From a virus, in IMG/VR virus record IMGVR_UViG_3300046167_000523, positions 1 through 42,143 of that record: a DNA stretch of 42,143 nt; one strand, 5' to 3'. A program made the position numbers and the translations under genes. The notes beneath the pieces were generated by a model. The model saw only the letters and a list, made by a program, of their open reading frames with translations, made no database searches and was not told where the DNA came from. This document shows positions 1 to 42,143 of the stretch, in pieces; the first letter of the stretch is position 1, and every line of letters begins with the position of its first letter.

Positions 1-60
1 CTCCCATAACTTAGAGATAGTGTTGAATTCTACTAACATAAACTTCTGGTGATCCCTCAT
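1..60 (-). pseudogene. 5' fragment of the 62-aa early protein
   Basis: Only the first 20 codons are present before the window ends. The complete copy lies at 40558-40746. The ATG (58-60) is preceded on the minus strand by a strong AGGAGG ribosome-binding site. In the circular or concatemeric molecule this is the same gene as the right-end copy, so it is a boundary artefact and not a decayed gene. Confidence 0.85.
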
Positions 61-150
61 GGATTGACCTCCTTTCCTCGTTGGTTGTTGTTTGTAGCTT
101 CCTATTATGCCCCACCTCAGGGCATTTCGACCAGTAGCTAGCTGGTCTCA

Positions 151-429
151 TCAGATAGGATTTCCTGCAAGTAGTACTTCACCCTTTCGGGTACAGACGT
201 CCACTCCAAGCGCTCTTAAGCGGCTCATAGTGGTTCGGGTGGGCCAGTTGCGGAGCGTGTTGACCATGACCAGTGCTAACCCGTTGCGCTGTACTGTGGC
301 GATGTGGTGACCGTGCAAGAACACATCCGACCCGCCTGTACTCTCGACGAAGTCAACCCGCGTGTTGTCCTTTGACCAATCCCTAGCGCTCTCAATAGCC
401 TCTAACATTTCCTTTTCGATAAGTCTCAT
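151..429 (-). CDS. conserved small early phage protein (92 aa), left copy
   Basis: A 92-residue protein identical in sequence to the one at 40837-41115. It has a helical acidic N-terminus, a central GGSDVFLHGHHIA segment and a TRTTMSRLRALGVDV segment. From memory, small proteins with a similar 'TxTTxSRLxAL' core occur in many marine T7-like phages, with no known function. The start overlaps the stop of the upstream 44-aa gene (TAATG). Three nucleotide differences between the two terminal copies are all synonymous, which shows the frame is under selection. Confidence 0.8.
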   Translation of the reverse strand: MRLIEKEMLEAIESARDWSKDNTRVDFVESTGGSDVFLHGHHIATVQRNGLALVMVNTLRNWPTRTTMSRLRALGVDVCTRKGEVLLAGNPI

Positions 430-563
430 TACACAATCCTCATTAGCTCAGCCGCTTTTTCTTCAGCTTGCCATTTAGTGTCAAACCTTACGATCTGGAT
501 GCCGTTGCACATCACGTCCCACATCTTAAGACCGCTCTTAACTTTCTCGACTGTAATGCTCAT
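429..563 (-). CDS. small early protein (44 aa), left copy
   Basis: A short frame beginning MSITVEKVKSGLKMWDV and ending ELMRIV. It lies between the 43-aa and 92-aa genes of the terminal repeat and overlaps the latter by one base (TAATG). The pattern of beta-strand then helix (VEKVKSGLKMWDVMCNGIQIVRF, then KWQAEEKAAELM) looks like a compact folded domain of the kind found in tiny phage regulators. No function is recognised. It is identical at the right end (41115-41249). Confidence 0.7.
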   Translation of the reverse strand: MSITVEKVKSGLKMWDVMCNGIQIVRFDTKWQAEEKAAELMRIV

Positions 564-587
564 TTGTAGATTCCTTTTGGGTTGACT

Positions 588-720
588 TCAGAGTTTAGCT
601 TTCGTACGCCCCGTCTTTTCAGACTTAGTAGCGACTCGGTTATAAAATGTCGTACTTGGCATATGCTGCGGCTGTACGTGCAGCTCTATGGCCTCTGTTT
701 AATGTTGCATCGTGTTTCAT
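588..720 (-). pseudogene. 43-aa basic early protein, left copy, frameshifted
   Basis: The right-hand copy (41274-41405) is an intact 43-residue basic protein. Here the run at 644-647 has four A where the right copy has three, which breaks the frame. The ATG at 718-720 follows a GGAGGG site in both copies. The change is in a homopolymer and may be a sequencing or assembly error, so the gene is probably intact in the real phage. Confidence 0.7.
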
Positions 721-806
721 GTTTCGGCCCTCCGTAGACCTCTTCAGTGACGCGGTAGCAGCGCCATACATGAACCCCCATACATTACTTACTAAGTATC
801 ATCGTG

Positions 807-941
807 GGCTGCATCGCCGCAGCCTAGTGCGCAGTGTGGCTATCCCCGCTGAACGGTTAAGACTCACACCCTGACCTAGTAGTTAACCTATGTTTAACTA
901 GACTCCTTCCGGAGGGGGTTTCCCAGTCTATCCCTCTCGGG
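807..941 (-). other. structured early leader RNA (candidate)
   Basis: Read on the minus strand downstream of both early promoters, this stretch forms several compact hairpins. CCC-GAGA-GGG lies at 932-941. A closed element at 899-930 has outer arms TAGAC/GTCTA enclosing GGG-AAA-CCC and TCC-GGAA-GGA. A perfect 6-bp stem GGCTGC/GCAGCC lies at 807-824. GAGA and GGAA are GNRA-type tetraloops. None is followed by a U-run, so they are not ordinary terminators. The hairpins are seen directly. A role in antitermination, mRNA stability or protein binding is inference. Confidence 0.4.
881..899. promoter_or_regulatory. 19-bp palindrome (possible operator)
   Basis: AGTTAACCTATGTTTAACT is nearly perfectly self-complementary (arms AGTTAA/TTAACT). 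It lies between the early promoters and the first early gene. It could be an operator or part of the leader structure. The same site occurs in the right terminal repeat. Confidence 0.3.
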
Positions 942-982
942 GCTGGCATCTGATTCAGGGCTCAGTAGGGCCGATGTAGTGA

Positions 983-1011
983 ATCTTACGTGGTACTTTC
1001 GATCTTGTCAA
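983..1011 (-). promoter_or_regulatory. early promoter 2 (sigma70-type)
   Basis: On the minus strand TTGACA (1006-1011) is separated by exactly 17 bp from TAAGAT (983-988). It points toward the early minus-strand genes and lies about 100 bp downstream of a second strong promoter. The phage encodes no RNA polymerase, so host sigma70 promoters are expected for early transcription. Confidence 0.75.
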
Positions 1012-1100
1012 CCCTTTTAACGATCAGCTTGAAAGGCGATCAACTCTTGGTGGGTCTACCGCTGAACTTCCCGATGTGGGTACGTTCAGCCGATGAGTGC

Positions 1101-1129
1101 ATATTAGGGCATGCAGACCATGGTGTCAA
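1101..1129 (-). promoter_or_regulatory. early promoter 1 (sigma70-type)
   Basis: On the minus strand TTGACA (1124-1129), a 17-bp spacer and TAATAT (1101-1106) give a near-consensus host promoter. Just downstream is an inverted repeat GCTGAAC/GTTCAGC. The resulting transcript would have a leader of roughly 380 nt before the first early ATG, unusually long for a phage early gene. Confidence 0.75.
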
Positions 1130-1167
1130 CACCTATTAGAACTTTATTTATATTTATTTTATGGTAG

Positions 1168-1195
1168 TTGGCAGTACCACAATGTCTTATATTAT
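1168..1195 (+). promoter_or_regulatory. weak plus-strand promoter candidate
   Basis: TTGGCA (1168-1173), 16 bp, TATTAT (1190-1195) on the plus strand lies next to the AT-rich stretch. It would read through the 11-bp repeats toward the late arm. The match is imperfect and it could equally be AT-rich background in an origin region. Confidence 0.25.
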
Positions 1196-1321
1196 GCACA
1201 AATAACTATCCTATAGATCAATACATAAGACATACATCACAGGGCTGGATGGGCATGGCATAGGCAAGGCATCGGATAGCGTTAGCGCTTGCCGCACGTG
1301 CCATGCTCCCGCATGCAATTG

Positions 1322-1416
1322 TTCCACGAATGTTCCACGAATGTTCCACGAATGTTCCACGAATGTTCCACGAATGTTCCACGAATGTTCCACGAATGTT
1401 CCACGAATGTTCCACG
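1322..1416. repeat. 11-bp tandem repeats (TTCCACGAATG), 8 full units plus partial
   Basis: TTCCACGAATG is repeated without interruption at an exact 11-bp period, starting at 1322, with a final partial unit TTCCACG at 1410-1416. This gives nine TTCCACG copies. The right terminal copy has only six. An 11-bp period places each unit on nearly the same helix face, as for protein-binding iterons. The period is not a multiple of three, so it is not a coding repeat. Confidence 0.9.
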
Positions 1417-1492
1417 CTCGAGTGCGTTCCCTTTTGACACCCACTCACGCGATGGCAAGGGCGGCGGGGGGCCTGTGCGGACGCAGGAATCG

Positions 1493-1703
1493 GGGTGGTG
1501 CCGCTATCGCTTGCAAAAGACAGCTTTTGGGAAGCCTACGCACCAAAACAGTGCGCTCTAATGCAGGCAACAGGCTCGCCCAAAGCCCCGTATTTGCTTA
1601 CTTAAGCAGACTACAGGCTCGCCATAGGTACTAAAGACCGGATGTAACGTAAAGGTTACACCAAAGACCCTGCAATTGCCAACTATTACCGCTTAGTAAG
1701 GAG
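1493..1703. other. non-coding stretch beside the left terminal repeat
   Basis: I see no credible gene here. It holds an inverted repeat TGTAAC/GTTACA (1643-1660) flanked by two AAAGACC words, and two copies of ACAGGCTCGCC (about 1568 and 1612). These may be operator-like sites upstream of the late-arm promoter element at 1704-1747. Function is unknown. Confidence 0.4.
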
Positions 1704-1747
1704 CAACATACCCCATTTGCCCCAGATTTACCCATAGGTATAAGGAC
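1704..1747 (+). promoter_or_regulatory. late-arm promoter element, copy A
   Basis: This 44-bp element matches the reverse complement of 37465-37508 at 39 of 44 positions. It contains TTGCCC (1717-1722), a 16-bp spacer and TATAAG (1739-1744), a credible sigma70-type promoter facing the terminase and structural genes. Spacer and upstream bases (CAACATACCCC, TTACCCATAGG) are conserved as strongly as the -35 and -10. This suggests an activator or a modified polymerase also reads them. The other copy faces primase-helicase. Confidence 0.65.
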
Positions 1748-1771
1748 AACAAACGTACTAACAACAATAGC

Positions 1772-1879
1772 TATACTAAAGCCTAGCTTAAGCCAAGCAA
1801 CAAGTTACAATAAAGAATTAATAATTTATTTAATCCTTGTAGTCTAACTTAAGCTAGACTTAAGCTAAGCTTTAGTATA
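1772..1879 (+). promoter_or_regulatory. AT-rich inverted repeat in late-arm leader
   Basis: Arms at 1772-1792 and 1859-1879 are complementary at 20 of 21 positions (TATACTAAAGC...). They enclose an AT-rich 66-nt interior that includes a near-palindrome (1841-1860) with CTTAAG at its centre. It lies just downstream of the promoter element, so it would be in the 5' leader of the late transcript. A related CTTAAGCT-containing hairpin follows the second promoter copy. It could be an attenuator, antiterminator or replication element. Confidence 0.45.
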
Positions 1880-2003
1880 TCTATAGTACGAGTCCACCCA
1901 ACAATGGCAGTCTCTAGTCTAGATCGGATTCGTCGTGGTCGAAAAGACCCCTAGCACCGTCCCTATGGAGTATGCTGCCTACATTACAGCTAAGGAATCT
2001 AGT

Positions 2004-2384
2004 ATGTCGGAGTCGAAAGAGGAGTCGAAAGAAGTTAAGAAGGGTCGGCCCAGTAAGAAAGACCTAGAGTCTACTACCTTAATGACTAAAAGAGAGCAAG
2101 CAGCAGCAATCAAGGAGTACAGACAGCGACTGCTTCTACATCCGGGGTCACCTAAACTAATAGACAAGCTATTCAGCACAGCTTTTGATGACGAAAGTCG
2201 TAATCAGGCAGTAGCTATGAAGATATTAGCGGATCGTGTCCTTCCAGCAGCAGGGTTTACCTTCGACGGAAAGACAAATAATCAAGTAAGCATTAACATT
2301 ACTGGTCTTAACGACCCTAGTTCTGGGGTCACTATTAGTGGGTCGAGCGGAGAGGTAGAGGATGAAGACGTGCACGATATGTAA
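2004..2384 (+). CDS. terS: small terminase subunit
   Basis: The small subunit recognises phage DNA and delivers it to the large terminase for packaging. The 126-residue product starts with a charged SESKEESKEVKKGRPSKKDLE segment typical of podoviral small terminases. A helical core (MTKREQAAAIKEYRQRLLL...MKILADRVLP) and a Gly/Ser/acidic tail follow. I chose the ATG at 2004 because AAGGA lies 7 nt upstream. In-frame GTG (1935) and ATG (1965) lie further upstream but have poorer sites. Position before the large terminase supports the call; sequence identity alone is modest. Confidence 0.7.
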   Translation: MSESKEESKEVKKGRPSKKDLESTTLMTKREQAAAIKEYRQRLLLHPGSPKLIDKLFSTAFDDESRNQAVAMKILADRVLPAAGFTFDGKTNNQVSINITGLNDPSSGVTISGSSGEVEDEDVHDM

Positions 2385-2844
2385 AGAGAGTCTTGAGCTT
2401 TCTGCCTTCAATAAACAGAAGAGTCGGAAAGACGGACTTCAGACTGCTTGTCGTAGTTGTCAGAAAGAGCTGAGGGCTGCTAACGCAGAGACACACAAGA
2501 AGGCTACAGCGGCTTGGTGTGAAAACAACAGAGAAGCTCGAAGGGAGATGCTGAACAAAGCTTCCCGCAAGTGGAACAAGAACAACAAAGCAAAGAAGAA
2601 CGAGCTTACGGCCAATCGAAGGGCTGGGCTACTAAAAGCTACTCCTGCGTGGGCAGATAAATCAGCCATATCCTACGTCTACCACGCAGCACAGGTCTTG
2701 GAGAAGGAGTATGGAACCAAGTGGGAGGTGGATCACGTTGTTCCTCTTTCTAGTGATGTCGTCTGTGGTCTACACACAGCTGATAACCTACAGCTTCTCA
2801 GCCGAACAGACAACGCAAGAAAGTCAAACGAGTGGTTCCTATAG
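2362..2844 (+). CDS. HNH endonuclease with zinc finger
   Basis: A 160-residue protein with an N-terminal CTIC...CRSC zinc-binding pair (residues ~4-37), a long Lys/Arg/Asn-rich helical linker, and a C-terminal HNH core (VDHVVPLS, then LHTADNLQLLS and NARKSNEW). The family cuts DNA, often as free-standing homing endonucleases. It is inserted between the terminase genes and overlaps the end of the small terminase by 23 nt. Some phages need an HNH protein beside terminase for packaging, so this could be a packaging partner instead of a selfish gene. Confidence 0.8.
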   Translation: MKTCTICKESLELSAFNKQKSRKDGLQTACRSCQKELRAANAETHKKATAAWCENNREARREMLNKASRKWNKNNKAKKNELTANRRAGLLKATPAWADKSAISYVYHAAQVLEKEYGTKWEVDHVVPLSSDVVCGLHTADNLQLLSRTDNARKSNEWFL

Positions 2845-2939
2845 AGAAAAGATTAATGAAGCTTTCTTGTTAGGCGCTACAAAAGAATCGCTTCTGATAC
2901 TATGCAGAGGTTATGTACCCTGCATGGAGGCAGTAGAGC

Positions 2940-4190
2940 ATGAAAGTAAACTTGTCGTTGATACCATGGCAAGAGAAAGTAATAGCAGACCCGGCTCGAT
3001 TTAAGGTAATCGCTGCTGGTCGTCGATGTGGTAAGACACACTTCGCGGCTGTTACTCTTATCTTAGCGGCACTGGACGGTAACCCCGGCGGTGTCATGTA
3101 CGTAGGGCCTACTCAGGGACTCGCAAGAGACCTGATGTGGGATAAGCTGTTTGAGCTGGCCGGGGATATTATTGAATCCTCTAACGTGAACAATCTAGAA
3201 GTAGTCTTAGCTGGTGGTAATAAGATAGCCCTCAAAGGTAGTGATAGACCCGACACGCTACGAGGCTACAGCTTAAAGCACTTAGTCCTAGATGAGTTCG
3301 CATTCCACAAGGAGGGAGTCTTCGATACTATTCTCCGGCCAGCTCTTGCAGACCGTAAGGGTACAGCCTTATTCATCTCCACACCAGAGGGACGTAACAG
3401 CTTCTATGACGTCTACAAGAATGGAGAGACGAATAAGACAGGCTGGAAGTCATGGCACCTGACGTCGCTAGACAACCCCTTGCTTGACCCCGAGGAGCTA
3501 GCAGCCGCCAAGGAGACTATGGCTGGGTGGCAGTACCGTCAGGAGTTCGAGGCATCATTCGATGCTAAGGGTTCTGAGTACTTCGATCCCGAGGCCTTTA
3601 AGTACTACAACGAACTCCCTAAAGAAACTTATGATTACTACATCGCATTGGACTTAGCTGGATTCGAGACAGACAGAGGCAACAAGACCAAGCGAAGAGA
3701 CGACTCAGCTATGGCTGTTGTTGCTGTAGACTACAGAGGCACGTGGTTTGTAGAGGAGATCAAGTACGGTCGGTGGAGTCTAGACGAGACAGCCCAGAAC
3801 ATATTCGAGGCAGTCGCTAAGTACAAGCCCGTTAAGGTCGGAATAGAGAGAGGCATTGCACAACAGGCTGTGATGTCCCCACTACAAGACATAATGAGAA
3901 GAACAGCCAGAGTCTTCTACATCGAGCTATTGTCCCATGGTAACCAGAAGAAAGAAGACAGAATACTATGGGCCTTACAGGGACGACTAGAGCATGACAA
4001 GATTGAATTTAAACGAGCTGATTGGAACCTCGAAGTTGTGGATCAAGCTTCAGCCTTTCCTTCTAAACTCGTACACGATGACTTACTTGATGCCCTTGCT
4101 TATATTGATCAGCTGGCTCAAGTCCCTTATAGCAGCGGCCTAGACGTCCAAGACGACTACGAGCCATTCGATGATGTCGCAGGATACTGA
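2940..4190 (+). CDS. terL: large terminase subunit
   Basis: This is the ATPase-nuclease that packages DNA into the prohead. Walker A is AAGRRCGKT (residues 25-33) and Walker B is HLVLDEFAF with D118-E119. A coupling-type motif (FISTPEGRN) follows. The RNase H-like nuclease half has acidic residues in IALDLAGFETD, in VGIERG and near DDLLDALAY. At 416 residues it is compact but complete. The ATG at 2940 has GGAGG upstream. It overlaps the possible early starts of the next gene. Confidence 0.93.
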   Translation: MKVNLSLIPWQEKVIADPARFKVIAAGRRCGKTHFAAVTLILAALDGNPGGVMYVGPTQGLARDLMWDKLFELAGDIIESSNVNNLEVVLAGGNKIALKGSDRPDTLRGYSLKHLVLDEFAFHKEGVFDTILRPALADRKGTALFISTPEGRNSFYDVYKNGETNKTGWKSWHLTSLDNPLLDPEELAAAKETMAGWQYRQEFEASFDAKGSEYFDPEAFKYYNELPKETYDYYIALDLAGFETDRGNKTKRRDDSAMAVVAVDYRGTWFVEEIKYGRWSLDETAQNIFEAVAKYKPVKVGIERGIAQQAVMSPLQDIMRRTARVFYIELLSHGNQKKEDRILWALQGRLEHDKIEFKRADWNLEVVDQASAFPSKLVHDDLLDALAYIDQLAQVPYSSGLDVQDDYEPFDDVAGY

Positions 4191-4203
4191 CACAGGATTT
4201 ATT

Positions 4204-4737
4204 ATGAACGACAACCCCCCTATAGCGACGTCCTCCAGACAGCCCTTCTTTGAAGGTGTAGACGGAAAGGCAATAGCCAGCTTAGTCGCTGACCTTACTC
4301 CTGTTGTAGGGGAAGGAAAAGCAGCGGTAGAGGCAGCACAGGCACTATACGCAGGAGACTACGAAGAAGCCGCATTAGCTTCCATCGGTATAATTCCTGT
4401 GATAGGCCCTAAAGCAAAGGCAGTAGCCAAGATGTATAAAGCGAATAAGGCAGCCACAAAAGGCGGTAAGACAGATCAAGCTCTTGATGTCCGTCCTGTT
4501 TCGCTATACAAAGAAGCAGACACTAAGAGAATGGTTGCTGACTTCAACGACGACAAGATACCACCCGGTCTAGTACAGGGTATGGAAGAGTCAGGCTTTG
4601 ACATGGCAGAAGACGCCGCAGGCTCTATGAAAGAGTTAATACAAGTCCTTAAGAAGTCTCCAGAGGAACTAGCAGACGCGGATCAATGGTCTAGGAAAGT
4701 TCTTTATCATGTTGGTCGAACCTACGGAATAAAGTAA
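4204..4737 (+). CDS. unknown protein between terminase and portal
   Basis: A 177-residue protein, not recognised. A central stretch (SLVADLTPVVGEGKAAVEAAQALYAGDYEEAALASIGIIPVIGPKAKAVAK, split here only for description) has two hydrophobic, Gly/Pro-containing helices, VGEGKAAVEAAQAL and ALASIGIIPVIGPKA. Similar patterns appear in pre-toxin and membrane-interacting regions of secreted proteins. The rest is charged and helical. ATG at 4204 has AGGA 6 nt upstream. ATGs at 4171 and 4174 inside terL are alternatives. Its place suggests a virion or packaging accessory protein. Confidence 0.6.
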   Translation: MNDNPPIATSSRQPFFEGVDGKAIASLVADLTPVVGEGKAAVEAAQALYAGDYEEAALASIGIIPVIGPKAKAVAKMYKANKAATKGGKTDQALDVRPVSLYKEADTKRMVADFNDDKIPPGLVQGMEESGFDMAEDAAGSMKELIQVLKKSPEELADADQWSRKVLYHVGRTYGIK

Positions 4738-4751
4738 ACAGGATACTAACT

Positions 4752-6777
4752 ATGGATGATATATTTCAGGACGATGTAGAAGGACACAAAGAAGACCTAG
4801 CAGCTTGGGTCAGTGCTAAGGTACAAGAGTACCGAGACCACTACCAGTCTAACTACGCTGAGAAGCACGACGAGTACATGCGTATCTATCGTAACCAGTG
4901 GGCTAAGCAAGACAGCTCAAGAGACACAGAGAGGTCTCGGCTCATTGCCCCTGCTACGTCGCAGGCGGTGGAGTCCAACGTAGCAGAGGTAGAAGAAGCC
5001 ACCTTCGGAAGAGGGAAGCTCTTTGACATCAGAGACGCGGTAGAGCAACAGGACAACCCACAGGCACTGGCTAATATTAACTACCTCAAGAACAAACTAC
5101 ACGATGACTTCGCCCTAGGACGCATACGCTCCTCTGTTGCTGAGGTACTTGTGAACGCAGCAGTGTTCGGCACAGGCATGGCTGAGATCGTTCTGGACGA
5201 GGTAAAAGAACTCAAGCCATCTGAGCGTCCTACTATGGACGGCGCAATGACAGAGTACGGCGTTGAGGAAACCTATCGTCCTCTCGTTAAGCTCAACCCC
5301 GTAATGCCTAAGAACTTCTTGATTGATCCTTACGCTACCAACGTAGATGACGCACTCGGCGTAGCAGGTAGATGAGTTCGTTAGTCGGCACGTTGTTGAG
5401 GAGCTACAGGAGCAAGGGGTATACTTAGACGTATACGTAGGTAACTCAGTAACAGATACAGAGATACAGATAGACCCCATGGAATCCCAAGAGGGTGACA
5501 AGATCCGTCTGACTAAGTGGTACGGTAAGGTCCCAAGGGAGCTACTACTGGAGCACGCTGACGAGGAAGACATAGAAGAAGAGAGTCACTACATAGAATC
5601 CGTTGTTGTATTAGCTAACGAGGAGACAATCCTTAAGGCTATGCCCAGCCCCTATATGTGTAAGGATCGTCCTATTGTGGCTTTCCAGTGGGATATTGTA
5701 CCTAGTCAGTTCCATGGCCGGGGTGTCTGTGAGAAGGCATACATGAGCCAGAAGGCTTTAGATGCTGAGCTACGGGCGCGTATCGACGCACTTGCACTGA
5801 CTACGCATCCTATGATGGCAGTAGATGCCAGCCGTATGCCTAGAGACAAGAAGCTAGAGGTACGACCCGGACGGATGCTACTCACTAACGGTAACCCCGC
5901 CGAGGTACTCCAGCCCCTTACGTTCGGCAACCTCAATGCTATCACCTTCCAGCAGGGCGCACAGCTCCAGCAGATGGTGAGTCAAGCAACGGGATCAGCC
6001 GACCAGAGCATGGCTCAGGTACAGAATGACGTAACCGCTGCTGGCATGAGCATGTCCCAAGGGGCGCTCATTAAGCGACAGAAACGTACGCTAGTGAACT
6101 TCCAAGAGAACTTCTTGATACCGTTCATCCGTAAGACAGCGTACCGTTACATGCAGTACGACCCCGAGAACTACCCAGCAGTGGACTACACCTTTGTTCC
6201 CTTCAGCTCCTTAGGCGCTATGGCGCGGGAGTACGAGGTAGCTCAGTTGAGTCAGATACTACAGGTTATACCGCCTGAGTCGCCTGCTCATGCTGCTATT
6301 GTCAAGGGCATTGTGGATCACCTCAACGTTTCTAACCGAGAGGAACTCATAACCGCTATCGAATCCGGGCAGCAAGGGCCATCGCCTGAGCAGCAGCAAA
6401 TGGAACAGCAGCAACAGCAAGCACAGATGGGTCTCATACAGGGACAGATAGATCTGCTTACTGCTCAATCCATGGAAGCAGGATCACGGGCGCAGAAGAA
6501 CCACGTAGAAACGCAGCTCATGCCGCAAGAGATGACCATGAAGTATTCGGACATCGACGGCGACGGCGCAGCAGACGACAAAGAGTTCGAGAGAAAGATA
6601 CGACTCAGCGAGATGCTCCTCAAAGAGCAAGAGCTACAGCTGAAGCAAGACATCGAACTCGAAGGAGCCAAGGGTAGAGCAGAAGCTGAACTCATCAAGT
6701 CACTAGAACAGGGACTAAGCAATGGAGCAACTAACAATGCTGGCCCTTCTCAAGCGGCTCCAGCAGCAGCTCAATGA
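4752..6777 (+). CDS. portal (head-tail connector) protein, frame broken by one base
   Basis: The portal forms the dodecameric ring at the capsid vertex. The N-terminal part (4752-5375) and the C-terminal part (open from 5368 to 6777) join in sense if one G in the run at 5367-5368 is removed: ...ALGVA then VDEFVSRHVVEEL. The joined protein would be about 674 residues, the usual size for T7-like marine phages. It has an N-terminal helical region, a ATSQAVESNVAEVEEATFG segment, a middle beta-rich domain and a Gln-rich C-terminal helix region. Order terminase-portal-fibre supports the call. The extra G is most likely a sequencing error. Confidence 0.85.
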
Positions 6778-7210
6778 AGTAACAAAGAAGGAGGGGCCTT
6801 CCGGGCCTGCGGGATCTAATGGGCCAGTAGGTCCTAAGGGTGACGCAGGCTCATCCGGTAAGCAAGGCCCTCAAGGCCCTAAGGGAGACAAAGGATCTGA
6901 TGGGCCTAAGGGCGCTGATGGTGCGGATGGCCCTGCTGGTGAGACTGGAGTAGGCGTTGAGAGCGTCTCACAGGCCGCTGACGGGGATCTAGTCTTTACC
7001 CTTACCGATGGCACCGAGGAAGTCGTAGAGTTCCCCCTAGGGCTTTACACGGCCTCTGAGAGCCATACGGTAGTGGTGGCAGGCCAAGGACCAAACGGAA
7101 ACGGACAAGGAGGCCCTAGCGGACAAGGCGGCAGGGACGTTAATGTAGACGGTGGAACGGCGGCGTCTATATACTTATCAACCCAGCTAATAAACGGAGG
7201 CAAGGCATAA
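6722..7210 (+). CDS. short collagen-like virion protein
   Basis: A 162-residue protein with an N-terminal helix, about twenty Gly-X-Y triplets (residues ~25-76, such as GPKGDAG and [10 protein letters not shown]) and a C-terminal domain rich in Gly/Asn/Ser. Collagen-like repeats form trimeric fibres in phage tail fibres and structural proteins. It overlaps the end of portal by 56 nt in another frame. Its stop overlaps the next start (TAATG), so it is translationally coupled with the larger collagen-like fibre. A trimeric fibre or neck role is inferred. Confidence 0.75.
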
Positions 7211-9660
7211 TGGCTGACATTATTCAGATCAGGAGGGACACTCAGGTACAGTGGCTGGCCGTAGATCCTATATTAGCACAGGGCGAATTCGCAGTAGAGA
7301 CAGACACTAATCAATTCAAGATCGGAGATGGCTCTTCCGTCTATAGTTCACTTGACTACGTAACTCAAGGACCCCTAGGTCCCGAAGGCCCTCAGGGTCC
7401 CGAAGGCCCCATAGGCCCCATAGGCCCCATAGGTCCCGAAGGCCCCGAAGGAACCGGAGACACTGGCCCTCAGGGAGACATAGGCCCTCAGGGTCCCGAA
7501 GGTCCCGAAGGCCCTCAGGGAGACACTGGAGACACTGGCCCTAAGGGAGACACTGGAGACACTGGCCCTAAGGGTGACACTGGAGACATAGGCCCCGAAG
7601 GCCCTCAGGGAGCTGGAGACACAGGCCCTAAGGGAGACACTGGAGACACAGGCCCTAAGGGAGACACTGGAGACACAGGTCCTGCCGGGCCAGCAGAGGT
7701 TTCTACTGACGCTGATAACTACGCAACTCTAGGCACTGACAATAAGATATATGTACCTACTCCTGTAGATACTTCAGCAAGCTTATCTCTCCAGTGGATG
7801 TTTAGGAACCCTCTGGGCAGTGCACCTGAGCCTAATTACTTCTCTACTAACAACGTAGACAACGGATTAGTCACTGCGCTTAACGTGTCTTATGTTGCGT
7901 TTCCTAACAGAGAAGTCGCTAACTTGCTTGGTGAGCTAAAGACAGGAGACAAGATATATCTACAGCAAGGCACTGACGAATCAGCCTACGCAAACTTCGA
8001 TCTGACAGGGGAAGTAATAGACAACGGAACGTACTACACAATCCCTGTCTCAGCCTATGACAATGGCCCTGATGAGTTCGAGGGTCAACAGCTATGTTCC
8101 TTCCTTATCTTTAGGACTGCTTCTGAAGGTGGCGCCGGAGGCGGAGGCTCTGACGAGAATGCACTGTCCTTTGCCAAGGGTGCAGGTCTAGCGGTAGAGC
8201 AAGGTTTACTGGCAGCAGACGGACAACCCGCTAAGACGGTACTAGCCGTTGGCCCTACGAACACAGGTAAAGTCCAAGGCTGTAGCTTAGGCGGCGGTAA
8301 CGTGGTCGAGGTCTACGCCAGTGGTGCTGACTTCAACGCAGGCACTGTACTGTACCGTGAGTTCATGGGTGCAGGTGAACCTATCTGCTTTACGGGCCTG
8401 AGTACCGGCGCAATCATAACGTCTACTCAAGGCTTCTATGGCATGAGCGAGCAGCTAAACGGAAGTTTTGAAAGCCCTATGCCGCTGCTAAGTCTAGGCT
8501 TGGCGTTCACAAGTACGTTTGTTTACTGCTTCCGAAACTCACAAAGCTTCCCCGGATCGGGTGCCAGCACAGGGCAGATCACGATTATTAACGGTGCTCT
8601 CCCCTCTACGGTGACATTCACTAGGAACGGCAACGAAGTTGGAGGTCAAGCCCCTAGAGACTTAGCCCCCTTTGAGGCTTGCTACTTTTACAGTGACGCT
8701 AACGGCGAGTTTCTAATCGAAGCTACAAGCCCTGTCATGGCGTGTGTTCAAGCCTACATGGGAACTAACCCACCCTTAGAAGTTGGCGATCCGGGGGATG
8801 CTGGTCAACGATTCTATGACGCACGTTTGGTTATGCCGCTGACTAATGACGGTATGACATGGCCGCGTTCTGGATTCGTAAGTGCGCCCTATGCGGGTAC
8901 GGAGTCTAAGTATTACGTGCGCGATGGTGTGACTGGAGACTTCCCAACGGTAAACCCCGGCTCTCCCGTAGACTTCGACGCTGGTGGTAGCACAGGCGCA
9001 GCCGACCAAGACTACGAGCCAAGGGGCTGTACACGCCTAAGGGTAGCAGGTCTAGTATCAGCCTACTCTGGCGCGGACTCAGCGGGTCTTGAGGCATCAC
9101 CTATGATTCCTGTAAGCGCTATGTCTCAGGTTGTAGCTCAGCCTTTCACTATTGCTGACAACGGTGACGGAGGTAACTCAGGTGTCGCTATTGGCAGTCC
9201 CTACGAGGGAACCGCTAGGATTTACCAGTGGAACACAGCGACAGGCGTTGCTGACTTAGCCTACACAGTACCGCTAGGTAGAGGTGACGCAGGGCAGGGT
9301 ATAGCCCCAACGGCACCGGAGGATCAATACATCCCGTGTGCTGGCTTGGTAGCTAACGAGACAACACTGGGCGCTACTGATCCCTCAGTGATTGAGCTGG
9401 TAGGCACGTTAAACCCCGGCTATATCGTAGCTGATGTGCCTATTACGGTGGTTGCTCAGAACGGCGACCCCGGCACGATCCCACCAATACGCTCTCAGAA
9501 TGGCACAACCACTCAAGGCATTGTCTCGGACGATGACGAGACTCTGATGCTTGGCTGGACGCCACCGCAGAAGAAGGCTGAGATCACTGAGGATACTGAT
9601 GGATTTACCCGCAAACGAGTGCTTGATAACACAGGCACACCAACATGGCCTCTAACCTGA
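7210..9660 (+). CDS. large tail fibre with collagen-like shaft
   Basis: An 816-residue protein. The N-terminal ~50 residues ([17 protein letters not shown]..., [18 protein letters not shown]) match the domain that opens many phage fibres and resembles the N-terminus of the major tropism determinant. Residues ~53-158 are Gly-X-Y repeats built from [12 protein letters not shown] and GPIGPI units. The remainder is a beta-rich, Gly/Asn/Thr-rich domain likely to be the receptor-binding or decorating part. Start ATG overlaps the preceding stop. Confidence 0.8.
7370..7685 (+). repeat. collagen-coding low-complexity repeats
   Basis: Repeated DNA words (GGCCCTAAGGGAGACACTGG, CCCGAAGGCCC) encode the Gly-X-Y shaft of the large fibre. 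Several units are identical at DNA level, so copy number can change by slippage or recombination. Confidence 0.85.
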
Positions 9661-9692
9661 GGCTTTAACTAACGACCCTAAGGATAATCGTT

Positions 9693-9839
9693 ATGAAAGA
9701 TTTTGTTAAGACCAGCCAACTAGAAGACGTAATCACCCAGATGAACGGAGTCTTTAAAGTCCTAGAGGCACGAATAGATAAGCTGGAAGCCGAGAAGGCC
9801 AAGCCAGTTCTTTCGCGTGTCAAGAAGGATGATAAATGA
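9693..9839 (+). CDS. small coiled-coil protein (48 aa)
   Basis: The 48-residue product (starting MKDFVKTSQLEDVITQMN) has heptad-like hydrophobic spacing through KVLEARIDKLEAEKAK, indicating a short coiled coil. AAGGA lies 8 nt before the ATG, and the stop overlaps the next ATG (ATGA). Unknown function. Between fibre and scaffold genes, a minor structural or assembly role is plausible. Confidence 0.75.
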   Translation: MKDFVKTSQLEDVITQMNGVFKVLEARIDKLEAEKAKPVLSRVKKDDK

Positions 9840-10054
9840 AATTCTATGAAGACGCTAGAGATATGTTCATGTCTCAAGGCTGGAAAGACTTTATTGAGTC
9901 AAAGCAGGAGGACATCGAGAGTGCTCGGATTGAGAACATCTCTGATGAGAAATCCTTCTGGATGGCTAAAGGTTCCTTGTATATCCTCCACCAAATAGTA
10001 GGATACGAGAACTACATAAAGCACTTAGAGATGCAGGAGGGAGACGATGCGTAA
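9836..10054 (+). CDS. conserved small phage protein (72 aa)
   Basis: A 72-residue protein beginning MKFYEDARDMFMSQGWKDF and ending in an acidic EGDDA. I recall similar small proteins near scaffold genes in T7-like marine phages, without assigned function. It is coupled by ATGA to the upstream gene and overlaps the downstream start by 8 nt. Confidence 0.75.
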   Translation: MKFYEDARDMFMSQGWKDFIESKQEDIESARIENISDEKSFWMAKGSLYILHQIVGYENYIKHLEMQEGDDA

Positions 10055-10268
10055 GATCTTTGATGCACGTTGTTCTTCTTGCGACACAGTATTTGAAACG
10101 TTTGACAGACTCGACGCAATGGTACGGTGCGATTGCGGCGGGGAGGCCAAGCGGATCATAAGCCCCGTTCGTTCTTTGCTTGATGGCGCTTCAGGGGATT
10201 TCCCCGGAGCTGCTATTAAGTGGACTAGAGACCACGAGCGTAAGGCAATCAATGGTGGACAACGCTAA
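10047..10268 (+). CDS. FmdB-like zinc-ribbon protein
   Basis: A 73-residue protein with CSSC and CDCG pairs, forming a zinc ribbon of the FmdB family. A GASGDFPGAAIKWTRDHERK tail motif follows, which I recognise from marine podoviruses. Its function is unknown; it lies between the fibre genes and the scaffold. The ATG follows an AGGAGG site inside the previous gene. Confidence 0.8.
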   Translation: MRKIFDARCSSCDTVFETFDRLDAMVRCDCGGEAKRIISPVRSLLDGASGDFPGAAIKWTRDHERKAINGGQR

Positions 10269-10314
10269 TGCACCCACCTTTTAATTCCACAATCCTTATT
10301 GGACGGAGTATCAC

Positions 10315-11142
10315 ATGGCACGAATTGTAGACTTTGAAGTTGAAGGCGAAGACAACCAGAACCCAGAAGAGACTGTATCAACGGTTGACGAGATGGAAGC
10401 AGCGACGGCTGAATCTCCTGACGTTGAACAAGAGGTAGAGGCTCCTGAGGCTACTGATCTTCCTGACAAGTATCAAGGTAAAAGCGCTTCAGAGCTGGCA
10501 GAGATGCACAGTAATCTTGAAAAGCTCATGGGCAAACAATCACAGGAAGTGGGAGAGTTAAGGAAAGCTTTTGACTCTATGGTACAGGACAGTATTGTTA
10601 CCCGTAACGTGGCGCAATCTGCACCGGAACCTGAAGTCGAAGACATTGACTTCTTCACTGACCCGAAGGCGGCTATTGCTAGAGCAGTAGCTAGCGATCC
10701 TACTCTACAGCATGCTCGTGTTGTCACGGCTGAGATGGCTAAGAAAGAGGCACTAGCTTCTCTCCAGACTTCTCATCCAGACATGCGAGAAGTTCTCTCT
10801 GACTCTAAATTCCAAGAGTGGGTAGGCGCAAGCAAGATCCGTACGCAGCTGTATCAGTCAGCGGATCAGAACTACGACTACGAGTCAGCTAATGAGCTTA
10901 TCTCTCTCTGGAAAGAGCGAGCGCAGGTTGTTAAGCAGACAGCGGCTGTAGAGAAACAAGCACAGAAGCAAGAGATCAAGAAGGCCGCTACTGGTTCTTC
11001 ACGCTCTAATCCTTCTGGTCAGACAACGCGGAAGACATATCGTCGGCGCGATATTATCGAACTCATGCAGAAAGACCCAGCTCGATATGAAGCTATGCAG
11101 CCTGAAATCATGAAGGCGTACGCTGAGGGCAGGGTTAAGTAA
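10315..11142 (+). CDS. scaffolding protein
   Basis: A 275-residue, highly charged helical protein directly before the capsid gene. It has a very acidic N-terminus, a LPDKYQGKSASELAEMHSNLEKLMGKQ helix, a long helical middle and a basic C-terminus (TTRKTYRRRDIIELM...). This matches podoviral scaffolds that guide prohead assembly and then leave. Identification rests on composition, order and the KYQGKS...ELAEMH motif. Confidence 0.85.
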   Translation: MARIVDFEVEGEDNQNPEETVSTVDEMEAATAESPDVEQEVEAPEATDLPDKYQGKSASELAEMHSNLEKLMGKQSQEVGELRKAFDSMVQDSIVTRNVAQSAPEPEVEDIDFFTDPKAAIARAVASDPTLQHARVVTAEMAKKEALASLQTSHPDMREVLSDSKFQEWVGASKIRTQLYQSADQNYDYESANELISLWKERAQVVKQTAAVEKQAQKQEIKKAATGSSRSNPSGQTTRKTYRRRDIIELMQKDPARYEAMQPEIMKAYAEGRVK

Positions 11143-11169
11143 GCACTCTAACCTTTAAGGAATATTATT

Positions 11170-12039
11170 ATGGCACTTGGTTCAACTCACGTAACTAACA
11201 CAACCGCAGCTACTTTCATCCCAGAAATCTGGAGTGACGAGATCATTGCTTCTTACGAGAAGTCATTAGTTGTTCGTCCTCTTGTCCGTGCTATGAGCAT
11301 GGTAGGCAAGAAAGGAGATACGGTTCACATCCCTAAGCCAGATCGTGGTTCAGCTAACGCTAAGGTTGCAGAGACTCAGGTAACTCTGAATGCTTCTGCT
11401 ACTGACGAGCTAGTTGTTACTATCGACCAGCACTTCGAGTACTCACGATTCATTGAAGACATCACTGATGTACAGGCTTTGTCTTCACTTCGTAAGTTCT
11501 ACACTGAAGACGCTGGTTACGCTTTGGCACTTAACGTTGACTCAGCTTTGATCGCTGAAGCTAACTCTGGCCTTACCGCAAAGCACGTCTTTACGGCAGA
11601 TGGTCTGGGCGCTTCTGGTGGCGCTGCTACTGCGTTCAGTGATGCAGGCATCCGAGAAGCTATCCGCATCTTAGACGATAACAACGTACCCGGAGACAAC
11701 CGTGTTATGGTTATCTCTCCTTCAGTCAAGCGTGACCTGTTGGGTATTACTAACTATATCTCTACTGACTTTGTAACTGGCAAGCCTGTTGAAACTGGGC
11801 ATGTTGGTTCTTTGTACGGCGTAGAGCTATACGTTACTACTAACCTCACTGGTTCTGCTGGCGAAGCTAACTGTTTGCTTATGCACAAAGACGCATTGGT
11901 CATTGCTGAGCAACAGGGCGTACGTACTCAGACACAGTACAAGCAAGAATGGCTTGCTGATCTCTTGACGGCTGACACCTTATACGGTGTTGAGACTTAC
12001 CGTCCAGAGAATGGCGTAGTTATCGCTGCTGCTGTATAA
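11170..12039 (+). CDS. major capsid protein
   Basis: A 289-residue HK97-fold capsid protein. The N-terminal PEIWSDEIIASYEKSLVVRPL segment, the HFEYSRFIEDI segment and the GHVGSLYGVELYVTTNL segment near the C-terminus are typical of small podoviral capsid proteins. Codon use is rich in GCT/GTT/TCT-type codons compared with its neighbours, as expected for the most highly expressed gene. A terminator follows immediately. Confidence 0.93.
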   Translation: MALGSTHVTNTTAATFIPEIWSDEIIASYEKSLVVRPLVRAMSMVGKKGDTVHIPKPDRGSANAKVAETQVTLNASATDELVVTIDQHFEYSRFIEDITDVQALSSLRKFYTEDAGYALALNVDSALIAEANSGLTAKHVFTADGLGASGGAATAFSDAGIREAIRILDDNNVPGDNRVMVISPSVKRDLLGITNYISTDFVTGKPVETGHVGSLYGVELYVTTNLTGSAGEANCLLMHKDALVIAEQQGVRTQTQYKQEWLADLLTADTLYGVETYRPENGVVIAAAV

Positions 12040-12045
12040 ACAGGT

Positions 12046-12070
12046 GGCCCCTTCGGGGGCCGCTTTCTTC
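12046..12070 (+). terminator. terminator after capsid gene
   Basis: A GC-rich hairpin (GGCCCC 12046-12051, loop TTCG, GGGGCC 12056-12061) is followed by a T-rich tail (CTTTCTTCTGTT). It lies a few bases after the capsid stop. It may lower expression of the tail genes relative to capsid, as in other T7-like phages. Confidence 0.75.
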
Positions 12071-12124
12071 TGTTAGTCCATTGCCCAACAGTGGGCTTAC
12101 ACAAGAATTCAATTGGAGAAATTA

Positions 12125-12896
12125 ATGTCCATTAACTATACGCCCATAACAGACTTCCTCGTTAAAGACACCCTCCCTAAAGAAGACCCAGATAAAGTAA
12201 TCTTAGGCGCTGACTTCTCCGGAGAGTTCGAGGCTATCTCAACGGCTTTCCTAGGCGCAGCTTCTGTATTAGATCCTACCTTCTCAGGTACAGTTACGTT
12301 CGACGTAGGCGTAGGCAACAGCCTTACTGTTGATACGCTGACAGCTAAAGACATTACTGTGACGGGCGTCCTGAGCCTACCCGGCGGTGACGTAGCTACC
12401 GAAGACTACGTAGATGATAGAATCAACGAAGCTGTACTGGCTCCTATTACAGACCTAGGCGACTTGGCTGACGTCAACGTAGCAGGTGTGACAGATGGTG
12501 AGACGATCGTATGGGATGATACTAACAGCGAATGGATACCTTTAACTGGTAATCTGTTCTTAAACGTAGACGCTAACAGCGTTAAGTCTGACAGCTTCGT
12601 AGAGACACACAGCGTAACGACTGGTGTTCTAGGACTGTGATGTATCTAACATCTTCTCAGCTGTACTCACTGCACCTACAACGTTCAGCTTCACCAACGT
12701 ACCAGCAGTAGATGGCGCATACGCCTGCACCTTAGACCTCACAGCAGCAGGTAATGCTGTCACGTGGCCTACTGGAATCGTATGGCCTGAAGCAACTCCT
12801 CCAACGCTCAGCGCAGGGAGGGATATTATTGTATTCTTTACCCGTGACGCGGGTACTACATGGAACGGCTTTGTCGCCGGACAGGAGATGGGATGA
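12125..12896 (+). CDS. tail fibre/appendage protein, frame broken by one base
   Basis: The N-terminal ~170 residues (12125-12640) contain a beta-rich repeat region and the fibre motif LADVNVAGVTDGETIVWDD...W. After 12632 the frame continues only if one G is removed from the GG at 12632-12633. The continuation to 12896 reads DCDVSNIFSAVLTAP, then TFSFTNVP, TWPTGIVWP and FFTRDAGTTWNGFVAG. This is the C-terminal domain I know from many marine phage tail proteins. The joined product is about 256 residues. ATG at 12125 has GGAG upstream. Sequencing error is the simplest reading. Confidence 0.75.
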
Positions 12897-15691
12897 GTAT
12901 TTCACGGAAGCTAATGACAGTAGGCGGCGATAAGCCTGTATATGTGGATGATGTATTTGCAGCTGTTCCATACAAAGGGAGCGATAAGGCCACCCGATGG
13001 ACTCCTCCGCTTCCGATAGATGCGCCAACTGTTACAGCCTATAACTCCAGCGCTCAGTTCAACGACGACGGTACGCTGCTGTTCATACTTAACAAGCCTG
13101 CCAACTACGAGATAGCTACGCTAGCGCTTCCAACACCCTATAGCCTAGAAGACGCGGCACTCATACACTCTGGAGATCCAACAGGAGGAGCGGAATCAAT
13201 AAGTGGCCTGCCAAACGGAGGGTTCCAGTTCAGCCCCGATGGTTTGACCTTAGCCATTAGAAGCTCTAACAACTACTACACAGTACCTCTCGCCACAGCG
13301 TGGGACTTAACTACAGCTGGTACGCCTTCAACCGTTACGTCCATCACAGGCAGCGACACCAGAGGGTTTCTTGTAGTGCCTGACGGATCAGGCTTTATAA
13401 CTCAGCTAATAGGCTCATCAGGAGACCGAACACTGGACATATACGACATGTCTGTTCCATGGGACTTCAGCACCGCTACACTCAGCAGGAGCCAACTTAA
13501 GAATAGGATATCTAATTCATACTACTACGTAGCAGCTTGGAGCGCTTCTGGCTACTTTACGTCATGCGCCGCAACAACCGGAGGCGCCGTCATAGAGAGC
13601 CATGGAAAGGCAGCCCCTTATGTACTATCTACTGGTACTTCTACAAGCTGGGATAATAGCGACGGTTCAGGACATCGTAACAACTCAGCTCAGACAGTAG
13701 GTATACTCCATCTCCCCGACAATCGAACATGGTTGGAAGTAATGAGCGATGGTAGCTCCTACTGGCGTCAGCAGCTGAATATAGAGAATGGTACTGAGCT
13801 AGGTGTTGCTACTACGCCTATCTCATCTACTGTAGACTTGGCAGAGCGTGGCGGTATGTCATGGCATAAGCGAAGAGATATAGCAGCTGACTACAGGATC
13901 TTTGACACTGAGCGTGGTAATGCAAACTTCTTAGAGTGTAACACAACAGATGCCGAAGCTTCGACATATCAGCAGTATGCCGAGCCTCTTGTAGGCGGTG
14001 GTATGGGTGTCACAAAAGAAGAAGGTCAACTGAACAATCAAGCTGGAGAGTATATCAACTGGCAGTTCGCTAAGCAGGAAGGCTTCTTCGATGTCGTGAC
14101 GTACACTGGTAACGGTGTAGCTGGGCGTGAGATAGCTCACAACCTCGGTAGTACACCGGGGATGGTTATTGTTAGGGCTACGAATAGAGACCTGAACGCT
14201 AGGGACTGGATGGTGTATCACAGGTCGCTTAATGGAGGAACCACCCCAGAGAACTACTTCATTAGAATGAACCTCACAAACGCCGAGAGCGCATCATCGG
14301 CTGCGTGGAATAACACAGCACCCACAGCAGCGGCGTTCACTCTTGGAAGTTCAAACGACACCAATGAAAACGGATATGAATACGTAGCCTACGTCTTCGC
14401 AGATGACGCCCCCATGTTCGGCCCTGATGGCGACGAGAGCATCATCAAGTGTGGGAGCTATACGGGCAATGGAAGCGATAATGGCCCTGAGATAGACCTT
14501 GGCTGGGAGCCACAGTGGTTGCTGATTAAGAATACCTCCTCCGCCGAGTACTGGGTAATGATAGACACCATGAGAGGCGCTACGGCTGCTAGGGGATATG
14601 ACAGCGTTTTGTATCCCAACGCAAACGACGGAGAGGCAGAATGGCGAGCAGTGTGGCCGAAAGCAACAGGGTTTCAGATTAACGATTCTGGAAGCAAATG
14701 GAATACCTCTAACGACAACTACATCTACATGGCAATCCGCAGGCCCAACAAGCCAGCAAAGGAGTTCGAGCCGGATGAGTTGTTTGCTGTTGAGGAAGCT
14801 ACTGGAAGCGTATTGCCTCAGTTCAAGTCAGGGTTTCCTGTGGACTTTGCATTTAGAAGGAGTATCAACGGGGCTTTGGACACGGATACATCTGCTCGGC
14901 TCATTCAAGGCACTGGCCTCAAAACCAACACGACTGCTGCAGCCGAGACAAATGCTGGCTCTGCGTACTTTGATTTCATGAATGGGTGGAGGGACAGTGG
15001 TGCGGATAGCTCAACGCTCCTTTCATGGATGTGGAGACGCGCCCCCGGCTTCTTCGATGTGGTGACGTATGAGGGTGATGGCGTGGACGATAAGGTAATC
15101 CCCCATAACCTTCAAGCAGTTCCTGAAATGTTCTGGATGAAGTCTTTAAGTACTACTGGGGATTGGTTTGCTTATAACAAAGACCTTCCTTTAGGATTTG
15201 GCGATAACTACAGTGGATATTTATCCCTAAACTCAACAGACCAAGCAAGCGTTTCATCAGCAATCCGCATGTCAGGACTGACAGATGAGAGTTTGATGTG
15301 TAGTCCTCAGACGGGAATGAACCAACTGGGAGTAGACTACATAACCTACCTCTTCGCCTCAGTGCCCGGCATCTGTGACATCGGTAGCTACACAGGGACA
15401 GGCGCCGACAGAGACATAGACTGTGGTTTCTCCAACGGGGCTAGGTTTGTGTTGATTAAGAGGTACGAAGGTCAAGCAGGCTCTTGGTATTACTTCGATA
15501 CGGTGCGAGGAATCGTTACTCGAAGCTCTCCTACCTTGTATCTGAACGACACTCAGGCTCAGGCTACTGATCCTAAGACGTCAATAAGCCCCTTACCTGC
15601 TGGCTTCTCGCTTCTTAACTCACTGGATGGTGAGGCCACTAACTACCTAAACACCACGGGCCACAAATACATCTACATGGCAATCGCATAA
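12893..15691 (+). CDS. large tail protein with repeated DUF7483-type domains
   Basis: A 932-residue protein. The N-terminal part has WD/beta-propeller-like repeats (FSPDGLTLAI, PDGSGFITQ). The C-terminal half has two long copies of a domain beginning GFFDVVTYTGNGVAG / GFFDVVTYEGDGVDD, each followed by HNLGSTPGM- or HNLQAVPEM-type segments and a second part with SYTGNG or SYTGTG. This module is common in phage tail and appendage proteins. ATG at 12893 overlaps the previous stop (ATGA) and follows AGGAG. A role in host binding is likely. Confidence 0.75.
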   Translation: MSISRKLMTVGGDKPVYVDDVFAAVPYKGSDKATRWTPPLPIDAPTVTAYNSSAQFNDDGTLLFILNKPANYEIATLALPTPYSLEDAALIHSGDPTGGAESISGLPNGGFQFSPDGLTLAIRSSNNYYTVPLATAWDLTTAGTPSTVTSITGSDTRGFLVVPDGSGFITQLIGSSGDRTLDIYDMSVPWDFSTATLSRSQLKNRISNSYYYVAAWSASGYFTSCAATTGGAVIESHGKAAPYVLSTGTSTSWDNSDGSGHRNNSAQTVGILHLPDNRTWLEVMSDGSSYWRQQLNIENGTELGVATTPISSTVDLAERGGMSWHKRRDIAADYRIFDTERGNANFLECNTTDAEASTYQQYAEPLVGGGMGVTKEEGQLNNQAGEYINWQFAKQEGFFDVVTYTGNGVAGREIAHNLGSTPGMVIVRATNRDLNARDWMVYHRSLNGGTTPENYFIRMNLTNAESASSAAWNNTAPTAAAFTLGSSNDTNENGYEYVAYVFADDAPMFGPDGDESIIKCGSYTGNGSDNGPEIDLGWEPQWLLIKNTSSAEYWVMIDTMRGATAARGYDSVLYPNANDGEAEWRAVWPKATGFQINDSGSKWNTSNDNYIYMAIRRPNKPAKEFEPDELFAVEEATGSVLPQFKSGFPVDFAFRRSINGALDTDTSARLIQGTGLKTNTTAAAETNAGSAYFDFMNGWRDSGADSSTLLSWMWRRAPGFFDVVTYEGDGVDDKVIPHNLQAVPEMFWMKSLSTTGDWFAYNKDLPLGFGDNYSGYLSLNSTDQASVSSAIRMSGLTDESLMCSPQTGMNQLGVDYITYLFASVPGICDIGSYTGTGADRDIDCGFSNGARFVLIKRYEGQAGSWYYFDTVRGIVTRSSPTLYLNDTQAQATDPKTSISPLPAGFSLLNSLDGEATNYLNTTGHKYIYMAIA

Positions 15692-15701
15692 GGAGTAATA
15701 C

Positions 15702-16286
15702 ATGAAGTACAGAAAGAGAACGGATGGCTCCTTAACGACTAAGAGCCAGCTGATAGCAGAGAACTCCAACACGAGTCTACCTAAGACATGGACAGCAGCA
15801 ACGCTGGACTTCCTTAAGGTAGATCCTGTGTTGGCTTCTCCTAAGCCCACCCTTGGTGAGTTCGAAGTAGCTGTTGCAGCTGCTCCTGTATTCGTCGAGG
15901 GTAACTGGATGGAGGCGTGGACTGTACAGCCTATGTTCGTGGAGTACACGGAAGAGGTTGATACTGACGGAGTTAAGACTGTAAAGATCGTGACGGTAGC
16001 TGAGCAAGAAGCAGCCCATACAGCCTCTAAGCTGAACACACTACGTCAAGGCATGGTCATCACGATGCGTCAGTGTCGCTTGGCTCTACTAGGCGCTGGC
16101 TTACTAGACAACGTAGACGCAGCTATCGCTACACTACCGGAGCCGGACAAGTCAGCAACCACTATCGCATGGGAATACGGTGCAGTGGTTGAGCGACTGT
16201 CTCCTTTTGTTCTAAGTATGATTCCCCTTCTTGGTCTTACTGATGCAGAGATTGATAACTTGTTCGAAGTGGCGGTGACGTTATGA
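15702..16286 (+). CDS. tail-fibre associated protein
   Basis: A 194-residue protein immediately downstream of the large tail protein (10-nt gap, AGGAG). The C-terminal half, with MRQCRLALLGAGLLDNVDAA and LSPFVLSMIPLLGLTDAEID, resembles C-terminal domains shared by phage fibre-assembly or accessory proteins. Whether it is a virion component or a chaperone cannot be told. It overlaps the next gene by 4 nt. Confidence 0.6.
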   Translation: MKYRKRTDGSLTTKSQLIAENSNTSLPKTWTAATLDFLKVDPVLASPKPTLGEFEVAVAAAPVFVEGNWMEAWTVQPMFVEYTEEVDTDGVKTVKIVTVAEQEAAHTASKLNTLRQGMVITMRQCRLALLGAGLLDNVDAAIATLPEPDKSATTIAWEYGAVVERLSPFVLSMIPLLGLTDAEIDNLFEVAVTL

Positions 16287-16816
16287 ACCCGATGGATAAG
16301 TACAACCAGCTAATTAATGGTATCAACAACCCCGGCTCCTTAGACAAGGGGCTGAGCTTTGGCCCACATGGCGGTATGTTCGGCAGCATAGCACCTAGTC
16401 AAAACATCAACCCCGAACGGGACAACCCTAACGGATACACAGGTGTTTACGATAGGAACACAGGCGCAGGGTTCCACGGCAGTACTGCACACTTCAACAC
16501 TGTGGGATTCCCGCAGATGAATGCTCAGTCCACGTTTAACCCTGAGTGGGGCGTAGACCAGAACCCAGAGACAGGTAACTTCGGACTGCCTAGTAGTCCT
16601 TATGAGACAGCAGCAGATGTTCCTTCAGCTACAGACCCAGCTGGAGAAGGCTACACAGAAGACGGCATACCTTGGAACACAAGCAATGGTAACGGGAATG
16701 ACGGGAACACGGGCAGCAAGGGTACTCCATTCTTAGACGCATACATGAGAGCACGCGAGGCGTCTAAAGCTACAGGTGCAGTTACTTCTACAATGAAGAA
16801 ATACATAGAGGAATAA
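16283..16816 (+). CDS. unknown Gly/Asn-rich virion protein
   Basis: A 177-residue protein rich in Gly, Asn, Pro and Ser with few helices apart from the C-terminal KGTPFLDAYMRAREASKATG segment. No known domain is recognised. ATGA coupling to the upstream tail gene and to the downstream acidic protein (2-nt gap) suggests a virion part. Confidence 0.6.
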   Translation: MNPMDKYNQLINGINNPGSLDKGLSFGPHGGMFGSIAPSQNINPERDNPNGYTGVYDRNTGAGFHGSTAHFNTVGFPQMNAQSTFNPEWGVDQNPETGNFGLPSSPYETAADVPSATDPAGEGYTEDGIPWNTSNGNGNDGNTGSKGTPFLDAYMRAREASKATGAVTSTMKKYIEE

Positions 16817-16818
16817 CA

Positions 16819-18582
16819 ATGGAAGACACAGGTCTTGAGAACGAACTACTGAGCACAGAGACTGAAGACCTGCCCTCTGATGAGGAACGGACTTACACGA
16901 TGATACTCCACGATGAGACTGGAGACAACGCCGTAAGCCTATACGGTAACACAGGAGAAGATAAACAAGACCTGAGCTGGGAACCGACGCAGGTAACTGA
17001 GTCAGAGTTGTCTGAAATCTTTAGCGGGAGCGACAACCTCCAGAATACCTTCGGATCGTTTGACAACTACATGTCGTACATCGAAGAGTCCTCCGAGATG
17101 ATTGAGTCTCAGGACTGGTTCTCTGCTGAAGGAATAGACAACCGGGGCACTGGGGAGATCATAGGCGAGGGAGAAGACTTCGGAGGCGTTGATGTAAACT
17201 TAGTTGATGACAACCGACAGTCAGACGGCATGGCTCGACAGGGGGCCTATGCCTCTTGGATGAACAGCGAAGAGAACCAAGCCCTGATGCAGAAGTACGG
17301 CATTCCTACCGAGGAGTTCACTAACGAGAAGGGTGATAGATTCAGGTGGACAGGCACTGGCTACGCTAGAACTTACAAGATGAATAGGACAGACTTCGGA
17401 GACTACGTTCTAGCCGCTGGGGCTGCCGCACTGATGGCCGCTGCTCCTGCTCTTGCTGCCCAGCTGGTTGCTACTACAGGCATGTCAGCGGCTGCGGCGG
17501 GTGGTCTGTCTTCGTCTATCCTCAGCCTAACAAGCCAAGCAGCTACTACGGGAGATGTAGACATCAACCAAATAGTCAACGATGCAGTCAAGGGAGCTTC
17601 AGGTGGCGTGTTCGGGGACTTCGGTGAAGGTACTGTAACTTCAATAGGAGACATAGGAAAGGCTGTATCAAATGCCATTAACGAGGTTAGTAATGGTGCG
17701 TTTGAACAAACGTACGGAGACGTTGTGTGGGAAGAAGTAGAGCCTTCTGAGGATTCGGAGGGTGAGTACGACGAGAACGGTAATGTTATATTTGATCCTA
17801 ACAACGTACAGATAAACACAGGAAACTTTGAGACTGTAGTCGAAGAGGAATCAGGAGGAGGCGGTGCTCCTGACCCAACAGACGCATCAGAAGATACGAA
17901 TTCAAGCACCGTAAACAGTGGCAGTGACAACCAGTACGAGGTCATCGAGCAGGCAGGAGACGGTTCGTGGATTGTTAGAGACAGCACAGACGGAGACCTC
18001 TACGTTGTTCAGGGGCAGTATACTATTGGAGACTTCATACCTGAGGCAGACATGGTAGGCTCTCAAGGAGTCGGGGGCGACCTCAATGCCACTGGAACAA
18101 ACACAGAAACAGACACCACAGGAGATCAGACTGAGGAGACTGAGGATACTGACGTGATTGACGTGATTGACGTCAGCACTGACGCTACTGACGCTACTGA
18201 CGCTACTGAAGAGACTGAAGCAACTGAAGCGACTGAAGCAACTGAAGCAACTGAAGAGACTGAAGATGGCGACTCAATTACTGATGCCGTAGTCGCAGCG
18301 GGTGAAGTTGTAGATGCCGTTACTGGCAATGGAGAGAACGGCAATGGAGAGACCGGAACCAACGGCGACGGTAACGGGAATGATGGCACGGGGGAAGGCG
18401 ATGGTGGTGACGGCAACGGCGACGGAAACGGCGACGGTGATACCCTTGCCGAGGGAGGCAAAGGGGAAGGCTCTCCTGAGTGGTCTGATTTATTCAGGTA
18501 CACTACTATTCAGAATCCATCTTTAAGTAAATACGCACCTACTATAGGAAAGGTAAGGAGTATGTTTAATGACATATCTTAA
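16819..18582 (+). CDS. large acidic low-complexity virion protein
   Basis: A 587-residue protein of unknown function. It has an acidic N-terminal region and a hydrophobic Ala/Gly-rich segment (around residues 195-235, YVLAAGAAALMAAAPALAAQ). A long acidic tail follows with repeated T-E-A units (about residues 455-475) and a Gly/Asn/Asp-rich stretch (about residues 500-545). The hydrophobic region could insert into membrane during DNA ejection. It overlaps the start of tubular protein A by 14 nt. Confidence 0.6.
   Translation: MEDTGLENELLSTETEDLPSDEERTYTMILHDETGDNAVSLYGNTGEDKQDLSWEPTQVTESELSEIFSGSDNLQNTFGSFDNYMSYIEESSEMIESQDWFSAEGIDNRGTGEIIGEGEDFGGVDVNLVDDNRQSDGMARQGAYASWMNSEENQALMQKYGIPTEEFTNEKGDRFRWTGTGYARTYKMNRTDFGDYVLAAGAAALMAAAPALAAQLVATTGMSAAAAGGLSSSILSLTSQAATTGDVDINQIVNDAVKGASGGVFGDFGEGTVTSIGDIGKAVSNAINEVSNGAFEQTYGDVVWEEVEPSEDSEGEYDENGNVIFDPNNVQINTGNFETVVEEESGGGGAPDPTDASEDTNSSTVNSGSDNQYEVIEQAGDGSWIVRDSTDGDLYVVQGQYTIGDFIPEADMVGSQGVGGDLNATGTNTETDTTGDQTEETEDTDVIDVIDVSTDATDATDATEETEATEATEATEATEETEDGDSITDAVVAAGEVVDAVTGNGENGNGETGTNGDGNGNDGTGEGDGGDGNGDGNGDGDTLAEGGKGEGSPEWSDLFRYTTIQNPSLSKYAPTIGKVRSMFNDIS
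18180..18445 (+). repeat. low-complexity coding repeats (TEA and GNGDG)
   Basis: Tandem 9-bp ACTGAAGCA-type units and GACGCTACT units encode Thr-Glu-Ala and Thr-Asp-Ala repeats. GGCGACGGxAAC-type units encode Gly-Asp-Gly-Asn. Both arrays can change length by slippage. Confidence 0.85.
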
Positions 18583-19198
18583 GATAGTCAATAGAGTCCT
18601 GAAGCTACTCCGAGAGGACACAGTAGCAACAGTGGCTGATGAAGATGCAGTCGTCCAGCTGGTGTGTACTTACGTCAACGATGCTAAGACAATGGTTGAG
18701 GACTCCTTCCACTTCAATGCCTTACGGCACGATTGGGACGAGACAGTACTGCAAGGAGGTGACTTCATTACGCTGAGCGACAGTGGACAGAACCCTACGA
18801 TTGAGGAGATATGGGGGCCATTCGGTAAGCTCAAGGAATTGCACCCAGCTGACATGCGTAACAAGCGCCTCCGCACTACTGCGCTGGCTACTCCTCAGTA
18901 CTACGCAGTAGACGGGCAGGTGCAAGGAGATCTACGTATTCGTATCTTCCCTTCTTCTAGTGAGTCTTTTGATCTATCTGTAATTGGCTATAGAAACCAA
19001 GATGAACTAACCTTAGATTCTGATAGGTTACTTGTTCCTTCTCAGCCTGTTGTCTATTACGCTTATGCTTTAGCTGCGCGAGAGCGCGGGGAAGTAGGCG
19101 GTCAGACATCTGCTGAGATATTCGGATTAGCGGCCCAGTATCTTAAGGATGCCGTCGCTCATGACGCGGCCCTTAACTTATACGAGTGGACTAACTAA
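18569..19198 (+). CDS. tail tubular protein A (head-tail adaptor)
   Basis: A 209-residue homologue of T7 gp11-type adaptors, which connect portal to nozzle. The N-terminal RVLKLLREDTV and VCTYVNDAKTMVEDSFHFNALRH segments, the central beta region, and the YYAYALAARERGE plus AAQYLKDAVAHDAALN helices are typical. It is followed directly by tubular protein B (TAATG overlap). Confidence 0.88.
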   Translation: MTYLKIVNRVLKLLREDTVATVADEDAVVQLVCTYVNDAKTMVEDSFHFNALRHDWDETVLQGGDFITLSDSGQNPTIEEIWGPFGKLKELHPADMRNKRLRTTALATPQYYAVDGQVQGDLRIRIFPSSSESFDLSVIGYRNQDELTLDSDRLLVPSQPVVYYAYALAARERGEVGGQTSAEIFGLAAQYLKDAVAHDAALNLYEWTN

Positions 19199-20880
19199 TG
19201 GCACAACAGCTTCAGAACATTCTAGTACGCGCCCCAGCCTTTCAAGGACTCAACACCGAAGACAGCCCCTTAGGTCAGGACCTGACTTATGCACTCTCCG
19301 CTGACAATGCGGTGATTGATCGGCTGGGTCGTCTAGGTTCGAGGCTGGCCTTTGCAACAGACACTAAGGTTATAAACACTAATGAGTTAAACAACGTACA
19401 GATGGTACGTAAAGAAAAGATAGTTACTCAGATGGGCGGTGGAGACATCAACGGAATCTATCATGTATTAGTTGTGGTTAGGGTAGATCAGTATGCCTCC
19501 GACAACTCAGTAGTTCAGACGGACTACTTCTTGTGTGAGCGAGACGGGGACAACCTGAACGCACTTACTCTTCCTATTGATCCTGTTCCTGTGGAGGTAG
19601 GCGGTTCTCAGATCGTGTACTTCAACGATGCCTTGTACATATTCAGCTCAGGAAACCCTGCGCTTATCTACGACGGGACTAGTGTTGCAAGCATGGACGA
19701 CGCTGCGAACTACATACCGCCTCAGGACGATACCGGCATTATTGCTACTAGTGTTGATGGGGACGTGGCCTTAGCAGCTTACGGACGTATGTGGGTAGCC
19801 GGAGTGAACGGAGACTACAACACAATCTATTACAGTGACCTGCTAATAGGCACGCAGTGGTACGACGGCAAGGCCACACCAACAGACACTCAGAACACAG
19901 GCGGCATCATTGACGTCAGTGAGTACTGGCCTAACGGCGGCGATAGAATCGTATCTATTAAAGCACACAACAACTTCCTAGTAGTCTTTGGTCGTGAGTC
20001 CATACTGCTGTATGCTAACGCAGCGTCAGGAGACCCCGCAGGAGCGGACGGTATCTCTCTACAGGACACGCTAAAGAACATAGGAGCTATCAGCAGGGAC
20101 GCTGTGGTCAACACAGGATCAGACGTACTCTTTGTAGACGACAGCGGCATACGGTCGCTAGGCCGCACCATACAAGAGAAGTCCGTACCGATTGGAGACC
20201 TCAGCCGTAATGTTCGAGGAGACATCCGACGTATCATAGGGGAAGCAAACCAGAGGAGGGTATCCCTTAGCTACTGGCCTGCTGAAGATGTTATTGTTTG
20301 TCTCTTTCCTGACACAGCACAGGCTTTTGTTATGTCAGCCCTAGCGCCTTCTCAGGCGGGTGGTCTTAAGACGACTAAGTGGAATCGTTGCTTCTTTGAG
20401 AAGATGTTCTATTACGAGAACCAAGGTACTACCGAGATACTACTGGGTGGTAACACAAACAGCAACGGCATCCTTAAGTACACAGGGTATAGAGAATGGA
20501 ACGACAAGCCGTACGAGTTCAAGTGGGCTTCTATGCCACTGGACTTCGGAAGCCCTACTAACGCTAAGCTATTGAAGTCTATTGACTATACTATATTCTC
20601 CTTGTTCGAGGAGACCAGCGCTACGGCCCGGTGGGGATTCGACGGGAACCTAACAAGAAAGAAAGCTATTGGTATTGATGCACTTATACCTGCTTATTAT
20701 AGCGAAGCTACATTTGGAGACACCACCTTCGGGGCCTCTGGCTCTACGATAAGGCGGTACAAGATCAACACAACAGGGAGCGGAGATCTAGTGCGTATTG
20801 GATTAGACATTAAGATATTAGGCAATGAAGTAAGCGTCCAAGAGATCAACGTGCAGACGCTCCTAGGGAGACAGTTATGA
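19198..20880 (+). CDS. tail tubular protein B (nozzle)
   Basis: A 560-residue protein with the APAFQGLNTEDSPLGQD...ADNAVIDRLGRLGSR opening found in marine T7-like nozzle proteins. A beta-propeller-like body follows, with VYFNDALYIFSSGNPALIYDG and NNFLVVFGRESILLY. The nozzle closes the tail channel. Order after tubular protein A supports this. Confidence 0.87.
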   Translation: MAQQLQNILVRAPAFQGLNTEDSPLGQDLTYALSADNAVIDRLGRLGSRLAFATDTKVINTNELNNVQMVRKEKIVTQMGGGDINGIYHVLVVVRVDQYASDNSVVQTDYFLCERDGDNLNALTLPIDPVPVEVGGSQIVYFNDALYIFSSGNPALIYDGTSVASMDDAANYIPPQDDTGIIATSVDGDVALAAYGRMWVAGVNGDYNTIYYSDLLIGTQWYDGKATPTDTQNTGGIIDVSEYWPNGGDRIVSIKAHNNFLVVFGRESILLYANAASGDPAGADGISLQDTLKNIGAISRDAVVNTGSDVLFVDDSGIRSLGRTIQEKSVPIGDLSRNVRGDIRRIIGEANQRRVSLSYWPAEDVIVCLFPDTAQAFVMSALAPSQAGGLKTTKWNRCFFEKMFYYENQGTTEILLGGNTNSNGILKYTGYREWNDKPYEFKWASMPLDFGSPTNAKLLKSIDYTIFSLFEETSATARWGFDGNLTRKKAIGIDALIPAYYSEATFGDTTFGASGSTIRRYKINTTGSGDLVRIGLDIKILGNEVSVQEINVQTLLGRQL

Positions 20881-22121
20881 GTGCGCTACAGACAGCAGCA
20901 AATATAGCAGGCAAGGGCCTTGATTGGCTTAATAAGAACAAGAGTGGGATTGCCGCAGGGGCTAGTGTTGCTGGAGGGCATCTGCTGGCTCAAGACCTGA
21001 AAGACACAGGCGCGGCAGCTCAGACTCAAATGGGAGCACTAGCCGGACAGCTCCAAGGAGACACGGCCTTTAAAGGCTATGGTGTTCACACGGGTCTGGG
21101 CAGGACTCAGGTCCTAGCAGATGGCAGCACGCGTCTAGGCGTAGGCCCTGACGCCGCTATGATGGCAGGGGCAGACGCTGCTTTGTCAGGCGCTAACACA
21201 GGCTTCGGAAACGCAGCAGCTGCTGCCTCTGCATTGCAAGGCAACGCTCAGCTAGGCGCAGCTATCAACGGCCTTAACGCAGCCTCTGGTCTCGCAGGCG
21301 CTAACAGCAGTAACTCCATGCTAGGACAGGCAACTGGTCTTATGCAGGGCAGCTTACAGGGAGTACAAGCACAGCAGGCCGGGTCTTTCGGGGCAAGTCA
21401 GCAGGCCATGGCAAGCGCTATGCAAGGCACGGCAGGACGAGAACAAGACATCTACAACAGGGCTATGGCTATGCAGCAGCCAGCCCTAGACGCCCAGAGA
21501 GCGCAGCAGCAGGCCCGTGAGTACTCTATGGGACGAGGGGGTGTAAGGGGTAGTCAGTTCGGTGGAACGGCTGAGGATGCCGCTATGGCCCGTGCACAGG
21601 CAGGTGCCATGAACCAAGCAGCTTTCCAAGCTATGGGCCAAGGCCAGCAAGAAATGATGAACCAAGCTAACATGGCTAACTCGTTTGGCATGATGGGCTA
21701 TCAGGGGCAGCAGGCACAGGCAGGCGTAGGCCAAGGACTAGGAGCATTAGGCGCACAGAACGCACAGCTAGGCCAGTCAGCAGCAAGCTTACAAGGCCAG
21801 TTCGCTAACCAGCAGGGTCAGATGGGCGCACAGCAGGCACAGCTAGAGGCACAGCGTGCTCAGATGATGGCAAGTATTGCTAACCAACAAGGACAGCTAG
21901 GACTTCAACAGAACCAGCAAGCTTACCTCCCGATGCAGCAGCAGCTACAGGCTCTTCAGGTAGGACAAGGCAACGCAGGTATGGCGCAGTCTGGTCAGAT
22001 GACAGGCGCTGGCTATGCGGCACAGCTAGGACTCGGCGGTATGCAGGCAGACATCAATGCACAGAAAGCAGCTACAGAGCTGTACGGTAATATGTTCGAT
22101 AGCATACTTGATAACGTATAG
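20877..22121 (+). CDS. internal virion protein (Gln/Ala/Gly-rich)
   Basis: A 414-residue protein, extremely rich in Gln, Ala, Gly and Met, with an N-terminal Gly-rich hydrophobic segment (SGIAAGASVAGGHLLAQDL). Composition and position after the nozzle match the first internal (ejection) virion protein of T7-like phages, which enters the cell envelope with the DNA. A R-E-Y-S-M-G-R-G-G-V-R-G-S-Q motif in the middle is typical of this group. ATGA overlap with the nozzle gene. Confidence 0.75.
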   Translation: MSALQTAANIAGKGLDWLNKNKSGIAAGASVAGGHLLAQDLKDTGAAAQTQMGALAGQLQGDTAFKGYGVHTGLGRTQVLADGSTRLGVGPDAAMMAGADAALSGANTGFGNAAAAASALQGNAQLGAAINGLNAASGLAGANSSNSMLGQATGLMQGSLQGVQAQQAGSFGASQQAMASAMQGTAGREQDIYNRAMAMQQPALDAQRAQQQAREYSMGRGGVRGSQFGGTAEDAAMARAQAGAMNQAAFQAMGQGQQEMMNQANMANSFGMMGYQGQQAQAGVGQGLGALGAQNAQLGQSAASLQGQFANQQGQMGAQQAQLEAQRAQMMASIANQQGQLGLQQNQQAYLPMQQQLQALQVGQGNAGMAQSGQMTGAGYAAQLGLGGMQADINAQKAATELYGNMFDSILDNV

Positions 22122-22132
22122 AGGAGACAATC

Positions 22133-24031
22133 ATGAGACAGAGCGGAGGAAACCAAGCTGTCAATCTATCAGGAATGCTTTCGAGTATTGCAGATACATT
22201 AGGTAGTGGCTTTGAGATCAACGGTGAATCAGCAGGAGTGGCCCTCGGTAATAACATCCGAGAGGCCGCTAAGCCTGAGCTAGACATGAAAGACCCCGCT
22301 AGTATCCGTAAGTATGCTGAGTGGCAGGGACGCAACGGCAAAGAAAAAGAATCAATGATGATGCTTGAGAAGGCCAATGAGGTAGAAGACGCAGCCAATA
22401 TGCTAGCTGCCGTTAAAGACTCAGCAGTCCACGTCAATCGCGGAGAAGAAGCGGTTGTAGCAGGGCAGACACTAGAGCTTGAGGGTGCTATTGATAATTT
22501 AACCAAGAGCCTAGGTCTCATAACAGACGGCGCTACTTACGAGAGAGTTAATGAACGGCTTGACAAACTGAAGGCCCAGAGAGGAACGGCGGCGGACCAG
22601 CAAACTGAGGTTTACTCTGATACTGCAATGAGGATGCACAAGGCTCTAAAGGAAAACCCTGATGCGGGTGTCTCATTAGGTCTTAATAAGTTGCTTCAAG
22701 ATCCCAAAGTAAGAGCAGCGTTCCAGCAGAAAAGAGTTAACGATGTAGCAGCTGAAGGAGCACTACGTGAAGACAATTGGAAGACTGTAGTATCTCAGGA
22801 CGTCGCAGCGAAACTGAGGGACCTGCGTCCTGAAGAGTTCGAGGAACAGGCGGCTAAGATTGCTAAAGAATACCCTGAGTACGCGGCTGAGATTGACTCT
22901 ATGTCGTCTGCTTACTTTGAACATGCCAAGAGTACCTCTGCTTTCTATGACAGCTACGCGGAGAGTTCTATAGTTCCTGATATGACAAAGCTAGCGTCTA
23001 GAGGAGAAAGCCTAGGCACTGCATACGCGGAGGGATACTCCGAGCTTGTTGGTGAAATAGGTAAGCATGTAAAGACCAACAGCACTGTAGGTAAAGACGG
23101 CAAAAGAACATGGAACAGCCCTGCCGACATGCGAAAACACCAGAGAGAACTAGAGGCTCTTCGGGCGTTTGAGCAAGATGCTAGGATGCGAACAGCTGGG
23201 GAGGAGCAAGCTGTATCTATCCAAAGGGAAGCACAAATAAACACACACATGGAAAGCATCGAATCAAGCATCAACCAGACTCTTACTCTTCCTCAGCAGG
23301 TAGCTTTAGGTGAGGCCGTAGCTGAAAGGGAAGGAGTAGACGTAGAGAAGATAAAGGAGAAGGGAGAGTTCCAGCAGTACGTGGATATAGCTCTTGATGA
23401 GCGGCGAAAAGCACAGTCTGCCTATCTGTTTAAGGAACGCAACAGGCTTCAGTATACTCCTGAGGACGTCGTAGCGGAGTGGACTGATGCAGGAAACAAA
23501 ATAAAAGGAGCTGGAGAGGAAGGCAAGAAGGAGTTCGTAGCGGTTCAAATGGAGATGGGCTATATGGACCATCAGATCGAAGAGGCTTGGGAGCTAGGTG
23601 GAGGAAATGCTGAGGATCTTACTGATGCAATAGACAAGGGACGAGCAGAGACGGCAGAAGCGACCGCAACAGAAGCAGACTCTATCGAGGAATTCGTGCC
23701 TCCTGAGGCTGGTAGAGAGAAGATCAGTAGGATTCTTGCTAGGCTATATGATAATGTTTCTGCTCGACAGGACTTACTCAGTTCGGCTTATACAGCTGAC
23801 TTCTCTGATAACAAAACAGACATAACCGTAAGTGGTCTGCCTCTAAAAACCCCTCGCACAGATGTACGTACCCCAGAGCAGATTGCTAACAACGCTGGAT
23901 TAAGAAGTGAGGTAACCGTAAGTGGTCTGCCCCTAAGAACCCCTAGGACAGACGTACGTACCCCAGAGCAGATTGCTAACAACGCTGAACTAGCAGATCA
24001 GGCCCCTACTCTTAAGGGTCTCTTTCAATAG
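22133..24031 (+). CDS. internal virion protein (long helical)
   Basis: A 632-residue, mostly alpha-helical charged protein, in the place of T7 gp15-type ejection proteins. The C-terminus has two 30-residue tandem repeats (ITVSGLPLKTPRTDVRTPEQ...) encoded by a recent 90-bp duplication. GAGGAGA site before ATG 22133. Assigned by order, size and composition, with no enzymatic motif seen. Confidence 0.7.
   Translation: MRQSGGNQAVNLSGMLSSIADTLGSGFEINGESAGVALGNNIREAAKPELDMKDPASIRKYAEWQGRNGKEKESMMMLEKANEVEDAANMLAAVKDSAVHVNRGEEAVVAGQTLELEGAIDNLTKSLGLITDGATYERVNERLDKLKAQRGTAADQQTEVYSDTAMRMHKALKENPDAGVSLGLNKLLQDPKVRAAFQQKRVNDVAAEGALREDNWKTVVSQDVAAKLRDLRPEEFEEQAAKIAKEYPEYAAEIDSMSSAYFEHAKSTSAFYDSYAESSIVPDMTKLASRGESLGTAYAEGYSELVGEIGKHVKTNSTVGKDGKRTWNSPADMRKHQRELEALRAFEQDARMRTAGEEQAVSIQREAQINTHMESIESSINQTLTLPQQVALGEAVAEREGVDVEKIKEKGEFQQYVDIALDERRKAQSAYLFKERNRLQYTPEDVVAEWTDAGNKIKGAGEEGKKEFVAVQMEMGYMDHQIEEAWELGGGNAEDLTDAIDKGRAETAEATATEADSIEEFVPPEAGREKISRILARLYDNVSARQDLLSSAYTADFSDNKTDITVSGLPLKTPRTDVRTPEQIANNAGLRSEVTVSGLPLRTPRTDVRTPEQIANNAELADQAPTLKGLFQ
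23823..23988 (+). repeat. 90-bp tandem duplication inside ejection protein gene
   Basis: The word TAACCGTAAGTGGTCTGCC begins at 23823 and again at 23913, and similarity continues for almost the whole unit. It gives two near-identical 30-residue segments at the protein C-terminus. Few differences between units mean a recent duplication. Confidence 0.9.
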
Positions 24032-24047
24032 GACTAGGAGATAAAAC

Positions 24048-26726
24048 ATGCCTACTATGGCAGAGGTACAGGAAAGACTTAAGAACAACAAGGGCAAGCG
24101 AAAGCCTTGGGAGTCGCGGGAGGATTACTCTCCCGTGCGTGCAGGTATCTCTGACTTTTTAGAATCTTCTGTGGGATTAGGAGATGAGGCCGATGCTTTG
24201 TTTCGTCGTTTGTCAGGCACAGACGAGACGTGGGACGAGGCACTAGAAGCAAGCAGAGACAACCTAGATTATTTCGAGAGGCACAATGAAGGAATAAGCA
24301 AGGCTATCTCTGTAGCAGGCTTCGGAGCAGGTATGCTAATCCCCGGTGCTGGCATGGCTAAGTTCGCTCAGACAGGAACAAAGCTTTCTAGGGCTATCAA
24401 GGGTGCTGCATTGGGATCGGCAGAGGGGGCGGCTTACGGGTACGCCTCAGGCCGTGACGAGGAGAGGCTATCTAGTGCTGCCTTCGGTGCTGGCTTAGGT
24501 GGTGTAGCTGGAGGTGCTGTTGGTGGCTTACTTACTAAGAATGCTGACGACATCGCCAAGGCTACCGAGAGGTCTCAAGGTCTGGCTAAGGGTGGACACA
24601 TAGGAGGGGACGACGGGTACTCTAAGCTTGCAGCTTCTGAGAAGGGCGGAGCTATGGACATGTCTACTCAGGATTCTATTAACGCAAGGAAGCGTCAGTA
24701 CCTCAGTGCCGACGATCAAGTGGAGGGAGTCTCTGAGATAGAGCAGAGCAAGTTCAGAAACACTCTAGATAATATCTTCCTAAACAACAGAGAGTGGGCA
24801 GACAAGAAGGTAGGTAATCACTTCGGTTCTCTGATGGCACGAGCTGATCTGGACTCACGCATACGCTCTACTGAAGTAGATGAGGCCATGCATGAGCTTA
24901 GCTCTACTAAAGCTGCGGAGATGTTATCACAGGATAAGTTCAAGAAAGCTCTATGGAATCTAGGTCAGCGTTTTGAGTTCGATGACATCCGTGACATCAA
25001 GAAGGCAAAGGCTGATGGCCTGAAGCCTGAGCTTAAAAGGAAAGGCAAAGGATTTACTACTGCTCGCATGACGTGGGAGGACGTACGTAAGCTGGCGTCA
25101 AACGAGGAAGAGCTACAGGCTCTTGATGAGCTAGAGTCAGTAACTAAGGCTGTCTTAGATACACAGAGAGACCCTAAGCTACGTCTTAACAAGGACTACT
25201 TTCCTAGAGAACTACTAGGAGAAATTCCTAAGGGTAAGCACAATGTTCTTGAGGAATACAAAGACCCACTTGTCGGACTCAAGTCTGTCGCTAATGATCT
25301 AGCTACTAATAATGCTATGATTGATAACTTCTTTCCTGATAGCACTGCTTACCTCCAGTCTCTGGATGCTTTCCGTAAGACTGCTGCGGGTAAGAAGTCT
25401 TATCCTTCTCAGTTAGACGAGACCATAGAAGTAATCAAGCACCAGATGGCAAAGGAAGGAGCGCCTCCCGGAGCTATCGAGAACGCAGGATCTATTCTTC
25501 GGTCTAACTTCATAGCCGCACGCAAGGGAGGTGACTCCGCTGGTGCTATCATACGGAAGGTAGCTTCTACAGGACTGCTGGCTAACCTGTCTAACGCTGT
25601 CCTGTCAGGCAGTGAGATGCTAGTGTCTCCCATCAATCAGAGCGGAATTAAGGCTACGTTCAAGGCACTGCCGCGTACGCTGAGGTCTGCCCTGTCGGAG
25701 AACCTAGGCACAGAAGACGCAAGGCACCTGAGCAACAGCCAGCTCGGGATCTCTAAGAACCACATGGGTGAGATCTCACAGGCTGGAGAGAAAGAACTCA
25801 CTAAGCAGATAGAGAAAGTCTCCAAGGGCTTCTATGATTTCATGGGAGTCAGTACCGTGAACAGGGCGGGACAGGAGAACATCTCTAACGCTGCCGTCAT
25901 ACGGGGAAAGGAGCTAGCTGGTATCATCTCTGATCCTAAGGCAACACCTGCTGCAAAAGAGAAGGCAATGCGTAGCCTGCGGAAGCACGCAGGAGCGCGT
26001 GGGTTCAACAAGCGAGAGATAACTACACTCGTTAATGATCTTAACTCAGGTCAGACGACTAAGTGGGTTAAGTATTTTGCTGGTCAGTCCCGCGATCAAT
26101 TCCATCAGGTGTCTGCTGTGTCTATGCCTAAGGCGTACCACGACAATCCCAATGGACGTGTGTTCTACTCTATGCTTTCTTATATGAATGGACAGGCTAA
26201 CTTCCTACGTAGAAACATAGGCTTGAAGCTTATGGATGTGCAGAAGTACGGACTGAATAGCAAGCAAGGAGAGGCAGCTTTCTTAGATGCCATGAAGGAG
26301 AGCGCTAAGTACACTGCTACGTTCGGCGTACTGGCAGGACTCTGGGATGACGGGCGTAAGGAGCTGTTCGACGGCACCAACGAGAGAGAGTTCGATGAGC
26401 TACTGACGGTAGAGGGCATAAGCAAAGCAGCCTTCAACCAGCTAGCGTCTAACGTCTCTGGTGGTCTTGTTAATGTACGGTCAGAGCAATTCGGAGGACA
26501 GCCTTTCGAGCCTATACCTGCCCCTGTTAAGATGATGTTTGATGGCGGTAGTGGTATCTTGAATGCACCCTTCGATGGCGGTAATGACTTAGCTAGGTTC
26601 ACTCAGTCCTATGTTCCGGGGTTCTCGCAAGCTGATAGGCTCACTCGCATGGCGACAGGCCAGCGTCTGCTTACAGAGGGAGGACAGATGGACCAAGGAA
26701 TGCTGTACGATTTAATTAATCAGTAA
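24048..26726 (+). CDS. large internal virion protein (gp16-like)
   Basis: An 892-residue protein in the position of T7 gp16. The N-terminal quarter holds Gly-zipper hydrophobic segments (AISVAGFGAGMLIPGAGMA, FGAGLGGVAGGAVGGLL) suited to crossing the inner membrane. The rest is long helices, with further hydrophobic parts. I find no lytic transglycosylase motif at the N-terminus, unlike T7 gp16. AGGAG precedes the ATG. Confidence 0.75.
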   Translation: MPTMAEVQERLKNNKGKRKPWESREDYSPVRAGISDFLESSVGLGDEADALFRRLSGTDETWDEALEASRDNLDYFERHNEGISKAISVAGFGAGMLIPGAGMAKFAQTGTKLSRAIKGAALGSAEGAAYGYASGRDEERLSSAAFGAGLGGVAGGAVGGLLTKNADDIAKATERSQGLAKGGHIGGDDGYSKLAASEKGGAMDMSTQDSINARKRQYLSADDQVEGVSEIEQSKFRNTLDNIFLNNREWADKKVGNHFGSLMARADLDSRIRSTEVDEAMHELSSTKAAEMLSQDKFKKALWNLGQRFEFDDIRDIKKAKADGLKPELKRKGKGFTTARMTWEDVRKLASNEEELQALDELESVTKAVLDTQRDPKLRLNKDYFPRELLGEIPKGKHNVLEEYKDPLVGLKSVANDLATNNAMIDNFFPDSTAYLQSLDAFRKTAAGKKSYPSQLDETIEVIKHQMAKEGAPPGAIENAGSILRSNFIAARKGGDSAGAIIRKVASTGLLANLSNAVLSGSEMLVSPINQSGIKATFKALPRTLRSALSENLGTEDARHLSNSQLGISKNHMGEISQAGEKELTKQIEKVSKGFYDFMGVSTVNRAGQENISNAAVIRGKELAGIISDPKATPAAKEKAMRSLRKHAGARGFNKREITTLVNDLNSGQTTKWVKYFAGQSRDQFHQVSAVSMPKAYHDNPNGRVFYSMLSYMNGQANFLRRNIGLKLMDVQKYGLNSKQGEAAFLDAMKESAKYTATFGVLAGLWDDGRKELFDGTNEREFDELLTVEGISKAAFNQLASNVSGGLVNVRSEQFGGQPFEPIPAPVKMMFDGGSGILNAPFDGGNDLARFTQSYVPGFSQADRLTRMATGQRLLTEGGQMDQGMLYDLINQ

Positions 26727-26741
26727 TAAGGAGACCTCAAC

Positions 26742-27092
26742 GTGAGCGTCGAGGATATGGAAAGAAAGATAGCCCACCTAGAGAGGACGATCTCAGCCTT
26801 AGGGAGCCAGACTGTGATAAACAGCGAGGCTTCCAAGGGTCTGGTTCGTACCTCTGAGGAACGGCTGCACTACATACGTGAGAGATTCGATAAGCTGGAC
26901 TCCACCGTATCTAGCGCAGAGAGTAGTCACAAGTACTGGACGACTACGCTTCTGTCTGTGGTATTTGCTGTAGCTATATCAGTGAATTACATGTACGTAG
27001 AACCAATAGTAGAGAAGCAGGGTCTGATCGACAGGAGGTTGATGGATGCTGAAGCGAAGCTTAATCGTATTATGCACAGTCACGATGATTAG
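26742..27092 (+). CDS. coiled-coil membrane protein, holin or spanin candidate
   Basis: A 116-residue protein with a long N-terminal coiled coil (DMERKIAHLERTISALG, RLHYIRERFDKLDS), one membrane segment (residues ~67-88, WTTTLLSVVFAVAISVNYM) and a short C-terminal helix. GTG start at 26742 after AGGAGA. It ends the late arm together with a lipoprotein, a place where lysis genes often lie. Holin or i-spanin is possible; not proven. Confidence 0.6.
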   Translation: MSVEDMERKIAHLERTISALGSQTVINSEASKGLVRTSEERLHYIRERFDKLDSTVSSAESSHKYWTTTLLSVVFAVAISVNYMYVEPIVEKQGLIDRRLMDAEAKLNRIMHSHDD

Positions 27093-27438
27093 TTGTACTA
27101 GTCTTGGAGGGGAGGCACTCAAGCAGGTAGCTGGAGCAGCCATAGGAGAGCGTAGAGCGGCCATAGAGGCACGAGTCAACGCAGGGAAGGGTGAGGCAGC
27201 GGGTGACCAGAGCGTCGCTCAGAACGCCAATACGGCCCTCTCAGGGCAGGTCAATACCACCAGTGACTACGGGGATGTGGGGAAGGTAGTCAACGAGTCA
27301 GGACTAAAGCTGCATGAGTTGCTGCTACTAGTCCTGCTCGCTGGCTGGGCGATACCGTCGCCGTCGGAGATGTTACTTAGTATGGTACGTGTAGTACGTA
27401 ATGCTAGGTATGTATGGAAGCATCAGCCTCCACCCTAG
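27046..27438 (+). CDS. lipoprotein with C-terminal membrane segment
   Basis: A 130-residue protein starting inside the preceding gene (47-nt overlap in another frame). It has a signal peptide with a lipobox ending ISC (Cys17), an Ala/Gly-rich middle (AIGERRAAIEARVNAGKGE) and a hydrophobic segment LHELLLLVLLAGWAIPSPSEM. The nested start and lipobox recall o-spanin/Rz1 architecture, but it is longer and has a second membrane segment. Its stop overlaps the stop of the converging minus-strand gene. Confidence 0.6.
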   Translation: MLKRSLIVLCTVTMISCTSLGGEALKQVAGAAIGERRAAIEARVNAGKGEAAGDQSVAQNANTALSGQVNTTSDYGDVGKVVNESGLKLHELLLLVLLAGWAIPSPSEMLLSMVRVVRNARYVWKHQPPP

Positions 27439-27761
27439 CATCCGCCGCCAAAGGTTAGGCTGTCGCATTCGGCAGTCTCTTCCTCTGGTTCTTCAACGAC
27501 CACCTCCTCAGTGCATTCCTCAGAAGCACCACCAAAGGTTAGGCCTCCGCCTACGCACGTCTCAGTGACCTCAACAGTAGGCACTAGGGCGCGTATGTCA
27601 AAGCCACCCTCGTTGAAGCGAGTGAACTCCCATACCTGTCCTTCGCTCACGTAGACACGAGAACCGACAGGGAGGTCTAGCTGTGTCCCATCATCTAAGT
27701 ACAATGTAGCTGCTTGTGTAGCTGATGCTGTTAATAATAATGCTAATAAAAAGTTCTTCAT
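27435..27761 (-). CDS. secreted Cys-containing protein (108 aa)
   Basis: Residues 1-17 (MKNFLLALLLTASATQA) form a classical signal peptide. The mature part starts ATLYLDDGTQLDLPVGSRVYV, followed by an acidic tail with four Cys and two LTFGG motifs (GGGLTFGGAS and SLTFGGGC). I recall this family from marine podoviruses, function unknown. It is the last gene of the minus arm. I used the internal ATG at 27761, which overlaps the upstream stop (ATGA), and not the longer frame. Confidence 0.7.
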   Translation of the reverse strand: MKNFLLALLLTASATQAATLYLDDGTQLDLPVGSRVYVSEGQVWEFTRFNEGGFDIRALVPTVEVTETCVGGGLTFGGASEECTEEVVVEEPEEETAECDSLTFGGGC

Positions 27762-27964
27762 TCTTTCTCTCCGTTGTTTGCGATCCGACCTAAGTCGGTG
27801 TGTAGTCGAACGCGGAAGTATTCCTCCGCACGTTCTGTGTAAAAGTTCTTCATCCTTACATCTAGTTCCTCCCATGATTTGTTAGTCTGAATACGGATGT
27901 TGACGCCTCGTTCTTCAAACCACTGAAGATATCCGTCACGTGCCGTCTCTTCTTTAATCCTCAT
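27758..27964 (-). CDS. small charged protein (68 aa)
   Basis: A 68-residue helical, strongly charged protein (SWEELDVRMKNFYTERAEEYFRVRL). Unknown function. It starts inside the preceding membrane-protein gene after GGAGG and ends by ATGA overlap with the secreted protein gene, so it is part of a translationally coupled set. Confidence 0.7.
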   Translation of the reverse strand: MRIKEETARDGYLQWFEERGVNIRIQTNKSWEELDVRMKNFYTERAEEYFRVRLHTDLGRIANNGEKE

Positions 27965-28115
27965 TTAGATCCTCCTTGATCTTCTCTAGTACAGCCAGAA
28001 GCATGTTCCTTTCTATTAGGATTCCGCGCATGTAGCTATGGCAAGCCATGATGTAGAAGCCAGCAGCGATCAAGCCGCCAGCCCCTACACCTAATGCCCA
28101 TGTTGATACAATCAT
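27954..28115 (-). CDS. small membrane protein (53 aa), holin-like
   Basis: A 53-residue product with one N-terminal membrane segment (TWALGVGAGGLIAAGFYIM) and a charged helical C-terminus (LLAVLEKIKEDLNED). The start overlaps the reductase stop (ATGA), and the stop overlaps the next gene by 11 nt. Size and topology fit a pinholin, a class III holin or an inner-membrane spanin. No sequence family is recognised. Confidence 0.7.
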   Translation of the reverse strand: MIVSTWALGVGAGGLIAAGFYIMACHSYMRGILIERNMLLAVLEKIKEDLNED

Positions 28116-30008
28116 TCTGCACTCCCTACTATCTCACATACCCCACCAGTACAGGCAAGCTCTTGACTGCTAGTCGTTGTATCCTCTAGCTCATAACTAG
28201 GGAACACTGACCAGTCCACATCAGGGAAAGCCTTGACAGCCTGAAGGTATTCTTCTTCTGTCGTCTGCTGGTACGGTGCCTGTTGGTACGTACCGTTATC
28301 ATATGGCAGCATACTAACACCACTCATAATATCCCAGTTGTCCCATACCCACTGCATCATACCGAGGTAGTTGTCATCCGTGTAGTACACAGTGATGCTG
28401 GGCTTGTGCTCACACCACGCCTCTTGGTAGATCTTCCATAGTCGTAGTTGCTCCAACGCATCCTGCTCGTCCCTCGTCACCGCTGTATCTGGTGTCTCGA
28501 TAGGGAAGCTGAAGATGGTTGTCGTGTCCGGCTTCATGACACACGGCTCATTAGGTACGCCTTGGTCACGCATGAAAGCGGTCATTGGATCCTTGTTATC
28601 CTGTCGCACTGTACGTGTGTAGTACCTAGAGTATGCAGGGTGAATGCCCTGAGCTGCACAAGGCTAGCTGGCTCACCGTACCACTCGGCTTGACACACGT
28701 GATGGCTACAGACACAGGGATCTTCAGCTGCTTAGCCCACTTCTTGTTCACTGTGATAGCGTGTTCCCGCATGGTGGTTAACCATTCGGTTAGCTTCTCG
28801 TCGCCTTCGCTGCCGTTAAGCACAGGGTGATCCATGATGCCTGTTAAGCTCACACCCAGCAGCCTCTCCTCCTCACAGTTGTCCTTCCATATCTTACGCA
28901 GGTAGCGGAAGTCAGTCAGAGTGGACTGCAACGTACCAAAGATAGTAGCAGCGTCCACCTTGTGAAGCAGATCAGCTAAGCTGTCGTCACTTCGCACGAT
29001 AACCTCGGATAGATTGCAGAACTCAGACGGTCTAAGGATGATCTCGCTGCAAGGATTACAGCCCCACTTGTGTCCGGTCTCTCTGCGTCCGTGTGAGTCG
29101 ATGATCTTATCCGCAGCTTCACGGTTGAAGAACCCTCGCTCCCCACTGTAGCTTTCGTACAGGGCCTTGGACTGGTTCATGTAGAAGTGGAAGTCAGGCT
29201 TCTTCTCGTAGCAGGCTGAGTTGTTAGCCAGCGCACGTTGCCCGTCTGTATTCCACCAAGCACCAGACTTAGCTGTAGCCATGCGATCAGAAGTAGGGGA
29301 CGATAGGGATATGAGGGCTGAACGCCTGACCCCGCCCACTACCACAATGGCAGCACACTTACAAATGAGATCGTGTGCCTCAAGGTCTGTCAGCTTACGG
29401 CCAGCAGCCTTACGGAACAGAGCTACTGTGAAGTTGAACAGATCCACCAGCGGAGCAGGGCCTGACGCACGACCACCAAAGGTCTTGAGCTTAGCACCAG
29501 CAGGGCGTACCTTACTCACGTCCCACGTAGGTACCTCACCAGTCCACAGCATAGCGAGTAGCTGCTTGAATGCCTTAGCCCAGCCCACCTTGGAGTCAGC
29601 AACAACAATCACTGAGTCCGTATCGTGGAACTCCTCAGCCACGATGGGTAGCTTAGCAACCTCATCACGCTCACAGCTGAAGCCCACGCCTGTCCCGCAA
29701 AGTAGGATGTACATGCATTCATCGAAGGCCCGAGGGTGATCGACGCTGAGGTAGGCACAGTTGTATCCAGCTACGTGGTCACGATCTAGCGCAGGGCCAG
29801 CAGTCATGAGAGCGCGCATGCTAGGCACAACGTCCAAGTCCACGATCATCTTACGTAGGGTGTTGGCTTGCATGCTACTGAGTACACCCTTGTCTTTCCA
29901 GTAGTTAGTATAGCGAGAGCACGTCTCGTCCCATGTCTCCCGACGTCCAGCATACTCGATCCATCTGGCGTATCGGGACATGGCTATGAAGGTTTGATAA
30001 TCATTCAT
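28112..30008 (-). CDS. nrdJ: class II (B12-dependent) ribonucleotide reductase, frame broken by one base
   Basis: It makes deoxyribonucleotides using adenosylcobalamin. Seen: GYNCAYLSV and EFCNLSEV with the disulfide-forming Cys pair, NPCSEIIL with the active-site Cys and Glu, the LLCGTGVGFSCER segment, PSGTVSQL, and a C-terminal CTGGVC redox pair. The monomeric Lactobacillus-type layout fits the joined size of ~631 residues. At 28646-28649 an extra base (GGG where GG fits) ends the first frame after SSGHSP. Removing it gives SGIHPAYSRYYTRTVRQDNKD, matching the family. Start ATG 30008 overlaps a 28-aa gene. Confidence 0.92.
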
Positions 30009-30091
30009 GAAAGGTCCTTGTAGATTGCAATACAGAAGAGGACTAGCATCCCAGCTAGCCCGGCGAATAGTCCAAAGAAGAAGCAGCTCAT
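30005..30091 (-). CDS. 28-aa membrane peptide
   Basis: An ATG at 30089-30091 overlaps the stop of the upstream gene (ATGA), and the stop overlaps the reductase start in the same way. The product, beginning MSCFFFGLFAGLAGMLVLF and ending YKDLS, is a single membrane segment. The two perfect ATGA junctions are the main evidence that this tiny frame is translated. Unknown function. Confidence 0.65.
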   Translation of the reverse strand: MSCFFFGLFAGLAGMLVLFCIAIYKDLS

Positions 30092-30300
30092 AGTATCTTC
30101 CTAGCAAACACACGGTCAGCCAGATGGCTGTTGTAGCAGTGCTCTAGCTGGAAGAAGAAGAGAGCATCAATGAATCCAACAGCTCGTACCCTGTTCTCCC
30201 GCCAGCATCTACCGCTGAGTGTTTCGTTAGGATCGCCGAAGAACACAACCGCGTTAAGCAATTGCGATAGTGCTGTAGCAATGTTAATTAAGTACATCAT
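30088..30300 (-). CDS. conserved small phage protein (DPNETLSGR motif)
   Basis: A 70-residue protein with an N-terminal hydrophobic helix (INIATALSQLLNAVVFF). A GDPNETLSGRCWREN motif and a FIDALFFFQLEHCYNSHL segment follow. I recall the D-P-x-E-T-x-S-x-R...HC pattern in many phage proteins of unknown function. ATG 30300 (or 30297) overlaps the upstream stop; the stop overlaps the 28-aa gene. Confidence 0.75.
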   Translation of the reverse strand: MMYLINIATALSQLLNAVVFFGDPNETLSGRCWRENRVRAVGFIDALFFFQLEHCYNSHLADRVFARKIL

Positions 30301-30704
30301 CGCTTCAGTTCCTCGGGGTGATTCTCTAGCATGTGCAACATCTGGATCAGGTTACATGCAGCGTGTGCTATGTGGCTACGTCCTGACTCGTCGTCGTTGT
30401 CCTCACCAGCTTGCCATGCAGACATGTGTCTCTGTAGACAGGCGAAGCTAACCTCCCAGCTGGTAGGCTTGAGCCAGTTGCCACGCTCGTACTTGCTAGC
30501 TCCGTACTCCAACACCTTAGCCACCTCTGCGAGTGCAGCCATAGGGATCAGTGAGTAGTCGGGCTTGCCTGTGTTGTGGCGTAGGCTCCGGTTAGGTTTC
30601 ATGTAGTTCATCATACGTGCATCGTACTCGTCGTGTGCCTTACGCTTACGCTCAGCGCTGGACTCGAACGGTGTGTTCCTGTCACACTTAGTGGATGGTG
30701 TCAT
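30297..30704 (-). CDS. dATP/dGTP diphosphohydrolase-like protein
   Basis: A 135-residue protein whose C-terminal ~95 residues carry the pattern of the phage family annotated as dATP/dGTP diphosphohydrolase (formerly DUF5664): KPDYSLIP, EVAKVLEYGASKYERGNW, RHMSAWQAGEDNDDESGRSHIAHAA (conserved His, Glu and Asp residues). These all-alpha enzymes hydrolyse dNTPs to dNMPs. Located in the nucleotide-metabolism block with the reductase, it may adjust dNTP pools. ATG 30704 has GGGGAGGA upstream. Confidence 0.75.
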   Translation of the reverse strand: MTPSTKCDRNTPFESSAERKRKAHDEYDARMMNYMKPNRSLRHNTGKPDYSLIPMAALAEVAKVLEYGASKYERGNWLKPTSWEVSFACLQRHMSAWQAGEDNDDESGRSHIAHAACNLIQMLHMLENHPEELKR

Positions 30705-30996
30705 CGTCGTCCTCCCCGTAAACCTCAGTGTACTCATCATTGATTATAGAAGTTACTAAGTCCCACTTAGCGAAGTCAAGAATGGTAGCCATACGATTCA
30801 TCTCTACGTTACTGTGCTGTATAGTGGGAGTTCCTTTTAGCTGTATGATTATAATTACCTCAGCTTCTATACCTTCCTCGTCCTCGTGGATAGACATGAA
30901 GTCAGCCGCTGATTGAAGCACGTCAGATGCAGGCACCATCGAAGGTTTCTCTCCGAACTTTCCCTCGATTACCTTAAGCTTCTCGTCGTCACTCAT
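30688..30996 (-). CDS. unknown acidic protein (102 aa)
   Basis: A 102-residue acidic protein with a central beta-strand run (EAEVIIIIQLKGTPTIQHS) and a helical C-terminal part ending in DDDDTIH. No domain recognised. It overlaps the diphosphohydrolase start by 17 nt and is coupled upstream by ATGA. Strict packing in the operon supports its reality. Confidence 0.7.
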   Translation of the reverse strand: MSDDEKLKVIEGKFGEKPSMVPASDVLQSAADFMSIHEDEEGIEAEVIIIIQLKGTPTIQHSNVEMNRMATILDFAKWDLVTSIINDEYTEVYGEDDDDTIH

Positions 30997-31136
30997 AACT
31001 CGTCCCTCTCTTCACACCAGTCCACGATGTAGTCCTCCAGTGCATCCACTAGCTCAGCTGCGGAGATGCCTAAGGTGTCTACGATCGCATCGGGGTCTAG
31101 TTCTTTTAGTTGATTCATTGCGTCTAAGAAGTCCAT
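30993..31136 (-). CDS. small acidic helical protein (47 aa)
   Basis: Starts with MDFLDAMNQLKELDPDAIVD and has an HTH-like spacing (DTLGISAAELVDALEDYI). The start overlaps the phosphoesterase stop (TAATG) and the stop overlaps the next ATG. A similar pattern is common in tiny phage proteins that bind host proteins. Function unknown. Confidence 0.7.
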   Translation of the reverse strand: MDFLDAMNQLKELDPDAIVDTLGISAAELVDALEDYIVDWCEERDEL

Positions 31137-31822
31137 TAGATTCTCCGCACCTTCTTACCTAGGTTCATGTATTCAATGTGTGGCTCGCCGTCGATGACAA
31201 CACCACATGCAATGATGGGCTTGTTAGCGAAGTGCTTGCCGTATGCAAACGCCATGTGTCTCTGGTCAACACCGCAGCCTACGCCCATACCCCATACCAG
31301 CTCCTGATCGGTAGCTGTAGCAGAGATGCCAGCGTTACTGTGGTTGTGACCTGAGACTGTGCAGCGCATACGTTTCTCGGCATCCTTACGGAATCCGTTG
31401 ATGCCACCCGCTGTCTCTCCGTGGTGGTAGAGCACGTCGTCTATCTCTAGTTGATCGGCAACAGTCCAGCCCTCAGGCATACCAAAGAGATCCTCAATAG
31501 GGCGCATGAAGATGTTAGGCTCCATGCCCATGGCTCTTAGCTGACGTGCGGGAATGCGGTCGTGGTTGCCTTGGATGAGCGTGGCTTCGGGGAAGGCTTT
31601 GTACCAATCCTTAGCTCGTTCATACGCTGACTCATACTCCCCGACCACGTTGTGCAGCATAGGCTCACTATCGTGGAAGCTAAGGCTATGATTGTCAAAC
31701 ATGTCACCAATGTGTACAACAGTGTCCACATCCCATGCTTCAAAAGTTTCAATACAGAAGTCAAGGTAACCCTCCAGCTCGTACGGTAAGTGAGTGTCTC
31801 CGATGATCCCTACGCGGCTCAT
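31136..31822 (-). CDS. metallophosphoesterase
   Basis: A 228-residue calcineurin-like phosphoesterase. Metal-binding motifs appear in order: GDTH (residues 8-11), HIGDMFDNH, GNHDR, and SGHNHSN, with a further histidine near DVLYHHG. Substrate is unknown; phage members may act on nucleotides, nucleic-acid ends or phosphoproteins. It belongs to the minus-arm operon between DNA and nucleotide metabolism genes. Confidence 0.88.
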   Translation of the reverse strand: MSRVGIIGDTHLPYELEGYLDFCIETFEAWDVDTVVHIGDMFDNHSLSFHDSEPMLHNVVGEYESAYERAKDWYKAFPEATLIQGNHDRIPARQLRAMGMEPNIFMRPIEDLFGMPEGWTVADQLEIDDVLYHHGETAGGINGFRKDAEKRMRCTVSGHNHSNAGISATATDQELVWGMGVGCGVDQRHMAFAYGKHFANKPIIACGVVIDGEPHIEYMNLGKKVRRI

Positions 31823-32124
31823 AGTCCACTGCCTGCGTTGAGGTAAGCACCAACAGCTAGCACACCGAACACAGTCATGCCCATTAATGTAATAAAGATA
31901 GCCTCAAAGTCTGGTTCTTTCATCTTGTTTTCCTCATTAAGTTCAGCGTCTAAGTAAACTTGTTCAATGTCATCTCGGTACCTAAGTCCAAGCGCCTTAC
32001 GCTTAGTAGCTATAGATCCGAAGGGTCTACCTAGTCTTTCAGCTTGGTCTTGTATGCTCAGTCCCATGATGTGAAACGTAGCTAACTTATCTAGTTCGTG
32101 TTGCTCCCATTCGCGTCCGTTCAT
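31819..32124 (-). CDS. helix-turn-helix protein fused to a membrane segment
   Basis: A 101-residue product. Residues ~1-55 (GREWEQHELDKLATFHIMGLSIQDQAERLGRPFGSIATKRKALGL, described in parts) form a Myb/GcrA-like DNA-binding domain. Residues 74-97 are a membrane helix (AIFITLMGMTVFGVLAVGAY). An internal in-frame ATG (codon 68, 31921-31923) has GAGG 8 nt upstream, so a separate 34-aa membrane peptide may also be made. Fusion or dual start are both possible. Confidence 0.7.
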   Translation of the reverse strand: MNGREWEQHELDKLATFHIMGLSIQDQAERLGRPFGSIATKRKALGLRYRDDIEQVYLDAELNEENKMKEPDFEAIFITLMGMTVFGVLAVGAYLNAGSGL

Positions 32125-32477
32125 CTTCTCTTTCTCCGCTTGCGTGGTTTGTCGTGTGTTGGATGGATGGGATTGTCCGTGTAGTCCTCTTGCCAGTAGC
32201 CCAGTAGGTTACCGACGAACTCAACCGGATCGTCTCCCTTGCTCCGCTGCCCAGCCCAGTGAAGTATCTTACCTTCAGCGCTGTTGCAGCTCCTGTGTAG
32301 TACCTGTCGTACATGTCCCGTAACGTGGCAGTGGTCTAAGGCTGCGTCCTCAGGCAGCAGCTCTAGGTTACACAGAGGACAGAGATAGTTCTGATCCTCT
32401 AGTAGTTGCAGTCGGTACGGCTTTAGCTCTCTCGTCTTTAGGGTGTCCACATCTGTCCCTCTTCTCTTCGCATCCAT
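32121..32477 (-). CDS. endonuclease VII-type nuclease
   Basis: A 118-residue protein with CPLC (residues 33-36), LDHCHVTGHVRQVLHRSCNSAEGK, the zinc and catalytic core of recombination endonuclease VII. It resolves branched DNA before packaging, and may replace T7 gp3. A very basic tail (KPRKRRKRR) could bind DNA. It starts inside the exonuclease gene (40-nt overlap) and is coupled to the next gene by ATGA. Confidence 0.85.
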   Translation of the reverse strand: MDAKRRGTDVDTLKTRELKPYRLQLLEDQNYLCPLCNLELLPEDAALDHCHVTGHVRQVLHRSCNSAEGKILHWAGQRSKGDDPVEFVGNLLGYWQEDYTDNPIHPTHDKPRKRRKRR

Positions 32478-33175
32478 AGCGCCTGTCCTATGTTAAGCAG
32501 CCACCTATCCACTGTCTCATCCATACTGTCCAGACACATACCTAACTCAGAATACCCTGCACAGTAGACAGAGCGCACGTAAGCATACATCTCGATGGGA
32601 GTCTCAAGCTCTTGGATCGGAGCCTTAACCTTAGGCATAGCTTTCTTACCGACCATCTTGAACAGTCCCGGTATCCCGTCTGTCGCATCTCCGGTTAGCA
32701 TCTGAGTATAGAAGAACCTATCAGCCTCTACCTCACTGACATAGTACGTGTCATCCTTAACCCAGTTGAAGTGCCATCCCGGACAACCGTCTAGGTCTTT
32801 GTCTACCGTGGCGATACCATGCCCGTGCTGTACGGCAGCGATAGAAAGAGCGTCATCCGCTTCTTGTCCTTCCTGCACCTCAGCACCGAACTCGGTAATC
32901 ATGTAGCTTCGGATCTCTTTATAGAACGTAGGCTTACCTGCGTCCTTGCGGTTAGCCTTGTACTCGAAGCAGTCCGCTGTCACTGCGTACCTGAAGTTGT
33001 TCTTACCTGTCAGGTAGATCGTACCTTCTTCTCCACATGAGTTAATGATGGACTGGAGAGCGGCCTTCGTGGCCGCGAGTGTATCCTCCAGTGAGTCCTC
33101 GTTCTTGTCGGAGGCAAAGCCGACTCTATAAACTACGACATCTCCATCTATACCCCACTGTTTAGGCTTGTCCAT
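32438..33175 (-). CDS. 5'-3' exonuclease (T7 gp6-like)
   Basis: A 245-residue member of the FEN/T7 gp6 exonuclease family. Acidic metal ligands lie in GIDGDVVVYR, EGQEADDALS, TVDKDLD and LTGDATDGIPG. The last also contains a helix-hairpin-helix-like segment. It removes RNA primers and degrades host DNA. It sits between two endonuclease VII genes. Confidence 0.88.
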   Translation of the reverse strand: MDKPKQWGIDGDVVVYRVGFASDKNEDSLEDTLAATKAALQSIINSCGEEGTIYLTGKNNFRYAVTADCFEYKANRKDAGKPTFYKEIRSYMITEFGAEVQEGQEADDALSIAAVQHGHGIATVDKDLDGCPGWHFNWVKDDTYYVSEVEADRFFYTQMLTGDATDGIPGLFKMVGKKAMPKVKAPIQELETPIEMYAYVRSVYCAGYSELGMCLDSMDETVDRWLLNIGQALWMRREEGQMWTP

Positions 33176-33542
33176 AATGCCTCCTTAAATAATCAACAGC
33201 CCTCTGAAGCCCAGCAACATCATCACCTAGCTTACCGATGGATGCGTTACAGTTCCAGCACAGCACACCTCTGAACTTCATGGTGTCATGACAGTGATCG
33301 TAGTTTAGTTTCTCTTTACTACCACATAACTCACAGCTATCTGAGGTAGCCATAGCTTCAGCGTATTCCTCAGGGGTGCAGCCTAGCTTCTTCATTAGCT
33401 CACCCTTCTGCATGGTAGTACCCAGCTTCTCCTTGCGCTTACGTCGCCGCTCTTGTGCATACTCCGCACCGCATGGCTTGCAGTAGGAAGCGGAAGGGGA
33501 AGCCAACGGCCTCCCGCTCTCGCACTTGGGACACTCTCGCAT
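33162..33542 (-). CDS. second endonuclease VII-type nuclease with zinc finger
   Basis: A 126-residue protein with N-terminal CPKC and CKPC zinc ligands (residues 4-25), a basic helix, CELCGSKEK, YDHCHDTMKFRGVLCWNCN and a C-terminal AVDYLRRH helix. The Cys/His core is that of endonuclease VII/HNH nucleases. It could be a homing endonuclease that entered the replication block, or a second junction resolvase. TAATG coupling with SSB; 14-nt overlap with exonuclease. Confidence 0.82.
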   Translation of the reverse strand: MRECPKCESGRPLASPSASYCKPCGAEYAQERRRKRKEKLGTTMQKGELMKKLGCTPEEYAEAMATSDSCELCGSKEKLNYDHCHDTMKFRGVLCWNCNASIGKLGDDVAGLQRAVDYLRRHYGQA

Positions 33543-34030
33543 TACAGGACAGCAGCAGAGTCATACGTCTCATCTTCATCTTCGCTCTCGTAGGTAACGA
33601 GGTCAATGATGTCAATGAATGCAGCCCGTGGGTTGTCACTCTTGTCTGCGACGATACGTACCACAGCCTCTGAACCATAGCCTATGCGTGATGCGATAGG
33701 GTCTAGTACCTTAGCCATCTCCTTACCTGCGTCGTCCTTACCGCTGACAATAGCATCCTTACCGTCGATCTTCACCTTGATAGGGTAGCTAGAAGCAAAG
33801 CCTGTGTACTTACCTGCCTCAGGGTATGCCTCGTTGAACTTAATACGCTTGTAGCCTAGCCCTGCGTCCTCACCGAAGCGCTCCTCGATAGCGTCAACCG
33901 CTGCATCGCTGAGGTTAGTGAGTCGGAACTTGTACATCGGCTTGCCCTTACCGTTGAAGTCATCAGCCTCAAGCAAGTGCATGAATGAAAGCTTGCCGCG
34001 TACTGTTACTGAATCAGATTTGATAGTCAT
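33542..34030 (-). CDS. single-stranded DNA-binding protein (T7 gp2.5-like)
   Basis: A 162-residue protein with a beta-rich body (GKGKPMYKFRLTNLS, GLGYKRIKFNEAYPEAG, GFASSYPIKVKIDGKD) and an acidic tail (YESEDEDETYD). This matches the OB-fold and the acidic C-terminus by which T7 gp2.5 contacts polymerase and helicase. Located between polymerase and nucleases, as expected. Confidence 0.8.
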   Translation of the reverse strand: MTIKSDSVTVRGKLSFMHLLEADDFNGKGKPMYKFRLTNLSDAAVDAIEERFGEDAGLGYKRIKFNEAYPEAGKYTGFASSYPIKVKIDGKDAIVSGKDDAGKEMAKVLDPIASRIGYGSEAVVRIVADKSDNPRAAFIDIIDLVTYESEDEDETYDSAAVL

Positions 34031-34042
34031 AGATTGTTTCCC

Positions 34043-35698
34043 TTAGTGTGTGTCAGCCCATGTTAGGCCAGAGTTTGTATCGCCAGCAAGAGGACAGCGC
34101 ATGTTGAGATCAACACCTGCCTGCTTGATAGCATTACGGAAGACGACGCCGACCCGATCCGCGTAATCCTCCGGTACTTCTATCTGGAACTCATCATGTA
34201 CCTGCGCCACCAGTCGGTAGGGTAAGCCCATGCTGTCCAGCTTCTTGCTTGCAATCACTAGTGCATACTTCATTACGATAGCACCAGCGGATTGTAGTAG
34301 GGTGTTAAGGGCAGCGTGCTGTGAACGGACATGTATCTTCCTGCCATCTAGGCCCGGAAGTACGCCGTCTTTAGCTGCCACCTCTTGCACCTTGTCGATC
34401 AGCTTAGCTAGGGATGGTGTCGAGGATAGGAATGCTTTCTTAAGCTGTCCCCCCTTGCGCTCACCGCCTCCTGCTATCTGGCCGATCTTCTCATTGCCTG
34501 CCCCATAGAGGAAAGCATAGATGAATGTCTTAGCTTGATCCCTTGTTGCTAGTCCTGCTGCCTTCTGGTTGTACGTGTGGATGTCTCCGTTCAGTATTAG
34601 ATCTGTGTACTTCTCGTCCTTCATGTAATGCGCTAGCATCCTCAGCTCTAAGCCACTGGCATCTACGCCGACTAGCTTGTAGCCCTCTGGTACGGTGAAG
34701 CATTCGCGGTACTCCTTGTCACTAGGTATCTGTGCTAGGTTAGGTTTACTGTGGGTCATACGGTTAGTGATAGCACCGCATGTGTTCACACGCCCGTGTA
34801 TCCTGCCGTCGTCTGCCACTGCATCTATCCATGAACGCAGCATGCCAAGCCTCTTGCTTAGCGTAAGGTACTCTAAGACCAGACCAGCCTCAGGTATAGC
34901 TGACTGTTCCGCAAGGGTTGTCTCGTCCACCTTCGGTTTACCTGTCTCTGTGAAGGTCTTCCATACTGCACCCTTGCTTTCAAGACGGCTTGCAACTTGT
35001 TGTCGAGAACCGGGGTTGAATACCGTGATCTTATCCTTAAGCGGCTTGCCAGTCTTTTCACTCCACCGCTGCTCCACAATGGGCGGAAACACCTCTTGAA
35101 GTTCATTCTCTATCTCCTTCATGCGTTGCTCATGTGCGTTGAACATCTCACACCCACGGGAGAAGTCGAACATGAATCCATTCTCCTCCTGCTTAGTGGT
35201 CAGCCTACGTACCTCTTGCTCATTCTCTAGGCTGGCATCACTGAAGCCTAGTCTCTCGTGTTTAGATTTAAGGTAACGATACACTGACCATGTAGCTCGG
35301 CAGTCTTGGATGCAGTAGTCTGACATCCGCTCGGTGAGTCCGTGGTCGAACTCGGCTGGGTCGAAGTCGTCCTTGAGTTCTTCTCCGGAGAGTAACGCAA
35401 GATTCTTAAGACTGTGACCACCATCAAGATTAGGCTCAAGCAACCGAGACCAGCAGCAGGTATCAACCACACGCTTATTCCAAACACATCCCCATACCTC
35501 CTTCAGTCGTGGCAAGTCGAAGCCTATGCCATTGTGCATTATTATCTCATCAATCCCAGCCAGTGCTTTGTATAACTCGTCGGGTGTTGTTGCCAGTACG
35601 TGGTCTCCATTCTCGTACACGACTCCCGCGCACCAGATATGATTCCATGCTAGGTTCGTTTCTATATCGACCACTGCTCTCTTGATATGCCGGTACAT
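34043..35698 (-). CDS. polA: DNA polymerase I family replicative polymerase
   Basis: A 551-residue T7-like family A polymerase. Proofreading motifs: VVDIETNLAW (Exo I), MHNGIGFDLPRL (Exo II), YCIQDCRATW (Exo III). Polymerase motifs: VGVDASGLELRML (A), RDQAKTFIYAFLYGAG (B), QVHDEFQIEV (C). The motif B residue aligned with E. coli Pol I 762 is Tyr, as in T7 (Tyr526), a state associated with virulent phages. I chose ATG 35698, with GAGGAG upstream, over two ATGs slightly upstream. Confidence 0.93.
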   Translation of the reverse strand: MYRHIKRAVVDIETNLAWNHIWCAGVVYENGDHVLATTPDELYKALAGIDEIIMHNGIGFDLPRLKEVWGCVWNKRVVDTCCWSRLLEPNLDGGHSLKNLALLSGEELKDDFDPAEFDHGLTERMSDYCIQDCRATWSVYRYLKSKHERLGFSDASLENEQEVRRLTTKQEENGFMFDFSRGCEMFNAHEQRMKEIENELQEVFPPIVEQRWSEKTGKPLKDKITVFNPGSRQQVASRLESKGAVWKTFTETGKPKVDETTLAEQSAIPEAGLVLEYLTLSKRLGMLRSWIDAVADDGRIHGRVNTCGAITNRMTHSKPNLAQIPSDKEYRECFTVPEGYKLVGVDASGLELRMLAHYMKDEKYTDLILNGDIHTYNQKAAGLATRDQAKTFIYAFLYGAGNEKIGQIAGGGERKGGQLKKAFLSSTPSLAKLIDKVQEVAAKDGVLPGLDGRKIHVRSQHAALNTLLQSAGAIVMKYALVIASKKLDSMGLPYRLVAQVHDEFQIEVPEDYADRVGVVFRNAIKQAGVDLNMRCPLAGDTNSGLTWADTH

Positions 35699-35759
35699 GG
35701 GCATGCTCCTCATCCTGTTTAGTTTGTAGTTCTAGTACGTACGCTCCCATCTTACTCAC
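35550..35759 (-). CDS. small conserved protein nested with polymerase start (69 aa)
   Basis: A GTG start (35757-35759) overlaps the primase stop (GTGA) and follows a strong GAGGAGG site. The first residues MSKMGAYVLELQ match the opening of small proteins found before DNA polymerase in many podoviruses (memory). The frame runs 149 nt into the polymerase gene in another phase. The N-terminal ~20 residues are well supported; the C-terminal part may be chance or an early stop lost. Confidence 0.55.
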   Translation of the reverse strand: MSKMGAYVLELQTKQDEEHAHVPAYQESSGRYRNEPSMESYLVRGSRVREWRPRTGNNTRRVIQSTGWD

Positions 35760-37390
35760 AGTATTACATCCTCCTCCTCTGGTGGTGTGTACTCGCTTAG
35801 TCTGCCTGTCTGTCCGCTGTACAGTAAAGCCCCTGCTGGCCCAGTGATCCCACTAAACCTGTTCTTAAGGACTCGCATTGTAGTTGTGTTCCGTTCAGTA
35901 GCATCGTCTGCTTGCCCGTTCCGTTCCAAACCAATAACAAAATCAGAAAGCTGTGCAATAGAAGCACTGCCCCTAAGTTGCGCCACTGATGTGACCGCTC
36001 CTTCCTCATGCGCTTTACCCTCCGGTCGTTTCAAGTGTGACACCGCGAACAGCGTGATGCCTGTGTCCTGCGTTAGACTGCGAAGCTTAGTCATGATCTC
36101 ATCCAATGCCTTGCGCTCGTCGCCGTGCTGGCCTCCCGATACGAGGATAGAGATGTGATCTAGTATGATTATCTTACAGTCCAGAGCCTTAGCCATGTAC
36201 CTAACACGAGCCACGACCTGATCCACTGTCGCTCCGGTGTCGAAGCTAGCGTCCATAATCATGAGCCTGTCGTCTCCGAACACACGCTCGAAGCTGTCCT
36301 TGTACTCCTGTGAGCCACGCTGTACCGTAGAGGTAGGTAAGTGCACAGGAGTGCTTAGGTCTACACCCATGAAGCCCTCAGCAGTGCGCTCTATGCTCTC
36401 CTCCATGAACAAGCAGCCTATCTTGTGCTCGGTAGTGTTCTTCACGTGCATGACTAGCTCACGCAGGATAGATGACTTACCTAGACCCGAGCCAGCACAC
36501 ACGGTGATGAGTTCAGTAGGACGGAAGCCGTACGTCAGCTTGTTCAGTGCCTCCCAAGGGTAGTCACCCGTGGCAGCGGGTCGGTCAGCGTTGAGCCTCT
36601 CCCATAGGTCGTCCTTGCTGATGATTCCCTCAGGTACGAAAGCGGCAGCAGAAAAGAAAGCACGAGTGAACTCCTCAGTCTTACCCTTCTTGAGGTAGTC
36701 GCACGCGTCCTTACCTACCGATGCGTCCAGCTTCATGATGCGTAGCTTACCTGCGAACACGTCAGCTATCTTAGCTATCGCCTCCTGTCCTGCGTTGTCT
36801 GCATCAGGACAAAAGACAATCTCCTTGTACCCATCTAGGAAATTATAGGAAGCCTTCACATCCCGACCAGCAGCGGCAGCTCCACCCTTGAGGCTAACGA
36901 CCGCAGTCTTGCTGCCAAACATCTGGTCAGCAGCCAAAGCGTCTAGCTCTCCCTCGGTTATTACTATTCTATTCTGGTCGTGATTGCCGAAGCGTTGCTG
37001 ACCGAACAATCCAGCAGACTTGATGTCCCCTACTGCACGGAAGCCCTTGGGAGAGACAGTCCGTAGCTTGAATCCTACGGGTTCCGTGATTCCCTCAGCA
37101 AAATAAGGATACATTTGGACGTTACCATCCACAATGACACCGTACTTAGAGCAGGTTCCTGTGGTTAGCGACCTATCTGGGATAGCTGTAGCTCCCTTAG
37201 CATTCCAGACTCTAATTAATCTATCTAGTTCTCCACCTGATGTAAGCGTTACATGACTCACAGTAGACTCTCCTTGTTTGTGTGTGTTGCAGCTAAAGCA
37301 GAAGCTATGACCGTCATCGTAGGTGGCATTAGCATCTGAGCTACCGCATGAATCGCAAGACCCCTTACTAATAAGGGTAGACTCTTCCAT
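35756..37390 (-). CDS. primase-helicase (T7 gp4-like)
   Basis: A 544-residue bifunctional replication protein. A zinc finger (C12, C15, C31, C34) selects primase sites. The TOPRIM domain has VITEGELDALAA and FCPDADNAGQEA. The helicase part has Walker A CAGSGLGKSS, IIILDHISIL, and a HLKRPEG...SVAQLRGSASIAQLSD region typical of DnaB-type hexamers. Promoter copy B and a hairpin leader lie directly upstream, with AGGAG before the ATG. Confidence 0.93.
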   Translation of the reverse strand: MEESTLISKGSCDSCGSSDANATYDDGHSFCFSCNTHKQGESTVSHVTLTSGGELDRLIRVWNAKGATAIPDRSLTTGTCSKYGVIVDGNVQMYPYFAEGITEPVGFKLRTVSPKGFRAVGDIKSAGLFGQQRFGNHDQNRIVITEGELDALAADQMFGSKTAVVSLKGGAAAAGRDVKASYNFLDGYKEIVFCPDADNAGQEAIAKIADVFAGKLRIMKLDASVGKDACDYLKKGKTEEFTRAFFSAAAFVPEGIISKDDLWERLNADRPAATGDYPWEALNKLTYGFRPTELITVCAGSGLGKSSILRELVMHVKNTTEHKIGCLFMEESIERTAEGFMGVDLSTPVHLPTSTVQRGSQEYKDSFERVFGDDRLMIMDASFDTGATVDQVVARVRYMAKALDCKIIILDHISILVSGGQHGDERKALDEIMTKLRSLTQDTGITLFAVSHLKRPEGKAHEEGAVTSVAQLRGSASIAQLSDFVIGLERNGQADDATERNTTTMRVLKNRFSGITGPAGALLYSGQTGRLSEYTPPEEEDVIL

Positions 37391-37407
37391 TTTGTTCTCC
37401 TAAGTGT

Positions 37408-37459
37408 AAGCTTAAGCTGAGTAAGAATTAATACTTAATTACTCAGCCTCAGAAAGCTT
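37408..37459 (-). promoter_or_regulatory. hairpin in primase-helicase leader
   Basis: GCTGAGTAA (416-424 of the 37 kb block) pairs perfectly with TTACTCAGC (37439-37447) across a 14-nt AT-rich loop, with outer AAGCTT arms at 37408-37413 and 37454-37459. It begins about where transcription from promoter copy B would start. Like the late-arm leader it contains CTTAAGCT words. It could be an attenuator, antiterminator or 5' stabiliser. Confidence 0.5.
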
Positions 37460-37464
37460 AAGTA

Positions 37465-37508
37465 GTCCTTATACCTATGGGTAATTACGGGGCAAGAGGG
37501 GTATGTTG
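37465..37508 (-). promoter_or_regulatory. middle promoter element, copy B
   Basis: On the minus strand this 44-bp element repeats the late-arm element (39/44 identical). It has TTGCCC (37490-37495), a 16-bp spacer and TATAAG (37468-37473). It overlaps the last codons of the upstream HNH/AP2-like gene and faces primase-helicase. Conservation in coding and non-coding settings shows it is not a coding repeat. Confidence 0.65.
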
Positions 37509-38651
37509 ACGCTTTAATGTCTTAATAAACAAAGACTTAGCAGCTTCAGCCTCCTCCTCGGTGTCGAAGTCGCCAATACGTATAGCCTTCCCAGACACCA
37601 TGACCCTAGCCCTGTACTTTGTGTCGTAGTCTAGCCTCGTCCTGTCCTCAGCAGAGCTTCCCATCGCCACGTTACTAGTAGTCTCTAGCATTAGATTGTC
37701 CCAGCTAAGATCAGACAGGTCGCCATTGATACAGTGTATCGTTGCATCCTTGGGGTCGATGCCTGTGACGAGCATGTATACAACACGGGAAGTAGCAAAC
37801 AGACCACCATCCACCTGCGTCTTGAGCTTGCCATCTTTACGTACCGTGTAAGCCTCTGTACCGCTAGCTGAGCGTCCTCGGGCCACAGCCCATACCAATG
37901 TACCAGTCTCGGGATCGTAGCTGAGAAGCGCATTCAGGCGCTCCTGAGAGGGCATGTCCTTAGCGTTAGACTGTGCCTTACTTAGCTTGACACCCTTGGC
38001 TTCCTCCTCGATAGCCCGTGTCACCCCTCGGAACTCCTGCATACCACGCCAGCGCAGCATGTACGCCTTGTGCTCGGCATACTTCCGGTAAGCCTCCGCC
38101 TGTACCTCACCTAGGTATAGCTGCACCTGAGCGTCACTCAGTCCGCGCCTGTGCATGTCACCCCGCAGGTTAGGGTTACGCAAAGCCTCGAAGAACGCCG
38201 CAGTTCGTCCCTTGTAGGCGCTGATGCCTTCCATATAGAACAGACCTACACTGGCGTCCTCTCGGGAAGCGTCCTGAATTGCTGCGTCAGCCTCCCGACT
38301 CTCGACACTTCCGACATTTATTTCCACGTTTCGAGGGGAGTTAGACTCACCCGACTCCGTGTCTAGCTCAGAGGGTAGCTCAGCCTTGTGCATATGCAGC
38401 CAGTCGATACAGTCCTGAGCCTGATCCTTGCCCATGTTGCTGGGCTTTCGGTAGTACATATGCCTTGCAGGAATAGTGGGGTCACGCATCATTTTGGTGC
38501 GCTGCTTCCGGTCTACTGGCGTCGATGCCATAGCCGCAGTGAACCCACGGAGATTACCGATAGAAGTCAACTTGTGGTTTATGTTGTCCTGTTTTAATTG
38601 CTGTGCGTCCAGCGTGTCGCCTTCGTAGCCCTCGAATAGCTCAGAGTTCAT
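37485..38651 (-). CDS. protein with C-terminal HNH/AP2-like region and unknown N-terminal domain
   Basis: A 388-residue protein. The C-terminal ~150 residues resemble phage homing HNH proteins: LLSYDPETGTLVWAVARGR, a TSRVVYMLVTGIDP segment, TIHCINGDLSDLSWDNL, and an AP2-like KYRARVMVSGKAIRIGDFDTEEEA strand-helix end. The usual 'IDHxNGDxxDNR' is changed (IHCINGDLSDLS), so catalysis is uncertain. Residues 1-230 are unrecognised: charged and helical, with KKQRTKMM-like basic and SREADAAIQD acidic parts. A fusion to an early regulator is possible. Confidence 0.7.
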   Translation of the reverse strand: MNSELFEGYEGDTLDAQQLKQDNINHKLTSIGNLRGFTAAMASTPVDRKQRTKMMRDPTIPARHMYYRKPSNMGKDQAQDCIDWLHMHKAELPSELDTESGESNSPRNVEINVGSVESREADAAIQDASREDASVGLFYMEGISAYKGRTAAFFEALRNPNLRGDMHRRGLSDAQVQLYLGEVQAEAYRKYAEHKAYMLRWRGMQEFRGVTRAIEEEAKGVKLSKAQSNAKDMPSQERLNALLSYDPETGTLVWAVARGRSASGTEAYTVRKDGKLKTQVDGGLFATSRVVYMLVTGIDPKDATIHCINGDLSDLSWDNLMLETTSNVAMGSSAEDRTRLDYDTKYRARVMVSGKAIRIGDFDTEEEAEAAKSLFIKTLKRQHTPLAP

Positions 38652-38919
38652 GCCCTATTTCCCCCATTAGTTTAATGAATCCGTGAAAGTCCAGAGCAGA
38701 ATCGAATGTCTGCATGAACATGAATAAATCCTCCTCCGTTATCCGCTCCTCTCGGAAGTCTATAAGCGACTGCCATAGCTCAGCCCGTTGTGTCTGGCGA
38801 CTCAGTGCGGCACCGTATCGGTCGGTAGGTACGCGCAGCACCTGTCCTAAATCGCTGTGATCGTTAGGGTTAGCGCGTGCGTCGTCGATTGCTGCCATTA
38901 GTTCTTTTGCAAAGTTCAT
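38641..38919 (-). CDS. unknown helical protein (92 aa)
   Basis: Starts at ATG 38919, which overlaps the lipoprotein stop (ATGA), with GGAG upstream. The product (MNFAKELMAAIDDARANPND...) is helical, with an aromatic-rich C-terminal half (DLFMFMQTFDSALDFHGFIKLM). No family recognised. It overlaps the next gene by 11 nt. Confidence 0.7.
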   Translation of the reverse strand: MNFAKELMAAIDDARANPNDHSDLGQVLRVPTDRYGAALSRQTQRAELWQSLIDFREERITEEDLFMFMQTFDSALDFHGFIKLMGEIGHEL

Positions 38920-39017
38920 TTTGTGTACTCCGTATATTCTGTGGGGTGTGTCCATGATGGGTCGTTAGTGCTCACTGTGGTGCAGCCAGTAAGTAATAAA
39001 ACTAGAAGTAATCTCAT
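38916..39017 (-). CDS. 33-aa lipoprotein
   Basis: A tiny frame with a lipoprotein signal: MRLLLVLLLTGC, lipobox LTGC with Cys12. A 21-residue polar tail follows. ATGA overlaps at both ends support translation. Size resembles Rz1-like outer-membrane spanins or superinfection-exclusion lipoproteins (for example T5 Llp-like roles). It is in the early/middle arm, not with the late genes, which favours exclusion or envelope modification over lysis. Confidence 0.65.
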   Translation of the reverse strand: MRLLLVLLLTGCTTVSTNDPSWTHPTEYTEYTK

Positions 39018-39193
39018 GCTGTCTGCTCCTGTAAGCGTCTGTATTGGTTACGTGCGATAGAGTCCAAGTCTTCCTCTTGGAATTCGTCAAGGTTGTGCTG
39101 TATGGCAGCGTACGACAGAGCCTCAGCCCATGTGTAAGCGCCACGTTTCATGGTGACTGCCGTAGTGACAGCCGCTAGCATATCATTCGTCAT
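39014..39193 (-). CDS. small helical protein (59 aa)
   Basis: A 59-residue product from MTNDMLAAVTTAVTMKRG to YRRLQEQTA. It is helical, with a polar middle (QHNLDEFQEEDLDSIARNQ). The start overlaps the previous gene by 11 nt and the stop overlaps the lipoprotein ATG. No function recognised. Confidence 0.65.
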   Translation of the reverse strand: MTNDMLAAVTTAVTMKRGAYTWAEALSYAAIQHNLDEFQEEDLDSIARNQYRRLQEQTA

Positions 39194-39377
39194 CTGTCTC
39201 TACTCCTTCAGCTAGTATCTTAACCAGTAGTGCATCAATCCTCCGACCCGCTGTAGCGTATGCAAACGTCGCACCCTGAGCTACTTTATCATCGGGTAGG
39301 TCAGCATTTAGGCGTCTGCTATGTTCAATGTGACGCAGCATACTCTGCAGCTCCATTGCTATTTGTAATTGGTTCAT
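39183..39377 (-). CDS. small helical protein (64 aa)
   Basis: A 64-residue helical protein (MNQLQIAMELQSMLRHIEHSRRL... VKILAEGVETDDE). A GGAGGG site and a possible TATAAT lie just upstream, so it may begin its own transcript. Unknown function. Confidence 0.68.
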   Translation of the reverse strand: MNQLQIAMELQSMLRHIEHSRRLNADLPDDKVAQGATFAYATAGRRIDALLVKILAEGVETDDE

Positions 39378-39398
39378 CGTCCTGCATCCCTCCGCTCT

Positions 39399-39447
39399 GT
39401 ATTATACATAGTACAATTCACCGCCGATATGTATTGTACATAGTACA
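39399..39447 (-). promoter_or_regulatory. 17-bp direct repeats with TATAAT, possible promoter/operator
   Basis: GTATTATACATAGTACA (39399-39415) recurs with one mismatch at 39431-39447, centre-to-centre 32 bp (about three helix turns). On the minus strand the first copy contains TATAAT (39401-39406) just upstream of a ribosome-binding site. No clear -35 is present. This looks like a regulated internal promoter; the ligand or protein is unknown. Confidence 0.4.
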
Positions 39448-39681
39448 TTATGCATCCCTCCAAGCTTCGTATATTTCATCGGCACCATTGTCGGTGCGGT
39501 ACATATCAATGGCTGCGTCGAGCAGATCGTCCTGTACCATGTCCGGCACTTCGTCCACGTCGCACACGTTGTCATCAATGAAAGCTAGACACGTAGAAAA
39601 GTCTGCGTCCCCGTCATCATGTACAGTAACCCATGCCTCATAGGTTACGCCGTCGACCATCACTTCAGATAAGTACTTCAT
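39448..39681 (-). CDS. acidic early protein (77 aa)
   Basis: A 77-residue, strongly acidic protein (VTVHDDGDADFSTCLAFIDD, DEVPDMVQDDLLDAA). Such DNA-mimic-like composition is frequent in phage proteins that inhibit host DNA-binding enzymes, but no specific family is recognised. Start coupled by ATGA to the upstream gene. Confidence 0.7.
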   Translation of the reverse strand: MKYLSEVMVDGVTYEAWVTVHDDGDADFSTCLAFIDDNVCDVDEVPDMVQDDLLDAAIDMYRTDNGADEIYEAWRDA

Positions 39682-39881
39682 TCTTCGTTCTCCTTATAGA
39701 TGTCAGCCATACGCTTGCAGTGGCTCTCGACTAGACGATAGCCGGACGCTCTACCCTCTAGCCATTGGACGTGCAATTCACCCAGCTCAGTGTCATTAGC
39801 CGCTTTGGCATCCTGTACCGCGTAGCTTCCGAATAGCTCAGACACCGCCATTAGCTGGTCGTATATATCCTTATTCATCAT
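39678..39881 (-). CDS. small helical early protein (67 aa)
   Basis: A 67-residue helical protein (YDQLMAVSELFGSYAVQDAKAAND...). Two consecutive ATG codons begin the frame, inside the overlap with the 34-aa membrane peptide. Unknown function. Confidence 0.68.
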   Translation of the reverse strand: MMNKDIYDQLMAVSELFGSYAVQDAKAANDTELGELHVQWLEGRASGYRLVESHCKRMADIYKENEE

Positions 39882-39982
39882 AGTTCCCCTGTCAGCACGG
39901 CATACACCGTGATGTAGAATAGACCCGCGTATATTACAACGCGAGCCACATGATTCAAACGCTCTCGATCTTTACCTGTCAT
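39878..39982 (-). CDS. 34-aa membrane peptide
   Basis: MTGKDRERLNHVARVVIYAG begins a 34-residue peptide with a charged N-terminus and one membrane helix (ARVVIYAGLFYITVYAVL). ATGA overlaps on both sides place it in the coupled early operon. Likely inserted in the inner membrane; function unknown. Confidence 0.62.
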   Translation of the reverse strand: MTGKDRERLNHVARVVIYAGLFYITVYAVLTGEL

Positions 39983-40140
39983 TCTGCAAACCTCTTGCCT
40001 ATTTCAGCGTCTAACCAGTTGAGTACAATATCCTCGACGTGCGATACAGCGCCACGCTCTCCCTTGTCTGGTGCGTTGTGATACAGCCATTCAAGGTCAT
40101 GCGCTATGCGTTTGAGTACTTCTTCCTTTTCACCTTTCAT
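39979..40140 (-). CDS. small helical early protein (53 aa)
   Basis: A 53-residue protein (MKGEKEEVLKRIAHDLEWLY ... DIVLNWLDAEIGKRFAE). I chose ATG 40140, with GGAGGG upstream, which overlaps the previous stop (ATGA), over the longer frame. Unknown function. Confidence 0.68.
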   Translation of the reverse strand: MKGEKEEVLKRIAHDLEWLYHNAPDKGERGAVSHVEDIVLNWLDAEIGKRFAE

Positions 40141-40556
40141 TGTGGGTTCCCTCCGCAACATGTACATGGGCAAGTAGCTGCCACCTCAGACGCCATGAAC
40201 TCTCGAATGGAATCCTTCTCATATCCTAGGGCGCGGCCCATGGTGCGTTGCAAGCGCTGCCGTGCGGCGGCACCGGTGCGTGTAGCAGTAGGATAGCCGT
40301 CACCTACTAGCGTTAGCTCTATGGCCCATCCTTGCATTTCTTCTTCAGTGTCCGCCACGATTAGGAAGCGGTTAGCCTCCCCGCTCTCGCCTACTCCGTC
40401 AATGATAAAGGTTGCTAGACCCAGCTCACCAGCCGTAATGGCTAGCGTAGTGAGCGCTACTGCTGATTTCTCAGAGTCTGCAATGGCTAGCGTTCGATTG
40501 CTGTTTGGGTTTGCAACATCGGTTATGTCGCGAATGATTTGGTTAGTGTAGTTCAT
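40137..40556 (-). CDS. early protein with C-terminal Cys cluster (139 aa)
   Basis: A 139-residue protein starting MNYTNQIIRDITDVANPNSN. The N-terminal part (RTLAIADSEKSAVALTTLAI) and middle (EANRFLIVADTEEEMQGWAIELTLV) look like an alpha/beta fold. The C-terminal part has a basic helix (ARQRLQRTMGRALGYEKDSIREFM) and a CPCTCCGGN cluster likely to bind metal. No family confidently recognised. Start follows the upstream stop by one base. Confidence 0.7.
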   Translation of the reverse strand: MNYTNQIIRDITDVANPNSNRTLAIADSEKSAVALTTLAITAGELGLATFIIDGVGESGEANRFLIVADTEEEMQGWAIELTLVGDGYPTATRTGAAARQRLQRTMGRALGYEKDSIREFMASEVAATCPCTCCGGNPQ

Positions 40557-40557
40557 G

Positions 40558-40746
40558 TTATGCCCCTGCCTTGTTGAATGATAGAAAAACGTTTGCCATG
40601 GGTCGCTCGTCGCACCATTTATGAGCGAACGTCTCAGCTGCACTAAAAGCCGGTGTTTCGAAACTCTTCCAGCCGTCAATCCTCACCTCCCATAACTTAG
40701 AGATAGTGTTGAATTCTACTAACATAAACTTCTGGTGATCCCTCAT
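40558..40746 (-). CDS. early protein (62 aa), complete copy
   Basis: A 62-residue product starting MRDHQKFMLVEFNTISKLWE. ATG 40746 has a strong AGGAGG site. It mixes beta (KFMLVEFNTISKLWEVRIDGW) and helical (AAETFAHKWCDERP) parts. The terminal repeat boundary (40687) falls inside it, so only its first 20 codons are repeated at the left end. Unknown function. Confidence 0.72.
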   Translation of the reverse strand: MRDHQKFMLVEFNTISKLWEVRIDGWKSFETPAFSAAETFAHKWCDERPMANVFLSFNKAGA

Positions 40747-40836
40747 GGATTGACCTCCTTTCCTCGTTGGTTGTTGTTTGTAGCTTCCTGTTATGCCCAC
40801 CTCAGGGGCATTTCGACCAGTAGCTAGCTGGTCTCA

Positions 40837-41115
40837 TCAGATAGGATTTCCTGCAAGTAGTACTTCACCCTTTCGGGTACAGACGTCCACTCCAAGCGCT
40901 CTTAAGCGGCTCATGGTTGTTCGGGTGGGCCAGTTGCGGAGCGTGTTGACCATGACCAGTGCTAACCCGTTGCGCTGTACTGTGGCGATATGGTGACCGT
41001 GCAAGAACACATCCGACCCGCCTGTACTCTCGACGAAGTCAACCCGCGTGTTGTCCTTTGACCAATCCCTAGCGCTCTCAATAGCCTCTAACATTTCCTT
41101 TTCGATAAGTCTCAT
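40837..41115 (-). CDS. conserved small early phage protein (92 aa), right copy
   Basis: Encodes exactly the same protein as 151-429 despite three nucleotide differences. In the concatemer it lies between the 44-aa and 62-aa early genes. A conserved TRTTMSRLRAL core is visible; function unknown. Confidence 0.8.
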   Translation of the reverse strand: MRLIEKEMLEAIESARDWSKDNTRVDFVESTGGSDVFLHGHHIATVQRNGLALVMVNTLRNWPTRTTMSRLRALGVDVCTRKGEVLLAGNPI

Positions 41116-41249
41116 TACACAATCCTCATTAGCTCAGCCGCTTTTTCTTCAGCTTGCCATTTAGTGTCAAACCTTACGATCTGGATGCCGTTGCACATCA
41201 CGTCCCACATCTTAAGACCGCTCTTAACTTTCTCGACTGTAATGCTCAT
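41115..41249 (-). CDS. small early protein (44 aa), right copy
   Basis: Same 44-residue product as 429-563. TAATG overlap with the 92-aa gene. Beta-then-helix pattern; unknown function. Confidence 0.7.
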   Translation of the reverse strand: MSITVEKVKSGLKMWDVMCNGIQIVRFDTKWQAEEKAAELMRIV

Positions 41250-41273
41250 TTGTAGATTCCTTTTGGGTTGACT

Positions 41274-41405
41274 TCAGAGTTTAGCTTTCGTACGCCCCGT
41301 CTTTTCAGACTTAGTAGCGACTCGGTTATAAATGTCGTACTTGGCATATGCTGCGGCTGTACGTGCAGCTCTATGGCCTCTGTTTAATGTTGCATCGTGT
41401 TTCAT
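41274..41405 (-). CDS. 43-aa basic early protein, intact copy
   Basis: The first gene after the early promoters. MKHDATLNRGHRAARTAAAY begins a strongly basic 43-residue protein that ends EKTGRTKAKL. The start has GGAGGG upstream; a longer 60-residue frame from 41456 is possible. Being first in the early transcript and basic, it could bind nucleic acid or a host enzyme. The left copy has a frameshift. Confidence 0.68.
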   Translation of the reverse strand: MKHDATLNRGHRAARTAAAYAKYDIYNRVATKSEKTGRTKAKL

Positions 41406-41667
41406 GTTTCGGCCCTCCGTAGACCTCTTCAGTGACGCGGTAGCAGCGCCATACATGAACCCCCATACATTACTTACTAAGTATCATCGTGGGCTGCATC
41501 GCCGCAGCCTAGTGCGCAGTGTGGCTATCCCCGCTGAACGGTTAAGACTCACACCCTGACCTAGTAGTTAACCTATGTTTAACTAGACTCCTTCCGGAGG
41601 GGGTTTCCCAGTCTATCCCTCTCGGGGCTGGCATCTGATTCAGGGCTCAGTAGGGCCGATGTAGTGA

Positions 41668-41696
41668 ATCTTACGTGGTACTTTCGATCTTGTCAA
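41668..41696 (-). promoter_or_regulatory. early promoter 2, right copy
   Basis: Same TTGACA-17-TAAGAT as 983-1011. In the linear genome this copy is the one that faces the full early/middle operon. Confidence 0.75.
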
Positions 41697-41785
41697 CCCT
41701 TTTAACGATCAGCTTGAAAGGCGATCAACTCTTGGTGGGTCTACCGCTGAACTTCCCGATGTGGGTACGTTCAGCCGATGAGTGC

Positions 41786-41814
41786 ATATTAGGGCATGCA
41801 GACCATGGTGTCAA
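41786..41814 (-). promoter_or_regulatory. early promoter 1, right copy
   Basis: Same TTGACA-17-TAATAT as 1101-1129, again facing the minus-strand early genes. Confidence 0.75.
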
Positions 41815-41937
41815 CACCTATTAGAACTTTATTTATATTTATTTTATGGTAGTTGGCAGTACCACAATGTCTTATATTATGCACAAATAACTATCCTATA
41901 GATCAATACATAAGACATACATCACAGGGCTGGATGG

Positions 41938-42068
41938 GCATGGCATAGGCAAGGCATCGGATAGCGTTAGCGCTTGCCGCACGTGCCATGCTCCCGCGTG
42001 CAATTGTTCCACGAATGTTCCACGAATGTTCCACGAATGTTCCACGAATGTTCCACGAATGTTCCACG
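41938..42068. repeat. hairpin and 11-bp repeats, right copy (5 full units plus partial)
   Basis: The long imperfect hairpin (41938-41991) and TTCCACGAATG array (42007-42068) repeat the left arrangement but with six TTCCACG copies in place of nine. DNA beyond the array diverges from the left copy. Confidence 0.88.
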
Positions 42069-42143
42069 CTGGAGTGCGTTCCCTTTTGGTACTCACTGGC
42101 GCGGATCGGGGGCGGCGGGGGGCCTGTGCGGACTCGTGAATCG

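Follow-up and report, generated by a model that had tools for sequence, protein, structure and literature searches.

The window (the whole stretch of DNA analysed, 42,143 nucleotides) is a virus record of 42 kb whose direct terminal repeats, at 1-1493 and 40687-42143, match imperfectly. Its structural arm runs rightward and its replication arm leftward, and the two meet near 27.4 kb. The repeats, about 1.46 kb each, are not identical, and an 11-bp tandem array within them, ATGTTCCACGA, differs in copy number between the two ends. A 44-bp element stands upstream of both the structural arm (plus strand) and the primase-helicase (minus strand), as an earlier note had described. The relevant features are:

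1704..1747, plus: element, late-arm copy; position-matched homologues in L004, L089/L090 and L135
1704..1711, plus: box 1 (genome-specific), late copy, from column analysis and the flank profile
1717..1720, plus: box 2 (TTGC, then invariant CCC), late copy, from column analysis and co-variation with the AP2 sheet
1729..1733, plus: box 3, late copy, from column analysis and co-variation
1734..1747, plus: invariant core ATAGGTATAAGGAC, including the -10-like TATAAG, 100% identical in all clade copies
1764..1887, plus: leader hairpin after the late copy, z = -8.3
1935..2384, plus: first gene downstream of the late copy, probably the small terminase, assigned from position and conservation
2940..4190, plus: large terminase
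35756..37390, minus: primase-helicase, downstream of the primase copy (phrog_239, E 7e-166)
37411..37460, minus: leader hairpin following the primase copy, with z between -1.8 and -3.6 across four relatives
37465..37508, minus: element, primase copy; homologues in L008, L009 and L036
37479..37483, minus: box 3, primase copy, from column analysis and co-variation
37492..37495, minus: box 2, primase copy, on the same evidence
37501..37508, minus: box 1, primase copy, on the same evidence
37485..38651, minus: candidate element-binding protein (HNH/AP2), 388 aa, from co-occurrence and co-variation; last gene before the primase copy
37563..37619, minus: AP2 strands 2-3, residues 345-363, with R349, M351, A356 and R358 (alignment)
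37674..37787, minus: degenerate HNH bba-metal motif, residues 289-326 (IHCINGD, against IDHxNG in active relatives)
37788..37889, minus: HNH arm, residues 255-288, which co-varies with boxes 1 and 3
41668..41696, minus: putative early sigma70-like promoter TTGACA-17-TAAGAT, terminal repeat
41786..41814, minus: putative early sigma70-like promoter TTGACA-17-TAATAT, terminal repeat

Elsewhere in the window, a frameshift divides the portal gene in two (4752-5375 and 5479-6777; one 672-aa frame in the related phage G001), and the RNR gene is likewise split (28112-30113). Both splits are likely to be sequencing or assembly errors. The protein at 7210-9660 has an Mtd_N domain and collagen-like repeats, and is a probable tail fibre.

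The two copies are identical at 39 of 44 positions and both contain TTGCCC-16-TATAAG, as had been claimed. The late-arm copy reads CAACATACCCC-AT-TTGCCCC-AGAT-TTACCC-ATAGGTATAAGGAC and the primase copy CAACATACCCC-TC-TTGCCCC-GTAA-TTACCC-ATAGGTATAAGGAC. A search of the whole record allowing 3 mismatches returned exactly these two sites, and none with the reversed control. The pair forms the longest inverted repeat within the window, and the chance expectation for such pairs is about 8e-10. The promoter pattern by itself is unremarkable, with 4 matches at 2 mismatches against 2.5 expected, and the significance therefore rests on the whole 44 bp. The minus copy is only partly intergenic, its first 24 bases overlapping the 3′ end of the HNH/AP2 gene.

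A search of sequenced phages at the DNA level found no close relative of the window. Relatives of the primase and the terminase are numerous in IMG/VR, although as fragmentary contigs. Most matches to ATAGGTATAAGGAC in IMG/VR are chance. Related phage genomes do carry the element at the same places, as the earlier note had proposed to check. In the clade of the window, elements occur before the late arm and the primase at positions matching those in the window. The primase copies are CAACATACCCCTAGTCACCCGTAATTACCCATAGGTATAAGGAC (L009), AGTGATACCCCTCTTGCCCCATAATATTTCATAGGTATAAGGAC (L036) and GGCAGACACCCTAGTGGCCCGTTATTCGGTATAGGTATAAGGAC (L008), and late copies were found in L004, L089/L090 and L135. 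Of the late copies used in the comparisons, three are paired with their genomes solely by shared sample.

Comparison of these copies shows the element to be made up of three hypervariable boxes, at intervals of about 11 bp, followed by the invariant core. The core ATAGGTATAAGGAC and two CCC triplets are constant in every copy of the window clade, and the three boxes vary strongly (mean identity approximately 0.3-0.75). In the late copies, the 100 bp downstream are 97% identical, whereas boxes 1 and 3 are only 30-42% alike. The suggestion that TTGCCC is a conserved -35 hexamer does not survive this comparison. The sister phages have GTGGCC, GTCACC or TAACCC at that position, varying with the AP2 sheet of the protein discussed below, and there is therefore no conserved -35 box. 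The conserved TTGACA-like hexamer that sigma70 requires 16-18 bp from the -10 is thus lacking from the element, while the -10-like hexamer is present: TATAAG is invariant in the window clade, and TATATTAT or TATAAG occurs in a sister clade.

This sister clade (G001, G003/L012, G004, L017 and L020; primase 74% identical) carries the element before the late arm, before the primase and also before the DNA polymerase. Its letters are the same in every copy found within a genome, and read GACAAGAGGTC in G001, GACAAACGCGGT in G004, GACAACGGGGGT plus TTACG in L017 and (GA)CAAACTGTC in L020. The polymerase copies of G001, G004, L017 and L020 end about 15 nt before the start codon, which would give a very short mRNA leader with the ribosome site at the 5′ end. 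A third lineage, G019, has three copies of CGCTAATTCACCTTACCATGTCCAC(C/T)TCAGTACTAT, before the primase, the polymerase and the late arm. The letters look unrelated to those of the other clades, and the three copies are 35-36/36 alike. The core in all clades is TATA(A)G followed by purines.

When the columns are considered one by one, both clades behave in the same way: boxes are alike within a genome and unlike between genomes, and spacers track the locus. In the G001 clade, permuting the labels against the primase copies gave box agreement as good as observed in 2/120 cases for the polymerase copies and 1/120 for the late copies; the same permutation of the spacers gave 90/120 and 114/120, that is, no effect. 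Boxes that follow the genome and spacers that follow the locus imply a phage-encoded factor acting in trans on the boxes. The element is thus more than a sigma70 promoter, as had been supposed from the two window copies.

The same pattern bears on the idea that these are ordinary sigma70 promoters of the host, with recombination keeping the copies alike and hitch-hiking accounting for the agreement with the AP2 gene. Recombination is common in phages, and the primase copy, which overlaps the 3′ end of the AP2 gene, is physically linked to it. However, the late copies on the opposite arm and the polymerase copies about 1.7 kb away match equally well. Gene conversion fails as a cause, since it would move the spacers along with the boxes, and the near-identity of the flanks downstream of the late copies, set against their divergent boxes, also speaks against it. 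We regard this explanation as very improbable.

The late copies of L004 and L135 combine a box 1 of the L036 type with a box 2 of the L008 type and a box 3 of the window or L036 type. They look recombined, which suggests that the three boxes can change separately. The contigs concerned do not include their HNH-AP2 genes.

Two candidates for the factor had been named in the earlier note, the HTH protein (31819) and the HNH/AP2 protein (37485). Only the second stood, its residues co-varying with the boxes. The HTH protein was rejected: its HTH half is missing in G001, whose elements are matched, and phages with differing elements share the same recognition helix. An element acting at the RNA level was also considered and rejected. 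Relatives do not retain the TACCCATAGGTA palindrome, and searches for Rfam families and tRNAs gave no match. The leaders do fold (the late leader of G001 is also strong, z = -4.1), but in the close late copies compared the late hairpin shows no double-sided compensatory change, and we therefore treat the leader hairpins as accessory.

The HNH/AP2 protein has a helical N-terminal part (residues ~1-215), a degenerate HNH_3 domain and an AP2-like C-terminus. It matches phrog_99 over residues 210-379 (E 4e-30), and its C-terminal 163 residues are homologous to HNH-AP2 proteins (L303-L308) at 27-36% identity. The order HNH_3 then AP2 places it in the HNH-AP2 superfamily by descent. In members of the window clade the HNH_3 score reaches the Pfam cutoff or falls just short of it, and in others it is below. 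AP2 was assigned by alignment and by the predicted three strands and helix, the score against the Pfam AP2 model being below threshold. A profile of the phage AP2 (A2) matched the structures 7wq5 (6e-8) and 1gcc (AtERF1; 0.05). AlphaFold gave a poor model of the full protein (pLDDT 38.6) and a model of medium confidence for the C-terminal part alone (pLDDT 74.2), with an HNH arm and an AP2 of three strands plus a helix. A fold search with this model gave weak matches, with I-HmuI at the top (probability 0.99, E 0.066) and the AP2 of TEM1 at E 1.2.

No known relative was found for the N-terminal 215 residues. Sequenced phages yielded no relative covering 80% of the protein, and bacterial genomes none of full length. 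In IMG/VR, full-length relatives occur in eight further phages. All of these bear the element, and the full protein was found in no phage without it. More distant homologues (N-terminal identity 24-28%) occupy the same position in L011 and L032/L033, and L018/G019 has a weaker homologue there that matches in the middle and HNH parts. Searching outward from a distant homologue for HNH-AP2 relatives added one fragment only.

In 9/9 proteins upstream of the primase, the catalytic DH is replaced by HC, HY, a gap or another pair, and the motif is also absent from the homologues in L011, L018 and L032. The DH...N motif is intact in homologues of the active type, among them the products of other HNH-AP2 genes that these phages carry. 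In G001, a gene beside the split RNR (L154, 9093-9467) encodes a further HNH-AP2 protein whose DHINGN motif is intact; this phage probably has an active homing endonuclease alongside the dead one.

These observations make it highly unlikely that a working site-specific nuclease or nickase acts on the element, whether to start replication or in packaging or homing. Membership of the homing endonuclease superfamily and the I-HmuI fold match, weak as its E value is, would favour a nuclease. The window protein nevertheless lacks the catalytic His/Asp-Asn of an active homing endonuclease, as does every protein in this position. Such an enzyme is also expected in a genome without an intact target, whereas these genomes have 2-3 matched sites each, which would be suicidal for a cutter. 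In addition, every copy has a -10-like core and lies ahead of a gene read in the same direction. The best reading is that the protein is a domesticated, cleavage-dead homing endonuclease that would retain its DNA-reading surfaces.

Co-variation between protein and boxes was analysed in nine proteins from two clades by a distance test with within-clade permutation, in which the p values are modest and carry no correction for phylogeny. Box 1 follows the HNH arm (r 0.91, p 0.003), box 2 the AP2 sheet (r 0.90, p 0.017) and box 3 the HNH arm (r 0.65, p 0.033). In the same test the N-terminal part does not co-vary with the boxes. Individual pairs illustrate this well. The window and L036 have the AP2 sheet and box 2 in common, and differ in the arm and in boxes 1 and 3; the window and L009 have the arm and boxes 1 and 3 in common, and differ in AP2 and box 2.

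R349, M351, A356 and R358 align with E160, R162, R170 and W172 of AtERF1 respectively, positions that we take to be DNA contacts in AtERF1. L009 and G004, which belong to different clades, agree at all four contact positions (E,R,L,V), and both carry TCACCC. The first variable residue, which aligns with Glu160 (1gcc, phage AP2 profile), pairs with a box-2 base as Arg-G, Glu-C or Gln-A in 9/9 proteins. These are classical residue-base pairs. Of the 24 possible residue-base assignments, 1 fits the data; permutation gives p 0.0008 over all genomes, and a weak p 0.05 within clades.

The factor that reads the boxes is thus almost certainly the HNH/AP2 protein, going by sequence comparison, and its binding to the element is strongly supported by co-variation. 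Co-variation is likewise the evidence for the sequence-specific promoter recognition expected of a phage-encoded activator.

The polymerase involved could in principle be an unrecognised phage RNA polymerase or sigma factor, with the element as its promoter. TATA followed by purines, seen in all clades, does resemble the start sites of single-subunit polymerases. However, PF00940 is absent from G000, G001, G002 and G019 in a search where the positive control (P-SSP7) worked, and the right arm has no large unassigned ORF. The box variation, moreover, tracks residues of the AP2/HNH protein rather than another protein. Of the explanations discussed here this is the least probable. The earlier note had likewise seen no phage RNA polymerase in the window, and PF00940 is negative there too (P-SSP7 control 2.7e-69), so that a phage-encoded polymerase, which a promoter of that type needs, was not found.

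The TATAAG core, the fixed location ahead of operons and the absence both of a -35 and of a T7-type polymerase together point to host-polymerase promoters that would be activated by the HNH/AP2 protein. We think it probable that the element is a promoter-like site at which this domesticated, cleavage-dead protein activates early-to-middle/late transcription. Its gene, the last of the early block, would probably be read by the host RNA polymerase from the sigma70-like promoters in the terminal repeat, although sites resembling TTGACA-17-TAATAT/TAAGAT are no commoner than in shuffles. Once made, the protein would bind the three recognition boxes, which would replace the -35 region (about -47 to -18), with the HNH arm reading boxes 1 and 3, the AP2 sheet reading box 2, and both co-evolving with the boxes. 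It would then recruit or position the host polymerase at the weak core, presumably with transcription starting at the core, and the primase/replication genes and the structural arm would be switched on. That the N-terminal domain contacts RNA polymerase is a guess, as this domain has no known relative.

The main rival is repression, in which the protein would cover the -35/spacer and delay primase and late transcription, or shut it off again. Boxes 2 and 3 do overlap the -35/spacer positions, where sigma would also sit, which suits either role. CapR, a known domesticated homing endonuclease, represses, and I-TevI can also do so (PMC10448857). Against this, box 2 covers no conserved -35 hexamer (GTGGCC, TAACCC and so on), and the core therefore seems so weak that a repressor would be superfluous. 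Moreover, a lytic phage has to express its primase and late genes, and the binder is produced immediately ahead of these. We consider repression unlikely and infer activation. The HNH/AP2 protein most likely works as a switch that turns on the replication and late genes, and the middle/late switch role fits the arrangement of the element.

On balance, we favour the wider view that a lytic phage lineage runs its early-to-late programme by an AP2 factor derived from an HNH-AP2 endonuclease, with separable, fast-diversifying reading heads and a simple residue-base code. This would show a possible way for a phage that has no RNA polymerase of its own to time its genes, and the natural variation yields a testable recognition code for AP2 and the HNH arm. 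It is also a caution that phage proteins annotated "HNH endonuclease" can be regulators. In the open-access literature searched, there was no description of a phage's own AP2-HNH protein with co-evolving boxes at 2-3 operons.

Several known systems are comparable in part. Promoters of the lambda CII type have a poor -35, are read by the host polymerase with a phage activator, and have sites about one helical turn apart around the -35. The window element resembles them in being a proposed host-polymerase promoter with a poor -35 and a phage activator, and differs in that it has three boxes whose letters change with the genome; the HTH protein CII is also unrelated to the candidate reader here. 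Homing endonucleases of phages of the AP2-HNH (IPA-HNH) type share the homologous C-terminal 163 residues, with the HNH arm and AP2 in the same order. Unlike them, the window protein lacks the DH/N motif, has an extra 215-aa N-terminal domain, has 2-3 targets in its own genome and occupies a fixed place upstream of the primase.

CapR, from the ICP1 satellite PLE, is a domesticated T5orf172 endonuclease acting as a repressor, in which the DNA-binding part of a homing endonuclease is re-used to control phage gene expression; I-TevI has a dual role (PMC10448857). The window protein is similar in that a homing-endonuclease DNA reader would be re-used in phage gene control. CapR, however, is a satellite-borne repressor of the T5orf172 type with a Zn finger, whereas the window protein is an AP2-HNH encoded by the phage's own gene and matched to 2-3 operons.

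Plant AP2 factors have long been proposed to derive from HNH-AP2 endonucleases (Magnani 2004, as cited in PMC10448857 and PMC1524935), and together with CapR and I-TevI this proposal makes the domestication idea plausible. The present lineage looks like that step in a phage: the cutter dead, the reader kept and the targets made into promoters. As in the plant AP2/ERF factors (AtERF1, WRI1, TEM1), the AP2 fold is indicated by profile alignment and the variable residues lie at contact positions. Unlike those factors, the phage protein has a single reduced AP2 and still has the HNH arm, which would serve it as a second reading head. The phage case would be a domestication separate from the origin of plant AP2/ERF, and, if true, its independent prokaryotic counterpart, with the natural variants as an evolutionary series.
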